A stretch of DNA of 64,000 nt from Syntrophotalea acetylenivorans. GTDB taxonomy: Bacteria; Desulfobacterota; Desulfuromonadia; Desulfuromonadales; Syntrophotaleaceae. Location of the stretch: assembly GCF_001887775.1 (NCBI RefSeq), contig NZ_CP015519.1, positions 2,666,001-2,730,000 of the forward strand, given 5' to 3'. Both the position numbers and the translations under genes were made by a program. Under the pieces are notes generated by a model. The model was not told the DNA's origin and made no database searches. It saw only the letters and a list, made by a program, of their open reading frames with translations. Positions 1 through 64,000 of this stretch are shown here, piece after piece. How positions within the stretch are numbered: position 1 is the stretch's first letter; each line of letters opens with the position of its first letter.

Positions 1-197
1 GCGGCAGCCGCGCCGTCGTGGCTGCAGGCGTAGAGCTCCACCCGGTTGCAGGTCGATAATAGCAGCCCTTCGAGAATTTCCGGAGTGGCGACCAATTGAC
101 TCAGAGCTTCTTCCTGGCGTTCCGGGGCAAAGGCGATCTGCTCGCGAATGGACACGGGAGCTGATTTGTGATTTAAGCCGACGGCGACGATTTGCAT
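1..197 (-). CDS. hemA: Glutamyl-tRNA reductase, N-terminal part (cut by window edge)
   Basis: The first 65 or so codons of an NADPH-dependent glutamyl-tRNA reductase, which makes glutamate-1-semialdehyde, the first committed step of C5-pathway tetrapyrrole synthesis. The translation opens MQIVAVGLNHKSAPVSIRE and continues to LLSTCNRVELYA. The GLNHKSAPV start and the STCNRVE motif, which holds the catalytic cysteine, are diagnostic of HemA. The gene lies 15 bases after a CcsB/HemX-like gene, as is common in bacterial hem operons. The rest of the gene is outside the window. Confidence 0.95.
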   Translation of the reverse strand, partial: MQIVAVGLNHKSAPVSIREQIAFAPERQEEALSQLVATPEILEGLLLSTCNRVELYACSHDGAAA

Positions 198-212
198 AGG
201 GACAGGACCGCC

Positions 213-1043
213 TTAACGGCCGCTCAGGGCTTCAAAACTGTGCGGACCAGGCAGCAACAGATTGACCCCGAGAAAGGTAAAAAGCAGACAGAGGAAACCG
301 ATGATGGCCAACAGAGCCGCGCGTCGACCGCGCCATCCGATGGCCAGGCGACCGTGCAGCAGGGCGGCATAGATGAACCAGCTGGTCAGCGCCCAGGTCT
401 CTTTAGGGGCCCAGCGCCAGTAGCTGCCCCAGGTTGAGTTGGCCCAGGCAGCACCGCTGATGATACCCATGGTCATGAGGGGAAATCCCCAGGTCAGGCA
501 GCGGTAGTTGAGGGTGTCGAGGGTGTCGAGGGACGGCATTCGAAAGAAGAAGGCCGACAGTCGTTTGCTCTTCAGCATCCGTTCCTGCAGCAGATACATC
601 ACTCCGGCGATGAAGGCCAAGGCAAAGATCGCGTTACCGAGAAAAGCCAGGCTGACATGAACCGGAAACCACCAGCTGTCGAGCATAGGACTGGGTTGGG
701 CCAGCTGCCGGGGAACGGCGTTGCCGATGACCATCAATAGTAGAGCCAGTGGAGAAAGGAATCCACCCAGCACCGTCAGGCCGTAGCGGAGATCAAAGAG
801 CAGAAAGATGCCGGTAATGCACCAGGCAAAAAATGACAATGATTCGTGCAGGTTAGCAACCGGGGTGTAGCCCGCTTCGATAAAGCGCAGTACCAGAGTA
901 GAGCAGTGCAGGGCAAAGGTGCCACGAATCAGCCAACGGCCGACTTTTTCAGCTAAGCAGCGGCCGCTGGCAATGTGTACCAGGTAACCGCAGGAGGCGG
1001 CCAGATAGCCCAGCAGGGTGATTTTGAACAGCAGGTGGCTCAT
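213..1043 (-). CDS. CcsB/HemX-like cytochrome c biogenesis membrane protein
   Basis: An integral membrane protein of about 276 residues with roughly eight hydrophobic segments. It carries the tryptophan-rich WWD-type motif WGSYWRWAPKETWALTSW near residues 205-222, which in CcsA/ResC/CcmC-family proteins handles heme at the outer face of the inner membrane. Proteins of this size next to hemA are often called HemX or CcsB. It probably takes part in cytochrome c maturation or control of heme synthesis. A GTG start at 1052, overlapping the upstream stop codon as TAGTG, would add three residues; neither start has a clear ribosome site. I cannot tell HemX from CcsB by sequence reading alone. Confidence 0.85.
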   Translation of the reverse strand: MSHLLFKITLLGYLAASCGYLVHIASGRCLAEKVGRWLIRGTFALHCSTLVLRFIEAGYTPVANLHESLSFFAWCITGIFLLFDLRYGLTVLGGFLSPLALLLMVIGNAVPRQLAQPSPMLDSWWFPVHVSLAFLGNAIFALAFIAGVMYLLQERMLKSKRLSAFFFRMPSLDTLDTLNYRCLTWGFPLMTMGIISGAAWANSTWGSYWRWAPKETWALTSWFIYAALLHGRLAIGWRGRRAALLAIIGFLCLLFTFLGVNLLLPGPHSFEALSGR

Positions 1044-1051
1044 GATATTCA

Positions 1052-1714
1052 CTAAGGTATGGACGCCAGTTCGATAGACAACTCTTTAAGGGTATAGCCG
1101 TCGCCCAGGGTTTTTATCAGCAGGCGATCGATGGCGGCAGCTTGGCCGGTTGCGACCAGCTCGACCAGTTCGGTTTTTAGCAGCGTGTCGATTGTCTGCC
1201 TATTATAGTGACTTTGGCTCGGTTCTGCCAGGTGTTTGTCTCGAACCGCAGCAAGGATCTCCAATACCGTTGCCCAGTGGCTTGGTAGCCATTGGCTTAT
1301 TTGTTCCTTCAACAGGGACGCAAGAGCCGGACTGCGGCCTGCTGTGGAGACGCTGACGGTCAAATCTCCCCGTCGCAGGACGGCCGGCAGGCTAAAATCC
1401 CCGGCAGCGGGTTCGCCGGGAAGATTGACCAAGGCCCCCTGACGACGCGCCTCGGTGGCGATTGCCCGGTCGAGTACACCATTGCCGGTGGCGGCAAAGA
1501 CCAGAAAGGCATTGCTTAGATCATCGGCTCGGTAGGGCCGGGCTACGATCTCAATGCGATCCGCTTGATCAAAAGCGGGAGGTTTCGGATCGATGAGTTT
1601 TACCCGGGCTCCGGCGGCCAGTAGTCCCGTTATCTTGCGTCGGCCGACGGTGCCGCCGCCGACCACCACACAAAGTCGACCGGCCAGTTCTATGTGCAGC
1701 GGATAATCTGCCAT
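1052..1714 (-). CDS. Precorrin-2 dehydrogenase / sirohydrochlorin ferrochelatase (siroheme synthase, CysG N-terminal type)
   Basis: A 220-residue protein that oxidises precorrin-2 with NAD+ and inserts Fe2+ to give siroheme. The Rossmann motif VVVGGGTVGRRK lies at residues 16-27 and is followed by the family stretch STAGRSPALASLLK. It lacks the C-terminal SAM uroporphyrinogen methyltransferase domain of full CysG, so it is a Met8/CysG(N)-type enzyme. The ATG at 1714 was chosen because an earlier in-frame ATG would run back through the upstream SIS gene. Siroheme made here is needed by the reductase at 29773. Confidence 0.9.
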   Translation of the reverse strand: MADYPLHIELAGRLCVVVGGGTVGRRKITGLLAAGARVKLIDPKPPAFDQADRIEIVARPYRADDLSNAFLVFAATGNGVLDRAIATEARRQGALVNLPGEPAAGDFSLPAVLRRGDLTVSVSTAGRSPALASLLKEQISQWLPSHWATVLEILAAVRDKHLAEPSQSHYNRQTIDTLLKTELVELVATGQAAAIDRLLIKTLGDGYTLKELSIELASIP

Positions 1715-1760
1715 GGTCAGCGCTTCCGGACTGAAGGGATGAGAGAAGTTTTGTGGCTGT

Positions 1761-2333
1761 TCATATGCCGAACAGGGATTTTTCCACCAGTTCGCCGAGA
1801 AGATGAGCGAAAAAGACCGTAGCTTCCACCGTACGCGGCGGCGAATCGCTGGTGATGCGAAACAGAAAGTCAGGTTGTTCCCCGGGAAATTCTTCTTTGC
1901 CGTGGGTAGCCGCGGTGATGCTGCCGAGTTGAGCAGCCTCCGCCAAGCCTTCAAGGAGAGTTTCGTTGCGGCTCTGGTCGCATAGGGCGAGGACAATATC
2001 CTGTTCCCCTGCCATGACTCGCAGTTGGCGGGAAAAAAACTGGATATCCTGATTGTCTCGGGCCAGAGATGAAGCGAAGGTGGCATTCTGACTCAGGGAC
2101 AGGGCTGGCAGGGGCGGACGCTCCAGGGAAAGCCGATGCAGAAAAAGGTTAGCCATCAGGTCGGCTACAGGGCCTAGTGGGCCGCTGCCAATGATTAGCA
2201 GGCGCCCCCCCTGATTGAAAGTGGCCACCACTCTTTCGGCGAAGCTGGCCAAGTGACCGGCCTGCATCAGAAAGGTTTCTTCAAAAATACGGGTATGTTC
2301 CCTCAGGGATAGTGCGACGCGTTCCTGCAGCAT
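1761..2333 (-). CDS. SIS-domain sugar isomerase-like protein
   Basis: A 190-residue protein with a single SIS (phosphosugar-binding) fold, similar in size to phosphoheptose isomerase GmhA and DnaA initiator-associating DiaA. The nucleotide/sugar-phosphate loop is LLIIGSGPLGPVADLMANLF near residues 40-60, and a second SIS strand reads DIVLALCDQSRNETLLEGL. The ATG at 2333 is the first good start; longer in-frame readings run into the divergent trxA gene. It opens an operon with siroheme synthase, CcsB/HemX and hemA. Its substrate cannot be inferred, and a link to tetrapyrrole synthesis is not established. Confidence 0.8.
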   Translation of the reverse strand: MLQERVALSLREHTRIFEETFLMQAGHLASFAERVVATFNQGGRLLIIGSGPLGPVADLMANLFLHRLSLERPPLPALSLSQNATFASSLARDNQDIQFFSRQLRVMAGEQDIVLALCDQSRNETLLEGLAEAAQLGSITAATHGKEEFPGEQPDFLFRITSDSPPRTVEATVFFAHLLGELVEKSLFGI

Positions 2334-2364
2334 ATTCGGCAACCTCTTGGAAAAATTTGTGAAA

Positions 2365-2393
2365 ATGATAGGGGCCGACGAGCCCCCTGTCAA
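2365..2393 (-). promoter_or_regulatory. Sigma70-type promoter of the SIS/siroheme/hemA operon
   Basis: Minus strand -35 TTGACA (2393-2388), 17-base spacer, -10 TATCAT (2370-2365). It lies about 30 bases before the SIS gene start and is divergent from the trxA promoter. Confidence 0.75.
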
Positions 2394-2425
2394 GCTCTGG
2401 TTGCTTTGCGAGGACGAATAAAATC

Positions 2426-2453
2426 TTGCATTTTGCTCATGGTATTCTATGAT
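2426..2453 (+). promoter_or_regulatory. Sigma70-type promoter of trxA
   Basis: -35 TTGCAT (2426-2431), 16-base spacer, -10 TATGAT (2448-2453), about 60 bases before the trxA start. Confidence 0.7.
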
Positions 2454-2513
2454 AACGTTCAAACAGTATTGAGTGTATAAATTTAAGTCGTATATATGAA
2501 AAGGAGAAAAGTC

Positions 2514-2843
2514 ATGGCCGGTGATAAAGTAGTCCAGCTTTCCGATGCTGATTTTGAAAACGAAGTGATTAAGGCCGACATGCCCGTTCTTGTGGATTTC
2601 TGGGCTTCCTGGTGTGCGCCCTGCAAAGCTATTGCTCCCCTTATCGACGAATTGGCCGAGACTTTCGATGGAAAGGTAAAGGTTTGCAAAGTTAACGTCG
2701 ATGAGAATCCCGGTGTTCCCGGTCAATACGGTGTGCGTGGTATCCCGACTCTGATCCTGTTTAAAAATGGTGAAGTGGTTGATCAGGTGGTTGGAGCGGT
2801 ACCCAAGAGCCAGCTTGAAAGTCTGTTGCAAGGCGCTCTGTAA
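2514..2843 (+). CDS. trxA: Thioredoxin
   Basis: A classical 109-residue thioredoxin, a small cytoplasmic dithiol reductant. The redox motif WCAPC is at residues 33-37 (canonical WCGPC, with Ala replacing Gly), and the cis-proline segment GIPTLILFKNGE follows. The start at 2514 is preferred over an in-frame ATG at 2496 because the AAAAGGAGAAAA ribosome site lies between them. The gene is monocistronic, with its own promoter and terminator. Its reductase trxB is at 53797. Confidence 0.97.
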   Translation: MAGDKVVQLSDADFENEVIKADMPVLVDFWASWCAPCKAIAPLIDELAETFDGKVKVCKVNVDENPGVPGQYGVRGIPTLILFKNGEVVDQVVGAVPKSQLESLLQGAL

Positions 2844-2870
2844 AAGGCAAACCTATAAGTGATATAAAAA

Positions 2871-2906
2871 GGCGGACTCGTAATTATAGCGGGTCCGCCT
2901 TTTTTT
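2871..2906 (+). terminator. Rho-independent terminator of trxA
   Basis: Stem GGCGGACtCG paired with CGgGTCCGCC around a 9-base loop, followed by a run of seven or more T. Confidence 0.9.
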
Positions 2907-3161
2907 CGTCGGAGGGCACAATTCTCCTTGTTTTTCAGGGCGGCCGGCAAAAGGATTTTTCGTTGACCGCCTAATTACAGGGGTGGTAAATTTCCATGCG
3001 CGGAAGTTGGCGAAGCAGGAGTCCGAAGTCGACAGGAATGAGGCGTCAGTTCCGAAAATTAAAAAAATATCTTTAGCTCCTAGCTATCTTTTCTTTAACG
3101 CCTACAGCTTAGCTGCATCTGTTTTCTGATGGCCTTTACGCCAAAACTTAAGGGGTTGTAA
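2907..3161. other. AT-rich intergenic leader before the aldolase gene
   Basis: No gene, RNA or clear core promoter is seen here. The stretch from about 3050 to 3160 is visibly richer in A and T than the surrounding genes, and it probably holds the promoter of the gene at 3162. Confidence 0.4.
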
Positions 3162-4118
3162 ATGTTCCGTGAAAAATTAAAAGTATTGGATTGCACCATT
3201 AGAGACGGCGGGCTGATCAATAATTACAAGTTTTCAGATGGGCTGGTGAAGGCTGTATATCGCGCTGCATGCGACTCTGGGGTGGATATCATAGAGCTTG
3301 GCAAGAAGCTGGCTGTCAGCGATGAATACACCAGGGAAAAGTACGGCAAATGGAATTTCTGCGATGATGACGATCTCAAGATGGTTATTGATTCTTACGA
3401 GAGCGATTACCGGCCGCTAATTGCCGTGATGTTTGATGTTGGACGTGTGGACATCAGTGCGCTGAGAGCTGCGGATCAAAGCCCTATCGATATGGTTCGC
3501 ACCGCCTGCTATGTTGCAGATACCGACAAGGCCATAGATATGGCTAGGCGCAGCAAGGATCTCGGTTACCAGACAACCATCAACATCATGGCGCCATCCG
3601 CTGCTATTCGTACCGATCTTATGGAAGCTCTGGATGAAGTCGGCAAGGCTGATGAGGTGGATTACCTCTATCTGGTGGACAGTTACGGAGCTTACTACTC
3701 AGAGCAGGTGACCGATTATCTGAACCTGTACAAAGAGCACTGCCCCAACAAGGAACTGGGATTTCACGCCCATAACAACCAGCAGCTGGCCTTTGCCAAT
3801 ACTCAGCAGGCCATCATCGACGGAGTAAACCTGCTGGATGCCACCATCAATGGAATGGGCCGCGGGGCCGGTAACTGCAACCTGGAATTGCTACTCAATT
3901 TTCTGAAGAATCCCAAATTCGATGTCGCCCCTGTCTACAAAGTCATCCAAGAATACTTCGTGCCTCTGCGCGAGGAGATCGAGTGGGGATTCAATGACAT
4001 CTACGGAATCAGTGGTCATCTGAATCAGCATCCAAGGGCTGCAATGAAATGCCGCGCCGATAAAGAGATCATGGATAATTGCTATGACTTTCTGGCCGAA
4101 TGCACCGCTGAGGTATAG
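3162..4118 (+). CDS. HMGL/DRE-TIM metallolyase-family aldolase domain protein
   Basis: A 318-residue protein of the HMG-CoA lyase/homocitrate synthase-like superfamily (TIM barrel, divalent-metal aldolases). The DRE-type motif appears as LDCTIRDGGLINNYKF near residues 8-23. The metal-binding HAHNN lies near residue 206 and the GMGRGAGN loop near residue 234, both typical of 4-hydroxy-2-oxovalerate aldolase relatives. It lacks the C-terminal regulatory domain of isopropylmalate synthases. It stands alone, with an AT-rich leader before it and a strong terminator after it, so its substrate cannot be inferred from neighbours. Confidence 0.85.
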   Translation: MFREKLKVLDCTIRDGGLINNYKFSDGLVKAVYRAACDSGVDIIELGKKLAVSDEYTREKYGKWNFCDDDDLKMVIDSYESDYRPLIAVMFDVGRVDISALRAADQSPIDMVRTACYVADTDKAIDMARRSKDLGYQTTINIMAPSAAIRTDLMEALDEVGKADEVDYLYLVDSYGAYYSEQVTDYLNLYKEHCPNKELGFHAHNNQQLAFANTQQAIIDGVNLLDATINGMGRGAGNCNLELLLNFLKNPKFDVAPVYKVIQEYFVPLREEIEWGFNDIYGISGHLNQHPRAAMKCRADKEIMDNCYDFLAECTAEV

Positions 4119-4236
4119 CTGGCTTTAATAATCTTCTCTCTTTTTCCCTTGCCCGTATTGGTTGACTTCCGGGCTTTCAGGTGCGCCTCTGTGGAACGCC
4201 CGGAAAAATTTTCCCAAAGATACCGATTAATATCCA

Positions 4237-4271
4237 GCGGGCCTGCTTGAAACAGCAGGCCCGCTTTTGTT
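4237..4271 (+). terminator. Strong rho-independent terminator after the aldolase gene
   Basis: Perfect 11-bp stem GCGGGCCTGCT / AGCAGGCCCGC with a 6-base loop, then TTTTGTT. It sits between convergent genes and may also help end the minus-strand operon that stops at 4292. Confidence 0.9.
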
Positions 4272-4291
4272 ATGGATGGGGGCGGCAAGTT

Positions 4292-4798
4292 TTATTTCTG
4301 GCCAGATTCCGCATCCCGCAGCAGGCGAAAGATTTCCCGAAAGGCTCGTTTGTCGGCCGAATTTTGAACCGACTTGGCCAACCTGTGGATTTTAGCCGTA
4401 TCGACGCTCTGCAGAGTTCTCTCTATTTCTTCCAAGGTCTCGGCGCAGCGGCCCGGGTCGCAAAGTCCTTCGCGCAATTCTTCCAGACGATGAAATCCGG
4501 CCGTGTTTTGTCGGTGGCCCCGTTCAAGGTCGGCAATGAAGGTTTCAATCTGCTCGCGGCTTTCATCATCTTCGCGAAGTAGGCCCGCCAGGTGCTTAAG
4601 CTGCCGTTTACGGGCACCGTGGGATTTAATGTCGCGAGCCTGTTGCAGTTCCTCGGCGATCAGTCCGTTCAGAGGCAGGCGGCGGTAATCGGCCTCGGCC
4701 ATGGTAGCCAGGGTGGCGGCCAGTTCTTCTATGGCCTTGGCCGCGCGTTTTTTGGCACTTCGGCTGAGTGGCGGTTGGTCGGAAAAGTCATCGTTCAT
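4292..4798 (-). CDS. darP: Ribosome biogenesis factor DarP/YjgA (DUF615)
   Basis: A 168-residue, highly charged and mostly helical protein. The opening SRSAKKRAAKAIEEL, the segment LPLNGLIAEELQQARDIKSH and the later ARKRQLKHLAGLLR are typical of the YjgA/DarP family, which associates with late 50S ribosomal assembly intermediates. The start codon overlaps the dtd stop as TGATG, so it is probably translationally coupled. It is the last gene of the six-gene minus operon. Confidence 0.9.
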   Translation of the reverse strand: MNDDFSDQPPLSRSAKKRAAKAIEELAATLATMAEADYRRLPLNGLIAEELQQARDIKSHGARKRQLKHLAGLLREDDESREQIETFIADLERGHRQNTAGFHRLEELREGLCDPGRCAETLEEIERTLQSVDTAKIHRLAKSVQNSADKRAFREIFRLLRDAESGQK

Positions 4799-5247
4799 CA
4801 GAATACCTTGTTGCTATCGAGTAAAAAAGTGACCGGCCCGTCGTTCGTCAGGCTGACCTGCATCATGGCCTGAAATTGTCCGGTAGCGACACTCAGCCCA
4901 TGCTGGCGCAGCAGGGTTACATAATGTTGGTAAAGGCGGTTGGCCTCCCCGGGCGGCGCTGCTTGGGAAAAGCCCGGCCGTCGACCTTTTCGGCAGTCGG
5001 CGGCCAGGGTGAACTGGGATACGACCAGTACTTCGCCGCCGATGTCCTTGACAGAGAGGTTCATCTTGCCCCCGTCGTCTTCGAACATGCGCAGTTCGGC
5101 GGTCTTTTTGGCCAGTAAACCGGCGTCCTTCTCAGTATCTTCCTGTTCGACACCGAGCAGTACCAGCAAGCCTTGTGAAATGGCTCCTACCGTTTCCTTT
5201 GCTACCTCCACCCGGGCCTGTGAAACCCGCTGCAATACCGCTCTCAT
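4798..5247 (-). CDS. dtd: D-aminoacyl-tRNA deacylase
   Basis: A 149-residue DTD enzyme that hydrolyses D-amino acids (and glycine from tRNA-Ala) off mischarged tRNA. It opens [15 protein letters not shown], carries the SQFTLAAD motif (canonical SQFTL) near residue 78, and ends with the cross-subunit NDGPVTF motif (canonical NxGPVT). The ATG at 5247 gives the standard length; upstream in-frame starts fall inside nfo. It overlaps the nfo end by 4 bases (ATGA). Confidence 0.95.
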
Positions 5248-6095
5248 GATTTCTCCTCGGCCATTTGGCGCAACAGAGCCAGGCTGGCCCGGTGAAAACA
5301 ATTGTCATCGCCGGGGGCGGTTTCAAGTAATTTGGGTACCTCAGCGAAGCGCTCATCGGTCATCAGGGCGGCAAAGGTCTCCAGGGCTACAGCCCCCTGG
5401 CCGATCTGGGCATGACGGTCAACCCGGGAGCCCCGCTCCTTCATGGAATCGTTCAGATGAAAGGCAGCGATATATTTAGTGCCGATCAGGCGCTCGAATT
5501 CGTCCATGGTGTTCTGATAACCCTCAGCCGAAGTCAGGTCGTAATCCGCTGCCAGAGCGTGGCAGGTGTCGAAACAGACGCCGAAGCGCCCTTCGGGAAC
5601 CCTTTCCATGATCTCGGCCAGATGTTCAAAGCGGTGTCCCAGGTAACTGCCTTGGCCGGCGGTATTTTCCAGCAACACACGGACCTGGACGGGCGCAGCG
5701 GCGAAAATGCTGCGCAGGGCTTCGGCTATGCGTTGCAAACCCGTGTCTTCGCCGGCCCCCAGGTGAGCGCCGGGGTGCATGACCAGGCCGGGAATACCGA
5801 GAGCCGCGCATCGCTCCATTTCGTCGATGAAGGCGGCCAGGGAGCGGCTCCTTTTGTCGCCTTCAGCCGCGGCCAGGTTGATCAGATAGCTGTCATGGGC
5901 GGTGACTGATAGGACCTGACTGTTTTTCCAGGCGGCGGCAAAGGCCTCGATTTCCGTTGCCGGCAGTGGTTTAGACCGCCATTGACTGGCATTTTTGGTG
6001 AAGATCTGCATCGCCGTACAGCCAAGTTCTTCGGCTCGTGCAAAGGCTTGACTGACGCCTCCGGCGATAGACAAGTGGGCTCCAAGCAACAGCAT
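5244..6095 (-). CDS. nfo: Deoxyribonuclease IV (AP endonuclease)
   Basis: A 283-residue endonuclease IV, a zinc TIM-barrel enzyme that cuts DNA 5' to abasic sites. It opens [12 protein letters not shown]. The zinc-ligand segments are visible: [52 protein letters not shown] and LLETAPG. The start at 6095 overlaps the upstream HAD stop as TGATG; longer readings lie in the HAD gene. Confidence 0.95.
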
Positions 6096-6730
6096 CAGGC
6101 GGCGCTCCAGAAATTCATAGCCTCGGGCATTTGGGCGGCGTGGTCGATTTGAACATCGACATAGTCTCCTCTGTCTCGCTGGCCGACCAGTACGGTGCCC
6201 ATGCCGAGCTGCTTGGCGGTCAGCAGGTTCTCCGGGGTGTCTTCGACCATAATGCAATCACTTGCCACTGCACCCAATTTTTCAAGGACGGCCCGGTATG
6301 GATCCGGGTAGGGTTTCGGCAGATAGTCGGCGATACGAATATCGTAGATCTCTTCGAACAGATCCCTCAGGCCCAGAGCCTGCAACACCCGCTCGCTGTG
6401 GCAAATGGAGCTGTTGGTAAATACCACTCGCCGCTGAGGCAGAGACAGCAAGGCCTGGCGTAGTAACGGATCGGGTTCCAGCCGGCTGGGTACATCAATG
6501 TCGTGAACGTAACGGAGGTAGTCTTCCGGGTCGACCTGATGGTGGCGCATCAGCCCTTGCATTGTAACGCCGTAGCGCTGCCAGTAACTGCGCCGCAACT
6601 CGTCGACCTGATGCAGAGGGATGCCCACTATTTCATGCATATAGCTGTTAATGCGCTTGTCCATAAGGGCGAAGAGTTGCCGGTCCGGGGAGTAGAGGGT
6701 GTTGTCGAGATCGAACAAAATGCAGTTCAT
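6095..6730 (-). CDS. HAD-family pyrimidine 5'-nucleotidase-like hydrolase
   Basis: A 211-residue HAD phosphatase of the SDT1/pyrimidine 5'-nucleotidase group. Motif I is FDLDNTLYSP at residues 6-15, motif II is VFTNS near residue 104, and motifs III/IV include KPYPDPY and MVEDTPENL. Members remove phosphate from pyrimidine nucleotides, some of them modified. It overlaps the HIT gene by 4 bases and nfo by 1 base, so it is co-translated in the operon. Exact substrate unknown. Confidence 0.85.
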   Translation of the reverse strand: MNCILFDLDNTLYSPDRQLFALMDKRINSYMHEIVGIPLHQVDELRRSYWQRYGVTMQGLMRHHQVDPEDYLRYVHDIDVPSRLEPDPLLRQALLSLPQRRVVFTNSSICHSERVLQALGLRDLFEEIYDIRIADYLPKPYPDPYRAVLEKLGAVASDCIMVEDTPENLLTAKQLGMGTVLVGQRDRGDYVDVQIDHAAQMPEAMNFWSAA

Positions 6731-7167
6731 ATCGCCTTCTCCCCGCCTGTTTCAGGCAATCCTATAGTTCTACGAATCGCCGCTGCGGCATGGCGATACT
6801 CTTGTTCCGTCAGGGATGCTTCCTGATGAGGTTCGCTCCAGATCGGTCGTGGCCAAAGAGGATCGTCACTGTGGCGGGGGACCAGGTGCCAATGCATGTG
6901 CGGCACCATGTTGCCCAGCAGTTCGTAGTTGATCTTGGTCGGTTGATAGAGCTCGAACAGAGCCGCAGCTACCCGGTTGACCTCCTCCATCACTCCCTGA
7001 CGCACCTGTGATGACAGATGAAACAGCTCGGTCACATGATGCTTGGTGAAGAGCAGGCAATACCCGGGGAAAAACTGGTCGCGGTTAAGGGTCAGATAGC
7101 AGTGCTCCAGTTCGGCAATGCGCAGATCCGGTTGCTCAGCCCAGCGGTGGCACATGGGACAATTCAT
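6727..7167 (-). CDS. HIT-family hydrolase
   Basis: A 146-residue histidine triad protein. An N-terminal CPMC pair (residues 3-6) probably binds zinc with a later histidine, and the catalytic triad reads HMHWHLVPR near residue 90 (HxHxH). HIT enzymes hydrolyse dinucleoside polyphosphates or nucleoside phosphoramidates. It overlaps dapF by 4 bases (ATGA) upstream and the HAD gene downstream. Confidence 0.88.
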
Positions 7168-8003
7168 TGAGGATCAAAGGTCCCTTCGAAAACCTGTACC
7201 GCCGGTCCGGTCATGAAGACGCTGCCTTCCTCGGTCCATTCAAGTTCCAGGTCGCCGCCGAGCAGGTGGTTGAGAATGGTCCGCTCGGTGCGCCCGTTGA
7301 GGATCCCGGCTACGGCTACGGCCGAAGCGCCGGTGCCGCAGGCCAGAGTCTCGCCGGCGCCCCGTTCCCAGGTGCGCTGCTTGACTTCGCCCGGTGAGAT
7401 AATCTCGACAAATTCAACATTGGTGCGGTTGGGGAACAGTTCATGGTTCTCGATGACTGGCCCGTATTTCTCCAGAGGGAATTCATCGACATTGTCAACG
7501 AAGATGACACAGTGGGGATTGCCCATGGAGACGCAGGTAATATGGAAGGTGCGATCCAGGACCTTGAGCTCCTGATTGACAACCCGCTGGTCGGCGTTGC
7601 CGGTCATGGGAATTTGACCGCGGGTCAGCCGGGGCTGGCCCATGTTGACCCGCACCCGGTCAACCTTGCCGGCATCGTTGGTAAAGAGTTGCAAGGTTAA
7701 GATTCCGGCACCGGTTTCGGCGGTGATCTCATGTTTGGTTACCAGGCCGTGATCGTAGGCATATTTGGCGACGCAACGAATGCCGTTGCCGCACATTTCC
7801 GATTCGCTTCCGTCGGAATTGAACATGCGCATGCACACATCGGCTACCTCGGAAGGCATGATCAGAATCAGCCCGTCGGAACCGATACCGAAGTTTCGGT
7901 TGCTGACCTGACGGGCCAGGGAGGCGGGATCATTGATGGTTTCTTCGAAACAATTGACATAGACATAATCATTGCCGGCACCGTGCATCTTGGCAAAATT
8001 CAT
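7164..8003 (-). CDS. dapF: Diaminopimelate epimerase
   Basis: A 279-residue cofactor-free racemase that turns LL-DAP into meso-DAP for lysine and peptidoglycan. The two catalytic cysteines are seen in EMCGNGIRC (near residue 73) and LACGTGASA (near residue 220), and it opens [16 protein letters not shown]. The ATG at 8003 was chosen because it gives this family start. It is the first gene of the six-gene operon running down to darP. Confidence 0.97.
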
Positions 8004-8051
8004 AACAGGAGCTATCCTTTCATTATGGCGGATGGTTATTTCAATCGAAGG

Positions 8052-8081
8052 ATTATATCGGATGTGCCCCGTCTGCGACAA
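8052..8081 (-). promoter_or_regulatory. Sigma70-type promoter of the dapF-darP operon
   Basis: Minus strand -35 TTGTCG (8081-8076), 18-base spacer, perfect -10 TATAAT (8057-8052), about 50 bases before the dapF start. Confidence 0.75.
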
Positions 8082-8141
8082 GGGGCAATGCCCGGCAATT
8101 GACCCTTTGCTCGCTCTGGCGTATCATGCAGCTCTTAAATT

Positions 8142-8267
8142 GATGGCGTCGCAAAAAGTCAGCCCTACGGTGTTACGGCGTTTTTTCGGGACCTCGACAT
8201 ACTCGATGTGTCCCTTCTCCCCTGAAAAACACCAGGCCTTGTAGAGCGAGATTTTTGCTTAGCCATC
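8142..8267. repeat. 126-bp palindromic dispersed repeat, copy 1
   Basis: The ends are inverted repeats: GATGGCgtcGCAAAAA at the left and the complement of GATGGCtaaGCAAAAA at the right. The interior also folds back (GTTTTTTCGGG near CCTGAAAAAC), so nearly the whole element is one long hairpin. Two more copies lie at 10308 (partial) and 44698 (full). No coding capacity. It fills most of the gap between dapF and the next plus-strand gene. Confidence 0.85.
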
Positions 8268-8359
8268 CTGTAAGTTTTTTGCCAATGCATCATAAGTTGG
8301 CCGCTAGTCGATGGGGATTCCATTGGCTGGTGGTGACATTGGACATGCGAAAGGGGTTG

Positions 8360-8584
8360 ATGGCTTTGGCTTTTCATCTGAAGACTAAAATCTGGCAGAC
8401 CGGAGCCCTGGAGTGGTGGGGGTTTATCGATAACGAAGATGTCTATTTGGGACGGCGGGAGTTTCCCTTGCCGCCTGAGGAAGGCGACGAATGGCAGGTG
8501 CGGGAAACGGGAGAAGTCTTTCGCATCGTAGACGGAGAGATCCACCGTCTGGGCCAGCGTCCCGTTGAGGAGTCTTTATGGTGA
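8360..8584 (+). CDS. Conserved-looking small hypothetical protein
   Basis: About 74 residues with no recognised domain. It is acidic and aromatic-rich: GALEWWGFIDNEDVYLGRRE in the first half and EVFRIVDGEIHRLG near the end. The ATG at 8360 follows AAAGGGG; an in-frame ATG at 8345 is an alternative. The last codons overlap the start of the metallo-hydrolase gene by 7 bases, suggesting translational coupling and a shared function. Confidence 0.6.
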   Translation: MALAFHLKTKIWQTGALEWWGFIDNEDVYLGRREFPLPPEEGDEWQVRETGEVFRIVDGEIHRLGQRPVEESLW

Positions 8585-9204
8585 CAAAAACGGGCCTGGA
8601 AGTCGTGCAGATTCCGGCAGGAAAGATGAAGAATTTTTCTTACCTGATCTACTGTCCGAATAGCGGTGAGGCGCTGGCCGTCGATCCTTCTTTTGGTGCC
8701 AAGGCTTTGCTGGCCGAAGTGGAAGAACGAAAAGTTAATCTTCAGCTGGTACTCAATACCCACGGGCATAATGATCATCTGGCGGGCAACGAAGAGGTGT
8801 TGGCCGCCACCGGCGCGCGCTTGGCCGCTCATCCGCTGGCCGTGGCCGAAGCGGATCTGTTGCTAGACGAGGGCATGACCGTGACCCTTGGCGATACGGC
8901 TATCGAAATACTCTTTACCCCCGGACATCATCCCGGTCATGTCTGCCTGCATCTGCCCGGCGCCCTGATCACCGGCGATGTCCTGTTCGTCACCCGGGTC
9001 GGACGGGCTGACCTGGCGGGCAGCGATCCCGCCGCTCTTTACCACAGCCTGAGACGGCTGGCGGGTTTTCCTGGTGAAACCCTGGTCTACCCCGGCCATG
9101 ATTACGGTCCGAAGCCGGTATCGACCATCGCTTATGAACGGCAGCACAATCCGTTTATGCGCTGCGAGGATCTCGAATCGTTTCTGCGTTTGCGCATGGG
9201 CTGA
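8578..9204 (+). CDS. MBL-fold metallo-hydrolase (GloB/persulfide dioxygenase-like)
   Basis: A 208-residue metallo-beta-lactamase fold hydrolase. The metal site reads THGHNDHLAG near residue 62 (HxHxDH); further ligands are in TPGHHPGH (near 119), ITGDVLF and YPGHDYGP. This is the glyoxalase II / persulfide dioxygenase type layout. It lacks the long C-terminal glutathione-binding domain of classical GloB, so the substrate is open. It is coupled to the small gene just upstream. Confidence 0.85.
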   Translation: MVTKTGLEVVQIPAGKMKNFSYLIYCPNSGEALAVDPSFGAKALLAEVEERKVNLQLVLNTHGHNDHLAGNEEVLAATGARLAAHPLAVAEADLLLDEGMTVTLGDTAIEILFTPGHHPGHVCLHLPGALITGDVLFVTRVGRADLAGSDPAALYHSLRRLAGFPGETLVYPGHDYGPKPVSTIAYERQHNPFMRCEDLESFLRLRMG

Positions 9205-9240
9205 TGCGTCAACACTTACTGATAAAAAGAGGAGAAGAGA

Positions 9241-10299
9241 ATGGGCACTGCCCTGTTGGATCTGCTGGTCGAATCCGGCCTGATCAACTCAGAGCACTTT
9301 GAAGAAGCGTTGCGCAACTGCATGTTGTCCGGAGGTCAGGTCAGCACCAGTCTCCTGGAAATTGGCCTGGTCAAAGAAGACCAGCTGGCCCGCTTTCTCA
9401 GCCGTCGTTTGAGTGTCCCCTTCTTCGACCCGCTGCCGTTAACCTCTATCCCCGAAGAGGTCCTGGCGCTGGTCCCTTCCGAGATGGCCATCAAGCATCG
9501 TGTTTTACCTTTGAGTGGCGATCGCCAGGGGCTGTCTCTGGCTATGGCCGATCCCTCCGATACCGAGGCCGTAGAGGAATTATCCAACCTGACCGGCTGT
9601 GTCATTCAGCCGTTGGTCGCTCCTGAGGTGCATTTGCTTAAAGCGGTGCAAGAGTATTACCGGGTCGCTCTGAATTCCCGCGATCAACGGCTTCTGGAAC
9701 TATGCGAGGTCACGGAGGTTTTCTCGCCGTCACTGTCCTTTGAGGTGGAAGAAGAGGGCGATCTGGAAGAAGCCGAAATCATCGAAGAAGACGATCTTGA
9801 CGGTGGCTTGGATCTGGGGGTGAACGAACTGTCCAAGGCGTTAAGCGAAGTTCGTGATCGGCAGGAAGTAGCGCAGATTCTCATGCGCCGCATGGGGACG
9901 GAGTTTGAACGGGCCGCGGTTTTTCTGGTGCGCGAGAACGAAATTACTGGTTGGAAAGCTGTTCGCGGACAACAGGAAATCGCCGCTTTCGAGCAGCTAA
10001 GTATCCCTCTTGGATTTCCCTCGGTGTTGAAGACGGTGGTGGAAGGTAAAAGCTTTTATCTCGGCCCCATCGACCGTGAGGGGCTCAACGAACAATTGTT
10101 GCAGGGGCTGGGCGGCGAAAAGCCGGAGGCTGTTTTGCTGGTGCCGCTGATTCTTGATGGTCGGGTGGTCAATCTCCTTTACGGGGATGGTCGCCCGGAG
10201 CAACTGGTTTCCCAGGTTGGGGCTTTACAGCAGCTGCAGGAAATGGCCGGTCTGGCCTTTCGAATCCTGATTCTAAAAAATAGATTGCTGCAATTCTGA
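9241..10299 (+). CDS. MshEN-domain protein with C-terminal GAF-like region
   Basis: A 352-residue soluble protein. Residues 1 to about 145 match the N-terminal domain of GspE/PilB/MshE ATPases (LLDLLVESGLI, VSTSLLEIGLVKEDQLARFL, then a helical bundle), the MshEN module that binds cyclic di-GMP in several proteins. A very acidic linker (about 165-192) follows. The rest looks like a GAF-type sensor fold (AAVFLVRENEITGWKAVRG to the end). No ATPase domain is present, so it is not a secretion motor. It may be a stand-alone second-messenger sensor. Confidence 0.75.
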   Translation: MGTALLDLLVESGLINSEHFEEALRNCMLSGGQVSTSLLEIGLVKEDQLARFLSRRLSVPFFDPLPLTSIPEEVLALVPSEMAIKHRVLPLSGDRQGLSLAMADPSDTEAVEELSNLTGCVIQPLVAPEVHLLKAVQEYYRVALNSRDQRLLELCEVTEVFSPSLSFEVEEEGDLEEAEIIEEDDLDGGLDLGVNELSKALSEVRDRQEVAQILMRRMGTEFERAAVFLVRENEITGWKAVRGQQEIAAFEQLSIPLGFPSVLKTVVEGKSFYLGPIDREGLNEQLLQGLGGEKPEAVLLVPLILDGRVVNLLYGDGRPEQLVSQVGALQQLQEMAGLAFRILILKNRLLQF

Positions 10300-10307
10300 T
10301 AGCTAAG

Positions 10308-10398
10308 CAAAAAGTCCGCCCTGCTGGGTTGCAGCCCCTTTTTCAGGACCTTGATATATCCTCTGCCTGCCTTATCCCCTGAAAATCACTAAGCAGCC
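10308..10398. repeat. 126-bp palindromic repeat family, partial copy 2
   Basis: The left end GATAGCTAAGCAAAAAGTCC matches the family terminus, and TTTTTCAGGACCTTGATATA and CCCCTGAAAATCACTAAGC match the interior. The right arm is missing or decayed. It sits between converging genes and may also act as a transcription end. Confidence 0.7.
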
Positions 10399-10419
10399 GT
10401 GGTGGTCGAAAGTTATGGT

Positions 10420-11865
10420 TTAGTCTTCTCTCGACTCGTCCAGCATGACCACTTGGCAATTCGATAGCTGGTCGTTCCATCCTCTCTGCTCCTCATTGAG
10501 TACGATCGATAAAAAACCGAGCCCCGCCGGCAGCAGTGAGATCAAACCTCCAACGCAGCGCAAAAAGGCCTGGGCCAAAGTGATGCTGTCATGATCGTCG
10601 CCCTCGACCCTCACATCGAAGAACATTTTTCCAGGGGTCTGACCGCTAAGGTAGTGAAAGAGGGTAAAGTAACCGAAACAGAGGGCAAAAAAGACCAGGA
10701 AATAGGGAGTGGCCAGATCCAGCAGTACATCGCTGGTGAACTGGAACCGATCCCCGGTCCCTGGCGAGCGGGCGAACTCACCGGCACAGATGAAAAGGGC
10801 AAAGATGACCGTCAGCAGGCCGAGGTCCGTCAGGTAAGCTTTGGCGCGTCGGGTCAACAGTTGGGCCCCGCTGGCGATGGGGTCCCGTTCTGCATCGGGC
10901 AGAAAAATCGCGGCGATATTGGGCTGTTTAGCAGGCGCCTCGATTTCTCTGGCAGCCAGGGGCAGTTCCTCCTGCACCTCAGCGGGCTGCGGCAAGGAGG
11001 CCTCGGCTTCCTCTAGGACTTCTTCGACGGGCGGTAGAGGTTCGCTGGACTCCTCCAGGGTAAAGCTTTTCTCGGACTGATGGTCCTTTGGAAGTTCGGG
11101 GAGTGGCCATTCCTTATCTTTGTCCCGCTGTTCGGTAGTTGAAGGGGAGGGGGGAACTTCCGCCTTTATTGATTCCAATTCGACGAAATTTTCAATAGAA
11201 ACGGTTTTAGATTGTTCCGTGATCGGTTCTTCTATTGTAGGAACCTCTTCACGGTTTTCTTCTTTTTTGAGAGGTTGCGGTTCATTGGCTGATTCTTTCA
11301 CGATTGCCGGTTCCGCTTTGGCGACGGCCTCCACATCCAGGGGCGACTGCCAGTCGATTTCAAAGTCATCGACATCGTCAAAGGGCGAAGCGTCATCGGA
11401 TTCCGGTTCTGCTGATGGAGTTAACCGCAGAGCGTCGAGGTCGGAATCAAGCTCCTCAAAAGGGAAGTCTCCTTGGGGAGATTCCTGGATCCATTGAGGA
11501 ACGTCTGTCGCAGCTTTCCTTTTGACTTTTGAATCCTTGCCGGTGTTGGTCGGCCGAGGTATATCCATGGGGAGAGCTGCTGGAATCTGGTCATGATCCA
11601 GGCTGTCAATGGACTGGAAAAAGTCTTCCAATACATGTTCATCTTCCGGAATCTCCTGTTCCTTAACGGCAACCGGTTCAGGAACGGGGGTGGCAGGAAC
11701 TTCTTCGGCGGCAGGAGGTGGCTCTTCTGCTGGTTGAACCGGCAGGGGAGGAACAACCGGATTGCCAAGGTTGAGCTTCAGCTGCTCTTGGGTCAGGTCT
11801 CGGCCGCACTTTTTACAGGCAGCCAGATTGTTGAAGCTTTGGTAACCACATTTGGGGCACTTCAT
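10420..11865 (-). CDS. Zinc-ribbon and RDD-domain membrane protein
   Basis: A 481-residue protein in three parts. A zinc ribbon (CPKCGY at 3-8 and CKKCGR at 17-22) opens it. Then comes a long low-complexity linker, rich in Pro and Glu, of about 310 residues. A C-terminal RDD domain follows, with hydrophobic helices (LGLLTVIFALFICAGEF, YFLVFFALCFGYFTLFHYL, FLRCVGGLISLLPAGLGFLS) and the family's GQTPGKMFFDVRV signature. RDD proteins are inner-membrane proteins of mostly unknown role. The ribbon is cytoplasmic by inference. Confidence 0.8.
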   Translation of the reverse strand: MKCPKCGYQSFNNLAACKKCGRDLTQEQLKLNLGNPVVPPLPVQPAEEPPPAAEEVPATPVPEPVAVKEQEIPEDEHVLEDFFQSIDSLDHDQIPAALPMDIPRPTNTGKDSKVKRKAATDVPQWIQESPQGDFPFEELDSDLDALRLTPSAEPESDDASPFDDVDDFEIDWQSPLDVEAVAKAEPAIVKESANEPQPLKKEENREEVPTIEEPITEQSKTVSIENFVELESIKAEVPPSPSTTEQRDKDKEWPLPELPKDHQSEKSFTLEESSEPLPPVEEVLEEAEASLPQPAEVQEELPLAAREIEAPAKQPNIAAIFLPDAERDPIASGAQLLTRRAKAYLTDLGLLTVIFALFICAGEFARSPGTGDRFQFTSDVLLDLATPYFLVFFALCFGYFTLFHYLSGQTPGKMFFDVRVEGDDHDSITLAQAFLRCVGGLISLLPAGLGFLSIVLNEEQRGWNDQLSNCQVVMLDESRED

Positions 11866-11973
11866 CCCTGTCCTCCCGGCGCGGTCTTTGACGGCAGATT
11901 GTTGAAGAAATTTAGCAGCAAGTCTGTTTTAATCATGAGGCCGAAAATCTCTGTTTGGTCTTGGCGGTTTTCG

Positions 11974-12714
11974 TCAGATTGTGTCGGAACCCAGGTCACC
12001 ATAGCGGTATTGTAGAACTGCCGTCACCGCAAAGCCAGCTGTTTCGCTGCGCATAATACGGGGTCCAAGGTGTACCGGTTGAAAACCGGCCAGGGTTGCC
12101 AGTCGGGCCTCTTCGGCAGTAAATCCGCCCTCCGGGCCGACCAGAAGTGCCAGTGAATCGGGAGCTTTGTTCGGCAGGGCCTCAGCAAGAGGCTGGCTGC
12201 CTTCTTCCCAGAGCATCAGCTTCAGGCCCTCGTCACATTTGGCTAAAGCGTCGCTTAGTTGACATGGTTCCATCACCGATGGCAACAGCGGTCTGCGGCT
12301 TTGTCGTGCGGCCTCGCAGACGATACGTTGCCACCGTTGACAGCGTTTTTCTGCTCTGTCCGGGGCGAGTTTGGCAACACTGCGGCAGCTGAACAGAGGT
12401 GAAAAGCGGCCGATGCCCAGCTCCGTGCCTTTTTGCAGAATCAAATCCATTTTGTCACCCTTTGGCAGGGCCTGCAACAAATGGATAGGGAATGCAGTGT
12501 CCGTTTCCTGCCAGCGTTCCAAAACGGTCGCCCGTCCAACTTTTTTCTTTAATTCCCTGATACGACACCGGCAAAGATTGCCGAGCCCATCTAATAACAG
12601 GATTTCTTCGCCAGGGGCTAACCTCAGCACGACTGCCAAGTGGTGCAGCACTTCTCCGGACAAGGAGACCTCGACATCAGTCAAGACCTCCGGCGGCACA
12701 AAAAAACGATGCAT
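11974..12714 (-). CDS. rsmE: 16S rRNA m3U1498 methyltransferase
   Basis: A 246-residue SPOUT-class methyltransferase that methylates U1498 of 16S rRNA. It opens MHRFFVPPE, has the PUA-like N-terminal part (LHHLAVVLRLAPGEEILLLDG), and carries the knot motifs ALPKGDKMDLILQKGTELGI, LLVGPEGGFTAEEA and LGPRIMRSETA. Its start lies directly after the prmA stop, the common prmA-rsmE pairing. Confidence 0.95.
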   Translation of the reverse strand: MHRFFVPPEVLTDVEVSLSGEVLHHLAVVLRLAPGEEILLLDGLGNLCRCRIRELKKKVGRATVLERWQETDTAFPIHLLQALPKGDKMDLILQKGTELGIGRFSPLFSCRSVAKLAPDRAEKRCQRWQRIVCEAARQSRRPLLPSVMEPCQLSDALAKCDEGLKLMLWEEGSQPLAEALPNKAPDSLALLVGPEGGFTAEEARLATLAGFQPVHLGPRIMRSETAGFAVTAVLQYRYGDLGSDTI

Positions 12715-13635
12715 TCAGGCTTCTTTCCGATAGATCAGGCAGGACCACTCCGCCGTTCGGTAAATGTTCGGTCCGCTCAGGGAAAAGGCTCGCAGGGCGT
12801 CGACCACCAGTTGTTCCTTTTCTACCAGAATGCCGGATAATACCAGGCTGCCCCCGGGAGCCAGTCGGCTGACCAGTTCCGGCGCCAGGCGGATATTTTC
12901 TTCGGCCAGAATGTTGGCCAGCACCAGCTCAAAGCCATCTTCCAATTCATTCAGAGCTCGGTCGGTAATCTGTATCCTGTTGTCGACACCGTTCAGGCGA
13001 GCATTTTCGGCAGCCACCAGGCAGGACTGGGGTTCAATATCGCAAGCCACTACCTGTTGGGCGCCAAGGGCGGCAGCTGCGATGGCTAGAATGCCAGAGC
13101 CCGTGCCGACGTCAAGGACCCGTTGCAGCGGTTGTTGATCAAAAAGCTGGGCCAGTGCTTCGAGACAAAGCCGGGTAGTATCATGGGTGCCTGTACCGAA
13201 GGCCATGCCGGGATCAAGAGTGATCACCGCATCCGAAGGGGCGGCGGAAAAGTCCTCCCAGGTCGGTTTGATGACCAGTCGGCGCCCGATGCGGGTTGTT
13301 GTGAAGTGCTGCTTCCAGTCTTCGGCCCAGTCCTGCTGACAGATGGGGTGCAGCTCGATATCGATATCAGGCAGGTTCGGCATTAATGTTTTTAAGGCTT
13401 GTAGCCGCTCAGCAATTTGCTCTTTAAGCTGTTCCGCTCTGTCTGCATTGGGGAAATAAGTTTTCAGATGGAAGTGTTCAGGGGAGTGTTCGTCAGGATC
13501 CGGCATAACGAAGGTATCGAGCTGCCGTTCCTCTACGGTGACTCCTTGTGAACCGAGTTCGATCATTTCGTGACAAATCAGATCCACCGCGAAAGCGGGG
13601 GCCGGAATAATTATTTCAAGCCAAGTACTATTCAT
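12715..13635 (-). CDS. prmA: Ribosomal protein L11 methyltransferase
   Basis: A 306-residue class I SAM methyltransferase that trimethylates ribosomal protein L11. It opens MNSTWLEIIIPAPAFAVDLI. The SAM motif is VLDVGTGSGILAIAAAALGA, preceded by the family signature MAFGTGTHDTTRLCLEAL, and LVLANILAE gives the catalytic motif. It is followed without a gap by rsmE. Confidence 0.96.
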   Translation of the reverse strand: MNSTWLEIIIPAPAFAVDLICHEMIELGSQGVTVEERQLDTFVMPDPDEHSPEHFHLKTYFPNADRAEQLKEQIAERLQALKTLMPNLPDIDIELHPICQQDWAEDWKQHFTTTRIGRRLVIKPTWEDFSAAPSDAVITLDPGMAFGTGTHDTTRLCLEALAQLFDQQPLQRVLDVGTGSGILAIAAAALGAQQVVACDIEPQSCLVAAENARLNGVDNRIQITDRALNELEDGFELVLANILAEENIRLAPELVSRLAPGGSLVLSGILVEKEQLVVDALRAFSLSGPNIYRTAEWSCLIYRKEA

Positions 13636-13693
13636 TCCCCCTGTTTAGCAGAGGTGGTCTGTCAAAAGCAATAATAAATGACGCAGAAAGTTC

Positions 13694-13723
13694 TTGACAA
13701 AGATAGTAGGAGTTTAGTGTAAT
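13694..13723 (+). promoter_or_regulatory. Sigma70-type promoter upstream of the PEP synthase/PPDK regulatory gene
   Basis: -35 TTGACA (13694-13699), 18-base spacer, -10 TGTAAT (13718-13723). A leader of roughly 185 bases would follow. It contains a GGGGGAtaacgaTTCCCC hairpin around 13762-13779 but nothing else I recognise. Confidence 0.6.
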
Positions 13724-13917
13724 CCCCTGCAATATTTTTAATGAGAACCGCTATTTTCTTTGGGGGATAACGATTCCCCGGAGCGAGAACCTGGTTTTGA
13801 TGATGCTAATCGTTGCTCCCTCTCTGGTTCGGATTCGACAGGATTAATTATCGCTCGCAGCTTGCTTCTTAATCAAGGTCTGTTAGTATTTGATCATCAT
13901 TTTCATGAGGAGAAGGT

Positions 13918-14724
13918 ATGGAGGAACCGCAACTGATTTACCTCCTATCCGATGCGACCGGAGAGACGGCGGAAAAGATTGTTAATGCCGCTCTTATTCA
14001 GTTTCGTGACAAGGCTGTCCGGGTCAAGCGCCTTAGCCATGTGCGGGATAAAAACAGTATTTTCAAGCATTTGGATGAGGCTCTCAAGAGCCGTGCTCTG
14101 GTGGTTTATACCATGGTCAATCGGGAATTGGCGCAACTGGTACACGACGAGTGCGAAGCACTGGGGTTGCCACATCTTGATTTGATTACACCATTGTTAA
14201 TGAAGGTTTCCGAGTTTTTTGGTCGATCTCCCAAGCAAACCCCCGGTTTGCTGCACGACATGGATGAAGATTATTTCCGCCGTATTGAGGCGGTTGAATT
14301 TACCGTTAAGCACGACGATGGGCAGGAGCTGCGTCATTTGCCCCATGCCGATATCGTGCTGGCGGGGGTGTCACGAACCAGCAAGACTCCGCTCTCGACC
14401 TACTTGGCTCATCGCGGCTGGAAGGTGGCCAATGTGCCGCTGGTCAAGGGGATTGAACCACCGGTGGAATTGATGCAGGTCGACCCAAAGCGGGTGGCCG
14501 GACTCTATATTGATCCCCAGCGGTTAGCTGAATTGCGTGCTGCCAGGCTGCGACATCTCGGTCAGGATGCCCGGGCCGCGTATTCAGATTTGGAAGAAAT
14601 TGAAGAAGAACTTCGGTTTGCTAAAGCGTTTTTCCGTCGTAACGGTTGGATTATGGTCGATGTGTCGGGGAAGGCTGTTGAGGAAACCGCTAATGAGGTA
14701 TTGGTCAAACTAAAATTAAAATAG
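13918..14724 (+). CDS. Bifunctional kinase/pyrophosphorylase regulating PEP synthase or PPDK (DUF299)
   Basis: A 268-residue PSRP/PDRP protein. It phosphorylates (with ADP) and dephosphorylates a threonine of phosphoenolpyruvate synthase or pyruvate phosphate dikinase, switching gluconeogenic flux. It opens [15 protein letters not shown], and the P-loop is [15 protein letters not shown] near residue 150. The ribosome site GAGGAGAAGGT precedes the ATG. The target enzyme is not in the window, so whether it is PpsR or PDRP cannot be decided. Confidence 0.93.
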
Positions 14725-14788
14725 CCGTTATGTGGGCCGCGATTCTGCATAACAGAGCAAGCGTATCACGAAACAAAGGAGAATAATT

Positions 14789-15460
14789 ATGCGTGTATTA
14801 GTTGTCGAAGACGAAAAAAAAGTTGCCAGCTTCATCAAGCGCGGTCTGGAGGAAGAAAGCTTCTCCGTTGATGTGGCTTATGACGGCGAAGAGGGCCTCG
14901 ATATGGCCGCCAACAATCCTTACGATGTGATCCTGATGGATCTCATGCTGCCGAAAAAAGACGGCCTGTCGGTGATCCGTGAACTGCGCGAGCAGGATAT
15001 CGCCACTCCGGTCCTCTGTTTGACCGCCAAGGACGCGGTGGAAGATATCGTCGAAGGTCTCGAAACGGGCAGCGACGATTACCTGACCAAGCCCTTTGCC
15101 TTTGGTGAGCTGTTGGCCCGGGTCAAGGCCCTGCTGCGGCGCACCAGCAAAGACCGCGGTGCTGAAATTTTCTTTGCCGACCTGCGCCTCGATCCGGTTT
15201 CCCACAAGGTTTGGCGCTCTGACAAGGAGATTGATCTTACGGCCAAAGAATACGGTTTGCTCGAATATTTCATGCGAAATCCCAACGAAGTTTTGACCCG
15301 GGCCATGATTGCCGAACATGTCTGGGATTACACTTTTGACTCCTTTACCAATATTATCGACGTGTACGTGAACTATTTGCGTAAAAAGGTCGACCGCGAT
15401 TACGACACCAAGTTGATTCATACGGTGCGCGGAGTCGGTTACGTGCTTAAGGAGGGCTGA
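14789..15460 (+). CDS. OmpR/CusR-type two-component response regulator
   Basis: A 223-residue regulator. The receiver domain has acidic residues VVEDE (5-9), phospho-acceptor Asp51 in LMDLMLP, the switch in CLTAKDA and Lys in DDYLTKPFAF. The C-terminal winged helix (LTAKEYGLLEYFMRNPNEVL to HTVRGVGYVL) is of OmpR/PhoB type. A strong AAAGGAG site precedes the ATG. The stop abuts the start of the partner kinase. Confidence 0.95.
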   Translation: MRVLVVEDEKKVASFIKRGLEEESFSVDVAYDGEEGLDMAANNPYDVILMDLMLPKKDGLSVIRELREQDIATPVLCLTAKDAVEDIVEGLETGSDDYLTKPFAFGELLARVKALLRRTSKDRGAEIFFADLRLDPVSHKVWRSDKEIDLTAKEYGLLEYFMRNPNEVLTRAMIAEHVWDYTFDSFTNIIDVYVNYLRKKVDRDYDTKLIHTVRGVGYVLKEG

Positions 15461-16903
15461 TTGTTCTCGGCTTCCCTCCGAGCAAAGCTGAGTATCTGGA
15501 ATGCTCTGATTCTGCTGCTGGTCCTTGGGGTCAGTAGCGGCATCTGGTATGCCTATCTGTCTCACAGTCTGCTTAAACAGCTGGATCAGCGGCTTTTAAG
15601 TATGGTTGGGGAGCAGAGCCTTTTGCGCGAGCAGTTGGGGGGCGGCGAGTCGATCGATTGCGCAGCTGTTGATGAGTTCGCTCGCCGTTTTCGGCTGGGC
15701 GAGTTGTATCGCGTGGTAGATGAAGACGGCCGTCGGGTCTGCGAGGCAAAAGGTGCGAAAAAACTGATGCCGCCTCTGCAGGACTGGATGTTGGAGGCGG
15801 TGCGCAGTGAAGGTCCACTGCTGACTACGGTACCCTTTCCCGGGCGCCATTCTCAACGGCAGTTGATTTTGCCGCTGGAACAGCGAGAGGGACAGCGCTT
15901 TTTCTTTCAAGCCGCCATCGGTCTGGGGCGGGTTGAGCAGCCCTTGCGGGATTTGCGTTCGTTGCTGCTCCTGTATAGTCCCCTGGCTTTGATTGTCGTG
16001 GCGGTTTGTGGCTGGTTTCTGGCTGGCCGAGCGTTGGCGCCGGTGAATAACATCACCCGTGCCATGCGCAAGGTAAATGCTGACAATCTCAATCGAAGAC
16101 TACCTGTCGGCAAGGCGCGGGATGAAATATCGCGCCTTGCCGAAACGTTTAATGCCATGTTGGCTAATCTGGAAGAGTCCTTCCGCAAGATTCGCCAGTT
16201 CTCTGGCGACGCTTCTCATGAGTTGCGCACTCCCTTAACCATTCTCAAAGGGGAGACAGAGGTAGCTTTACGCTGGGCCAAACACCCCGACGAATTCCGC
16301 AAAATGCTTGAGTCAAGCATGGAAGAAATTGATCGCATGGGGCGTATTATCGAAGATCTATTGACCCTTGCCAAAAGCGAAGCGGGAACCAGATCTCTGG
16401 TAATCAAACCCTTCAGCCTTAGCGATCTGCTGCAGGGAGTTTATCTCCAGGCCAACACGTTGGGCGAAGCAAAGAAGATCAAGACCTATCTCAATCTCGA
16501 AGTTACCGAAGAGATTCGCCTGATGGGGGATGAGCTTCGCCTGCGGCAGGTTTTTCTCAACCTGATTGCCAATGCGGTCAACTATACTCCTGAAGGGGGA
16601 CAGGTTGAAATAACTCTGGCTGTGGTTGATGGTGAGGCCAAGGTGACAGTCAGCGATAGCGGTATCGGTATTCCTGCGGAACATCTACCTCATATCTTCG
16701 ATCGTTTCTACCGGGTCGACAAGGCGCGTAATCGTGAAGATGGCGGTACCGGCCTTGGTCTGGCCATCGTCAAATCTTTGGCCGAGGCTCACGGCGGACG
16801 AGTCGAGGTTGCTTCAACCCCCGGTGAAGGAACCTCCTTTACTGTTTTTCTGCCGGCTCAAGGTCCCGAGGAATGGCTCGCTAATAACAACTCTCTTGCT
16901 TGA
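15461..16903 (+). CDS. Two-component sensor histidine kinase (HAMP, HisKA, HATPase)
   Basis: A 480-residue inner-membrane kinase. Helix 1 is near residues 12-33 and helix 2 near 168-190. Between them lies a periplasmic sensor of about 130 residues with no known ligand fold. HAMP is at about 185-240, the phospho-acceptor His253 is in DASHELRTPL, and the ATPase N, G1 and G2 boxes read NLIANAVNYT, VSDSGIGI and GGTGLGLAIVKSL. The start is TTG immediately after the regulator stop with GGAGGGC ahead of it. The architecture resembles CusS-type heavy-metal sensors; the signal is unknown. Confidence 0.92.
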   Translation: MFSASLRAKLSIWNALILLLVLGVSSGIWYAYLSHSLLKQLDQRLLSMVGEQSLLREQLGGGESIDCAAVDEFARRFRLGELYRVVDEDGRRVCEAKGAKKLMPPLQDWMLEAVRSEGPLLTTVPFPGRHSQRQLILPLEQREGQRFFFQAAIGLGRVEQPLRDLRSLLLLYSPLALIVVAVCGWFLAGRALAPVNNITRAMRKVNADNLNRRLPVGKARDEISRLAETFNAMLANLEESFRKIRQFSGDASHELRTPLTILKGETEVALRWAKHPDEFRKMLESSMEEIDRMGRIIEDLLTLAKSEAGTRSLVIKPFSLSDLLQGVYLQANTLGEAKKIKTYLNLEVTEEIRLMGDELRLRQVFLNLIANAVNYTPEGGQVEITLAVVDGEAKVTVSDSGIGIPAEHLPHIFDRFYRVDKARNREDGGTGLGLAIVKSLAEAHGGRVEVASTPGEGTSFTVFLPAQGPEEWLANNNSLA

Positions 16904-17054
16904 CCCCTCGGGTAATTGCCTGGACTTTCGGGAATTCTCTGCCGCTCTGCCTGCCTCAAAATAGACAACCTTTAGTCTTTGACTCCTTTCCTTTGTTCTT
17001 TTCGCTCTAAATTCTGTAAGAGCAGTGATGGACTTCCTGCGGGATCTGTCCCTA

Positions 17055-17083
17055 TTGACATCTTGTCTGCGAGTGATTAAATA
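17055..17083 (+). promoter_or_regulatory. Possible sigma70 promoter of the htrA gene
   Basis: -35 TTGACA (17055-17060), 17-base spacer, weak -10 TAAATA (17078-17083), about 110 bases before the start. Confidence 0.45.
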
Positions 17084-17194
17084 GGTCGAATCTACAGGTG
17101 CGTTAAGCAGCCAGGGTTCCTTGAATGAACGATGCTTGAACTGATAGGTACCGTTGCTGCAAGGCTGTTTCCGTGGTCGTTCAGAGGAGGTCGT

Positions 17195-18589
17195 ATGAGA
17201 ATATACAGATATGCTTTACTGGTGTTGTTGTCACTGGTCTGGGTGGGTGTCGATCCGGGTTTTCTGGGGGCGGCCACTACGCCTGACTTTGTGACTCTGT
17301 CCGAACAACTCAAACCGGCGGTGGTTAACATCAACACCTCCAAAACCGTACAATCCCGGAGACCGGCCCTGCCGGGGCTGCGGGGACCGCAGAGCGACCT
17401 TTTTGAAGACTTTTTCGAGCATTTTTTTCAGGGGCAGCCAAACCGCTCCCGCCAGCAGCGTTCTCTCGGTTCCGGCTTTATCATCTCTGCCGACGGCTAT
17501 ATTCTGACGAACCACCATGTGGTTAACGACGCTGATGAAATCAAGGTCAAGCTGGCTGACGGGCGGAGTTTTACTGCTGAGCTTCAGGGCGGGGACAGCA
17601 AGCTCGACCTGGCTTTACTGAAGATCGATACCGGTTCTGAAAAGCTGCCGGTAGCGAGTCTCGGTAACAGTGAGTCTCTCAAGGTTGGCGAATGGGTGAT
17701 GGCCATCGGCAATCCCTTTGGCCTGGCTCAGACAGTGACGGTCGGAATTGTATCGGCCAAGGGGCGGGTAATCGGCGCCGGTCCTTACGACGACTTTATT
17801 CAGACCGATGCCTCTATCAATCCCGGCAATTCCGGTGGACCTCTTTTCAATGTTAGGGGTGAGGTGGTCGGCATTAATACAGCCATAGTGGCCGGCGGTC
17901 AGGGAATTGGTTTTGCCATTCCCGTTGATATTGCTAAAGATGTCATTGCCCAGTTGCGTGAAACCGGTCAGGTAGTGCGCGGTTGGCTGGGGGTCATGGT
18001 ACAGGCTATGACCGAAGAGTTGGCGGCTTCTTTCGGCCTGAAGCAAGCCAAAGGGGCGCTGGTGACCGAAGTGGTCAGCGGTTCACCGGCTGAGAAGGCG
18101 GGTGTTTTACGGGGAGACGTGATTTTGTCTGTAAACGGCCGGGTAGTAGATGAACTGAACGATTTACCCAAGCAGGTAGCTGCGTTGCCGGTGGGCGAGT
18201 CGGCCCAGATTACCGTTTTCCGGGATGGCAAAAAACGCCGGCTTGAAGTCATGATTGCCCGTTTGAGCGATGAAACAGAAATTGCTGAAGGGGGTAGTGC
18301 CATAGACGACAAGCTGGGTCTGGGCTTGGTCGACCTGTCTCCGGAGTTGCAGCGTCGCTACCGCCTGGAAGATAGCCGTGGTGCCTTGGTGGCGGCTATC
18401 ACCCCGGGCGGCCCTGGCGCCACGGCAGGACTGCAGGTTGGAGACCTGATCATCGAGGCTGATGGCCGGGTTGTCGTAGATGTAGCCAGTCTGCGCCGGA
18501 TGGCCGCTAAGGTCCCTGCCGGGAAGGTGCTACGGTTGTTGCTGCAGCGGCGCAATCAATTACTATACACGGTCATAAAGGTTCCCTAG
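17195..18589 (+). CDS. HtrA/DegP-family periplasmic serine protease
   Basis: A 464-residue Do-type protease and chaperone with a signal peptide (residues 1-26, ending FLGA). The catalytic triad is His108 in TNHHVV, Asp138 in SKLDLALL and Ser213 in NPGNSGGPL. Two PDZ domains follow (about 275-365 and 380-460). The ATG at 17195 follows GAGGAGG and gives the signal peptide at the N-terminus; an in-frame start at 17132 would bury it. It follows the two-component pair, which suggests but does not prove envelope-stress control. A second HtrA, a lipoprotein, is at 62760. Confidence 0.93.
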   Translation: MRIYRYALLVLLSLVWVGVDPGFLGAATTPDFVTLSEQLKPAVVNINTSKTVQSRRPALPGLRGPQSDLFEDFFEHFFQGQPNRSRQQRSLGSGFIISADGYILTNHHVVNDADEIKVKLADGRSFTAELQGGDSKLDLALLKIDTGSEKLPVASLGNSESLKVGEWVMAIGNPFGLAQTVTVGIVSAKGRVIGAGPYDDFIQTDASINPGNSGGPLFNVRGEVVGINTAIVAGGQGIGFAIPVDIAKDVIAQLRETGQVVRGWLGVMVQAMTEELAASFGLKQAKGALVTEVVSGSPAEKAGVLRGDVILSVNGRVVDELNDLPKQVAALPVGESAQITVFRDGKKRRLEVMIARLSDETEIAEGGSAIDDKLGLGLVDLSPELQRRYRLEDSRGALVAAITPGGPGATAGLQVGDLIIEADGRVVVDVASLRRMAAKVPAGKVLRLLLQRRNQLLYTVIKVP

Positions 18590-18710
18590 GAGGCTGGTGG
18601 GCTTAACGAGCCGAAACGCAAAATGGGCTGGGCGGTCCATGGAATGTCCAACCGTCTCCGAACTGACATAACCCTGTTCGCGGCAGTGTGCTGGCCGCTT
18701 GGCGGTATTT

Positions 18711-19721
18711 ATGAGGTCGGTATTCTATCCGCGCCTGGTCAACGGACCTTTCGGTGACCCTGCGTTGTATATCCATCTGGCCCATCGTGGGCAGGCTCTG
18801 CTCTTTGATTGCGGCGAGTTGCACACGCTGACTGTTCGGGAGTTGCTTAAAGTCCGGGCGGTGTTCATATCCCATTGCCATATCGACCATCTGGTTGGTT
18901 TTGATTCATTGCTGCGGGCTTTTCTTTATCACGACCGGAATCTGCAACTGTTCGGGCCAGCCGGAATCACCGACCAACTGGCCGGACGTCTGGCCAGCTA
19001 TACCTGGAACCTTACCGCTGGCTTCTCCTTTGTGCTCACAATACGGGAATGGCGGGGGGGCCGGCTGGAGGAAACGGTTTTCCGCGCTCAAAACGGTTTT
19101 ACTGCAGAGCCACAACCGGGTCGGGATTGTGCCGACGGGCTGCTTTATGAGACCCCCTTCTGCCATGTGCGGGCGGATCGGCTTGAGCATGGCGACATCA
19201 GTTCTCTGGCTTTTTGCTTAGAGGAACCACTGCATATCGCCATTCATCGCGATGTCCTGGAACGTCGCGGTTTTCTGCCCGGGCCCTGGCTGGCCCGGTT
19301 TAAGGATTTGGTTCTGCAACAGGCATCCGGTACGACCCTGGTGACTGTGCCTCTGGTCGGTGCTGGCACCGAGGAGGTTTTTCTAGCTGAACTGGCCGAG
19401 GAAGTTGCCAGCACGGAGCGGGGCATGAAAGTCTGTTACGTCACCGACGCTTCGCCGACAGGGCCCAATTTGCGTAAGATTGTCGCTTTAGCGACGGATG
19501 CTCACCTGTTGGTCATCGAGGCGGTATTTGCCCACCAAGATCTCCCACGAGCCCGCTTGCGCAACCATTTGACGGCGCGCATCGCCGGTTGTCTCGGGCG
19601 CCTGGCCGGTGCAATGCGGTTACGGGTCTTTCATCATTCGCCCCGTTATCTTGACCGGCCCGAGTTGTTGGCTGCGGAGGCGCACGATGCTTTTACCCGC
19701 GAAACGAAAAAGAGCTCTTGA
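18711..19721 (+). CDS. RNase Z-like MBL-fold hydrolase
   Basis: A 336-residue metallo-beta-lactamase fold protein. The zinc motif is ISHCHIDHLVGFD near residue 54 (HxHxDH), and further ligands appear in VTDASPTGPN and in HHSPRY near the C-terminus. The layout resembles RNase Z/ElaC, but the residues around the motif (SHCHIDH instead of SHLHGDH) and the insertions differ. I would call it an RNase Z-related hydrolase rather than the tRNA 3' processing enzyme. No strong ribosome site is seen; a TTG at 18699 is an alternative start. Confidence 0.75.
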   Translation: MRSVFYPRLVNGPFGDPALYIHLAHRGQALLFDCGELHTLTVRELLKVRAVFISHCHIDHLVGFDSLLRAFLYHDRNLQLFGPAGITDQLAGRLASYTWNLTAGFSFVLTIREWRGGRLEETVFRAQNGFTAEPQPGRDCADGLLYETPFCHVRADRLEHGDISSLAFCLEEPLHIAIHRDVLERRGFLPGPWLARFKDLVLQQASGTTLVTVPLVGAGTEEVFLAELAEEVASTERGMKVCYVTDASPTGPNLRKIVALATDAHLLVIEAVFAHQDLPRARLRNHLTARIAGCLGRLAGAMRLRVFHHSPRYLDRPELLAAEAHDAFTRETKKSS

Positions 19722-19755
19722 ACGCAGGCAAGGATGTTACCAAATTTGTTTCCGG

Positions 19756-19797
19756 CTAAAGGGTTGTACTGTGCGAATGCACAGTGCAACCCTTTAG
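19756..19797. repeat. 42-base inverted repeat between hydrolase and kinase genes
   Basis: CTAAAGGGTTG-T-ACTGTGC, a 4-base loop GAAT, then GCACAGT-G-CAACCCTTTAG: 18 paired bases with one mismatch. No T-run follows, so it is not a typical terminator. It ends 22 bases before the kinase start and could control translation or bind a regulator. Confidence 0.75.
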
Positions 19798-19819
19798 CTT
19801 CTGTGATACTTTCCGGCTT

Positions 19820-21223
19820 ATGCGCATTGCTCTCAAACACCAGATTCTGATGGCCCCGGCAGCGGTTCTGCTGCTGATGACCCTGTTGCTATGTTTTCTG
19901 CAATATACCTATTGGGAACTTTCTCAAAAAAGGGAACAGCTGCAGAAAACGGGCACCATCATTCTTTCTCTGACCCAGGCCAACATGGCAGCACAACGCA
20001 TGTTCGACCTGGCTCGGCAGCATGAACTGCGAGTAAGAGAATTTCTGATAGACGATCAACAGATTCAGGAACTGCTCGATCGACTGGAGGAGATGCATGC
20101 CCATCTTACTCTGGCAGTGCAGCGCATCATACCGCTGATGGACCTTGAACAGGCCAAGGTCGATGAATTATTGAAAACGGTAGATCAGCTGAATCCCCGC
20201 CTTGGCCTCGATCTTACCCAGTTCCTGTCGGGTATGGCTCAACTGCAGCCACAATTGGCCGCTCTGTCGAGTGTAACCCAGCAGATGAAAGAAGCTTCAC
20301 AGCCCATTACGAGCAAGGATATCGACAAGCTTGTGGATCGGGCGGCGCTGGTTTCAGTTATTGCCCTTGGTGCAGCTATTCCCATCGGTATTCTGCTGTC
20401 TCTCTACTTTTCCCGCCATATCCTACGGCGGGTGCAGCGGCTGTCCGATACCGCCGGCAGTATCGTGCGTGGCGACTTGACCCCGCCGGCAGCTCCTGAG
20501 GTGGTGCGCGATGAATTGGACGATTTGGCCCTGTCCATCAACCGCATGACCGAGCAGTTAATTCGCGTGGTCGGTACCGAGAAGCTTCTGGAAGGCGCCG
20601 AGGAAGAGCGGCGGCGTATCGCCATGGATATTCACGATCAGACCCTTTCCGACCTGTCCTCTATTTTGAGGGGTATGCAGGTACTGCAAAAACAAGAGAC
20701 TTGTCGTGACCAGGCTGAAGTATTGGAAGTCGAGCTTAAGGGAACCATCGCCGATCTGCGTCATTTGATGGATAACCTGCATCCCCAGACCCTCGACATT
20801 CTTGGGCTCGGTGCGGCTCTGCAGTCCCACCTGGAACGCTATATCGGCAAGGGGGATGTGCCCGAATATCACCTGTATATCTCCCCCGAAGTCGATACTG
20901 CCGGGCTGCCGAGGTTGACCAAGCTGACCCTCTACCGCATCGCCGTTGAGGCGATTCACAACGTTATCAAGCATGCACGAGCCAGCCGCTACGAGGTAAA
21001 CCTCGATCTTCGGGGCGATCAGGTAGTGCTGTCGGTGGAAGACAACGGTGTCGGTTTCGATACCCAACAGGTCACTCTGGGGGGAGGACGGGGACTCAAT
21101 AACATTCGCGAGCGGTCCCGTGCTATCGGCGGTCAGGTCGCCTGGAGTCCGTCGCGTTTTTCTACAGGCACTCGCTTTGAGCTGACCTTGGCCGTGCCGG
21201 CCGCAGGAGGAGAGAGAGCATGA
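19820..21223 (+). CDS. NarX-like sensor histidine kinase (HisKA_3)
   Basis: A 467-residue membrane kinase. Helix 1 is at about 10-30 and helix 2 at about 175-200, with a helical periplasmic domain between them. HAMP covers about 200-255. The dimerisation/phospho-acceptor motif EEERRRIAMDIHDQTLSDLS has the acceptor His near residue 272. The HATPase domain has EAIHNVIKHARAS and VEDNGVGFD. The ATG at 19820 has only a weak ribosome site; an upstream GTG would add 12 residues encoded by the inverted repeat. It overlaps its regulator by 4 bases. Confidence 0.9.
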   Translation: MRIALKHQILMAPAAVLLLMTLLLCFLQYTYWELSQKREQLQKTGTIILSLTQANMAAQRMFDLARQHELRVREFLIDDQQIQELLDRLEEMHAHLTLAVQRIIPLMDLEQAKVDELLKTVDQLNPRLGLDLTQFLSGMAQLQPQLAALSSVTQQMKEASQPITSKDIDKLVDRAALVSVIALGAAIPIGILLSLYFSRHILRRVQRLSDTAGSIVRGDLTPPAAPEVVRDELDDLALSINRMTEQLIRVVGTEKLLEGAEEERRRIAMDIHDQTLSDLSSILRGMQVLQKQETCRDQAEVLEVELKGTIADLRHLMDNLHPQTLDILGLGAALQSHLERYIGKGDVPEYHLYISPEVDTAGLPRLTKLTLYRIAVEAIHNVIKHARASRYEVNLDLRGDQVVLSVEDNGVGFDTQQVTLGGGRGLNNIRERSRAIGGQVAWSPSRFSTGTRFELTLAVPAAGGERA

Positions 21224-21972
21224 CCGAACCGGTGCAAATCCTGATTGTGGAAGATAATCCGCGGGATGCGGAATTTTTGGAACAGCTGGTTAAGTCTTGG
21301 GATACCCCCTGCCAGATTAACCGGGCCCATAACGGTCTGGTCGCTCTGAAGATGGCTTTGGAGAGCGAACAGCCGCTGGTTATCAGCGATATTCAGATGC
21401 CGGAGATGAATGGCATTGAGTTTGCCCGCAATCTGTGGCAACACAAACCCGAAGCGCGCATCGTTTTCTGGAGTCAGTTTAAAGACGAGATGTATGTGCG
21501 TACCCTGTCCCGTATCGTGCCCCCCGAGACGGTCTACGGCTATATCCTCAAGTCCAACACCCATGAACGCATCGGCTCGGCGGTTCGTACAGTCCTTCTT
21601 GAAGAGCAGTGCTGGATCGACCCCGAGGTGCGCAAAGTACAGGGGCGGGCCGGTCATAGTCAGACAGCTCTGTCCGATATCGAATTCGAGGCGCTGCTTG
21701 ATATTTCTCTTGGCTTGACCGACAACCTTATCGCCCAGCGTCGTTACTTGTCCCGTCGGGGAGTGCAGAGTCGCCTCAATTCTCTGTACAGCAAGCTTGG
21801 CATCGATCAGGAACAGTTCCATAGCGACAAGTTCGGCGATGCCTTCAACTTGCGTAACCGGGCGGTGGCCCTGGCCCTGCGCCGCGGGCTGATTAATGCC
21901 TTTGAGCTGGAAAATGAAGAGGGCGAGTTTCAAGCCTGGCTGAAGCGTTACAAGTCCGGCCAGGGGTTGTAA
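21220..21972 (+). CDS. Response regulator with divergent LuxR-type output domain
   Basis: A 250-residue regulator. The receiver domain (1-125) opens ILIVEDNPRDAEFLEQL and has its phospho-acceptor Asp57 in VISDIQMPEMNG. The C-terminal part (about 150-205) reads like a diverged LuxR helix-turn-helix: LSDIEFEALLDISLGLTDNLIAQRRYLSRRGVQS keeps the spacing, but the usual KEIA core is lost. A longer acidic/basic tail follows. It overlaps its kinase by 4 bases and precedes the lactate genes, which it may control; that is inference. Confidence 0.8.
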   Translation: MTEPVQILIVEDNPRDAEFLEQLVKSWDTPCQINRAHNGLVALKMALESEQPLVISDIQMPEMNGIEFARNLWQHKPEARIVFWSQFKDEMYVRTLSRIVPPETVYGYILKSNTHERIGSAVRTVLLEEQCWIDPEVRKVQGRAGHSQTALSDIEFEALLDISLGLTDNLIAQRRYLSRRGVQSRLNSLYSKLGIDQEQFHSDKFGDAFNLRNRAVALALRRGLINAFELENEEGEFQAWLKRYKSGQGL

Positions 21973-22066
21973 TCGGCAGCCTGGGAAATTTTTGACAAGA
22001 GACCGTTTTCGGGCGCTACTGTCGTGCCGAGGCGGTCTTTTCTGTTGGTGTTTTGCAGGGAGCGAA

Positions 22067-22621
22067 ATGGAAACTCTCGAACGTTTTATCACTGCTGCTG
22101 ACCGGGTCGGAGCCCGGGTGGTGCGCTGCCTTGACCGGACTGCTTTGGTCGATTATATCGCTCGCCATGCCGAAGGTCCGGTTCTGCTGCCGGACTTTGC
22201 TTCTGGCCGGCGCTTAGGGTTGGCCGAAGCACTCCGCCAATCTGGTTGCGAGGTGTTGACGGAGCATTTTCGCGCCGGTGCGGCCCGGGCCAGTGCCGGA
22301 GTAACCGGGGCCAATTTTGCCCTGGCCGATACCGGCACGGTGGTCCTCGACAGCACTGACGAAGCGCTGCGTCTTGCCAGTACCCTGCCTCAACGCCATT
22401 TCGTGATTCTCGACCCCCGCAAAATTCTGCCTGACGGCCTGGCTGCAGTGGGGCCATTGCGGGCACTGCAGAGACGCCGGAGCCCAGATTTCATCGCCTT
22501 TATTACCGGTCCGAGCCGCACCGCCGATATCGAGCGGGTGTTGACCATCGGTGTGCATGGCCCTGCAGAATTACACATTCTGCTGTTGGAAGGGGTCTCC
22601 GAAGATCCCCTGGAAAGCTGA
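22067..22621 (+). CDS. lutC: LutC/YkgG-family LUD-domain protein (lactate oxidation)
   Basis: A 184-residue LUD-domain protein, the third subunit of the L-lactate oxidising LutABC complex. The family features GVTGANFALADTGTVVLDS near residues 80-98 and FIAFITGPSRTADIERVLTIGVHGPAELHILL near the end are clear. The ATG at 22067 follows CAGGGAGCG. A TTGACA at 21992 may be the -35 of its promoter, but no good -10 is seen. It is followed 13 bases later by the fused LutB-LutA gene. Confidence 0.88.
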   Translation: METLERFITAADRVGARVVRCLDRTALVDYIARHAEGPVLLPDFASGRRLGLAEALRQSGCEVLTEHFRAGAARASAGVTGANFALADTGTVVLDSTDEALRLASTLPQRHFVILDPRKILPDGLAAVGPLRALQRRRSPDFIAFITGPSRTADIERVLTIGVHGPAELHILLLEGVSEDPLES

Positions 22622-22634
22622 TGAGGTCTTTTCT

Positions 22635-24794
22635 ATGAGCCGTCAACGCAGTCGTGATTATCGAGCTCGCATCGATGTCGCCCTGGGTGCCACCCGCCAG
22701 CAGGACGCTCTGCACCGTTTTGGCGACGCCTATCTGGAAGCTCGCGAGCAGGCCATGGCCGACCTTGATTTTGAGGCTCAGCGTGAGGCGATTGCCAAAC
22801 TCAAGGATGAAGTGGGTCTTCATCGCCGGCAGTATCTCGATCAGTTCATTGAGCTAGCCGAAAAGGCCGGCGCTCACGTGTTCCAAGCCGCCGATGCGTC
22901 GGTCGCCAACGACTATATCGTTGAGTTGGCCCGCCGTCGTGGCGCCAAGCTGGCAGTGAAGAGTAAGAGCATGGCCAGTGAAGAAGTCGGACTCAATCAG
23001 GCCCTGCGCGAAGCAGGCGTCGAAGCCCTGGAGACCGATCTTGGCGAGTGGATTGTACAGCTCGCCGGTCAGCGGCCGAGCCATATGGTGATGCCGGCTA
23101 TTCATATGTTCCGCGATGAGGTAGCGGCCCTGTTCGGCCAGGTAACTGGTCAGGCGGAGCCTGCTGATATCGAACACCTGGTGGCTGTGGCTCGGCAGCA
23201 ATTGCGGGATAAATTTTTGCAAGCCGATATGGGCATCAGTGGTGCCAATCTGGCGGTTGCTGAAACTGGGTCTCTGGCGTTGGTGACCAACGAGGGCAAT
23301 GCCCGGTTGGTCGCGACTTTGCCGCCAGTGCATGTGGTGCTGGTCGGCATCGACAAGTTGGTGCCCACCCTTGAGGATGCCATGCGTGTTTTGCAGGTTC
23401 TGCCCCGCAGTGCTACAGCTCAAGCTCTGACCTCCTACGTCAGTTGGATTCGTGGCCCGGTGCCTCAGGAAGGGGCAGCCAAGGAGCTGCACATCGTGTT
23501 GCTCGATAATGGACGCAGCGCCTTGGGCGAGGCTGCCGATTGCAAGGATGCTTTGCGTTGTCTCCGCTGCGGTGCCTGTGCCAACGTGTGTCCCGTGTAC
23601 CAGACCATCGGCGGTCATGTCTTTGGTCGCACCTATGTCGGCGCTATCGGAGTTGTGTTAACGGCCTTTTTCGAGGGTTTGGAGCCGGCTGCTGAACTGG
23701 TGAAGGCTTGTATCGGATGCCGAGCTTGTGCCGCAATCTGTCCCGCCAAAATTGACCTGGAAGAAATCATTCTAAAGCTGCGCCGCCGCATCGGTGATCA
23801 GGAAGGCCTCGGCCTCGGCAAGTCTCTGCTCTTTCGCAAGGTGTTGCGCAACCGGCGGTTGTTTCATACGCTCTTGCGCAGCGCGGCTCGTTTGCAAAAG
23901 CCGCTCACGGGAAACCGGGGCAGTATTCGTCATCTGCCTTTGCACTTCTCTTCCCTCACCGAGTGGAGAACCCTGCCGGCCATTGCCGACAAGCCCTTGC
24001 GTGATCTTATGCCTGCGGTAGACGAGCAGCTTCAAGCCCCCCGCCTGCGGGTTGCTCTCTTCGCCGGCTGTGCCACCGACTTTGTGCATCCGCAAATCGG
24101 CCTCTCCCTTGTCGCTGTTCTTAACCGCTGCAATATTGCCGTGACACTGCCTCAAGGCCAATCTTGCTGTGGAATCCCAGCGCTCTACAGCGGCGACAGG
24201 CAGACGGCCATGGAGTTGGCTCGGCAGAATGTTCGGGAGTTGCTGGCCGATGATCCCGATGCGGTAATTACTACCTGCCCGACCTGTACCGCGGCCCTTA
24301 AACAGCATTTTGTCGAATTGTTGCAAGACGATGGGGATTATGCCGAGGCGGCCCGGCGACTGGCGGCCATCACTTTCGATGCGGCGGCCTTTGTTGCAGA
24401 GCAACAGTCGGATTTGTCAGCGGCGGACAATCGAGGTGTCGTGACCTATCACGATTCTTGTCACCTCAAGCGCGGGTGCGGCGTCTGGCAGGAGCCGCGG
24501 CAGTTGTTGGCCAGGGCTGGCTGGCAGTTGGTGGAGATGGAGCGGGCCGATCGTTGTTGTGGTTTTGGCGGCAGCTATTCCTTTGCCAGTCATCCGGAAA
24601 TTAGTCGTGAAATTACCAAGGACAAGATCAATTCCATTTTACGCAGCGGCGCCGATGTGGTGGCTGTTGACTGCCCCGGTTGCCTGATTATGCTACGGGG
24701 GGCCCTGGAAAAACGCGGTTTGCCGCAACGGGTAGCTCATACTATGGAGTTGCTCAGCGAGGCTTCGGACACAGGGAGTGATGGGGACGAGTGA
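22635..24794 (+). CDS. Fused LutB-LutA iron-sulfur protein of L-lactate oxidation
   Basis: A 719-residue fusion. Residues 1 to about 300 are a LUD domain as in LutB. Two 4Fe-4S motifs follow: CLRCGACANVCPVY near 308 and CIGCRACAAICP near 359. The last 300 residues carry two cysteine-rich CCG repeats as in LutA/LldE/GlpC: SCCGIPALYSGD near 510 and RCCGFGGSYSF near 640. LutA and LutB are separate in Bacillus and Shewanella. With LutC it should oxidise L-lactate to pyruvate, passing electrons to quinone or another carrier. The ATG at 22635 was chosen over an upstream GTG inside lutC. No lactate permease is adjacent. Confidence 0.88.
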   Translation: MSRQRSRDYRARIDVALGATRQQDALHRFGDAYLEAREQAMADLDFEAQREAIAKLKDEVGLHRRQYLDQFIELAEKAGAHVFQAADASVANDYIVELARRRGAKLAVKSKSMASEEVGLNQALREAGVEALETDLGEWIVQLAGQRPSHMVMPAIHMFRDEVAALFGQVTGQAEPADIEHLVAVARQQLRDKFLQADMGISGANLAVAETGSLALVTNEGNARLVATLPPVHVVLVGIDKLVPTLEDAMRVLQVLPRSATAQALTSYVSWIRGPVPQEGAAKELHIVLLDNGRSALGEAADCKDALRCLRCGACANVCPVYQTIGGHVFGRTYVGAIGVVLTAFFEGLEPAAELVKACIGCRACAAICPAKIDLEEIILKLRRRIGDQEGLGLGKSLLFRKVLRNRRLFHTLLRSAARLQKPLTGNRGSIRHLPLHFSSLTEWRTLPAIADKPLRDLMPAVDEQLQAPRLRVALFAGCATDFVHPQIGLSLVAVLNRCNIAVTLPQGQSCCGIPALYSGDRQTAMELARQNVRELLADDPDAVITTCPTCTAALKQHFVELLQDDGDYAEAARRLAAITFDAAAFVAEQQSDLSAADNRGVVTYHDSCHLKRGCGVWQEPRQLLARAGWQLVEMERADRCCGFGGSYSFASHPEISREITKDKINSILRSGADVVAVDCPGCLIMLRGALEKRGLPQRVAHTMELLSEASDTGSDGDE

Positions 24795-24919
24795 CGGGAT
24801 GAGTTGTCCACTGCTTTCGCTTGTGAACCTGCGGAGCTTGTCGAGAGTTTTGGGTGTTTGATTGCAGTTATTCCGGGTGTTTACAGGGATTGCTTGTGGC
24901 TTGGAAGGGGAGAACTCTG

Positions 24920-24951
24920 GGTTATCAAGGTTTTCCACAGGTCTATCCACA
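24920..24951 (+). other. Cluster of DnaA-box-like sequences
   Basis: TTTTCCACA (24931-24939) and CTATCCACA (24943-24951) each differ from TTATCCACA by one base, and GGTTATCAA lies at 24920. They are in the 209-base gap after the lactate genes. No dnaA, dnaN or AT-rich unwinding element is near, so I do not call an origin. Confidence 0.35.
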
Positions 24952-25003
24952 GGGCACGGGGCAATCCGTAACGGCTTATCGGGTCTTTTGATTAGGAGAC
25001 AAT

Positions 25004-25465
25004 GTGGGCATAATTAGTGGGTTGGGGGTGTTGGCAGCCGGTTTAGCTTGGATACGATGTCGCCGTAAGCCTAATGCAGCACCTGGCGTTACCTTTGATG
25101 ATAAAACAGATCACTTACAGATAGAGGAGGAGGTCATGGCTGAACGGCCCTATTGCGGTCCTGACGGTAGCCAGATTGTCGACCAGATTGCAGAAGAGTT
25201 AATAGAGGATCCGCAACTTCGCCAGCGCTGGATCGAATTTGACCAGCAGTTTCTTGAGCAGTGTGTCATGGGGGGGGGACAGGGTCTGGTCTTTAATCGT
25301 GAAGGCGTTATCGCTCTTGGTACAGTCGATGAGGACCTGCTGCGTTTGGGTATAAAAATTTATAATGCGGCGAGCCGAGAGGCGGTGCGCCAGCGTTCGA
25401 CCCGCTATCGAGTTCTTAACCTGCTGGCCATGATCCATCATATGGCATTGCGAGCCTGTCAGTAA
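25004..25465 (+). CDS. Hypothetical protein with optional N-terminal membrane anchor
   Basis: 153 residues from a GTG at 25004 preceded by TTAGGAGAC. The first 18 residues (MGIISGLGVLAAGLAWIR) form one hydrophobic helix followed by Arg/Lys, a likely inner-membrane anchor. The rest is soluble and helical, with no recognised domain (IVDQIAEELIEDPQLRQRW, LLNLLAMIHHMAL). An internal ATG at 25136 has an even stronger ribosome site, GAGGAGGAGG, and would give a 109-residue soluble form. A very stable terminator follows. Confidence 0.65.
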   Translation: MGIISGLGVLAAGLAWIRCRRKPNAAPGVTFDDKTDHLQIEEEVMAERPYCGPDGSQIVDQIAEELIEDPQLRQRWIEFDQQFLEQCVMGGGQGLVFNREGVIALGTVDEDLLRLGIKIYNAASREAVRQRSTRYRVLNLLAMIHHMALRACQ

Positions 25466-25552
25466 TTACAGGCTTCCGATCTTTCCCGTTTAGTCCTTCT
25501 TGCACCTGCTCACTCAGTAAATCCCCAGCGATCACACTGTGAAAACAAACAG

Positions 25553-25601
25553 AGTCCGGAAGTAACACACCAGTTTAGTGTGTTACTTCCGGACTTTTTT
25601 T
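25553..25601 (+). terminator. Very strong rho-independent terminator
   Basis: Perfect 18-bp stem (AGTCCGGAAGTAACACAC and its complement) around a 7-base loop, followed by a run of T. It closes the preceding transcription unit before the cys operon. Confidence 0.92.
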
Positions 25602-25733
25602 GTGTCTATACTTTCTGCGGTTCAAATAAAGGCAAGCATAGTAAAGCTAAAAATATTAGCTAGTTGCGTTACTTTCTTTTAAAAGCACGGTTATCTGCCG
25701 TGGAAACGCAGGGGCTTTTCTGTGATTTTATTC

Positions 25734-25763
25734 TTGACAGAATCCGTGTGTATAAAATAGGAT
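25734..25763 (+). promoter_or_regulatory. Sigma70-type promoter of the sulfate assimilation operon
   Basis: -35 TTGACA (25734-25739), 18-base spacer, -10 TAGGAT (25758-25763), about 46 bases before the DUF2061 start. The 130 bases upstream are AT-rich and hold a small palindrome GCTAAaaataTTAGC near 25649, a possible regulator site. Confidence 0.65.
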
Positions 25764-25808
25764 CCTTTGGAAATAAACAAGTAAAACGATGTGGTTTAGG
25801 AGTGAGCG

Positions 25809-26033
25809 ATGGAGTCGACACGGCGCAGTATTGTTAAAGCACTTTCCTGGAGGGTGCTGGCTACGGCCATTACCACGGGCCTTATTTATGTCGTTACCGG
25901 CGAGGGCGAGTTTGCCGCCAGTATCGGTTTGGCGGATACCCTGTGCAAGTTGTTCATCTACTTTGGCCACGAGCGGATATGGAACCGCATCCCCTTCGGC
26001 CGACCGGAGCGGGAACCGGAATATTTCATCTGA
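25809..26033 (+). CDS. DUF2061 small membrane protein
   Basis: A 74-residue protein. Two hydrophobic stretches (VLATAITTGLIYVV and ASIGLADTLCKLFIYF) flank a short turn, and it ends with the family's HERIWNRIPFG signature. DUF2061 proteins often lie at the head of sulfate assimilation operons; their role is not known to me. The ribosome site TTTAGGAG precedes the ATG. Confidence 0.88.
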   Translation: MESTRRSIVKALSWRVLATAITTGLIYVVTGEGEFAASIGLADTLCKLFIYFGHERIWNRIPFGRPEREPEYFI

Positions 26034-26049
26034 CCTGACGGAGGAAAAA

Positions 26050-26760
26050 ATGTCTCAACCCTCGCAACAAACAGCAAGCTTGCCGCAATTGGCGGCTGAT
26101 GCCCAAGCGGAGCAGATCCTCGCTGCGGGTATCGCTGCCGCCACCGGTCCCGTGACCCTGGCCTGTTCCTTCAGTGTCGAGGACGTAGTGCTTATCGATA
26201 TCCTGCATAAAGTGGCTCGGGAAGTGAGGGTGTTTGCCCTCGATACCGGTCGTCTTAACGAAGAAACCTACGAGGTGGCCGAGGCACTGCTTGAACGCTA
26301 TGCATTGAGCATCGACTGGTATTTTCCAGAGCGCCAGGCGGTGGAACAGCTGGAACGGGAGAAGGGACTTTTTTCCTTCCGTGCCAGTCTCGACAATCGT
26401 CACGAGTGCTGCCGTATTCGCAAGGTCGAGCCCTTGCGTCGCGCCTTGAGCGGCAAAGGAGGGTGGATCACAGGCCTGCGCCGAGCGCAGAGCGTAACCC
26501 GCACCGAGCTTGCGTCCATCGAGGTCGACCAGGCAAACGGTGGCCTGCTGAAGATCAACCCGTTGCTCAACTGGAGTGACGAGCAGGTCTGGGACTATGC
26601 CAAAGAGCACCGCCTGCCGGTCAATCGCCTGCATCGTCAGGGCTATCCTTCCATCGGCTGCGCTCCCTGTACCCGGCCAGTTCGGGAAGGGGAGCATCCC
26701 CGCGCGGGACGCTGGTGGTGGGAGAATCCGGAACATAAAGAGTGCGGCCTCCACCGATAG
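26050..26760 (+). CDS. cysH: Assimilatory APS reductase (CysH, 4Fe-4S type)
   Basis: A 236-residue reductase of the CysH family. It carries the two cysteine pairs that bind a 4Fe-4S cluster in APS-specific enzymes: Cys120-Cys121 in HECCRIRKVEPL and Cys204/Cys207 in SIGCAPCTRP. The catalytic cysteine is in the C-terminal KECGLH. PAPS reductases of the E. coli type lack the first pairs. It should reduce adenylylsulfate to sulfite, with thioredoxin as donor. The start at 26050 follows GAGGAAA; longer readings cover the DUF2061 gene. Confidence 0.93.
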   Translation: MSQPSQQTASLPQLAADAQAEQILAAGIAAATGPVTLACSFSVEDVVLIDILHKVAREVRVFALDTGRLNEETYEVAEALLERYALSIDWYFPERQAVEQLEREKGLFSFRASLDNRHECCRIRKVEPLRRALSGKGGWITGLRRAQSVTRTELASIEVDQANGGLLKINPLLNWSDEQVWDYAKEHRLPVNRLHRQGYPSIGCAPCTRPVREGEHPRAGRWWWENPEHKECGLHR

Positions 26761-26766
26761 GGGTTG

Positions 26767-26886
26767 GCGCTTCGCCTTTTGCCCGATGCCGGCGTTGGCT
26801 GCGTCGCTCGCATCCTCGACGTAGCTTTCGCTACGCCTGCGGTGCTTGCTTCTTGCCGCCTTGGCCTCGAGCAAAAATCGAAGCGC
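26767..26886. repeat. 120-bp element with terminal inverted repeats inside the cys operon
   Basis: The left end GCGCTTCGccTTTTGC and the right end, complement of GCGCTTCGatTTTTGC, match at 14 of 16 bases. The centre folds as GTAGC-TTTC-GCTAC (26821-26834). It fills the space between cysH and cysD. In size and ends it resembles the 126-bp family (8142), but the interior differs. Confidence 0.65.
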
Positions 26887-26939
26887 TGGTAGTGGGTTGC
26901 TAAATAAGGACCAAGAACAATTACTAGATGGAGAAGATC

Positions 26940-27833
26940 ATGACTCACCTGGAACAGTTGGAAGCGGAAAGTATCCACATCATTCGCGAAGTCGCAGCCG
27001 AATTCGAGAATCCGGTAATGCTCTATTCGGTGGGCAAGGATTCGGCGGTCATGCTGCACCTGGCACGCAAGGCCTTCTACCCGGCCCGGCCGCCTTTTCC
27101 GCTGATGCATGTGGATACCACCTGGAAGTTCCGGGAGATGATCGAATTTCGCGACCGCATCGCGGCCGAATATGGTTTTGATCTTCTGGTTCACGTCAAC
27201 CAGGAAGGGGTGGATCAGGGAATCGATCCCTTTGTTCACGGCTCGGCGGTGCATACTGACGTGATGAAAACCGAGGGTCTCAAACAGGCTCTCGATAAGT
27301 ACAAATTCGATGCGGCATTCGGCGGCGCCCGGCGGGACGAAGAGAAGTCCAGGGCCAAGGAGCGGATTTTTTCCTTTCGCACCGCCAGCCACCGCTGGGA
27401 TCCGAAGAACCAACGCCCCGAGTTGTGGAATGTTTACAACGCCCGGGTTCAGCCCGGCGAGAGCATTCGGGCCTTTCCGCTCTCCAATTGGACCGAGCTC
27501 GACGTGTGGCAGTATATCCACCTGGAAAATATTCCGATCGTGCCCCTCTATCTGGCCAAAGAGCGGCCGGTCGTGGAGCGAGATGGAATGCTGATATTGG
27601 TAGACGATGATCGCCTCAAGTTGCACCCCGGCGAGCAGGTACAGACAAAGTCGGTTCGCTTTCGCACTCTCGGCTGTTACCCCTTGACCGGGGCGGTGGA
27701 ATCGACGGCTGCCACCCTGCCGGAAGTCATTCAGGAGATGCTTCTGACCCGCACTTCGGAGCGGCAGGGCCGAGTCATCGATCATGATCAGAGTGGATCC
27801 ATGGAGAAAAAGAAGCAGGAGGGATATTTCTAA
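26940..27833 (+). CDS. cysD: Sulfate adenylyltransferase subunit 2
   Basis: A 297-residue ATP sulfurylase subunit of the PAPS-reductase-like (PP-loop) fold, which adenylates sulfate with CysN. The PP-loop is [19 protein letters not shown] near residue 30, and later family motifs are [18 protein letters not shown] and [12 protein letters not shown]. The ATG at 26940 is favoured because GGAGAAG precedes it; an ATG at 26928 overlaps that site. It overlaps cysN by one base. Confidence 0.96.
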
Positions 27834-29605
27834 TGGCACATCAATCGGAACTTATAGCTGAAGATATTCATGCCTACCTGAAAAGTCAGGAAGAGAAGGG
27901 GTTGCTGCGTTTCATCACCTGCGGCAGTGTTGACGACGGCAAGAGTACCCTTATTGGTCGCTTGCTTTGGGATTCAAAGATGGTTTTCGAGGATCAGTTG
28001 GCTGCTTTGAGCGCCGACAGTAAGCGGGTCGGCACCCAGGGAGAGAATATCGATTATGCCCTGTTGCTCGACGGGCTTCAGGCCGAGCGGGAGCAGGGTA
28101 TCACCATCGATGTGGCTTACCGCTACTTTTCCACCGACAAGCGTAAATTTATCGTTGCCGATACTCCCGGTCATGAACAATACACCCGCAATATGGTCAC
28201 CGGTGCCTCGACGGCTCAGGTCGCGGTGATCCTGATCGATGCCCGCAAGGGCATTTTGACCCAGACCCGGCGCCACAGTTACCTGGTTTCTCTGGTCGGC
28301 ATCCGTAGGGTGGTGCTGGCGGTCAATAAAATGGATCTGGTCGATTACAGCGCGGAACGTTTCGAGGCCATCCGCGAGGAATACCAGCGTTTCGCCTCCG
28401 GGCTGGGTTTCGAAGATATTACCGCAATCCCGATTTCGGCTCTGGAGGGGGATAATGTGCTGCACGTTAGTGAGCGGACCCCTTGGTACGAAGGGCCGGG
28501 TTTGCTGGAGCATTTGGAGTCGGTACAAATCGAAGATTGCGCAGTCAATCGACCCTTTCGCCTGCCGGTACAGTGGGTCAATCGACCTGATCTGGATTTT
28601 CGCGGGTTTTGCGGAACCATCGTCTCCGGTACGATTCGTCCGGGCGATCCGGTGGTGGTGAGCAGTTCCGGTCAGACCAGCCGCGTGGCGCGCATTGTCA
28701 CGCTGGGTGGGGACTTGCCGCAGGCCGTCGCAGGCCAGGCAGTGACCCTGACCTTAACTGATGAGATAGATATCAGTCGCGGCGATTTACTGGCTGCTCC
28801 CGGGCAGCGACCGGCTCAAAGCGATCAACTCGAAGCCCATCTGGCCTGGCTGCACGAACAGCCTCTGGCTCCCGGTCGTAGCTATTTGCTCAAAACCGCA
28901 GCGGGCACCGCTCCCGCCCAGGTGCGGCAGATCAAGCACAAGATCGATGTCAATACGCTGCAGCAACTCTCTGCCGATGCTTTGGAACTCAACGAAGTGG
29001 GTTTGTGTCAGATCACGGTGAGCAAAGACATCGCCTTTGATCCTTATCGCGACAACGACGGCACGGGCAGTTTTATCCTCATCGATCGTCTGAGTAACGC
29101 AACGGTGGCCGCCGGAATGATTCACCGGGCTTTGTCGAAATCCACTACTGAGAACGGAAGGTTTCAGCCGTTGGGTAAGGAAGCTCGAGCGGCTCTTAAA
29201 GGCCAGCAACCCAAGGTGGTATGGTTTAGCGGTCCCCTTGATGAGTCCGTCTCCGAGTTGCCGCAACAGCTGGAGAGCAGACTGCATAGCCTGGGACGTC
29301 ATACCTGCCTTCTCGATGGAGAAAAACTGAGGGACACTCTTGGTTGTGATCTGGACGACCAGGCCCATCTGCAACGGGTTGCGGAGGTTGCCCGGTTGAT
29401 GACTGAGGCAGGCCTGATTGTTCTGGTGGTTGCCGCTGCACCACCAAGTCTGGTTGAAGGTTTAAACGGTGATCAGTTTGCTGGCGGAGAGTTGTTGCAT
29501 ATCTACCCCTGTGCCAGGGAACAGGACGATGATGCGGTTATTAAGGACCATGTTTTCCCTCTGGGAGAACAAGTGGAGAGACTGCTGGAAAGGATAGCTG
29601 CCTAA
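27833..29605 (+). CDS. cysN: Sulfate adenylyltransferase subunit 1 with degenerate APS-kinase-like tail
   Basis: A 590-residue protein. Residues 1 to about 440 are the EF-Tu-like GTPase that drives sulfate adenylation: [15 protein letters not shown] near 32-46, [12 protein letters not shown] and NKMDL are all present. Residues 461 to 590 align by eye with APS kinase (CysC): KVVWFSG, then [20 protein letters not shown] and [18 protein letters not shown]. The P-loop expected as GLSGSGKST after residue 466 reads GPLDESVSE, so nucleotide binding is almost surely lost. This fits the APS-specific CysH next door, which needs no PAPS. Confidence 0.93.
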
Positions 29606-29772
29606 GGAAGCCGATTGATTGACATTGCAGTCTTTAACGGTTAACAGGTGTGCGAAGGGGCCGATATGTTGACCTTTGCTGATCCAAAGAGCATAGTGGT
29701 GGTTGCTGGTCAGGTGAAAACTCTCGCGCCAGCTGCTTTTTGGCTATGTATACTTATGCAAGGATTTGTTTT

Positions 29773-31065
29773 ATGAATCACTCCATCGATTATCGAACTC
29801 TCAAGATAAATGGTATTTATCAGTCAAACGCCGCCGGCGATCTGATGTTGAGGATCAAGCTGCCGGCCGGTTTACTCTCGGCTGTGCAGGCTACGGTTGT
29901 GGCCGATCTTGCTGAAGAATTCAGTGGCGAAACGTTGCATCTGACCTGTCGTGGCAATATAGAACTGCACGGCTTGCGTGGCGAAAATATTGCGCAGGTA
30001 TTCCGACGCCTGCAGGCCGTCGGCCTGACCAGCCGGGGCGCCTGTGGTGGTGCAGTGCGGGCGGTAGCCTGCAGTACAGATGGCGGCAATTTCGACCGTA
30101 TTCAAATGCTGGTGGAGCGCTTGCATCGGTATTTTACCGGCAATCCCCATTTTGAAGGCCTGCCGAAAAAATTCAAGATGGCGGTAGAAAACGGATACCA
30201 GGGGGCTCGCCATCTCTGTCAGGATTTGGCGCTCGTTTATCTCGGCCGGGAAGGAGATCGGGAATTATGTGATCTGTGGGTGGCCGGCGGCCTCGGTCGT
30301 CAGCCGCAGGAGGCCTTCCTGTTGGCGAATCGAGTGCCGATAGAGCGATTGCTGCCCATGGTTGAAGGGGTAATCCGCGTCTATCAGCAGCATGCATCGG
30401 CCGGCAAGCGCCTCAAGCATTTGTTGGCAGAGATCGGCGAACAGGAGTTTCGTTCTCTGTTGTCCAAAGAAACCACCGGCACGGCGCCTCTGCCGCTGGC
30501 CACTCCCCTCGACGATCAGTTCGGAGTATCTATCGCGCCGGGCACCAATGGTTGGGTTGAGCTGCCGGCCCCGGGGGCACAGTTGGCGAGTGGCGATTTA
30601 CGCAAGGTCGCGGCCATCGCTGATGCGTCAGGCGACGGTTTTCTGGCAATCAGCCGCGAACAAAACCTGCTGGTTTCCCTCGGCGCTGGTGTCGATGAAC
30701 CGAGGTTGCGCACCGCTCTGCAACAGCTCGGGCTGCCCTCAGACGAAGCGTTTCTGCGGTGCCGGGTCTGTCCCGGTAGCCACGACTGTCCCAAGGGGTT
30801 GGTGGCGACCCGTGATCTGCTCGGCCAAATTGAAAAAGTTTTGGGAACGCAAAGTCGGGCGCAAAGCTGGGCCATCTCCGGTTGCCCCAACGGCTGCTCA
30901 CAGCCGCAACTGGCCGACTATGGGATTGTTGGCACTAAAAAGGCGACGGAGAAGCAGGAAGCCCGTTATGATCTGCTGCGCCGGGATGGCGAGGGGTTTG
31001 GTCAACCGCTGCACATCGGGCTGAGCGAAGCTGAGTTGCTGGTGCGGCTTGCCGAGCTGGGCTGA
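29773..31065 (+). CDS. Siroheme-dependent sulfite/nitrite reductase hemoprotein
   Basis: A 430-residue protein of the nitrite/sulfite reductase family with the ferredoxin-like half-domains (LHLTCRGNIELHGL near residue 60). The cluster and siroheme cysteines lie in CRVCPGSHDCPKG and SGCPNGCSQPQLADYG in the C-terminal part. It is shorter than E. coli CysI (about 570). As the last enzyme of the operon it should reduce sulfite to sulfide. ATG 29773 follows AAGGA. The 167-base gap after cysN holds TTGACA at 29619 but no convincing -10. Confidence 0.88.
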   Translation: MNHSIDYRTLKINGIYQSNAAGDLMLRIKLPAGLLSAVQATVVADLAEEFSGETLHLTCRGNIELHGLRGENIAQVFRRLQAVGLTSRGACGGAVRAVACSTDGGNFDRIQMLVERLHRYFTGNPHFEGLPKKFKMAVENGYQGARHLCQDLALVYLGREGDRELCDLWVAGGLGRQPQEAFLLANRVPIERLLPMVEGVIRVYQQHASAGKRLKHLLAEIGEQEFRSLLSKETTGTAPLPLATPLDDQFGVSIAPGTNGWVELPAPGAQLASGDLRKVAAIADASGDGFLAISREQNLLVSLGAGVDEPRLRTALQQLGLPSDEAFLRCRVCPGSHDCPKGLVATRDLLGQIEKVLGTQSRAQSWAISGCPNGCSQPQLADYGIVGTKKATEKQEARYDLLRRDGEGFGQPLHIGLSEAELLVRLAELG

Positions 31066-31077
31066 GAGGAAATCTGA

Positions 31078-31185
31078 ATGCGGTTGCTTGGGCGATGGTT
31101 TGTAATCAGCTTGTTGCTGTTGTTTGTCCTGAGTGGCTGTGCAAAGAGGCTTTCAGGGCTTGAGTTGGTTGTTCCGTCGCGGTGA
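31078..31185 (+). CDS. Tiny putative lipoprotein
   Basis: 35 codons, preceded by GAGAGGAAATCTG, a good ribosome site. The peptide has Arg residues at the start, a hydrophobic stretch FVISLLLLFVLSGC with an LSGC lipobox, and only about 14 residues after the cysteine. It is either a genuine entericidin-sized lipoprotein or the stump of a longer gene cut by the repeat material that begins just downstream. Confidence 0.5.
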   Translation: MRLLGRWFVISLLLLFVLSGCAKRLSGLELVVPSR

Positions 31186-31255
31186 ATTTTGTCGCAGTAG
31201 GGGGCGGCGCTGTTGCAGTCAGAGAGACAATAGTCAGAAAAATCGCCAATCGATG

Positions 31256-31534
31256 CACCACGAAGTACAAGAAGACCACGAAGTAAACCCAAGCCTCGGG
31301 TTGCAGGTTTGACTCTCTTCGCGGCTTCGCGTGAAACGTGACTTGACCTGTCTTTTGCACATCCGAAGGCGCAAGGAAAACCCTTAGATACATAGCCTCA
31401 CACAACGTCGCGACCACGCCACGAAATCAAAATCGAAATTACCTAATGTATGCATGTCCTATTGTGTTTTCACGTCACGTTTTTTGCGTTGTGGTGTGAG
31501 ACCGCCTTCAGCCGTCTTCGTGTCTTTCGCGGTT
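31256..31534. repeat. Degenerate repeat bounded by CACGAAG-type inverted ends
   Basis: The left end has CACCACGAAGTACAAGAAG followed by ACCACGAAG. The right end has CTTCGTGTCTTTCGCGGTT, the inverse. Between them lie several in-frame stops and no gene. Together with 31186-31255 and 31535-31583 it fills the 455-base gap before the zinc importer. Sequences of this CACGAAG type occur as scattered intergenic repeats in many bacteria. Confidence 0.5.
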
Positions 31535-31583
31535 AATATCTGCCTTTGATCAGTTTTTAGCAGATCAAGACTCTACCTGACGT

Positions 31584-31612
31584 AAAAAGCCCTGCCAGAA
31601 GCGGGGCTTTTT
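31584..31612. terminator. Bidirectional terminator downstream of the zinc importer
   Basis: AAAAAGCCCtGC, 5-base loop, GCgGGGCTTTTT. It has A and T runs on both sides, so it works for the minus-strand permease gene ending at 31641 and for plus-strand readthrough. Confidence 0.8.
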
Positions 31613-31640
31613 CATATCCAGAAACTATTGGGGGATCGAC

Positions 31641-32483
31641 TCAGGCCGCCCTGCGCCGCAACTGCCATTGGTGCCATGCGGCCTTACCGACGGTGGCCAG
31701 CAGGTAAGCAAGCCCGGTGAGCAGCACCGTTACGGCCCCTGACGGCAGATCGTACTGGTAGGAGACGGCCAGGCCGCCGCTGGTGAAGAGGAGTCCGAGA
31801 ATCATGGCCACGATCATCATTTTCCCCAAGGCTTTGACAAACTGACCTGCGATGGCCGCCGGCAGGGCAAGCAGGGCGATGACCATGATCAGGCCGACCA
31901 CCTGAATCAGGATGACTACCGTCAGGGCCACCAGGCAGAGCAGCAACAGGGAAAAGAGCTTGACCGGAACCTGGCGCAGTTCAGCGAACTCTTCATCGAA
32001 GGAGACCGCCAGCAACTGTTTGTAGAAGAGAAGCACAAACAGTACGATGCCGAGGTCGAGCCAGAAGATCAGGTAGAGGTTGTGCCGGGGAATCATCAGG
32101 ATGTTGCCGAACAGATAACTCATCAAGTCGACGTTGTAACCGGGGGTAGCCGAGATGAACAATACCCCGGCGGCCATGCCTACTGCCCACAGGGCACTGA
32201 TAGCCGTGTCTTCCTGTTTTTGCCAGTAGATACCGACGATACCGATAACCAGGGCTGCCAAGAGGGCCGTGATGATGGCACCGGCCACCGGGTTGCGCCC
32301 AAGGAAATAGGCCAGGCCCATGCCGCCGAGTACTGCATGGGCGATGCCGCCGGCCATGTAGCCGATGCGCTTGACCACCACGTAGGAGCCGGCGATGCCG
32401 CATGCGACACTGGCCAGCAGGCCACCGATCAGTGCGTTTTGCATGAAGGTCTGGGAAACCAGGGCGTGTAGGAGGTCTTCCAT
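31641..32483 (-). CDS. znuB: Metal ABC transporter permease (ZnuB-like)
   Basis: A 280-residue ABC-3 family permease with about eight membrane helices. Family segments include GGLLASVACGIAGSYVVVKRIGYMAGGIAHAVLGG near the N-terminus and LIMVIALLALPAAIAGQF later. With the ATPase and binding protein upstream it forms a zinc (or manganese) importer. A 152-base gap separates it from the ATPase gene. The gap holds TACGCCTTACGGCTTTTG-type sequence but no gene. Confidence 0.92.
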   Translation of the reverse strand: MEDLLHALVSQTFMQNALIGGLLASVACGIAGSYVVVKRIGYMAGGIAHAVLGGMGLAYFLGRNPVAGAIITALLAALVIGIVGIYWQKQEDTAISALWAVGMAAGVLFISATPGYNVDLMSYLFGNILMIPRHNLYLIFWLDLGIVLFVLLFYKQLLAVSFDEEFAELRQVPVKLFSLLLLCLVALTVVILIQVVGLIMVIALLALPAAIAGQFVKALGKMMIVAMILGLLFTSGGLAVSYQYDLPSGAVTVLLTGLAYLLATVGKAAWHQWQLRRRAA

Positions 32484-32635
32484 GGTCGTTATCCTGTGGG
32501 AGAAAAAGACTTTATTTTGAAAAGCCGTAACATGTGATGCGTGAGGAGTAATGGGTTAAACCTTTTATGCCTTACGCCTTACGGCTTTTGACTAGTCAAT
32601 TTTAAGCCAAGTGCATCACCTGGCTTACCAAGATC

Positions 32636-33382
32636 TTAATCGTGGCCGTGAATCAGGGTGTCGTGTTGTACCACCTTGAGAGGGCCACCGTACAATTCTT
32701 CGATCATTTTGCCGGTTAGCTCCGCTGCGGGGTGACAGACCAACCGGCGGTTGAGGCAGGCGACCCGGGTGATGTAGCGGGTGATGAATCCGACGTCGTG
32801 GGAAACGACGATGACGGTCAATCGCTCGTTGAGGCGTTTGAGCAGTTCGAAAACCCCCTCTTCGACCTTCGGGTCGATATGGGCTGTCGGTTCATCGAGG
32901 ATCAGCACCTCTGGATTGCACGCCAAAGCGCGGGCGATGAGCACCCGCTGCAATTGACCGCCGGACAGGGCCGTCAGAGGCCGTTGTTCCAGGTCGAGGA
33001 TTTCCACCTCGGCCAGAGCCTGCCGGGCGGCTTCCCGGTCCTGGCGAGTGTAGCCGAACAATGTCCGGGTCTTGCCGAGTCGACCCTGCAATACCGTATT
33101 CAATACGCTGATCGGAAAGTTACGGTCAAAAGTGGCAAACTGGGGTACATAGCCGATCTTCAGCCGTGCCTCTGCAGGGCTGCTGCCGAAAATCTCGATG
33201 GTTCCCTTCTGCGGGGCCAAGAGGCCGAGAATCAACTTCAGCAGGGTGCTCTTACCGCTGCCGTTGGGACCGACTATGCCGAGAAAGTCTTTATCCCGGA
33301 TGGTCAGACAGATGTCTTCCAATACCGACAATTCGTTATAGCGAAAATAAACGCCGTCGAGGATGATGATCGGTTCGCTCAT
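32636..33382 (-). CDS. znuC: Metal ABC transporter ATPase (ZnuC-like)
   Basis: A 248-residue ABC ATPase. Walker A is VGPNGSGKSTLLKL near residue 38, the signature LSGGQLQRVLIARAL near 139, Walker B LILDEPTAHID, and the H-loop VVSHDVGF. The C-terminus is histidine-containing (HDTLIHGHD), which suits a metal importer. It overlaps the znuA end by 4 bases. Confidence 0.94.
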   Translation of the reverse strand: MSEPIIILDGVYFRYNELSVLEDICLTIRDKDFLGIVGPNGSGKSTLLKLILGLLAPQKGTIEIFGSSPAEARLKIGYVPQFATFDRNFPISVLNTVLQGRLGKTRTLFGYTRQDREAARQALAEVEILDLEQRPLTALSGGQLQRVLIARALACNPEVLILDEPTAHIDPKVEEGVFELLKRLNERLTVIVVSHDVGFITRYITRVACLNRRLVCHPAAELTGKMIEELYGGPLKVVQHDTLIHGHD

Positions 33383-34302
33383 AGAGAAATTTCCAGAGAG
33401 CGGGCGAAGGCTTCGGCCGTTCGCCGCATGTTGGCAAGGTAATCCTCGGCCAGGGGATCGATAGCCACGACGCGGCCGTCGATAGCCCGGGCGATGGTCG
33501 CGGCAGTAGTGCGGCTGAACTGCTGTTGCACGAATATTACGGAAATATGGTTGTCTTTAGCCTGCTGGATGATGTCGGCCAAGGCGCGGGGGCCGGGTTC
33601 CTTGCCCGAGGCTTCGACGGCGACCTGCTGCAGATCATAGGCTGCGGCGAAATAACCCCAGGATGGATGAAAAACCAAAAAGCTTCGTTTCTTCAGATTC
33701 ATCAGTTGCCGGCGAATGGTACGGTCGAGATTGTCAAGATCGCGGGTAAAAGAATCGGCACCGGCCTGGTAATCTTCAGCGCCGGCCGGATCGACGGCGG
33801 TCAGGGTCACCCGAATGCGCTCGGCCATTTGTTTGACCAGGTTCGGATCGGTCCAGAGGTGAGGATCCTTCTCCTCCTCTTTCGCCGGGGCTTTTCGCTC
33901 TATTTCGTGTTGATCTTCTTCGGTGTGGTGATGATGGTGGTGTTCTAGCGACCGCAGCTCCAGTCCCTGGCGCAGATCGATAATTTCCATGGCCGGATTG
34001 AGGGTGGCCACCCGTTTCATCCAAACCTTCTCAAAGGGTACACCGATGCGATAGTAGAGCTGAGCTTGGGAAAGGGCCGTCATCTGTTTCGGCTTCGGTT
34101 CGTAAGTGGCCGGGCTGCGGCCGGGGCCGACCATGACCTGCACGGCAACTCGCTGGCCGCCGACCCTCTCGACAAAGTATTTCAAGGGTAGGACACTGGT
34201 GAAAACCTGCATGGGAGTGCCCGTTTGAGCATTGGCTGCGCCAGCCAATGAGCAGAGCAGAGTTATACTCAACAGGAGTGTTTTAGCGGTTAAAAACTTC
34301 AT
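33379..34302 (-). CDS. znuA: Periplasmic zinc-binding protein (ZnuA-like)
   Basis: A 307-residue cluster A-I substrate-binding protein with a signal peptide (residues 1-25, AGAANAQ). The metal loop is a run of six histidines at residues 121-126 followed by an acidic stretch, typical of zinc-specific proteins. FHPSWGYFAAAY and the long linking helix are also present. The ATG at 34302 was preferred to 34311 because GGAG then lies at a workable distance. Confidence 0.93.
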   Translation of the reverse strand: MKFLTAKTLLLSITLLCSLAGAANAQTGTPMQVFTSVLPLKYFVERVGGQRVAVQVMVGPGRSPATYEPKPKQMTALSQAQLYYRIGVPFEKVWMKRVATLNPAMEIIDLRQGLELRSLEHHHHHHTEEDQHEIERKAPAKEEEKDPHLWTDPNLVKQMAERIRVTLTAVDPAGAEDYQAGADSFTRDLDNLDRTIRRQLMNLKKRSFLVFHPSWGYFAAAYDLQQVAVEASGKEPGPRALADIIQQAKDNHISVIFVQQQFSRTTAATIARAIDGRVVAIDPLAEDYLANMRRTAEAFARSLEISL

Positions 34303-34373
34303 TATGGACATCTCCGGGGAGCGTCTTGACGAAAGGTTGAGCCCTCTATGACGATCACTGAACGATGAAGCTC

Positions 34374-34408
34374 AGTATAGCACAAGGTGTTTGAATGAGA
34401 ATCATAAA
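34374..34408 (-). promoter_or_regulatory. Promoter of the znu operon with an overlapping Fur/Zur-like box
   Basis: Minus strand -35 TTCTCA (34401-34396), 16-base spacer, -10 TATACT (34379-34374). The -35 lies inside GAATGAGAATCATAAA (34393-34408), which is close to the inverted-repeat core AATGATAATCATT of Fur-family sites. A zinc-loaded Zur repressor could block the promoter here; that is inference. Confidence 0.6.
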
Positions 34409-34498
34409 AGCTAAAGCCTGTGCCGGTAACCCACTGAAAAGACAAAGTGCTTTCGCTGCTGCGGAGCAGGCGGGTTTTTTGAGAGATGGAGATAGCTC

Positions 34499-34528
34499 TT
34501 GACAGGTTCGGGGCAAAAAAAGGACAAT
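34499..34528 (+). promoter_or_regulatory. Possible sigma70 promoter of the thioesterase-ATP-grasp gene set
   Basis: -35 TTGACA (34499-34504), 18-base spacer, -10 GACAAT (34523-34528), divergent from the znu promoter and about 145 bases before the first gene. Confidence 0.5.
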
Positions 34529-34673
34529 CGGATCCATGCAAAAAACCGCATAAAGGTGTTTTTGTGACTCAGTGTTGCCGTCAGGTCAGTTTCCTGGCCA
34601 CCTGGCATTAGGGTTGATCGAAACGGATCAATCCTTTTTTTTCCCTAAAGGGCCCTTACCCGCAGGAGCCGTC

Positions 34674-35111
34674 ATGTACCAACAAGCGCTCAGGGAACTC
34701 AACGAGCGATTTATCCGGCAGATTCCCTTGACCGATCATATGGGGCTGGAGATCAGTTCTTGGGACGGTTCTGCCCTTCGGATGGACGCGCCGCTGAAGC
34801 CCAACCGCAACGATAAAGGTACTGGTTTCGCCGGCAGCATCGCAAGTCTGGCGACTTTTGCCGGTTGGGCGCTTATTACTCTGGCGGTAGAGGAGCGCTG
34901 CGGAGCGGCGGAAGTGGCGGTCTATCGCAGCGAGATCAGTTACCGGCGGCCAATCGATGGCGATTTTTACGCCTTATGTCAGTTGCCCAAAGAGGTTGAA
35001 CTGACAGGTTTTTGGCAAACGCTGAAGCAAACCGGCAAGAGCCGGCTGGAACTGGCGGTGACTGTATTTCAAGACGGCGAAGAGCGAGTGCGGTTTCAGG
35101 GGCCTACGTAG
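34674..35111 (+). CDS. YiiD C-terminal-type thioesterase-fold protein
   Basis: A 145-residue hot-dog fold protein matching the putative thioesterase domain at the C-terminus of YiiD. Characteristic are HMGLEISSWDGSALRMDAPL, NRNDKGTGFAGSIASLATFAGW and YRSEISYRRPIDGDF. The stand-alone form lacks the acetyltransferase half. CAGGAGCC precedes the ATG. It is first in a same-strand run with the aldolase, C-S lyase and ATP-grasp genes, but an 83-base gap leaves co-transcription open. Confidence 0.8.
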   Translation: MYQQALRELNERFIRQIPLTDHMGLEISSWDGSALRMDAPLKPNRNDKGTGFAGSIASLATFAGWALITLAVEERCGAAEVAVYRSEISYRRPIDGDFYALCQLPKEVELTGFWQTLKQTGKSRLELAVTVFQDGEERVRFQGPT

Positions 35112-35194
35112 TACGACTGCGCTAGCTTTGGCCGGAAGCGGGAATAGATTGATTCATGATTTTCGATAAGCATTAAGTTCAGGGGAAATACACC

Positions 35195-35857
35195 ATGCTA
35201 CTGCAGGAACAACGGGAAGCCATCGTCAAGTTCGGTCAGAAAATGATCACCTCGCAGCTGACCACCGGGGCGGGCGGTAATTTGAGTATTTTCGATCGTG
35301 CCAGCGGTAGAGTCGCCATCAGCCCTAGCGGCATCGAGTATTTCGACCTGCAGCCGGAGGACGTGGTTATCACCGATCTCGACGGGCAGGTCATCGAGGG
35401 CCAATATACCCCCTCCAGCGAGCTCGGTTTTCACCTCGCCCTTTATCGTCAGCGCCCCGATGTGAACGCCGTTCTTCATACCCATTCGGTGTATGCCACT
35501 ACCATCGCTTGTCTGGGCTGGGAAATTCCAGCGGTGCACTATCTGGTGGGTTTTTCCGGTCACAAGGTGCCCCTGGCTCCTTACGCCACCTTCGGCACCC
35601 CGGAGCTGGCTCACAATGTGGCGACCGCTATCGGCGATTACAATGCCGTGTTGCTGGCGAACCATGGGCTGGTGGCTGTCGGCGCCGATCTCAGCCGCGC
35701 TTTTAATACGGCCGAGGAGATCGAATTGGTGGCGCGGATTTACTATCAGACCAAGTCGGTGGGCAACCCGGTAATCTTGCCCGGGGAGGAAATGGATCGG
35801 GTGTTGGACAAGTTCGCTACCTACGGTCAGTCCCCCAAGGATGAGAGTAATGTTTGA
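35195..35857 (+). CDS. Class II aldolase (fuculose-phosphate aldolase-like)
   Basis: A 220-residue zinc aldolase of the FucA/RhaD/AraD family. The zinc ligands are in VLHTHSVYAT (near 93) and the later ANHG; the substrate loop GAGGNLSIFD is near 25-34 and ISPSGIEY near 42. It cleaves a ketose-1-phosphate or a 5-deoxysugar phosphate to DHAP plus an aldehyde. No fucose genes are nearby. Its last 8 bases overlap the aminotransferase gene, so a joint pathway is likely. A role in 5-deoxyribose salvage is possible but unproven. Confidence 0.88.
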   Translation: MLLQEQREAIVKFGQKMITSQLTTGAGGNLSIFDRASGRVAISPSGIEYFDLQPEDVVITDLDGQVIEGQYTPSSELGFHLALYRQRPDVNAVLHTHSVYATTIACLGWEIPAVHYLVGFSGHKVPLAPYATFGTPELAHNVATAIGDYNAVLLANHGLVAVGADLSRAFNTAEEIELVARIYYQTKSVGNPVILPGEEMDRVLDKFATYGQSPKDESNV

Positions 35858-37013
35858 TTTCGACCGAATCGTTGATCGCAGCGGTAGCGGTTCCCTCAAG
35901 TGGGATCGCTATGCCGGGCGCGACGTGCTGCCCCTATGGGTGGCGGATATGGATTTTGCCGCTCCTCCGGCGGTTCTCGCCGCCTTGCAGCAGCGGGTCG
36001 AGCATGGCGTGTTCGGCTATACCCATGCCCCCGAAGAGCTGGTCGAGGTGATTCTCGAGCGGCTTTGGCAGCGCCATCGCTGGAGGGTACAAGCCGAGTC
36101 GCTGGTCTGGTTGCCGGGTCTGGTGGTGGGGTTGAACGTTGCCTGCCGGGCGGTGGGAGAAGAGGGTAGTGAAGTACTGTCCATGACGCCTATTTATCCA
36201 CCCTTTCTGTCCGCACCGAAATTGTCGGGTCGCAAACTGGTAACGGTGCCGATGATGCAGGAAGGAACCCGGTGGCTGATCGATTTCGAAGCGATGGAGG
36301 CCGCCATTACTCCGGCAAGTCGCCTGTTGTTGCTCTGTAGCCCTCAAAATCCAACCGGACGGGTCTTTAACAAGCAGGAACTCGGACAACTGGCCGAGTT
36401 CTGCCAGCGCCACGATCTGATTCTCTGCTCCGACGAAATCCACGGCGACCTGGTGCTTGAACCGGACTGTGAACATTTGCCCACGGCCTCCCTCGACGCC
36501 GGGATAGCCGCTCGCACCATCACCCTCATGGCTCCGAGCAAAACCTTCAATCTGCCCGGTCTCAACTGTGCCTTTGCCATCATCACCGACGCAAGCCTGC
36601 GCCGCCGTTTTCAGCGGGCCATGGCCGGCATCGTGCCTTACGTTAATCTGTTCGGCTATGTCGGTGCCCTTGCCGCCTACCGTGACAGCGGTGATTGGCG
36701 CGCGGCATTGCTCGATTACCTACGTGACAACCGGGCGCTGGTGATGGACGCCCTGGGGACCATGTCCGGCTTGCAGGCCACCTGCGGTGAAGCGACCTAT
36801 CTGACCTGGGTCGACGCTCGTAACACCGGTCTCTCAGAACCGGCAAAATTCTTCGAGGAGGCCGGCGTCGGCCTCTCCGATGGCGCTGAATTTGGTGCGC
36901 CCGGTTTTCTACGTCTAAATTTCGGCTGCCCGCGCTCTGTGCTCGAACAAGGTCTGGAACGTATGGCACGTGCGACGAACGGTCTGGCCTGCAGTATTAA
37001 GGAGCGTCGATGA
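35850..37013 (+). CDS. PatB/MalY-type PLP enzyme (cystathionine beta-lyase family)
   Basis: A 387-residue fold-type I PLP enzyme. It opens FDFDRIVDRSGSGSLKWDRY and LPLWVADMDFAAPPAV, the PatB/MalY start. It carries CSPQNPTGRVF (near 157), CSDEIHGDL (near 195), the PLP lysine in APSKTFNLPGLN (near 230) and LRLNFGCPRSVLEQGLERM at the end. Such enzymes are C-S beta-lyases acting on cystathionine or S-conjugates, or aminotransferases. The ATG at 35850 overlaps the aldolase end, and its own end overlaps the ATP-grasp gene by 4 bases. Confidence 0.88.
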   Translation: MFDFDRIVDRSGSGSLKWDRYAGRDVLPLWVADMDFAAPPAVLAALQQRVEHGVFGYTHAPEELVEVILERLWQRHRWRVQAESLVWLPGLVVGLNVACRAVGEEGSEVLSMTPIYPPFLSAPKLSGRKLVTVPMMQEGTRWLIDFEAMEAAITPASRLLLLCSPQNPTGRVFNKQELGQLAEFCQRHDLILCSDEIHGDLVLEPDCEHLPTASLDAGIAARTITLMAPSKTFNLPGLNCAFAIITDASLRRRFQRAMAGIVPYVNLFGYVGALAAYRDSGDWRAALLDYLRDNRALVMDALGTMSGLQATCGEATYLTWVDARNTGLSEPAKFFEEAGVGLSDGAEFGAPGFLRLNFGCPRSVLEQGLERMARATNGLACSIKERR

Positions 37014-38113
37014 CTCCATATCAACAGGTCATCAGTTCGACCACCGTTGAACTGCCGCGCCCGGCCCTTAGGGAAATGGTGCGCCTGATGCGCGCCCTCT
37101 ACGCCCTCGGCCATCTACCCGCCTATCGAGAACGGGTCCTGCCCCAGCTGCCGTCGGTGGCGCGCTTCGATCCCGGGCACGATGCGGTGATGATGGGTTA
37201 CGATTTTCATCTCACCGAGGAGGGTCCGCGTCTCATCGAAGTCAACACTAATGCCGGGGGCGGATTGCTGGCCTATCAGGCCCAATACGGCTTTAAGGGT
37301 GAGGGCTCTACCGACCTGGACCGCCTGCAACGAGGATTTCTTGTCTCCTTCGGCGAAGAATTGGCCCGCCATGGCCGCTCTGGCTTAAAGCGGGTAGCCA
37401 TTATCGACGAGACGCCATCGGAACAGTTTCTCTATCACGAGATGCTGACCTACGCCGACTTGCTGCAACAGCAGGGCATCGACGCCCAGGTGGTCGATCC
37501 CTCTGCGTTGCAGGCCGATGAAAACGGCGTGCTGCTTCAGGGCCAGACCGTCGATCTGGTCTACAATCGCCACTGCGATTTCTATCTCGATAGCGAGGCT
37601 ATGTCCGGTTTGCGCGCTGCCTACCTGGCCCAAAAGGTCTGCCTCACCCCCAACCCCTTCGTCTACGGTCTGCTGGCCGACAAGCGGCGCATGATCCTTT
37701 GGTCCGATCCGGCCTTTCTGGCTGAACTTGGATTGAGTGATCGGGGCGTCGATCTGTTGTTGCGAACTGTGCCGCAAAGCCGCCTGCTGGCTGACGTGGA
37801 TGTGGAGCAGGCCTGGCAGCAGCGTAAGCAGTTGGCCTTCAAGCCGGTGACTCGCTTCGGCAGTCGCGGTGTGCTGTTGGGCCGTAAGATCTCCCGCAAG
37901 CGTTTCGACGAGCTGACGCCGGACGAGACATTGGTCCAGCAGTTGGTGCCTCCCTCCGAAGTAACCGCCGAGAACGGCGAAGTTATGAAAGCCGACTTTC
38001 GCCTGTTCGCCTATCGCAACCGCCTGCTTGGCGTCGCGGCCCGTCTCTACCAGGGCCAGGTCACCAATATGCGCACCCCCGGTGGAGGCTATGCGCCGGT
38101 ACGGATTGTTTAG
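37010..38113 (+). CDS. Uncharacterised ATP-grasp-like protein
   Basis: A 367-residue protein that I do not recognise as a named enzyme. The N-terminal half has GYDFHLTEEGPRLIEVNTNAG (residues 64-84), a catalytic-end ATP-grasp motif with the metal-binding EVN. The C-terminal half has QLAFKPVTRFGSRGVLLG (near 280) and later MKADFRLFAYRNRLLGVAARL, like the ATP-binding part. That order suggests a circularly permuted ATP-grasp ligase, as in glutathionylspermidine synthase relatives. Translation is coupled to the C-S lyase gene (ATGA overlap). Confidence 0.7.
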   Translation: MTPYQQVISSTTVELPRPALREMVRLMRALYALGHLPAYRERVLPQLPSVARFDPGHDAVMMGYDFHLTEEGPRLIEVNTNAGGGLLAYQAQYGFKGEGSTDLDRLQRGFLVSFGEELARHGRSGLKRVAIIDETPSEQFLYHEMLTYADLLQQQGIDAQVVDPSALQADENGVLLQGQTVDLVYNRHCDFYLDSEAMSGLRAAYLAQKVCLTPNPFVYGLLADKRRMILWSDPAFLAELGLSDRGVDLLLRTVPQSRLLADVDVEQAWQQRKQLAFKPVTRFGSRGVLLGRKISRKRFDELTPDETLVQQLVPPSEVTAENGEVMKADFRLFAYRNRLLGVAARLYQGQVTNMRTPGGGYAPVRIV

Positions 38114-38145
38114 TTCCCGAGCTGCAACTCCTGAAAATCTAATCC

Positions 38146-38174
38146 TTGACCCGCTGTACACTCTGGGCTAGATT
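38146..38174 (+). promoter_or_regulatory. Sigma70-type promoter of the YbgC-like gene
   Basis: -35 TTGACC (38146-38151), 17-base spacer, -10 TAGATT (38169-38174). A leader of about 190 bases follows, in which I see no recognised element. Confidence 0.6.
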
Positions 38175-38371
38175 GGCAATTTCTTATTGTTGGTTTCTTC
38201 CAGGGAGGAAAGCAGGGGCAGGTAAAGATGACCCCAGCTTGAAATGCTGTCCGAACAGTGCCTGGCCCCATTGGGCGGTTCTTGTCTGAGTGTCTCTGCC
38301 TTCCTCGCTTTCAATATTGGGCAGTCTCTTCAGCTGAATTTGCAGGCCGTTGAAGAAGAGTTGAGCGGGAT

Positions 38372-38776
38372 ATGGAACCCTTCGTCCACAACAGGATCGT
38401 CACCATCAACGATACGGACATGTTCGGGGTCGTTTACTACCTGAATTATCTGCAATGGTGCGCCGAGGCCAGAGAGTTGTTTGCCTTCAGGTATGTCGAA
38501 GGGTTTCCGGAAAAGCACCTTATTTCCGTAGTCGATATGGACACGAAGTATTTCGCCCCGGCCAGGCTGAAGGAAGAGATAGCCATCCAGGTCCATCTCG
38601 ATTTTACGGACCGGAAAACCACCCACCACATGTACTTCGATCTGCGCCGGAACTCGGACGGCAAGCAGATCGCCACCCACTGGCAGACCCTGCTGTTTAC
38701 CTCCCTGAACGGTAAAATCCTGAAACTGCCTGAACAGGCCGTAGAACTTATCGAGCGTTGCCGTCCGAAAAGTTGA
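38372..38776 (+). CDS. YbgC-like acyl-CoA thioesterase (4HBT family)
   Basis: A 134-residue hot-dog thioesterase. The active-site signature INDTDMFGVVYYLNYLQW (residues 12-29) has the 4HBT-type Asp and the tyrosine-rich helix. It hydrolyses acyl-CoA or 4-hydroxybenzoyl-CoA-like esters in the cytoplasm. It lies alone between a promoter at 38146 and a strong terminator at 38931, not beside the tol-pal genes where ybgC is usually found. Confidence 0.82.
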   Translation: MEPFVHNRIVTINDTDMFGVVYYLNYLQWCAEARELFAFRYVEGFPEKHLISVVDMDTKYFAPARLKEEIAIQVHLDFTDRKTTHHMYFDLRRNSDGKQIATHWQTLLFTSLNGKILKLPEQAVELIERCRPKS

Positions 38777-38930
38777 TGAAGCGTCAGTGTTTTCTAAGCT
38801 TTTCCCTTGCCGGGGCATCGTGACTCAACATGAACTTTTGCTACACTGTTAGCAGTTCTCTGTCTCGCGGATAGATTCATGAAAGAACAGGCTCTGCGTA
38901 AGTTGCACTCACGAATTGAATCCAGGAAAT

Positions 38931-38970
38931 AAAAAGCTGCTGGCCCGATCGGGCCAGCAGCTTTTGTTTT
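38931..38970. terminator. Bidirectional rho-independent terminator
   Basis: Perfect palindrome AAAAGCTGCTGGCCCG / its complement with almost no loop, then TTTTGTTTT on the plus strand and AAAAA before it. It separates the converging thioesterase and peptidase genes. Confidence 0.9.
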
Positions 38971-39010
38971 AAGTATGATGTGCCGGTAAAGCATACCGGA
39001 TGGCGGATGA

Positions 39011-40324
39011 TCAATAAGCTGCCGGTGGCGGAGCCAGGGCGGCTTGCCATTTATCGGTGAAGTTGTGCTTGATCCAGTTGGGGTCCCACCATTCCAGGGG
39101 ATTGACCGGGATGCCGCCGATGGTCACAGCGTAATGCAGGTGGTCGCCGCCGGCCATGCCGGTTGCACCGGTGCGGCCGAGGATGGTGCCTTTATCAACC
39201 TGGTCGCCGGTACTCACACTGATGGTACTGAGGTGAGAATAGAGGGTCTGCAGGCCAATTCCGTGGTCGATAATGACGCAATTACCGTAGATGCCGAGGT
39301 AATCGGCGAAGACCACTTTGCCGCTGTTGGCTGCCGGGACCGGCGAATTGGCCAGGGAAGCGAGGTCGTGACCGAGGTGAGTCTGCTGATCGACCTTGTT
39401 TCCGCCGTACATATAGGAGCGCACCTCATTGAACCCGGCTCGGTTGGCGGCGTTAGGCAGACGCAGGAAGGCTCCTTGCCAGGTGGGGCTGGTGACGGTC
39501 AAACTGCCCAGCTCTTTTAGCTTGGCTCGGTTCTGTACCCGCAACTCGCGATTGACGCGCAAAAAGATGTCGAGCATGTTGTCGGCATCGGGGTAGAGGT
39601 CCTGGAACTCGGGCATCTTGCTGTCGAGAAAACCTTGACTCAGGTTGATTTGATCCCGCTTGGGCGGCCGGGGGTTGGTGTGATAGTAAAACCCAGCTTT
39701 ACGTTCGTTGCCGGCTGCGTCGACGGCGATCACCCGTGGCAGAAAATCGGCCTGGGCCATGTTGAAAGGGAAGGCGAACAGGCAAGCGTAAAAACCTTCA
39801 TCCTGCAGGTAGCCTGGGAAAAAGTGCTCGCCGACCTGCACACCGCTACGTTCCACATTTTCGGAGACTTTGTACAGCACCAGGCCGGCTCCGCTCTGGT
39901 TGATATTGTGAGCACGGCTCAATACCGATACGATCGGCGGTCGGGAATCGAAATCGAAGCTAAAGCTTTGGCTGACGCTGTTGGCAAGAAGAGCCTGATC
40001 GGTAGCGGTCACCTGGATAGATAGCGGGCTGTTGTTGAGCTTGATGTCTTTCAGGCTCAGGTCAAGAAGTTGGCTGGCGGTGCCCCGGGGAAAGTCGGAA
40101 CGCAGGATCTCAACGGTCTTTTCACCCTGAGTGATGGTAACCAAAACGTTTTTCAGGCCTGCCCCGTCATCCTCCAGGGTCAAGATCGGCGGGCGCTTAG
40201 CCGATATGGGGCCGCTGTCGGGAGTCAGAATCAGGCTGGGTGCCTGACTGTCCCGAAGCAGAAAATAGCCGCCGGCGGCAACGACGATGAGAAGCAGTAA
40301 AATAGTAAGCGCATAATGTTTCAA
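39011..40324 (-). CDS. M23-family metallopeptidase (LytM domain)
   Basis: A 437-residue envelope protein with one N-terminal hydrophobic helix (residues 5-23), an Ig-like middle region and a C-terminal LytM domain. The zinc ligands are seen in QQTHLGHDLAS (HxxxD) and GGDHLHYAV (HxH), and YSHLSTISV lies between them. It should cut peptidoglycan cross-bridges or activate amidases in the periplasm. No partner genes are adjacent. Confidence 0.88.
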   Translation of the reverse strand: MKHYALTILLLLIVVAAGGYFLLRDSQAPSLILTPDSGPISAKRPPILTLEDDGAGLKNVLVTITQGEKTVEILRSDFPRGTASQLLDLSLKDIKLNNSPLSIQVTATDQALLANSVSQSFSFDFDSRPPIVSVLSRAHNINQSGAGLVLYKVSENVERSGVQVGEHFFPGYLQDEGFYACLFAFPFNMAQADFLPRVIAVDAAGNERKAGFYYHTNPRPPKRDQINLSQGFLDSKMPEFQDLYPDADNMLDIFLRVNRELRVQNRAKLKELGSLTVTSPTWQGAFLRLPNAANRAGFNEVRSYMYGGNKVDQQTHLGHDLASLANSPVPAANSGKVVFADYLGIYGNCVIIDHGIGLQTLYSHLSTISVSTGDQVDKGTILGRTGATGMAGGDHLHYAVTIGGIPVNPLEWWDPNWIKHNFTDKWQAALAPPPAAY

Positions 40325-40381
40325 GGGTGGTCCTCCAGAGCAAAGGTGGGTGGATAGCCGAAGTGTCAGGGGAAAAGTCGG

Positions 40382-40777
40382 TCAGCCTCGCACCAGACGA
40401 TACCAACCGGAAGCAAGCAGTCCCCAGAGCAGGCACAGGCCGCCAATCAATACAGGTGTCAGAGCCCCGTAACCGAACCCGAACAGGCCCTTGCCCTGGT
40501 TGGGGAAGAACACCAGCAGAGCGTATGCGGTCGGTGCCAGGCTGATCAGGATGCCTCGCATCGGTACTTGGTTGGGCAGCATCGGCAGGGCCAACAGCAG
40601 CCCGCAGAGGCCGCCGAACATGAGGCGGGCGTAAAGCCAGCCGGTGGTAAGACGGGGCCCCAGGGCAACTCCCATCCAGGCCGTGACACCATCTCTCCCT
40701 AGCAACCAGAAAACCACGCAGGCAACCAGGGCGGCAACCGTGCCGCTGACATAGGCCAAGCTCAATTTGCGTAACAT
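40382..40777 (-). CDS. Hypothetical four-helix membrane protein
   Basis: 131 residues with about four hydrophobic segments (AYVSGTVAALVACVVFWLLG, ARLMFGGLCGLLLALPML, ILISLAPTAYALLVFF, ALTPVLIGGLCLLWGLLAS). No family recognised. It lies 40 bases after the YvlD-like gene on the same strand, so the two probably share a transcript. Confidence 0.7.
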   Translation of the reverse strand: MLRKLSLAYVSGTVAALVACVVFWLLGRDGVTAWMGVALGPRLTTGWLYARLMFGGLCGLLLALPMLPNQVPMRGILISLAPTAYALLVFFPNQGKGLFGFGYGALTPVLIGGLCLLWGLLASGWYRLVRG

Positions 40778-40816
40778 CGATTCCTCCGAAAATTCAAAAC
40801 AAAATAAATAGAAAGT

Positions 40817-41209
40817 TTATTCCCAGCGCCCTCGTTTTTGCTGAAGGGTGATGACCTCCATCTTTCCTTGATCGTTGATCATGGAGGTCAGCAGCCAGCT
40901 GACGATGCCTATGACCAGTGAACCGAAGATCGCCGACCAGAACCCGGCAATATGAAAGCCGGAGATGACCCCGGAGACCATCATCAACATCAGGGCGTTG
41001 ATAACGAAAGTGAACAGGCCGAGGGTGAGAATGTTGAGGGGCAGGGTTAGCAACAGCAGTAGCGGCCGAAGCAGGGCGTTGAGAATGCCGAGAATGGCGG
41101 CCGCAAAAAAGGCCGAAAAAACGCCACTGACCTGGATGCCGGGTAACAGATAGGCGGCTGCCATGATGGCCACCGTCAACATCAACCAGCGCACTAAAAG
41201 ACCTTTCAT
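40817..41209 (-). CDS. Phage holin IV/YvlD-family small membrane protein
   Basis: 130 residues with four hydrophobic segments. The family pattern AAAILGILNALLRPLLLLLTLPLNILTLGLFTF is clear (residues about 36-68). YvlD-like proteins are inner-membrane proteins of unknown role, often in stress operons, and are not real phage holins. An ATG after a GGGAAAGC ribosome site starts it. Confidence 0.82.
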   Translation of the reverse strand: MKGLLVRWLMLTVAIMAAAYLLPGIQVSGVFSAFFAAAILGILNALLRPLLLLLTLPLNILTLGLFTFVINALMLMMVSGVISGFHIAGFWSAIFGSLVIGIVSWLLTSMINDQGKMEVITLQQKRGRWE

Positions 41210-41343
41210 TGCTTTCCCCTCCGAGAGTTGCCGGCACGAAAATGTGAAGGACGTTTTTCGGCCCGGCCAATGGTATCAAGGATAACGGATTTTTCCTTGT
41301 CTGGGAAGAGGGTAGGGCTCCTTTTGTTTTGGAGGCCGGAAAC

Positions 41344-41368
41344 ATAAAAACCGCGCCCGAAGGCGCGG
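41344..41368 (-). terminator. Rho-independent terminator of the fasciclin gene
   Basis: Minus strand stem CCGCGCC, loop TTCG, GGCGCGG, then TTTTTATG. Confidence 0.88.
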
Positions 41369-41396
41369 CTCAAGTTCGGGAGAAGGGGCAGGCGGG

Positions 41397-41819
41397 TCAA
41401 CAACAGGCGCAATACCAACCGGAAAATTTAGGAAGAAATACATTGTCGATAACGTGAATTGTGCCGTTGCTGCAGGCAATGTCGGTAGCGACCAGATAAG
41501 CATTGTCGATCTTATACTGGCCTACGTCCAGCTGAACGGTCAGTTGTTTTCCACTCAGGGTGTAGATGCTCTCGGTCTGCTCGATGCCCGCCCTGTCGAT
41601 TTTCTCCTCGACAATATGGTAGCTCAGGGTCGACTTCAGTTTGTCGAGGTCGTTTACCAGGTCTTCGACATTGATACGGGTGAAGGCTTGATCGTTAGGG
41701 GCAAAAAAGGTGATGGGACCTGCTTCGTTGAGTCGTTCTTCCAGGCCGGCTTTTTTCAGGGCGGACAGCAGGGTGGTGAAGGAACCGTCCTCTTTCAGGG
41801 TGCTAAGGATGTCGTTCAT
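41397..41819 (-). CDS. Fasciclin-domain protein
   Basis: A 140-residue single FAS1 domain: ILSTLKEDGSFTTLLSALKKAGL at the start, ITFFAPNDQAF (H1 motif) near 36, YHIVEE (the YH motif) near 68 and GTIHVIDNVFLP near the end. It has no signal peptide, which is unusual since most FAS1 proteins are exported. It ends in CACC. It has its own promoter and terminator. Confidence 0.92.
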   Translation of the reverse strand: MNDILSTLKEDGSFTTLLSALKKAGLEERLNEAGPITFFAPNDQAFTRINVEDLVNDLDKLKSTLSYHIVEEKIDRAGIEQTESIYTLSGKQLTVQLDVGQYKIDNAYLVATDIACSNGTIHVIDNVFLPKFSGWYCACC

Positions 41820-41876
41820 GTCTGCTCCTTTGCTGTTTGCACCACATCTTTAAAAAGGTTGACAGATACGGTAATA

Positions 41877-41905
41877 ATTATAGCGGTTAGGACGGCTAAC
41901 CGCAA
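41877..41905 (-). promoter_or_regulatory. Fasciclin gene promoter with a palindromic operator in its spacer
   Basis: Minus strand -35 TTGCGG (41905-41900), 17-base spacer, perfect -10 TATAAT (41882-41877). A perfect 8-bp inverted repeat GCGGTTAG-ccgtc-CTAACCGC (41903-41883) spans the spacer. It also lies just after the helicase stop and could serve as that gene's terminator hairpin. Confidence 0.65.
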
Positions 41906-41919
41906 GATAGTCGCCGGTT

Positions 41920-43950
41920 TCAATCGGCCAGCATCTGCTGGATGCCGGCGAAAAAGCTGGTTGCCCGTTGCTCCTGTTGATCGGGGTCGAGGGGTTGGGG
42001 AGTGTCGCTGTCGATGCGGTTGAGGAGTTCCTTGGGAATCTCCTCGAGAAAGGGACTCGGCACCCGGACCTGCAATTGGCCGTATTTCTTGCGTTTGGCG
42101 GCGTGGAGCAGGGTCAGAGTACGCTGGGCGCGGGTGATGCCGACATAACAGAGGCGTCGCTCTTCTTCAATATCGGTAACGACCGATTTTTTGTGGGGCA
42201 GCAGGTCGTCTTCCAGACCGACCAGGAACACATGGGGGAATTCCAGACCCTTGCTGGCATGCAGACTCATGAGTACGACCGCATCTTTTTTAAGTTTACT
42301 CTCCTTGTCGTTACGGCCCGGTTCGTCGCGGTCGAGGAGAGAGACCTTTTCCAGAAAGCCGGACAGGCTCGGAGTGGCTTCCCGTTCTTCGTAAGAGGCC
42401 ATGGCGTTGATGACCTCGGCGACATTGTCGGCCCGTCGCCGACCCTTTTCCGGGTCTTCAGCCGTTCGGTAGATTTCCTCTTCCAGGGCCAGGTCGCTTA
42501 GTAGTTCGCGGGCGGTATCACTCAACTTGCCCAGCTGAAAGCGGCGCCGAAAGCGCTCTATGAGCCGTACAAAGTCGACTATGGCGGCCCGGACCTTGTC
42601 TCCCAGTTCGGTGATTTCTTCCGCGTCTTTCAGGACCTGCCAGAGGGGGCGGTTTTCAGCCAGGGAGTGGCGAATAAGGTGGTCGGCGCTGGTGGTGCCG
42701 ATGCCCCGCTTGGGAAAGTTGAGGATGCGCAACAGGTTGATTTCGTCCTGGGGATTCTGCAGAAACTTGAGATAGGCCAGTACGTCCTTGACCTCCTTGC
42801 GGTCGAAAAATTGTTGGCCCCCGATGAGCACATAGGGGATGTTGTCGTACCGCAGCTGCTCTTCAAAAGCTCGCGACTGGGCATTGGTCCGAAACAGTAC
42901 GGCGAAGTCGCTGTAGCGGCATTCATCAGCGTAGCGCTCGGCCTGAATGCTTTCCACCACCATGCGGGCCTCGTCTTCACCGTCGTCGCAGCAGATGCAG
43001 TGAATGGGTTTGCCGGGACCGCCGGCGGTCCACAGGGCTTTGTCCTTGCGCTTCTGGTTATGGAGTATGAGGGCGTTAGCCGCTGACAGAATATTACCCG
43101 TGGAACGATAGTTCTGTTCCAGCTTGATCAAGCTGGTCCCGGGAAAATCCTTTTCGAAATCGAGGATGTTGCCAAGGTCGGCCCCTCGCCAGCCGTAGAT
43201 GGACTGGTCATCGTCACCTACCACGCACAGGTTGCTGTGGGAAGCAGACAATAGGCGCAGCAGCTGGTACTGAGCGGCGTTGGTGTCCTGGTATTCGTCA
43301 ACCATCAGATAGCGAAAGCGCTGTTGATATTTATCCAGCACGGCTGGCCGTTCCTGTAGCAGGCGCACGGTAAGCATGATCAGGTCATCGAAGTCGACCG
43401 CGTTAAAGGCTTTGAGGGCGCGTTGGTAGCGGGGGTAAACCTCGGCGGCCAGGCGCCCGTATTCGTCGTCGAAGCGTGGTCGAAAGGCCTCCGGCGGCTG
43501 AAGGCCGTTCTTGGCATCGGAGATCAGCCACAAAATCCGGTCGGCATCGATCTTCTGGTCACCCTGGTGCAGGCCGGAGCAGATGTCGCGGATCAGCCGG
43601 GTCTGGTCGGCGGTGCCGTAGATTGAGAAATTCTTTTTGTAACCGAGTTGGTCAATGTCCTCTTTAAGAATACGCATGCACAGGGCGTGAAAGGTAGAGA
43701 CCACCATGCCTTTGCAGCGTTTGCGCCCGACCATCTCTTCGGTGCGCTGCTTCATCTCGCGCGCTGCTTTATTGGTAAAGGTCACAGCCATGACCTGTTC
43801 GGCCGGCACCTTCAGGGTACACAACAGATGCGCGATACGACAGGTGATAACCCGGGTTTTTCCGGATCCTGCGCCCGCCAGCAACAGCAACGGTCCGTCG
43901 ACGTGGCATACGGCGGCCCGTTGTTGCTCATTTAGATTGGAAAGAGGCAT
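41920..43950 (-). CDS. rep: UvrD/Rep-family ATP-dependent DNA helicase
   Basis: A 676-residue superfamily 1A 3'-5' helicase. The Q motif and Walker A read LNEQQRAAV and LLLAGAGSGKTRVI. Other motifs are VTFTNKAAREM (Ia), DEYQDTN (II), GDDDQSIYGWRGAD (III), QNYRST (IV), LMSLHASKGLEF (V) and RLCYVGITRAQ (VI). The length and lack of a long C-terminal tail are nearer to Rep/PcrA than to UvrD. It probably works in replication restart or repair. Confidence 0.93.
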   Translation of the reverse strand: MPLSNLNEQQRAAVCHVDGPLLLLAGAGSGKTRVITCRIAHLLCTLKVPAEQVMAVTFTNKAAREMKQRTEEMVGRKRCKGMVVSTFHALCMRILKEDIDQLGYKKNFSIYGTADQTRLIRDICSGLHQGDQKIDADRILWLISDAKNGLQPPEAFRPRFDDEYGRLAAEVYPRYQRALKAFNAVDFDDLIMLTVRLLQERPAVLDKYQQRFRYLMVDEYQDTNAAQYQLLRLLSASHSNLCVVGDDDQSIYGWRGADLGNILDFEKDFPGTSLIKLEQNYRSTGNILSAANALILHNQKRKDKALWTAGGPGKPIHCICCDDGEDEARMVVESIQAERYADECRYSDFAVLFRTNAQSRAFEEQLRYDNIPYVLIGGQQFFDRKEVKDVLAYLKFLQNPQDEINLLRILNFPKRGIGTTSADHLIRHSLAENRPLWQVLKDAEEITELGDKVRAAIVDFVRLIERFRRRFQLGKLSDTARELLSDLALEEEIYRTAEDPEKGRRRADNVAEVINAMASYEEREATPSLSGFLEKVSLLDRDEPGRNDKESKLKKDAVVLMSLHASKGLEFPHVFLVGLEDDLLPHKKSVVTDIEEERRLCYVGITRAQRTLTLLHAAKRKKYGQLQVRVPSPFLEEIPKELLNRIDSDTPQPLDPDQQEQRATSFFAGIQQMLAD

Positions 43951-44017
43951 AGAATGTAGTTCAAAAGGGGAGAAAGTTGATGCATTCGCAAAAACTCATA
44001 GGATTGCTAAACATAAA

Positions 44018-44042
44018 ACCGGCTATAAAGGAGCCGGCTTCT
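44018..44042 (-). terminator. Possible terminator before the helicase gene
   Basis: Minus strand AGCCGG, 7-8-base loop, CCGGTT then TTATG. Short stem, so weak; it would end the transcript of the 27-residue gene at 44150. Confidence 0.45.
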
Positions 44043-44149
44043 ATGGTCGATTCATATAGCGGAATCTTACCACGGTCCTTGGAAAAAGGGCAAGGTGAGC
44101 AGTGCTGCCGACGGCAGTCCGGGTAGTGAAAGAGGATCTTGGATGGCGG

Positions 44150-44233
44150 TTAAAGCTGCTGAGTATAGCGTTGCAGTCTGGCTAGGATCTCTTTCCGTTC
44201 TTTGCGTCTCATCCAGTATTTGAGCCAGGCCAT
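44150..44233 (-). CDS. 27-residue basic small protein
   Basis: An open frame of 27 codons with a near-perfect ribosome site (CAGGAGG, 5 bases before the ATG). The peptide starts MAWLKYWMRRKERKEIL and is strongly basic and amphipathic, with three aromatic residues at the start. It fits a small membrane-associated or ribosome-binding peptide. No family is known to me. The region upstream (44270-44340) is AT-rich and may hold its promoter. Confidence 0.55.
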   Translation of the reverse strand: MAWLKYWMRRKERKEILARLQRYTQQL

Positions 44234-44500
44234 GTTTGCCTCCTGTCAGAGCGCTTTGCTCTACAAAAAAAAGATAGGAGTACAATAATTGGTAAAAATT
44301 AAGATTAAAGTTATGTTAACAAGTGCGCTTTGTCCAGCTAAAAATGACATTTATTTAGGGGTTGAGAGGAAATAAAGCTTTCATGTGGGTCAAAAAGCGG
44401 GGAAAGTGCGTATTAGCACAGTTGGTTTTGCGGACTTGCGAACTTGTTTCTGCAGTTTTTGCCTCTTGATTTTCTCCTGTTATTTCTGTATGTTGCCGGC

Positions 44501-44626
44501 ATGTTTAAAGCTACGGTCATTATTCTCAGTCTCGTTTGGGCTTCGTTGCTGCTGATCTCTTGGAGCGGCGCCGAAAATCCACCATCTCAAGTCAATGCTG
44601 TTGCCTTCGAGCAGCACGGCTTCTGA
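44501..44626 (+). CDS. Possible 41-residue membrane peptide, perhaps leaderless
   Basis: 41 codons with one hydrophobic helix (ATVIILSLVWASLLLISW) and a short polar tail. There is no ribosome site. However, a promoter TTGATT-17-TATGTT (44466-44494) would place the transcript start at or within two bases of the ATG, as in leaderless mRNA. The coding status is uncertain. Confidence 0.35.
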   Translation: MFKATVIILSLVWASLLLISWSGAENPPSQVNAVAFEQHGF

Positions 44627-44697
44627 GCGTTCTCTGCGACCTGTCTTGGCGTGCGGAAGGGTGTTCCTGTTTCAATTTCCTGATTTTCAGCATTCGT

Positions 44698-44823
44698 GAT
44701 GGCGTCGCAAAAAGTCCGTCCTACGGCGTTACGGTGTTTTTTCAGGACCTCGACATACCTGATATATGCCTTCGCCCCTGAAAAAACACCAAGCCTTGTA
44801 GGACAAGATTTTTGCTTAGCATC
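44698..44823. repeat. 126-bp palindromic dispersed repeat, copy 3
   Basis: A full-length copy. Outer arms GATGGCgtcGCAAAAA and the complement (GATTTTTGCTTAGCATC); inner arms GTCCTAC with GTAGGAC and GGTGTTTTTTCAGG with CCTGAAAAAACACC. It matches copy 1 at 8142 over its whole length and lies in the same sense. Confidence 0.88.
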
Positions 44824-44879
44824 CTTCGTTTTTTTACGAAGCCATTATTCTTATTTCTCCTTGAACTAGCTCCGAGCCG

Positions 44880-45797
44880 TCAGCCGTCAAAGCGGCTGCC
44901 CTGCTTCGTGCCCCGGTGTTTGAATTCGGCATCGATGGCGTTGAGGACCTGCCACTTGTTCAGAGACCAAAGGGGAGCCAGCAATCGGTCACGGGGTCCG
45001 TCGCCAGTCAAACGGTGAATAAGGGTTTGGGGTGAAAGCCGTTCCACCATATCGACTACCAGAGACACATAGTCTTCCTGCGATAAGATCTCCATTTCTC
45101 CCTGCCGATAGAGATCGCCCAGTCCTGTTCCTTCCAGTACGTGCAGCAGATGCAGTTTGATGCCGTCGACGCCCAGTCGCGCCATCTCCTCGGCGCTGGC
45201 CAAAATCTGCTCCCGATTTTCACCGGGCAGACCCAGGATAAGATGAACGCAAACGCGCAGTCCTCTTCGCTTCGCCTGGTGGTAAGTCTTAACGAAAGTG
45301 TCATAGTCGTGTCCCCGTCTCAAGCGATTCAGGGTCTGGTCATGAATGCTCTGCAGTCCCAACTCCAACCAAAAATAGCTGCGCCGGTGGTATTCGGCAA
45401 GCAGGTCAAGAACTTCGGGTGGCAAACAATCGGGCCGGGTACCGACTGCCAGGCCGACCACTCCTTCGACGCCCAGAGCTTCATCGTAGAGACTGCGTAA
45501 CCGGTCGACGGGGGCAAAGGTGTTGGAAAAGGGTTGAAAGTAAGCCAGAAAGTGCTCAGCTTTATATTTGCGGACCATGACTTCTTTGCCCGCCTGGATT
45601 TGTTCGGCCACCGAAAGGGCTGGTTCGATCCCTGCCGATCCGGAACCGGAGGGATCGCAGAACAGGCAACCGGGCTGGTCGCGGGTAGCGCCGCGATTGG
45701 GGCAGGAAAAACCCGCATCGACCGAGATTTTATGCACGCGCCCGCCGAAGCATTGTTTCAGGTGGCTGGAAAAGAGATTGTAGGGTTTGTTATTCAT
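44880..45797 (-). CDS. YhcC-like radical SAM protein (TIGR01212 family)
   Basis: A 305-residue radical SAM protein. It starts NKPYNLFSSHLKQCFGGRVHKISVDAGFSCPNRG. The cluster cysteines are in SCPNRGATRDQPGCLFC (near residues 31-47), and later family segments are YFQPFSNTFAP and VGTRPDCLPPEVLDLL. The reaction of YhcC-type proteins is not established. Its stop lies just past the 126-bp repeat. Confidence 0.9.
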   Translation of the reverse strand: MNNKPYNLFSSHLKQCFGGRVHKISVDAGFSCPNRGATRDQPGCLFCDPSGSGSAGIEPALSVAEQIQAGKEVMVRKYKAEHFLAYFQPFSNTFAPVDRLRSLYDEALGVEGVVGLAVGTRPDCLPPEVLDLLAEYHRRSYFWLELGLQSIHDQTLNRLRRGHDYDTFVKTYHQAKRRGLRVCVHLILGLPGENREQILASAEEMARLGVDGIKLHLLHVLEGTGLGDLYRQGEMEILSQEDYVSLVVDMVERLSPQTLIHRLTGDGPRDRLLAPLWSLNKWQVLNAIDAEFKHRGTKQGSRFDG

Positions 45798-46026
45798 GGG
45801 ATGGATTCTGCCACGGACCAGTCGTTGCGGGCAAGGCGGAAAGGTTAAAATTTTGATGGCAAAAAAATAAGGCCCGGCGGCTTGTTACAGGATCCTGAAG
45901 GGGTTGGCTTGCCTTCTGCGAACTCTTCTTGTTGACAGCAGTAAAAATAATTCGCAACATGCGTTGCAGTGACGCAGCAATGTCCCGTGAAGCTTTCGAA
46001 TAAAACATTCTGAGGTAGGTTGATAG

Positions 46027-46905
46027 ATGAAAAAAAAGCGCACCTTTAAAAATATCTTTGAAAACGCCCTGTTTTTGCCCCTCTACGTCCTTGTCCGGCA
46101 TCTGCCCCGCAAGGCCGCCCTCTGGCTTGGTGCAGGGTTCGGCCGGCTACTGGGCCGGTTCATGTCCAGCAAACGTCGAATCGCCACCAACAATATGGCC
46201 AAGGCCTTTCCCGAATTGAGCGAGGCCGAACTTCGGCAGCGGATTAACGCCATGTTCGTTCACATCGGCAAAAGCGTCATGGAGATGCTGCGTCTCGACC
46301 TTTTTCGCAAAACGGATCTTGGAGATATCTTTCATGTCAAGGGGCTGGAGAATCTTCAGCAGGCTTATGACTGCAATCGCGGCGTGATTGTGTTGAGCGG
46401 CCACGTCGGCTTCTGGGAAGTCGGTACCTTTTTATTCCCCATGCTCGGTTTTCCCTTCGATTTTGTGGGCAAGAGGATGAAAAACCCCCTGGCTGACCGA
46501 TTTATTACCCGGCTGCGGGAGTCGGCTGGCGGGCGTTGTATCGACAGCAAGAGCGGAGCGCGAAAAGTCCTCAAATCTCTGAATGAGAAAAGGGGGGTGG
46601 CCGTATTAATCGATCAGCACCGCAGCTCCAGAGAAGGGGTGGCGGTACCGTTCTTCAATCGCCCGGCCATGACCACCCCAATTATCAGCCGTCTGGCGAT
46701 GAAGTACCAGATTCCGGTGGTACCGGTTTTTTCCTATCGTACCGCCGATGATAATTACGATGTCGAAATCCAGCCGATGTTCTTTCTACAAGATGAGCCT
46801 GAATCTTCAGTAGAAGAGAATACTGCTCTGCTGACCTCGATTATCGAAGAGGCCATACGTAAAGATGAGACGCAGTGGCTCTGGCTTCATCGGCGCTGGC
46901 GCTGA
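46027..46905 (+). CDS. LpxL/HtrB-type lipid A acyltransferase
   Basis: A 292-residue inner-membrane acyltransferase. The catalytic HxxxxE motif is in LSGHVGFWEVG (near residue 125), followed by FVGKRMKNPLADRFI, the DQHRSSREGVAVPFF block and a C-terminal WLWLHRRWR typical of late acyltransferases. It adds a secondary fatty acid to Kdo2-lipid IVA (or a related acceptor) and indicates a lipopolysaccharide outer membrane. Its terminator is shared with the tRNA gene. Confidence 0.9.
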   Translation: MKKKRTFKNIFENALFLPLYVLVRHLPRKAALWLGAGFGRLLGRFMSSKRRIATNNMAKAFPELSEAELRQRINAMFVHIGKSVMEMLRLDLFRKTDLGDIFHVKGLENLQQAYDCNRGVIVLSGHVGFWEVGTFLFPMLGFPFDFVGKRMKNPLADRFITRLRESAGGRCIDSKSGARKVLKSLNEKRGVAVLIDQHRSSREGVAVPFFNRPAMTTPIISRLAMKYQIPVVPVFSYRTADDNYDVEIQPMFFLQDEPESSVEENTALLTSIIEEAIRKDETQWLWLHRRWR

Positions 46906-46971
46906 ATCTCGCTTCGATACTTTTTCGAGGAAGCTCAGCCAGGCGATAAGATGTTGACACCGTGATAACAC

Positions 46972-47004
46972 AAAAAGGCCTCACGATTTCTCGTGAGGCC
47001 TTTT
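46972..47004. terminator. Bidirectional terminator between lpxL and tRNA-Asn
   Basis: AAAAGGCCTCACGA, loop TTTC, TCGTGAGGCCTTTT: a 14-bp perfect stem with A and T ends on both strands. Confidence 0.93.
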
Positions 47005-47008
47005 AATA

Positions 47009-47084
47009 TGGCTCCCTCTGCTGGGCTCGAACCAGCGACAATCTGATTAACAGTCAGATGCTCTACCAACTGAGCTAAGAGGGA
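47009..47084 (-). tRNA. tRNA-Asn (anticodon GTT)
   Basis: A full 76-base cloverleaf on the minus strand. The acceptor stem TCCCTCT pairs with AGAGGGA, the D arm reads AGCTCAGTTGGTAGAGC, the anticodon arm holds CTGTTAA with GTT, the T arm has GGTTCGAGCC, and the discriminator G is followed by an encoded CCA. Confidence 0.97.
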
Positions 47085-47177
47085 ATGATCGGTGCTTTTA
47101 TATAGGATTTCATTGTTCTTGCTGGCATTTCCTGCCTTCGGGCTGAACCTCAGGGTTCCCGCCGGAAGTGAATTGAG

Positions 47178-47206
47178 TTTATACACTCTGGTAAGAAAGA
47201 TGTCAA
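47178..47206 (-). promoter_or_regulatory. Sigma70-type promoter of tRNA-Asn
   Basis: Minus strand -35 TTGACA (47206-47201), 17-base spacer, -10 TATAAA (47183-47178). It gives a leader of about 85 bases before the tRNA. Confidence 0.75.
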
Positions 47207-47308
47207 GCAGGAAAATGAGCAAAAAAAGCCCGCCGGTTTTTCTCTGCCAACGGTTCAGGGTAGGCTTCATTTGTTGTTCAGCGGCGGTCTGCAGGGCACC
47301 TTCATCGA

Positions 47309-47337
47309 TTGCATCCTGAAAGGCAAATTGCTATAAT
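47309..47337 (+). promoter_or_regulatory. Sigma70-type promoter of sucAB
   Basis: -35 TTGCAT (47309-47314), 17-base spacer, perfect -10 TATAAT (47332-47337), about 80 bases before sucA. With the tRNA promoter it accounts for the 336-base gap between tRNA-Asn and sucA. Confidence 0.78.
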
Positions 47338-47420
47338 TCTCTGGCCTTAACTGACCAACCGCCGCGGTCCTTCTGCCGCATCGATGTTTTTGCACCCGCA
47401 AGACGAACTATCGGCAGCCC

Positions 47421-49262
47421 ATGTCCCTGGAACATAACATCAGTCCCCAATGGCTGGAAGCTCAATACCGGCTTTGGCAGCAGTCTCCTGAGCGCCTGTC
47501 CCCCGAATGGCAAAGCTTTTTCGAGGGGTTCGATCTGGCTCGACAGGCCGGGCTTCCGGCCATAAAGGAGGAATGCCACAGTTGTCCGATGGCCCTCAAA
47601 CAGTCGGCGGTCGATGCCTTGGTCTATCGTTATCGGGATATTGGCCATCTGTTGGCCTGCACCGACCCCTTATCACCCTGTAAAACTGAACATCCCCTCC
47701 TGGCCCTGGAGACTTTCGATCTGGATGAAGCCGATCTCGATGAGGTTTTCTATGCGCGCCATCTGCCTGAAGGGCATGCTGATCTGCGTGAAATCATTCA
47801 TCACTTGCGTGTAACCTATTGCCGGGCCATCGGTGTCGAGTTCATGCATATCCAGAACCCTATCGAGCGGAACTGGCTTCTGGAACGTATGGAAAAGGTG
47901 CATAACCAGCCGGCCTTCTCTCGCCGGGAGAAACTGACGATTCTGCGCAAACTACAGGAGGCGACCCTCTTCGAGACCTTTTTGCACCGCCAGTTTCTCG
48001 GTCAGAAACGGTTTTCCCTGGAGGGGGGCGAGGTGATCATCCCTCTGTTGGACCGCATGGTGCACAAGGCGACCTCCTTGCAGATTCAGGATCTGGTTCT
48101 CGGTATGGCTCACCGTGGTCGCCTCAATGTGCTGGCCAATATTTTCAGCAAGCCGCTGGAAAATATTTTTGCCGAGTTCGAAGACAATATCGAGTTTCAC
48201 TTTGTCGGCGAGGGGGACGTCAAATACCATCAGGGGTTTTCTACCGATCTAGAGCTCGACGAAGGGCCTCTGCATCTGACCCTGGCCTCCAATCCGAGTC
48301 ACCTTGAAGCGGTCGATACGGTGGTCGAGGGCAAGGCGCGCGCCCGTCAGGACGAACTGGGTGCTCAGGGTGAACAGCGCGTGCTTCCGGTGCTGATTCA
48401 CGGAGATGCCGCTTTTGCCGGCCAGGGCATGGTGGCCGAAACCCTCAACTTGTCCCAGTTGGCCGGCTATCGCACCGGCGGTACCCTGCATATTGTGCTC
48501 AACAATCAGATCGGTTTCACCACGGTACCGAAGGATGCCCGTTCGACCACCTATGCCACGGATGTGGCCAAGATGCTGATGGTACCGATCTTTCACGTGC
48601 ATGGCGAAAACCCGGAAGCGGCGGCCTATGCCGTCGATCTGGCTCTCGACTATCGGCAACGCTTCGGGCGCGACGTGGTGCTGGAGGTTATCTGCTATCG
48701 CCGCCAGGGCCACAACGAAGGGGACGAGCCTTATTTCACCCAGCCATTGATGTACGATAAAATCAAGCAGCGGCCGACAATGAGTGACCTCTATGCCCGT
48801 CAATTGTTGGATGAGGGCATTTCCCCGCAGGAGATTGACCACCAGGCGGAGTCTATTCAGAAGCGATTGGAGCAGGCCGCTGCACGAAAACATCAACAGT
48901 TGGATGTTGGCTATGGCGGTAAATGGCAAGAGATCACTCGCGAGTTTGCTCCGGTGACTCTGGAGACCGGCGTCGATGAGGCCACTCTGGTGGCCCTCGC
49001 GGAAAAACTTGCTGCCTTCCCGGCCGGTTTTTCTCCCCATCTGCGGATTGCCAAACTTCTTGACCGGCGTCTGGCTGCCGTCAAAGAAGGGAGCGGTATC
49101 GACTGGGCTAACGCTGAAGCCTTGGCCTTTGCCTCTTTGCTCGCCGAAGGCCACACCGTGCGTTTATCCGGACAGGACAGCCGGCGCGGTACCTTCAGCC
49201 AACGTCATGCCACCCAGTTCGATGTCACCAGCGGTGAGGAATACACCCCCTGGATACGGTGA
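47421..49262 (+). CDS. sucA: 2-oxoglutarate dehydrogenase E1, N-terminal two thirds (frameshifted)
   Basis: 613 codons covering the N-terminal and ThDP-binding parts of the E1 subunit, which decarboxylates 2-oxoglutarate. GMAHRGRLNVLANI, ASNPSHLEAVD, IHGDAAFAGQGMVAETLNLS and RQGHNEGDEP are all present. The reading ends at EEYTPWIR and a stop. The expected continuation EYTPLDTVTKDASFYAYDS is in the next frame. One extra C in the C-run at 49246-49250 would join both parts into about 909 residues, the normal E1 length. Real mutation, programmed shift and sequencing error cannot be told apart here. Confidence 0.92.
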   Translation: MSLEHNISPQWLEAQYRLWQQSPERLSPEWQSFFEGFDLARQAGLPAIKEECHSCPMALKQSAVDALVYRYRDIGHLLACTDPLSPCKTEHPLLALETFDLDEADLDEVFYARHLPEGHADLREIIHHLRVTYCRAIGVEFMHIQNPIERNWLLERMEKVHNQPAFSRREKLTILRKLQEATLFETFLHRQFLGQKRFSLEGGEVIIPLLDRMVHKATSLQIQDLVLGMAHRGRLNVLANIFSKPLENIFAEFEDNIEFHFVGEGDVKYHQGFSTDLELDEGPLHLTLASNPSHLEAVDTVVEGKARARQDELGAQGEQRVLPVLIHGDAAFAGQGMVAETLNLSQLAGYRTGGTLHIVLNNQIGFTTVPKDARSTTYATDVAKMLMVPIFHVHGENPEAAAYAVDLALDYRQRFGRDVVLEVICYRRQGHNEGDEPYFTQPLMYDKIKQRPTMSDLYARQLLDEGISPQEIDHQAESIQKRLEQAAARKHQQLDVGYGGKWQEITREFAPVTLETGVDEATLVALAEKLAAFPAGFSPHLRIAKLLDRRLAAVKEGSGIDWANAEALAFASLLAEGHTVRLSGQDSRRGTFSQRHATQFDVTSGEEYTPWIR

Positions 49263-50146
49263 CCAAAGATGCCAGCTTCTATGCCTATGATAGCGCTCTT
49301 TCCGAGCCGTCGATCCTTGGCTTTGAATATGGTTATTCGCTGGAAACTCCCTATGGTTTAACTCTCTGGGAGGCCCAGTTTGGTGATTTTGCTAATGGTG
49401 CCCAGGTCATTATCGATCAGTTCATTGCCGGCAGCGAGCGCAAGTGGAACCGGGTCAGCGGCCTGGTGCTGTTGCTGCCGCACGGCTACGAAGGGCAGGG
49501 GCCCGAACATTCCAGTGCCCGTATGGAGCGCTTTTTACAGCTTTGCGCTGCCGACAACCTGCAAGTGGTTTATCCCTCTACACCGGCCCAGTTTTTTCAC
49601 CTGCTGCGCCGCCAGGTCAAACAGCCCTTTCGACGTCCGTTGATTGTCTTTACTCCCAAGAGTATGTTGCGCCATCCGGTTTGCCGCTCCCATCGGAACG
49701 AACTGGCCAGCGGTCGCTTTCAGGAGATCCTGCCGGATGGGGCCGCCTCGGAACAGGTGAGAACCCTGCTGGTTTGCACAGGGAAGATCTATAATGACCT
49801 GCTGGAACATAAGGAGCGGGAGGGGCGGACAGATGTGGCGCTGTTGCGTATCGAGCAACTCTACCCCTTGCGGGATGAGATACTAGAAGAATCCTTATCA
49901 TTCTACCCAAAGGCCAATCGTTTGGTCTGGGTCCAGGAAGAACCGCGCAATATGGGGGCTTGGCAGTTCATTGCGCCGCAGTTGGCTCGTGTTAGCGGTT
50001 TGACGCCGGTTTATGTAGGCCGCCTGGCGATGGCTGCACCGGCCGGTGGTTCTCATCGTTGGTTCAAAAGCGAACAGGAACAGATCGTTAGCAGAGCCTT
50101 TGCGGGCAAAGGTGATGAATCGCACGGAACATTAGCGAAGGAATAG
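49259..50146 (+). CDS. sucA: 2-oxoglutarate dehydrogenase E1, C-terminal third (frameshifted)
   Basis: About 295 codons in the frame reached after the C-run of sucA. It contains the transketolase-like second half: GFEYGYSLETPYGLTLWEAQFGDF, LLLPHGYEGQGPEHSSARMERF, VYPSTPAQFFHLLRRQ, RIEQLYPL and VWVQEEPRNMGAW. Its first start-like codon overlaps the end of the first part by 4 bases and lacks a ribosome site, so independent translation is unlikely. There is no other decay in this part. Confidence 0.9.
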   Translation: MTKDASFYAYDSALSEPSILGFEYGYSLETPYGLTLWEAQFGDFANGAQVIIDQFIAGSERKWNRVSGLVLLLPHGYEGQGPEHSSARMERFLQLCAADNLQVVYPSTPAQFFHLLRRQVKQPFRRPLIVFTPKSMLRHPVCRSHRNELASGRFQEILPDGAASEQVRTLLVCTGKIYNDLLEHKEREGRTDVALLRIEQLYPLRDEILEESLSFYPKANRLVWVQEEPRNMGAWQFIAPQLARVSGLTPVYVGRLAMAAPAGGSHRWFKSEQEQIVSRAFAGKGDESHGTLAKE

Positions 50147-50148
50147 CT

Positions 50149-51282
50149 ATGGAATTGAAAGTCCCGGAAATCGGCGAATCGATCTTTGAAGCACTGTTGG
50201 TCAAATGGCACCAAAACGATGGTGCCAGTATCAGTAAGGACGATCTGCTGTGTGAGCTGGAAACGGACAAGATCACCCTGGAACTGCACGCCGAAACGAA
50301 TGGCGTGTTGTCAGTCAGTGTTCCGGAAGGAACGATGGTTAAAGTTGGCGAGGTGATTGCCGTCCTCAAGGAAAGCGAAGAGTCGGTTATCCCGGAAGCA
50401 CAGCCGGTCTCAGAAGCTCCTGCTGCTGAATCCGTTGCCCAGCAGTCAACGGCTGCACCGGTGACTGTTGCGCCGAAAGAGGTTCTTGCAGCGGAGCCGG
50501 CGGTGGGTGAGACAACGGCGACGAAGCCGCTGCCACCAATAGCGCCCCCAGTCCCCGAACAGGCGCCGTCTTCGGATCAGGACGACCGTATTACCCGTCA
50601 GCCCCTGACTCCCATTCGCCGTCGTATCGCAGAAAGGCTGGTCGCTGCCCGCCAGCAGACCGCCATGCTGACCACCTTCAACGAAGTCGACCTGAGCCGA
50701 ATGCAAGCTCTGCGGGCCAAGCATCAGGAGACCTTTCGCCAGCGGCATGGCGTTAAGCTGGGATTGATGTCCTTTTTTGTTAAGGCGGTGGTTGAAGCTC
50801 TTCGGGAATACCCCCTGGTCAACGCCCGCCTCGAAGAGGATGCGATTGTCCAGCAGCATTTTTACGATATCGGTATCGCCATCAGTGCCGAAAAGGGTTT
50901 GGTGGTGCCGGTATTGCGGGATGCTGACCGTCTGCATTTCGCTGAAATCGAGCAGGCTATCATCGATTATGCTGAGAAGATTCAGAGCAATCGCCTGGGC
51001 GTCGCCGATCTCAAGGGCGGCACTTTTACCATTACCAACGGCGGGGTCTTCGGTTCTCTGCTCAGCACCCCGTTGCTCAATCCTCCCCAGTGCGCGGTAC
51101 TTGGCATGCACACCATTCAGCAACGGCCAGTAGTGCGGGATGACGAGATCGTGATTCGGCCGATGATGTACCTGGCTTTAAGTTACGATCATCGGCTACT
51201 CGATGGGCGGGAAGCGGTCGGCTTTTTGAAGCGGGTTTGTGCTTATGTTGAGGAGCCGGAGGAGATGTTATTGGAGTTTTAA
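50149..51282 (+). CDS. sucB: Dihydrolipoyl succinyltransferase E2 lacking a recognisable subunit-binding domain
   Basis: A 377-residue E2. The lipoyl domain (1-78) has its lysine at residue 41 in ELETDKITLE. A Pro/Ala/Glu linker runs over residues 80-145, and the catalytic domain starts at TPIRRRIAERLVAARQQTAML and ends with the active-site SYDHRLLDGREA (His348). The usual 35-residue peripheral-subunit-binding domain between lipoyl and catalytic parts is not seen. It lies 2 bases after sucA. The E3 gene lpd is not in the window. Confidence 0.9.
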   Translation: MELKVPEIGESIFEALLVKWHQNDGASISKDDLLCELETDKITLELHAETNGVLSVSVPEGTMVKVGEVIAVLKESEESVIPEAQPVSEAPAAESVAQQSTAAPVTVAPKEVLAAEPAVGETTATKPLPPIAPPVPEQAPSSDQDDRITRQPLTPIRRRIAERLVAARQQTAMLTTFNEVDLSRMQALRAKHQETFRQRHGVKLGLMSFFVKAVVEALREYPLVNARLEEDAIVQQHFYDIGIAISAEKGLVVPVLRDADRLHFAEIEQAIIDYAEKIQSNRLGVADLKGGTFTITNGGVFGSLLSTPLLNPPQCAVLGMHTIQQRPVVRDDEIVIRPMMYLALSYDHRLLDGREAVGFLKRVCAYVEEPEEMLLEF

Positions 51283-51425
51283 TGGTATGTTTCCGGTAGG
51301 TTGAAGAAAGATCTACATCGCTGGGTTGCGTCCGCGGCAGGGGAGGGAGGGGTGTCAGGTTTTACGTATTACGCTTTAAGCCTCACGATTTACGGTTTCA
51401 CCCTCTGAGAGTGCCGCCAAACGCA

Positions 51426-51713
51426 GGGATTTTAATCCGGAACAGAAAGACGTCTGAGCGTAGCGAATCTCGTCTTTCCCGGATTATAATCCCGAAGAGA
51501 GGGAACCCGCCGCAGGCGGGCCAACGGGGGGCGACCTTCTTTTGGTTACTTTTCTTGGTCGTCAAGAAAAGTAACTCGCCTGGCCGGGCGAAACCGGCCG
51601 ACTTTAAAGGTGGCGTGGATCAGCTTTCCAGCGTTATTGGAGAAAAAATCAAGGTCGCGGGGTTGCGCCCCCGCCCGACGCCTTACTCTTTTTCTGCGCG
51701 GCAAAAGAGTAAG
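51426..51713. repeat. Array of five hairpins in the sucB-IS gap
   Basis: In order: a 68-base hairpin (51426-51493) with arms GGGATTtTAATCCGG and GAAAGACG; CCCGCC-GCA-GGCGGG (51506-51520); GTTACTTTTCTTG-GTCGT-CAAGAAAAGTAAC (51545-51575); GGCCGG-GCGAAA-CCGGCC (51582-51599); and CTTACTCTTTT with AAAAGAGTAAG (51682-51713). No gene is credible here. It looks like a composite of palindromic intergenic repeats. Confidence 0.75.
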
Positions 51714-51743
51714 CAGAAAAACGCGCCCCGGTACGGTTCATAA

Positions 51744-53028
51744 ACATAGGTAACACTTTAGTTCAGGTACATGGGTAACACTTTTTGTATCCTATAGGCA
51801 CTTTCTACAAGGAGGTGCCCATGCCCTGGAAAGAGGTGAAACCTATGGACCAGAAGCTGCTGTTTATTGCCGACCACCTTCGAGCGATGGACACCTTCAA
51901 AGGCCTTTGTCACCGTTACGGTATTAGCCGAAAGACCGGCTACAAGTGGGTGGCTCGCTACAGGGAACTAGGTTTCGAGGGGTTGCAAGACCAACCTCGG
52001 AAGCCCCATCAACACCCCCTGAAGACACCCTTTACCGTACGCAAAGCGATCATTGGCCTCCGTTCAAGCCAGCGGGATCCGCCGGGGCCGAAAAAGATTC
52101 AAGTGCTACTGAGGCAGAACCACCCAGAATGGGACATCCCTTCCAAGACGACCATCTACAAGGTCCTGGCGGAGGAAGGATTGATTCGTCCTCAAAGACG
52201 GCGCAAACCGGTTCCTGTCGGTCAGCAGCCCTTTTCTCCAGTGCATCACCCGAACGATGTCTGGTCGGCGGACTTCAAAGGGCAATTCAAGACTAGAGAT
52301 GGCACTTGGTGTTATCCACTCACCGTAATGGATCATCAATGCCGTTACCTTTTAGAATGCATAAATTTTCCAGGGCCGCGGCTAGAACCAACCAGAGACG
52401 CTTTTGAATCCCTTTTCCGGGAGTATGGGTTGCCATGGCGCATTCGTACCGATAATGGCGTACCCTTTGCCTCTAACTCGCCCGGTGGACTGTCCCAGCT
52501 ATCCAAATGGTGGATTCGCCTGGGCATCGTGCCAGAACGAATTGAACCGGGAAAGCCTCAACAAAATGGGCGGCATGAACGGATGCACAGAACACTTAAG
52601 AACGCTACGGCCATTCCTCCGGCGCCAACAGCCCAGCTTCAACAGCAGGCGTTTGATGCATTTCGCCAGCAGTACAATAACGAACGCCCTCATGAAAGCC
52701 TTGGACAAACAACACCGGCATCGAAGTACAGTCCCTCAACACGCAGCATGCCTGAAAAGCTACCGGAGATAGAGTATCCTGGCTACTTTCGAATTGCCTT
52801 AGTTCATCACAGCGGCATCATTCATCATCAAGGGCATCGTGTTTACGTCGCCGGCCTTCTCAAGAGCGAAAAGGTCGGTGTCGAAGAAACCGCTGATGGC
52901 ATCTGGGACGTTCATTTTGGACCATTGAGATTAGGCAGCTTCGATATGCGGGATATCAAGAAAGCCCACAACGACTACTTGAAGCTTAATGTGTAACCTA
53001 TGTATGCGAACTTTTGTGTTACCTATGT
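51744..53028 (+). mobile_element. IS481-type insertion sequence
   Basis: About 1285 bases. The ends are 13-bp inverted repeats ACATAGGTAACAC (51744-51756) and its complement (53016-53028). A second, inner copy of the motif lies at each end (ACATGGGTAACACTTT at 51770; complement of ACATAGGTTACAC at 52991-53003). It encodes one intact transposase. No clear target duplication is seen at the ends chosen, so the outer limits may be off by a few bases. Confidence 0.85.
51821..52996 (+). CDS. IS481-family transposase (DDE integrase core)
   Basis: A 391-residue intact transposase. The N-terminal helix-turn-helix (FKGLCHRYGISRKTGYKWVARY, about 26-47) is followed by the rve integrase core. Its acidic residues are in VWSADFKGQF (near 150), RTDNGVPFAS (near 210) and PQQNGRHERMHRTLK (near 250). 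The ATG at 51821 follows AAGGAGGTGCCC. No stop or frameshift is present, so the element may be active. Confidence 0.93.
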   Translation: MPWKEVKPMDQKLLFIADHLRAMDTFKGLCHRYGISRKTGYKWVARYRELGFEGLQDQPRKPHQHPLKTPFTVRKAIIGLRSSQRDPPGPKKIQVLLRQNHPEWDIPSKTTIYKVLAEEGLIRPQRRRKPVPVGQQPFSPVHHPNDVWSADFKGQFKTRDGTWCYPLTVMDHQCRYLLECINFPGPRLEPTRDAFESLFREYGLPWRIRTDNGVPFASNSPGGLSQLSKWWIRLGIVPERIEPGKPQQNGRHERMHRTLKNATAIPPAPTAQLQQQAFDAFRQQYNNERPHESLGQTTPASKYSPSTRSMPEKLPEIEYPGYFRIALVHHSGIIHHQGHRVYVAGLLKSEKVGVEETADGIWDVHFGPLRLGSFDMRDIKKAHNDYLKLNV

Positions 53029-53082
53029 CCTTGACTCGTACACCCGGCTCCTTGCCCTGCGGGTTCCCTGCGCTGCGCAGAC

Positions 53083-53142
53083 GTTTTGCGGGCGGGGAAA
53101 AACTCGCTGCGCTCAGACAGTTTCCCCGCCTGATCGCAAAAC
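53083..53142. repeat. 60-base palindrome right of the IS
   Basis: GTTTTGCG-GGCGGGGAAA pairs with TTTCCCCGCC-tgat-CGCAAAAC around a 20-base centre. A further hairpin, CGGCCG-ggtaagaa-CGGCCG, lies at about 53231-53250. This and 53029-53082 hold no gene. Confidence 0.7.
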
Positions 53143-53269
53143 ATCCACTCCGCTCCGGCTGTGTCACAGGGGGGAGAGAGTCTAGGTCATATTCAAAATC
53201 ATTCGTCGGTACAAAGAGAAGTAAGACGCCCGGCCGGGTAAGAACGGCCGACCGGGTCTCACAACAGCA

Positions 53270-53302
53270 AAGAGCCATGGTATCTTTTCGAGACCATGGC
53301 TC
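53270..53302 (-). terminator. Terminator-like hairpin after the MoaE-like gene
   Basis: 11-bp stem AGAGCCATGGT / ACCATGGCTCT with an 11-base loop. The T-run is short and interrupted, so termination may be partial. Confidence 0.55.
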
Positions 53303-53334
53303 TTAATCTGTTTAAGAGGATGTCGGCGACAGCC

Positions 53335-53697
53335 TTAAACTTTGTCCTCGGTCTTGCTCACTGCCTCGTCCTTAATACGGTCGAGCAACTCGGCCAGCAC
53401 CGGCTTAACATCCTCGCGCAGGGCGCCAGCGACGATGATGAACAGCAGGTCGTCTCCGGGATAGAGCTTGCCCTCGCAGGCTTCGGCCATCACCTTGTAG
53501 ATGCCCGGCTTCTGCTCGTACTCGCGGCACAGTTCGGCGACCTTGGCGTGGTCGGCCTGAACATTGACAGCTTCGACTTCACTTTTGTCGCCCCGCGACC
53601 AGCTTCGCACTATGCCGTTGTGAACCAGTACCATGCCGACGTTCTTGGCAAATTCCGGGTCCTTTTTCAGTTCCGCCAGAGTTTGACTGATATCCAT
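53335..53697 (-). CDS. MoaE-like protein without the usual active-site end
   Basis: 120 residues resembling molybdopterin synthase large subunit MoaE in its first 100 residues (NVGMVLVHNGIVRSWSR, then the strand-rich middle). The C-terminal segment of true MoaE, with its catalytic lysines in a WKKE-like end, is replaced by RIKDEAVSKTEDKV. No other molybdenum cofactor genes are near. It may be a paralogue with another role. A good ribosome site (GAGGAGGG) precedes the ATG. Confidence 0.65.
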   Translation of the reverse strand: MDISQTLAELKKDPEFAKNVGMVLVHNGIVRSWSRGDKSEVEAVNVQADHAKVAELCREYEQKPGIYKVMAEACEGKLYPGDDLLFIIVAGALREDVKPVLAELLDRIKDEAVSKTEDKV

Positions 53698-53796
53698 TTA
53701 TCCCTCCTCGAATGCGCGTAATTAATAAAGATGTCATTTTATGTCGTTGACAGTTAATGCCAGTTGCGCGGCCATCTGTCAAATGAAACCCATTTT

Positions 53797-54762
53797 TCAT
53801 TCGCCACACTGCAGACAGTCGGCGTCATCAACGCATTCGAGATAGCGCTGAGATTGCATGGCCGCCATGCAGCCGCTGCCGGCGGCGGTGATGGCCTGGC
53901 GAAAATGGGGGTCCTGCACATCTCCGGCGGCAAATACGCCACAGACACTGGTCTCTGTGCCATTTTTTGTTGTCAGATAGCCCCAGTCGTCCATCTCCAG
54001 TTGGCCTTTGAACAGACCGGTGTTGGGATGGTGGCCGATGGCGATAAAGACACCGTCGCAGGTTAAATCATTTTCTTTTTCGGTCTTTAGATTCTTGACA
54101 GTCAGGCCCTGAAAGCCGGTCTTTGGGTCGCCTTTCAGGGTGGTGACCACCGAATCCCACAGGAACTCGATTTTTGGATGTTGCAGGGCACGTTCGGCAA
54201 GGATCGGGCCGGCCCGCAGTTCGTCGCGGCGGTGGATGACGGTGACTTTGCTGGCGAACCGGGCCAGGAACAGGGCGTCTTCCATGGCGGTATCGCCGCC
54301 GCCGACCACGGCTACTTCCTTATCGCGATAGAAAAACCCGTCGCAGGTGGCGCAGACCGATACCCCGCGGCCGTAGAGTTCCTTTTCGTTGTCCAGACCG
54401 AGCATGCGCGGCGAGGCCCCGGTACAGATGATCAGAGACCGGCAACGGTAGGATTGATCATCGACCCAGACTCGAAAAGGCTGAGAATCCAGTTCGACTT
54501 TTGTCACCTCGCCATCGACCAGTTTGGTACCGAAATGCACGGCCTGGTCGCGCATTTTCTCCATCAATTCCGGGCCGTCAACGCCCTCGGGAAAGCCGGG
54601 AAAGTTTTCCACCAGGGTGGTACCGGTGAGTTGGCCGCCGGGCTGAATGCCGGCGATCAGCAGGGGACAACAGTTGCTGCGCGAGGCATAGATGGCTGCC
54701 GTGTAACCGGCCGGACCGGAACCGAGAATAATCTGATCGTGAACACCGTTTTTTTCAGGCAT
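53797..54762 (-). CDS. trxB: Thioredoxin reductase
   Basis: A 321-residue FAD/NADPH flavoprotein that reduces thioredoxin. The FAD motif GSGPAGYTAAIYASR is near residue 14, the redox pair CATCDGFFY near 137, the NADPH motif VVGGGDTAMEDALFLARF near 155 and the second FAD motif GVFAAGDVQDPHFRQAITAAGSG near 282. The ATG at 54762 follows GAGGAGGG. It overlaps lipA by 8 bases. It should serve the thioredoxin at 2514. Confidence 0.95.
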   Translation of the reverse strand: MPEKNGVHDQIILGSGPAGYTAAIYASRSNCCPLLIAGIQPGGQLTGTTLVENFPGFPEGVDGPELMEKMRDQAVHFGTKLVDGEVTKVELDSQPFRVWVDDQSYRCRSLIICTGASPRMLGLDNEKELYGRGVSVCATCDGFFYRDKEVAVVGGGDTAMEDALFLARFASKVTVIHRRDELRAGPILAERALQHPKIEFLWDSVVTTLKGDPKTGFQGLTVKNLKTEKENDLTCDGVFIAIGHHPNTGLFKGQLEMDDWGYLTTKNGTETSVCGVFAAGDVQDPHFRQAITAAGSGCMAAMQSQRYLECVDDADCLQCGE

Positions 54763-55624
54763 GAGAACCCTCCTCGTATTGTTCAGCGGCATGATATGAC
54801 GAACGCACCAACGGCCCGGATTCAATCCCGGAAAAACCCAGCTCTTTGGCCTTTTGAGCCAGTTCGGTGAATTCCTGCGGCGGCAGATAGCGCTGCACTG
54901 GATGGTGTTTCTTGCTGGGGGCCAGATACTGACCGAGGGTCAGTAGAGTGACTCCGGCTGCCCGAAGATCTTTAAGCACGGGCAGAATTTCCTGGTGGCG
55001 TTCGCCAAGACCGAGCATCAGTCCCGACTTTATCGGCAGCTCTGGGGCTTGTTGCCGAATCTTCTCAAGCAACTGAAGAGACTTCCGGTAATCGGCCTGG
55101 GGTCGAACTTTGGGATAGAGGCGGGGTACTGTCTCGATATTATGCCCCAGAACATCGGGCGCAGCTGCGACAATGGCAGCTAGTGCCCTCCAGTTGTGTT
55201 GCAGGTCGGAAATGAGCAGTTCGATACGGCAGGCAGGGGAACGCTGACGCACCGCCTGCATTACAGCGACAAATTGGGCTGCACCCCCATCGGGCAGATC
55301 GTCGCGGGTAACGGCGGTAAAGACTGCGTGCTGCAACTCCAGTTCTGCTACCGCCTCTGCCAGTCGTTGAGGTTCCGTTGGATCGGGGGCAGAGGGAATG
55401 CCCTCGCCGATGTTGCAGAATCGGCAGGTGCGGCTGCACTTGTCTCCCAGCAGCATAAAGGTCACGGTGCCGCTATTCCAACACTCTCCGCGGTTGGGGC
55501 AGGCGGCATCATAGCACACAGAGCGCAGTTGCCCCTGGTGATGGTAGGCAAGAATTTGCCGGTAGCGAGGTCCGTGGCCCAACGGCGCCCGAAGCCAATC
55601 AGGGTGGGGATAGGGCAGAGTCAT
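54755..55624 (-). CDS. lipA: Lipoyl synthase
   Basis: A 289-residue radical SAM enzyme that inserts two sulfurs into octanoyl groups of E2 and GcvH proteins. The auxiliary cluster cysteines are in CYDAACPNRGECW (residues 37-49), and the radical SAM motif is CSRTCRFCNI. The conserved GPLVRSSYHA is at the C-terminus. It feeds the E2 at 50149. The gene lies 69 bases after gltB and overlaps trxB. No lipB is adjacent. Confidence 0.96.
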   Translation of the reverse strand: MTLPYPHPDWLRAPLGHGPRYRQILAYHHQGQLRSVCYDAACPNRGECWNSGTVTFMLLGDKCSRTCRFCNIGEGIPSAPDPTEPQRLAEAVAELELQHAVFTAVTRDDLPDGGAAQFVAVMQAVRQRSPACRIELLISDLQHNWRALAAIVAAAPDVLGHNIETVPRLYPKVRPQADYRKSLQLLEKIRQQAPELPIKSGLMLGLGERHQEILPVLKDLRAAGVTLLTLGQYLAPSKKHHPVQRYLPPQEFTELAQKAKELGFSGIESGPLVRSSYHAAEQYEEGSHA

Positions 55625-55693
55625 GGGATTTTCGTTTCGTATTTTGATAGTCAGGACCGTTGGCCTCCATGGTCCTATGTTGCCGGGTTATTG

Positions 55694-58600
55694 CTATTCG
55701 GTGGTTACCGGCGGTTCTGGTCTATCATCCTTGGCGACAATCTTGACGAAGCAGCCGGGACAGCTTTTACGCACTTCCTCGACCCAGCGGACTTCGGCTG
55801 CTTGCTGCGAATAGAGAAGTTCCCGCTCGTATTCACCGAGTAGGCGGCTGACCGTGGCGCAATCGGCTGCGTCGAGGGGCCGAATAGCCACTTGTGCTCC
55901 CTTGGCCAGGCGTCTGTACAGGGCCTTTTCGGTGAGTCCCATGGTTTCGTCGAGATGGCAATAAACAGTGCCGCCGGTCATGCCCGAACAGAGCCAGGGA
56001 CCGGGATCTCCTAGAACCACGGCCTTGCCGTCGGTCATGTATTCGAAGGCAAAGCCCTTGAGATTGGCCCGGCCGGCAATATTCCCAGCTCGGTCGTCGA
56101 CAGGTTGATGGATATGCCCGCCCAGAACCACCTCTGCCCCCGAAAGGCGAATGCAGGCCCGACTGTCCGTGTCTCCCTGTATGAGGAACAGGCCTCCGGT
56201 AGCGCCGTAGGCCAGGCCCTTGCCGACCGCACCGCCAACCCTCTGTCCCTGGCGGTTTTCCCCTTTGAGGACCACTATTTTGCCCCCCGTAGCTCCCTTG
56301 CCGACTCCATCCTGAGCGGCGCCCTCGACCCGATAGTTGATGCGGGGGATATTGAAGGCGGCCAGGCCGTTGCCTGGAATGGCTCGACGCCGGAATTGCA
56401 GCAAAACCCGCTTTTCCGCCGGCCAGCGTCCTTCGAGTTCGCCGCGGGTCATGGTGCCGGCCAGGTAGGTGCCGATAGCCCGGTCACTGCTAGAGGCGCT
56501 GTCGTCCTCGTAACGAACACGATCCTCGGGACCCTCAAAGGCTTCGGTGACCAGGCTTGAAATAAGCGAAGTCAGGTAGTTGAGGGGCTTGCGGATGATG
56601 CGTACATCGCTTACCGAACGGGGTTCCTGGACAATTTTAACCGGGGCGAGCAGCTCGTCCAGGTCGAGACTCTCGAGGCCCCTTTGCTGCTCAAGCAATT
56701 CGGCTTTGCCAACCAGGTCCTGAGTGCGGTGGAAGCCGAGACGGGCGGTGAGCAAGCGAATCTCCTCGCCGAGAGCACGAAAAAAGGTGGTTTCGTAGAT
56801 GATACCGTTTTCCAGGACCCGCGGCACGAATCGTTTCTGCCCCTGGGCGTGGGCTTCTTCCAGCGTTTCCATCTGGGTAGCGATGCCGACGTGGCAGGTG
56901 CCGAGATGACAGGTCCGGCAGGCGGTGCAGCCGATGACCACCATCGGCAGGGTGCCGAAACCGACCCGGTTAGCGCCGAGCAGCAGCATCTTGACCACGT
57001 CGCGGCCGCTGTGCATGCCGCCATCGGCCCAGATTTCCACCTTGTGACGTAAGCCGGCTTCGGCCAGGGCGCGATGGGCTAATCTTACACCGATCTCTGC
57101 CGGCAAACCAACAAACTTGATGGCATGCCGGCGGGCGGCGCCGGTACCGCCGTCGTAGCCGCTGATAGTGATAATGTCGGCACCGGCTTTGGCGATGCCC
57201 AGGGCGATAGTACCGATACCGGCCACCGCTGGCACCTTGACCGAAATGCGAGCACGGGGGTTGGCGGTCTTCAACTCCTCGATGATTTGCGCCAGATCTT
57301 CGATAGAGTAGATGTCGTGATTGTTGGAGGGGGAAATGAGCGTAACCCCTTCCTTGGCATGGCGCGCCTCGGCAATCTTGGCCGTGACCTTGAACCCCGG
57401 CAGGTGGCCGCCTTCGCCCGGTTTGGCCCCCTGACCGATCTTGATTTCGAGAAAATCAGCCGAGTTGAGCAACGCCATGTGGGCTCCGAAGCGTCCTGAA
57501 GCGATCTGCTGGCCACGGTTGCGGCGGTAATTGCCCAGCATGTCGGGGATTTCTCCCCCTTCGCCGTTCATGCAAATGATATTGAGTCTTTTTGCAGCCT
57601 CAGCATAGATGCGAAAGGCCGTTTCCCCCTGGGACCCGAAGCTCATGGCGGAAAAGAGGATCGGCAGATCGTGGCCGCCGATGGTCGCATCGACCTCTTT
57701 GGGATCGACGGTCAGCGGTTCGGGAAAGGAGAAGCCCAGCAGATGACGGATAGCCAGAGGATTCTCGATTTTCAGCTGACTGATGAGCTTGGACAGGTCG
57801 GCGTAGTTGGCTTCCATCTTTGCCACTGAAGCGACCATTTTCCAGATCCGGGGATAGAGGCGAAATTGGCCCACCAACGGTTGTTTTTTTCGGCTTCGAG
57901 CCAAACGGCTTCGTTCCAGCCAAAGCTCTTCCAACTTTTCCAGGGTCAGGCCGCCCCGGGGCGAACCGCAGAAGTTGGGTACTCCAAAGATTTCAGCCAG
58001 TTCCGGCCCCAGGCCGATGGCGGCGAAGGGGCGCCCATAACCGCCCAATTCGTGACACCCCATGGTCGACATGACTTTTTCAAGGCCTTTGGCCAGCACG
58101 GTAATCAATTGTTTCAGGCCGGAGGGGAATTCGTCGGCCAGTTCCCACATCAAATAGGGGCAGAGAGCATCGGCGCCCATGCCGATGGCGAAGATCAGGT
58201 CGTGCAGATTACGCAGGGCACCGGAACGCACTACCAGAGACGTGCTTCGACGCAAACTGCGTCCAGCCCCATCCTCAATGTTGCTGAGGGCTCGATGCAG
58301 ATGAGGCACCACCAGAAGCGGATCGATAAAACTGTTGCCGCTACTAAAAGCACTACTGTCATCGATCAGCAGCAATGAGGCTCCATTGGTGACGGCTGCC
58401 AGAGCATCATCCTGCAGTCGTTTCAGGGCTTGGCGAACTGTTTCGCCGCGGCGCAGGTTACAGGCCAGGGTGCGATGACGGTAGCGTCCGCCGCCAAAAT
58501 GGCCAAGCAGCTGTTCCAGAGAGAGCGTTCCGAATTGTGACGCCATGGCTGCGTCGCCTGCCTGCGACGCAAGGCGGCGTCCGCCGGTGAGTAGCGGTAC

Positions 58601-60232
58601 GTCAAGGGCAACGGCTTGCCGTACCCGTCCCTGCAGGCGTGGGGCAGGGCCGAGATAGACCCGCGTGGAGAAATGCTCCGCTTCACGCTCCCTGTCGATG
58701 GCCGGGTTGGTAACCACGGCGACCTGTTCTTTGAAAAAGTCCGCCAGATTCTGGCTGCTGGTGGCAATGGCAGCGAGAGGCCCGTCGTATCCGAGAGAAG
58801 AGATGGGTTCTTGCCCCTTCTCCGCCATAGCCCGCAGATTGCGCAGGTCGCTGCTTTTCCAGGCCATGGCCGATAATAAGTTGTCCCGCAGCAACCCCTT
58901 GCTACGGCCGAAAGCAGCGATTGCCGTCTTCTTGCTCGATTGTAGCTGCCGGGCATGGGTCAGCTTGCGAGTATGCCCGGTCAGAGACGTGCGGCGACTG
59001 AAACATTTGTATACCGACTGCCGTAGCTCTTCATGAGTGAGTACGGTCACCGGTTGCCCGCTTGGGGCCAGCAGCCCGATCTTTTCTCCGGGAGCCAGGG
59101 TTATGGGATCGGAAACAATCTCGTCCTGCGAGACGACGCCGACTTCCGAGGAAACGAAATATTCCCTTTCTGTTTCGCCGAACCACAGGGGCCGCAGGCC
59201 CATAGCGTCGACACTGAAAACGCAGTGACTTCCAAGCCGGGAAATAATGGCCGCAGGCCCCTGGGCGCTGGCTTGGAACATATGGCGGAAAAAGGCGTAC
59301 ATGGGGCGCAGCTCTTCGGGCAGCTGCTTATGATCATTAAAAATCGGTGGAAAGATCAGTTCCATGGCTTCGAACAGGGACAGGTCGAAGCGGCGGATCA
59401 ATCCTTCCAGAATCCGGTTGAGATCCTGAGAATCGCTGCCGCCGAGGGGGAGTTCTATTCCCAGCAGCCGGGCTTCTTCGCGCAAGCGGGGGATGGTGTT
59501 GATTTCGCCATTATGGCCGAGCAGGCTGAAAGGCTGGGCGCGCAGCACGTCAGGCAGGGTGTTGGTGGAAAAGCGGCTGTGGCCGATCGTGAGTGCCGAG
59601 AGGAAGTCCCGGCGTTTCAGATCGGGGTAGTAGCGGGCGAGCAATTCAGGGGCGCCGAGAACCTTATAGGAAGCAACCTGGGTCGAGAGAGAGGCGACAT
59701 GAACCGGCAGCTTTGTCTCCAGAGCCAGATGCAGATCGTAGAGGATTTTACGGAGATCGCTCTCGGCCGGTCCCTGGCAGGCCAGTTGCCAGAAAAAGGG
59801 TTCCGCCTGACGGGCGTTGACGGACAGGACTTCGCTGCGTACCGGACAGGGCCGTTCAACAAGCAGCTGCAGGCCGGCAGCGGCAAAGAACTCCAGGATT
59901 TTGCCACGTAAGGCGGCCTCGGGGGCAGCAGCCTCTGCCGGCAACAGCAGGTGGGCGACCACGAAGCGGTCACTTTCAGCCAGGTCGGCAGCGTAGCCGG
60001 ATTGGGCCAGGCGTTCCTGCCACAATAAACGGGGGATATCGCTCAGTATGCCGCAGCCGTCGCCCTCGCCACGAATTTCGCCGGCTCGGTGCCCCATCTT
60101 GATCAAGGCGTCGATGGTTCGTTGCAGGTTGCCGTGGGTCGGCGTGCCGAGCTTCTTGATAAAGCCGATAATGGCGCAGGCATCCCGCTCTGGTGGCGGG
60201 GCAAAGGGACTGTTGCTGGCGGGCAGAGTCAT
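55694..60232 (-). CDS. gltB: Glutamate synthase large subunit
   Basis: A 1512-residue protein. The N-terminal glutamine amidotransferase (class II) has its nucleophile at Cys19 in ERDACAIIGF, exposed after propeptide removal. The central and FMN-binding synthase domains include LPILFSAMSFGSQGETAFRIY and PAVAGIGTIALGIAKAGADIITISGYDGGTGA. The 3Fe-4S cysteines are in IGCTACRTCHLGTCHVGIATQ. The C-terminal GXGXG domain follows. It makes glutamate from glutamine and 2-oxoglutarate. The small subunit gltD is not adjacent. Confidence 0.96.
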   Translation of the reverse strand: MTLPASNSPFAPPPERDACAIIGFIKKLGTPTHGNLQRTIDALIKMGHRAGEIRGEGDGCGILSDIPRLLWQERLAQSGYAADLAESDRFVVAHLLLPAEAAAPEAALRGKILEFFAAAGLQLLVERPCPVRSEVLSVNARQAEPFFWQLACQGPAESDLRKILYDLHLALETKLPVHVASLSTQVASYKVLGAPELLARYYPDLKRRDFLSALTIGHSRFSTNTLPDVLRAQPFSLLGHNGEINTIPRLREEARLLGIELPLGGSDSQDLNRILEGLIRRFDLSLFEAMELIFPPIFNDHKQLPEELRPMYAFFRHMFQASAQGPAAIISRLGSHCVFSVDAMGLRPLWFGETEREYFVSSEVGVVSQDEIVSDPITLAPGEKIGLLAPSGQPVTVLTHEELRQSVYKCFSRRTSLTGHTRKLTHARQLQSSKKTAIAAFGRSKGLLRDNLLSAMAWKSSDLRNLRAMAEKGQEPISSLGYDGPLAAIATSSQNLADFFKEQVAVVTNPAIDREREAEHFSTRVYLGPAPRLQGRVRQAVALDVPLLTGGRRLASQAGDAAMASQFGTLSLEQLLGHFGGGRYRHRTLACNLRRGETVRQALKRLQDDALAAVTNGASLLLIDDSSAFSSGNSFIDPLLVVPHLHRALSNIEDGAGRSLRRSTSLVVRSGALRNLHDLIFAIGMGADALCPYLMWELADEFPSGLKQLITVLAKGLEKVMSTMGCHELGGYGRPFAAIGLGPELAEIFGVPNFCGSPRGGLTLEKLEELWLERSRLARSRKKQPLVGQFRLYPRIWKMVASVAKMEANYADLSKLISQLKIENPLAIRHLLGFSFPEPLTVDPKEVDATIGGHDLPILFSAMSFGSQGETAFRIYAEAAKRLNIICMNGEGGEIPDMLGNYRRNRGQQIASGRFGAHMALLNSADFLEIKIGQGAKPGEGGHLPGFKVTAKIAEARHAKEGVTLISPSNNHDIYSIEDLAQIIEELKTANPRARISVKVPAVAGIGTIALGIAKAGADIITISGYDGGTGAARRHAIKFVGLPAEIGVRLAHRALAEAGLRHKVEIWADGGMHSGRDVVKMLLLGANRVGFGTLPMVVIGCTACRTCHLGTCHVGIATQMETLEEAHAQGQKRFVPRVLENGIIYETTFFRALGEEIRLLTARLGFHRTQDLVGKAELLEQQRGLESLDLDELLAPVKIVQEPRSVSDVRIIRKPLNYLTSLISSLVTEAFEGPEDRVRYEDDSASSSDRAIGTYLAGTMTRGELEGRWPAEKRVLLQFRRRAIPGNGLAAFNIPRINYRVEGAAQDGVGKGATGGKIVVLKGENRQGQRVGGAVGKGLAYGATGGLFLIQGDTDSRACIRLSGAEVVLGGHIHQPVDDRAGNIAGRANLKGFAFEYMTDGKAVVLGDPGPWLCSGMTGGTVYCHLDETMGLTEKALYRRLAKGAQVAIRPLDAADCATVSRLLGEYERELLYSQQAAEVRWVEEVRKSCPGCFVKIVAKDDRPEPPVTTE

Positions 60233-60288
60233 GAGAGCTCCCGGGAAAGGTCATTGGGGTCCGGATCGATTCGTTAACTACTCCCTTT

Positions 60289-60316
60289 ATTCTAACCCAA
60301 GATGCACGGTCCTCAA
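60289..60316 (-). promoter_or_regulatory. Sigma70-type promoter of gltB
   Basis: Minus strand -35 TTGAGG (60316-60311), 16-base spacer, -10 TAGAAT (60294-60289), about 55 bases before the start. Confidence 0.6.
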
Positions 60317-60322
60317 TAGACG

Positions 60323-60355
60323 AAAGGGGGCCGGCCTTTCGGCTGCCCCCCCTTT
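60323..60355 (-). terminator. Hairpin terminator after elbB
   Basis: Minus strand AAAGGGGG.GGC paired with GCC.CCCCCTTT around a short loop. The T-run is weak (TTTCGTCT), so it may be a partial terminator. Confidence 0.6.
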
Positions 60356-60385
60356 GCAGAGATTCTTGATCGGCGGTTATGGCGA

Positions 60386-61048
60386 TCAGCGTAATTTAAG
60401 CATGAGTTTGATGGCTTTATCGATGCCGACGGCGACCTGGGCGATGTTGTCCGCCAGCATGTAGGCCGGGGTGGTAACGAGCTTACGTTGTTTGTCGACT
60501 ACCACCTCATCCACAGGGCAAGCCACGTGCTTGACGCCCATGGAGTCAAGGGTCGCGGCGGTGTCCCTGTCGGTGCCGATGGTCAGTGTTGCGGGGGGCT
60601 GTTGTTGACCAAGTATTTTGGCCAGCATGGCGGGAGCGATACAGATTCCGGCCAGGGGTTTTTCGGCCGCCAGCATTTCGGCGACCAAACGCTTTACCTG
60701 TTCGTTGACGGTACAGTCGGCCCCTTGAACGGCGAAGTCACACAGGTTTTTGGCGGCACCGTATCCGCCTGGAAAGACCAGAGCGTCAATATCGTCTGCC
60801 TTGACCGTGGCAATGTCGAGAATCTGGCCCCGGGCGATGCGGGCCGATTCGACCAACACGTTACGGGAGCAGCCATCTTCGGTTTGACCACTGAAATGAT
60901 TGATAACATGCATCTGTTCCATGTCCGGTGCCATACACACAGCTTCAGCACCGGCTTTGGCAATGGCCAGCAACGTCAGGACTGCTTCATGGATTTCACT
61001 GCCGTCGTAGACGCCGCACCCGGCCAGCACAACTCCGACTTTGATCAT
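60386..61048 (-). CDS. elbB: ElbB-type isoprenoid biosynthesis glyoxalase (DJ-1/PfpI superfamily)
   Basis: A 220-residue class I amidotransferase-like protein. It opens KVGVVLAGCGVYDGSEIHEAV and has VFPGGYGAAKNLCDFA near 91 and the nucleophile elbow LAGICIAPAML near 135. E. coli ElbB has glyoxalase activity on glyoxal. The ATG at 61048 follows GGAGGTAATG. Its position beside gltB is also seen in enterobacteria. Confidence 0.93.
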   Translation of the reverse strand: MIKVGVVLAGCGVYDGSEIHEAVLTLLAIAKAGAEAVCMAPDMEQMHVINHFSGQTEDGCSRNVLVESARIARGQILDIATVKADDIDALVFPGGYGAAKNLCDFAVQGADCTVNEQVKRLVAEMLAAEKPLAGICIAPAMLAKILGQQQPPATLTIGTDRDTAATLDSMGVKHVACPVDEVVVDKQRKLVTTPAYMLADNIAQVAVGIDKAIKLMLKLR

Positions 61049-61151
61049 GACATTACCTCCTGGTCTTTGCGAAAGCATCAAGTTTAACCGTCGGCCTTTG
61101 TTGGCCAAGGCTGTTTATCCATTGTCGTGAGATTTAGGGTAAGGCTCTATT

Positions 61152-61179
61152 AAAGTATCTCCCCCGGTGCAATAGTCAA
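61152..61179 (-). promoter_or_regulatory. Possible sigma70 promoter of elbB
   Basis: Minus strand -35 TTGACT (61179-61174), 16-base spacer, weak -10 TACTTT (61157-61152), about 105 bases before the start. Confidence 0.45.
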
Positions 61180-61190
61180 GCAATGCCCCG

Positions 61191-61784
61191 TTAATCCCTT
61201 GAATAAACCACGGCTACCGCGCGCACCGGATCCGGAGCAATACCGACAAAGCCATGGGGTTCTTTGGAGTCGTAATAGATGGAATCGCCCGGATCGAGGG
61301 TCATGACCTGGTCGCCGTAGTGGAACTCCAGTTTGCCGGTAAGTAGAAAGATAAATTCTTCACCTTCGTGGGTTTCCAGCAATTCGTCCTGCCAGGGCCT
61401 CACGTCGAATTCGATGAGAAAAGGCTCGAGGCTACGCTGTTTTTTTCCGTAAGCCAGAGAATGGTAGTTGTAGGGGGAGCGCCCCTGGCTGCGGCTGGCT
61501 CGCCAGTCCATGCGGCGGCTCTCGCCGGCCCGTACCAGGACACATTTTTCAGCTCCATCCTGTTCCTGAAAAAAGGTCTGCAAGCCGACCTTAAGCGCTT
61601 TGGAGATGCGCAGCAGGGTCGCAAGGGGCGGTATGACCTGTTCGTTTTCGATCTGCGACAGCAACGGCTTGGAAAGGCCTGTCGCCTCGGCAAGGTTTTG
61701 CAGGGTCATGCGCCGTTCCTGGCGCAGGCGGCGGACCTTAAGGCCGATGAGCAAGCCTTTGACTTCTTCTCTGATATCGTTCAT
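61191..61784 (-). CDS. XRE-cupin transcriptional regulator
   Basis: A 197-residue regulator. The N-terminal XRE helix-turn-helix is at residues 15-68 (MTLQNLAEATGLSKPLLSQIENEQVIPPLATLLRI). The C-terminal cupin (about 120-190) has THEGEEFIFLLTGKLEFHYGD and LDPGDSIYYDSKEPHGF. Such PuuR/SinR-like regulators respond to small molecules such as polyamines or amino acids. Its promoter carries a palindrome between -35 and -10, so it may control itself. Confidence 0.9.
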   Translation of the reverse strand: MNDIREEVKGLLIGLKVRRLRQERRMTLQNLAEATGLSKPLLSQIENEQVIPPLATLLRISKALKVGLQTFFQEQDGAEKCVLVRAGESRRMDWRASRSQGRSPYNYHSLAYGKKQRSLEPFLIEFDVRPWQDELLETHEGEEFIFLLTGKLEFHYGDQVMTLDPGDSIYYDSKEPHGFVGIAPDPVRAVAVVYSRD

Positions 61785-61813
61785 TGATGACTTACCTCGT
61801 TGTATTTATTGAA

Positions 61814-61843
61814 TTCCTACCTTGCATGGCCATGGCAAGTCAA
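61814..61843 (-). promoter_or_regulatory. Promoter of the XRE-cupin regulator with palindromic operator
   Basis: Minus strand -35 TTGACT (61843-61838), 18-base spacer, -10 TAGGAA (61819-61814). The spacer is almost filled by the inverted repeat CTTGCATGGCCATGGCAAG (61821-61839). Confidence 0.5.
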
Positions 61844-61880
61844 GGACTTATTGCCGGCTTAGCGGCAGTCTTTTGGTTCT

Positions 61881-61908
61881 TTGACGACACTTGAGGCCAT
61901 GCTATCAT
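61881..61908 (+). promoter_or_regulatory. Sigma70-type promoter of the HAD gene
   Basis: -35 TTGACG (61881-61886), 16-base spacer, -10 TATCAT (61903-61908). It decides the start of the next gene: an in-frame ATG at 61907 would lie before the transcript start. Confidence 0.6.
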
Positions 61909-61948
61909 GGAGCTACCTTTTTACCAGCGAATTGAGAGTGTTTTCTGC

Positions 61949-62695
61949 ATGAACTGCCCGTCATTGCCACCTATCGAGGCGATCCTGTTCGATCTCGATG
62001 GTACCTTGCTCAATGTCGAAATGGATGCCTATATCTCCGGTTATGTGCGAGGGCTGGCGCGCCATTTCAGTGACCTTGCCAATCGCTGCCGATTTGCCGA
62101 TACGGTGGTGGCAACCGCTTTCGATCTGCTCAAGGCCGATTGCGGCGAACAGACCATGGAAGAGCTTTTCCTTGATTTGCTCCAAGAGCGTCTCGGTATC
62201 AACGCCGAGCTCTTTCGCGACCGATTGAACCAGTATTGTGACAATGGTTTGCACCGCCTGGCGCCCCTGGTGCGCCCCTTTCCCCTGGCCCGCAAAATCT
62301 TACAGTATTGTTTCGACAGCGGTCTTCGGGTGATTATCGCTACCAACCCCGTTTTCCCTCTTCCGGTGGTTGAAGCGCGTCTGAAATGGGGCCAGCTGGA
62401 TGATTTTCCTTTTGAGTTGATCACCAGTTATGAAAACAGTCGATATTGCAAGCCTCATCGTCAATATTTCATGGATATTCTCTATTCTCAGGACCTCACT
62501 CCGCAGCAGACGATCATGGTTGGCAACGATACCGAATACGACCTGCCGGCCCAGCGGGCCGGGCTGACCACCTTTCTTCTGGACACCTGTCTGATTGACC
62601 GGCAAAACCGGTTGGCTCATGCCGATTTTTGCGGTAGTCATCAAGACCTGCTGGAACTGGTCCGCTGTATCGTCGCAAACCGCCGAAACAATTGA
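61949..62695 (+). CDS. HAD-superfamily hydrolase
   Basis: A 248-residue HAD phosphatase. Motif I is LFDLDGTLLNVEMD (near residue 15), motif II VIIATNP (near 128), motif III lysine in SRYCKPHRQYF and motif IV MVGNDTEYDLPAQRAG. The cap domain is about 100 residues and helical. The substrate is unknown. The ATG at 61949 was chosen because the promoter at 61881 overlaps an earlier ATG. Confidence 0.85.
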   Translation: MNCPSLPPIEAILFDLDGTLLNVEMDAYISGYVRGLARHFSDLANRCRFADTVVATAFDLLKADCGEQTMEELFLDLLQERLGINAELFRDRLNQYCDNGLHRLAPLVRPFPLARKILQYCFDSGLRVIIATNPVFPLPVVEARLKWGQLDDFPFELITSYENSRYCKPHRQYFMDILYSQDLTPQQTIMVGNDTEYDLPAQRAGLTTFLLDTCLIDRQNRLAHADFCGSHQDLLELVRCIVANRRNN

Positions 62696-62759
62696 CACCG
62701 GGGGCCTTTTTGGTTACTCTGCTGGTTGTTTTTCTCTGTTGAAAAAGGTTTTTTCCGTC

Positions 62760-64000
62760 ATGAGTATCTATCGCTTTGTCCTTCTGGCCTGCCTGCTGGC
62801 AGGCGTCCTTCTGGGGGGCTGCCGAGAGCAGCGTCAGGAGGCCAGCATTCCCGTTTCGGTACGGGACAGCAAGGTCGCGCCTCCAGTAGAGAAGCCGCCG
62901 AAGGAGTTGCTCACTACCCAACGGGCTTTTAGCGAGGTGTCGACGAAGGTTACCCCGGCGGTAGTCAATATTCAGGCGGCGCGGGTTCGCCGTGGGCCGC
63001 AGCTCGGCCCGATGTTCGAAGATTTTTTCGGAGAACTGTTCAAGCGTCATCCTCAGCGTCAGCAACAGACCAAGAGCCTTGGTTCCGGAGTCATCATCAG
63101 CGCCGCAGGTTTTATTTTGACCAACGAACATGTGGTCAAGGGAGCCGAAGAGATCAAGGTCAAGCTGGCCGACGGACGTGTTTTCGACGGCGAGTTGATC
63201 GGCACCGACCCCGATACGGATGTGGCGGTACTCAAGATTAAGGACAGCAACGAGCTGCCGGTAGCGGTGCTCGGCGATTCGGATGCTCTGCAGGTCGGCC
63301 AGTGGGCGCTGGCGATCGGCAATCCCTTCGGTCTCGACAGCACCCTGACCGTCGGCGTGATTTCGGCGACCGGTCGTACCGATGTCGGTATCGAGGCCTT
63401 TGAAGATTTTATTCAGACCGACGCCTCTATCAATCCCGGCAATTCGGGTGGGCCGTTGCTGAATATCTACGGCGAGGTGATCGGCATCAATACAGCCATC
63501 GTCGCTTCCGGTCAAGGTATCGGTTTTGCCATCCCTATTAATCTGGCGCGTCTTATCGCCGGTCAATTGATGGAGAAAGGCGAGGTTGTTCGCGGTTATC
63601 TGGGGGTCGGTATTCAGCCCCTCTCCCCCGCCTTGGCCGAGTCTTTTGGTCTGGATCGCCCTACCGGTGCATTGGTTAATCAGGTATTGGCCGGTTCGCC
63701 AGCCAGTGTGGCCGGGTTGCGCCGCGGCGATTTGTTGTTGACCTATAACGGCCGTGAGATCAGTGGGGTGCGTAGTCTGCAGTTGCTGGTTGCCAATACC
63801 CCCGCCGGCGGTACTGCCGAACTCGGCATTCTGCGGGACGGTGAGCGTATGCAGCTGACGGTGACCATTGTCAGCCGCGAAGAGCAAGCGGCCGCGAACG
63901 AAGCCACGGAGTCGGGCAAGATCCGGGACGGCCGCAAGACCGGTTTGGGGCTGACTGTGATTCCTGCCGAAGAGGGCGGGGTGAGGATCGAGGCTGTCGA
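62760..64000 (+). CDS. HtrA/DegQ-family serine protease lipoprotein (cut by window end)
   Basis: The first 413 codons of a Do-family protease. The N-terminus is a lipoprotein signal with lipobox LLGGC (Cys21), so it should be membrane-anchored, unlike the soluble homologue at 17195. The triad is His125 in TNEHVV, Asp155 in DPDTDVAVL and Ser230 in NPGNSGGPL. A PDZ domain (about 290-375) is complete and a second begins before the edge. Confidence 0.93.
   Translation, partial: MSIYRFVLLACLLAGVLLGGCREQRQEASIPVSVRDSKVAPPVEKPPKELLTTQRAFSEVSTKVTPAVVNIQAARVRRGPQLGPMFEDFFGELFKRHPQRQQQTKSLGSGVIISAAGFILTNEHVVKGAEEIKVKLADGRVFDGELIGTDPDTDVAVLKIKDSNELPVAVLGDSDALQVGQWALAIGNPFGLDSTLTVGVISATGRTDVGIEAFEDFIQTDASINPGNSGGPLLNIYGEVIGINTAIVASGQGIGFAIPINLARLIAGQLMEKGEVVRGYLGVGIQPLSPALAESFGLDRPTGALVNQVLAGSPASVAGLRRGDLLLTYNGREISGVRSLQLLVANTPAGGTAELGILRDGERMQLTVTIVSREEQAAANEATESGKIRDGRKTGLGLTVIPAEEGGVRIEAV

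Follow-up and report, generated by a model that had tools for sequence, protein, structure and literature searches.

The CysN protein encoded in the window (the whole stretch of 64,000 nucleotides from Syntrophotalea acetylenivorans that was analysed) ends in a domain that descends from the APS-kinase fold family, has lost nearly all of the residues with which such kinases bind their ligands, and is kept under purifying selection. The same degeneration was found across the order Desulfuromonadales in the CysN tails encoded beside cysH. Our best explanation, to which we give a probability of about 0.55, is that this pseudo-kinase would be kept as an assembly (self-association) or stability module of CysDN. 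Kinase-dead APS-kinase domains were known before on ATP sulfurylases of another, unrelated type; new here are the CysDN GTPase type as the host, the order-wide occurrence and what appears to be a staged loss. In the mainly open-access literature searched, no title and no opening of an abstract was found to mention a dead CysN kinase tail.

The CysN tail of the window

The cysN gene lies in a cluster with cysH, cysD and a sulfite/nitrite-reductase-like gene. The features are as follows, in window positions.

25734..25763, forward strand: promoter-like site ahead of cysH, with 10 of 12 consensus positions matched (consensus scan alone)
26050..26760, forward strand: cysH, APS-type reductase with CC and CxxC pairs (TIGR02055, motif check)
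26928..27833, forward strand: cysD, ATP sulfurylase subunit (PF01507, 200 bits)
27833..29605, forward strand: cysN, 590 residues, GTPase body and apparently dead APS-kinase tail (TIGR02034, 663.1 bits, and NF003478, 694.6 bits, both above cut-off)
27833..29131, forward strand: CysN GTPase body, residues 1-433 (PF00009, PF22594; model match to 1zun_B)
29141..29170, forward strand: linker, residues 437-446, predicted to be flexible (pLDDT below 50)
29168..29602, forward strand: degenerate APS-kinase domain, residues 446-590 (PF01583; fold matches to APS kinases)
29231..29257, forward strand: former P-loop, residues 467-475, GPLDESVSE (sequence, alignment)
29315..29332, forward strand: former LDGDN..R motif, residues 495-500, now DGEKLR (alignment)
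29525..29539, forward strand: where the lid is deleted, around residues 565-569 (gap in the alignment with intact CysNC)
29740..31065, forward strand: sulfite/nitrite-reductase-like gene of the same cluster (PF01077, PF03460; possible ATG start at 29773)

CysN is a CysDN GTPase subunit: it scored above the cut-offs of the family profiles, it adjoins cysD, with a one-base overlap of the cysD stop and the cysN start (TAATG), and the model of its body matched the ATP sulfurylase chain 1zun_B of Pseudomonas syringae (Z 46.2, rmsd 2.5, 392 aligned residues). A fold search with the full CysN model returned matches to the GTPase body only. In the gap that separates the cysH cluster from the preceding gene, positions 25551-25597 form a 20-pair stem-loop followed by T runs, which is terminator-like on both strands; a search of 25400-31400 gave no Rfam match.

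When searched alone, the CysN tail matched the APS_kinase family PF01583 with an E-value of 3.2e-11 and 43.9 bits (cut-off 21.1) over profile positions 2-84 of 152, and the NCBIfam APS-kinase models matched it below their own cut-offs (PRK03846: 1.3e-15, 57.6 bits, cut-off 163). Its nearest relatives by sequence in the PDB were the CysC domain of Mycobacterium tuberculosis CysNC (E-values 2e-6 to 3e-6), followed by other APS kinases. An AlphaFold2 model of the tail (pLDDT 86, pTM 0.83) took the APS-kinase fold: the first structural matches were 4fxp and 3uie (Z 17.9, rmsd 2.8-2.9, 144 aligned residues), and the best 30 of the 50 listed entries (Z 12.9-17.9) were all APS kinases, PAPS synthetases or ATP sulfurylases that contain a domain of this kind. 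Because the tail matches PF01583 and APS kinases lead the structural comparison, its descent from the APS-kinase fold family is solid. The initial annotation had read the last 130 residues of CysN as following the APS-kinase pattern, had proposed a structure prediction, and had named a lack of profile similarity to CysC as the result that would overturn this reading. It was right about the domain and late about its start: the pattern covers about the last 145 residues, since the domain begins some 15 residues earlier, at residue 446 (base 29168).

The replacement of the P-loop, also noted at the outset, is plain in the alignment: where active enzymes have GLSGSGKST, residues 467-475 read GPLDESVSE, and the Walker A pattern GxxxxGK[ST] of APS kinases is absent. 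The changes go beyond the P-loop: a lid of about 30 residues is missing, and LDGE stands in place of the LDGD motif. It has been previously reported that ATP and APS are bound in M. tuberculosis CysC by Lys456, Ser458, Asp480, Arg483, Phe492, Arg497, Ser524 (through a main-chain contact), Arg559, Lys562 and Phe576 (PMC4373884). We scored these ten ligand residues in the alignment, with Ser or Thr accepted at 458 and Phe or Tyr at 492 and 576. The window tail (G000) keeps only one of them, the counterpart of Arg483; Arg559, Lys562 and Phe576 (M. tuberculosis numbering) belong to the lid, which is gone. It had been suggested that the domain perhaps binds APS and passes it to CysH; because only Arg483 remains and the lid is lost, APS binding at the old site appears unlikely, and binding with hand-over from that site was rejected on the missing ligand residues.

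The genome that we searched (one contig, 3,218,469 bases, completeness 99.99) contains a single PF01583 match, the CysN tail, and no second APS kinase by that profile. No match to the sulfotransferase families PF00685 and PF13469 was found in it, and its best score for the phosphatase CysQ was only 98.8 bits against a cut-off of 228.8. PF01507 matched two proteins, CysD and CysH, which leaves CysH as the sole reductase. CysH has both cysteine pairs of APS-specific reductases, as originally pointed out, and scored 269.1 bits with TIGR02055 (APS_reductase, cut-off 235.3). It also exceeded the cut-offs of two broader models named phosphoadenylyl-sulfate reductase (NF002537 and TIGR00434) and stayed under that of the PAPS-specific TIGR02057 (159.3 vs 254.2). 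Since the tail has lost these features, the genome holds no other APS kinase and no CysQ above cut-off, and CysH is of the APS type, the CysN kinase looks dead and PAPS looks unneeded here, to judge from residues and genome searches. Both points agree with the initial annotation, for which an intact separate cysC together with a PAPS-type reductase would have been the counter-evidence; the single PF01583 match and the two PF01507 matches show neither. Annotators should be aware that NCBIfam NF004035, whose cut-off CysN exceeds, names the protein bifunctional, and that this name predicts a PAPS synthesis which is not to be expected here.

Tail state across Desulfuromonadales

We searched 136 genomes of the order and fetched 93 CysN loci, leaving out five short CysN fragments (G002 C250, G019 C151, G060 C209, G094 C48 and G107 C452). 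After the removal of 10 fragmentary or very distant rows (L195-L204), 83 CysN proteins were aligned, and the P-loop was found to be kept in 49 tails and lost in 30, with the tail absent in four (one of these at a contig end). Nine of the 79 tailed rows are cut by contig ends and were excluded from the comparison with cysH linkage, so that 70 were judged. In counts that are uncorrected for relatedness, and with the full-site state changing only twice on the tree, ligand residues were lost in all 43 cysH-linked tails, each of which keeps at most 7 of 10, and all ten were present in each of the 27 CysNC proteins from operons without cysH. In counts equally uncorrected for relatedness, CysQ (TIGR01331 above cut-off) was present in 19 of the 29 genomes that have a full-site copy and in 0 of the 41 that have none; five more CysQ genomes are not among the 70 genomes from which a row was kept. 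The cysteine-pair test for APS-type CysH was passed by 47 of the 51 cysH-bearing loci of the order and failed by L140, L143 (gene split over two ORFs), L172 and L190.

Intermediate states are also present. Among the 18 cysH-linked tails that keep the P-loop, Lys456, Asp480, Arg483 and Arg559 were each kept in 18/18, and Arg497 and Lys562 in 0/18 and Phe576 in 1/18. Because these tails keep the P-loop yet lost Arg497, Lys562 and Phe576, the alignment suggests that the APS site was lost before the ATP site. With regard to the P-loop itself, parsimony required 6, 6 and 5 changes on body or body plus non-ligand-tail trees and 2 on the tail-only tree. AU tests on 73 rows (six of the 79 were left out as long, distant or recombined) did not reject a single loss on the body tree (p 0.397), and with the body plus non-ligand tail columns (p 0.604) the one-clade tree had the higher likelihood. 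Many independent P-loop losses in the assimilatory lineage were considered, and no number is claimed because one loss is not rejected. Six genomes carry both P-loop-less and full-site copies. In G092, the full-site CysNC L152 and the P-loop-less CysN L185 are sisters in the body tree; because their bodies are sister while their tail states differ, recombination between the two copies is suggested.

One of the distant rows, L195 (G091), bears on the link between tail decay and cysH. This CysN is 38% identical to that of the window and has a tail of its own (PF01583, 40.6 bits) from which P-loop and lid are lost, most simply as a separate event. Its operon encodes a separate intact-looking CysC (207 residues, with GLSGSGKST) and a CysQ above cut-off, and no cysH was found beside it in the fetched stretch. 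A strict rule that only cysH-linked tails decay is thus broken once. Here a dead tail is kept where PAPS is presumably made by another protein. Because L195 keeps a dead tail together with a separate CysC and no cysH was found, the strict tie to APS reductase is broken, which favours some non-catalytic cause for the domain's retention. The same genome has a second distant CysN, L196, which is cysH-linked and interrupted by one TAA inside the match.

The nearest paralogues with a live-looking kinase domain are the CysNC proteins of the sulfation-type operons L155 and L144 of the same order. In the two operons inspected, a membrane APS-kinase-like protein is encoded together with cysD, a full-site cysNC and cysQ. 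Unlike the window CysN, these CysNC proteins have all 10 ligand residues, adjoin CysQ, and have no cysH that we could find. An APS-kinase-like domain with the P-loop GLPASGKK, in which Lys replaces the usual Ser/Thr, was seen in L155 (1384-2232), L144 (2127-2861) and L195 (7409-8170), and these proteins have a putative N-terminal membrane-like segment.

Explanations for the kept domain

We found no domain deletion in this CysN lineage: each of the 30 aligned P-loop-less tails has 119-202 residues, and at least 138 when the very divergent L194 is set aside. Within the order, three cysH-linked CysN proteins (L190-L192) do lack the tail and have 33-38 residues after the body. Decay was uneven within the domain. 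We took 101 columns that are conserved in 30 full-site tails (39 ligand columns and 62 others, treated as independent). In 29 P-loop-less tails, with L194 excluded, ligand columns were retained at 0.11 vs 0.44 for the others (Mann-Whitney p 2e-7), and at 0.21 vs 0.44 when the lid was excluded (p 0.007). Kept positions include, in window numbering, R452, Q458, W464, F465, E481, L484, G488, L494, A526, G527, V530 and L531. Within the genus, three unsaturated pairs gave a tail dN/dS of 0.20-0.27 (with bootstrap limits of 0.12-0.56 and upper limits of 0.33-0.56), and all ten pairs, one of them saturated, gave 0.15-0.27; the CysN body gave 0.05-0.08, and the tail value is three to four times higher. 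These results demonstrate that the tail domain is under purifying selection. The initial suggestion that the kinase part survives as a pseudo-enzyme holds in this sense, with constraint on the tail and its catalytic residues lost.

We propose that the kinase-dead domain would go back to a bifunctional CysNC. An active kinase in the fusion would draw APS off into PAPS, and where APS made by CysDN goes to the APS reductase CysH, the kinase step would be useless or wasteful. The binding machinery would then have been lost within the order, the APS-binding residues first and the P-loop and lid afterwards, and the alpha/beta core, the preceding RAxxKGQ motif, the ExKLHSLGRH element and the C-terminal helix would be kept for a non-catalytic structural role. 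The fold would stay since CysDN would need the domain, most likely for assembly or stability. Points that weigh against an assembly role are the flexible predicted linker, the tail-less L190-L192 and the higher dN/dS of the tail than of the body; CysN of E. coli is tail-less as well. The M. tuberculosis CysC dimer is described as formed by helices alpha2 and alpha3 (PMC4373884). By our own helix matching, alpha2 is moderately and alpha3 poorly kept in the window tail, and therefore the old CysC-type dimer may not form.

The window protein can be compared with several known systems. M. tuberculosis CysNC (CysC domain 4bzp, 4rfv) resembles it in having a CysN GTPase body and a C-terminal APS-kinase domain, but in M. 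tuberculosis the CysC domain works as a kinase and has P-loop, LDGD and lid (PMC4373884), whereas the window tail has lost the first and last and altered the second. Yeast ATP sulfurylase (1j70) resembles it as an assimilatory enzyme that ends in an APS-kinase fold which is no kinase, but it matched the tail model at only Z 9.7 (rmsd 3.7, 120 aligned residues). The yeast host enzyme is of the homo-oligomeric Sat/Met3 type and unrelated to the CysD-CysN GTPase pair; the window protein is no such fungal-type fusion to a Sat-type ATP sulfurylase, its host being CysN, an EF-Tu-like GTPase. In yeast the domain has been given 'no defined function', and the APS-kinase-like domain has been described as part of the stable hexamer (PMC3779200). 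The assembly role that we propose for the window tail is modelled on the yeast domain by analogy. An apparently dead domain on the CysDN type as well suggests that it contributes to sulfate activation in a non-catalytic way, which is easily missed where the kinase works.

A passive relic, that is, a decaying useless domain in which selection acts only on residues that prevent misfolding of the fused protein, would also account for the elevated dN/dS of the tail, for tail lengths that differ (119-202 residues), for the strong variation of tails between genera and for the loss of catalytic residues ahead of others. We consider it rather unlikely. None of the 30 P-loop-less tails has been shortened, though one stop codon would suffice and tail-less CysN exists; the C-terminal helix is still recognisable; and the second, distant CysN lineage represented by L195 has also kept its dead tail.

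The co-occurrence with cysH (degenerate tails in 43/43 linked vs 0/27 unlinked cases) could instead point to a docking or channelling platform on which the dead domain binds CysH or sulfite reductase via another surface and hands over APS. At some non-catalytic positions, P-loop-less tails are indeed less variable than tails with a P-loop (R452 1.00 vs 0.72, G457 0.89 vs 0.54, L528 1.00 vs 0.63). However, the old APS site is lost, L195 retains a dead tail with no cysH found in its operon, and most of the conserved non-catalytic motifs are common to full-site tails in operons without cysH, all of which makes docking doubtful and, in our estimate, improbable.

Regulation by a nucleotide has a precedent in Penicillium chrysogenum, whose ATP sulfurylase has a kinase-dead APS-kinase-like C-terminal domain (PMC3734648). 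Like the CysN tail, this allosteric domain (1i2d, 1m8p) is an APS-kinase-like C-terminus, and 1m8p matched the tail model (Z 13.2, rmsd 3.3, 139 aligned residues). A sensor that binds ATP, ADP or PAPS and regulates the sulfurylase in a similar manner might be imagined for the 18 cysH-linked relatives that keep the P-loop, Lys456 and Arg559 with a changed APS side, where an ATP-binding stage is plausible. In Penicillium, PAPS binds as an inhibitor; in contrast, the window tail is without P-loop, lid and 9/10 ligand residues, and no PAPS maker or other match to the APS-kinase family was found in the genome. We therefore set Penicillium-like PAPS allostery aside as unlikely here, and regard a nucleotide sensor as very improbable. 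That the tail still works as an APS kinase, from a catalytic site that has moved, is hardly credible: it is the sole APS-kinase-family match in the genome, but P-loop and lid are missing, there is no CysQ above cut-off and no match to the two sulfotransferase families, and the reductase is of the APS type.

Returning to a pseudo-kinase that serves CysDN in assembly or stability, a bolder version can be put forward tentatively, as possible but not probable: assimilatory CysN would have undergone a staged conversion, in which APS binding was lost first (the 18 extant examples) and the ATP site later, and the domain would now assemble or regulate CysDN and so commit APS to reduction. If true, this conversion would form a staged, lineage-wide path from enzyme to pseudo-enzyme within a single type of operon. 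The order in any case offers a natural series of states (full site; APS site lost and P-loop kept; nearly all lost) for the passage of a metabolic enzyme to a pseudo-enzyme.

CysN tails beyond the order

To widen the comparison, we drew on 277 searched genomes of the class, with 40 loci chosen from other orders (L205-L244), and on an external set. The latter comprised 77 loci found by tail similarity, and is biased to intact tails; 12 gave no CysN row and were unscored, and the other 65 CysNC rows, which come from other groups, keep 9-10 of 10 ligand residues. Because three of these intact CysNC have a 35-40% identical cysH in their flanks, linkage to cysH is not always followed by decay.

Among the 40 loci of other orders, five encode a CysNC with an intact P-loop, and no cysH was seen beside these. 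The other 35 encode a CysN with a different tail of 104-130 residues, which is accompanied by APS-type cysH in 30 of the 35 loci and reads, for example in L221 and L238, VVDLTxExGxIEF...LGKGNRILFRLRDxxQLEPVA... This tail was considered as a more decayed APS kinase and the idea was rejected, with no Pfam match in two examples, an hhalign probability of 0.1% against the dead tail and a best PDB E-value of 0.41; its look is TusA-like, as an impression. Within Desulfuromonadales, L198 and L199 (G105 and G104) are very distant CysN-like proteins (34-36% identity) that apparently have the same different tail, and because they seem to carry it in this order, it may move between CysN lineages.
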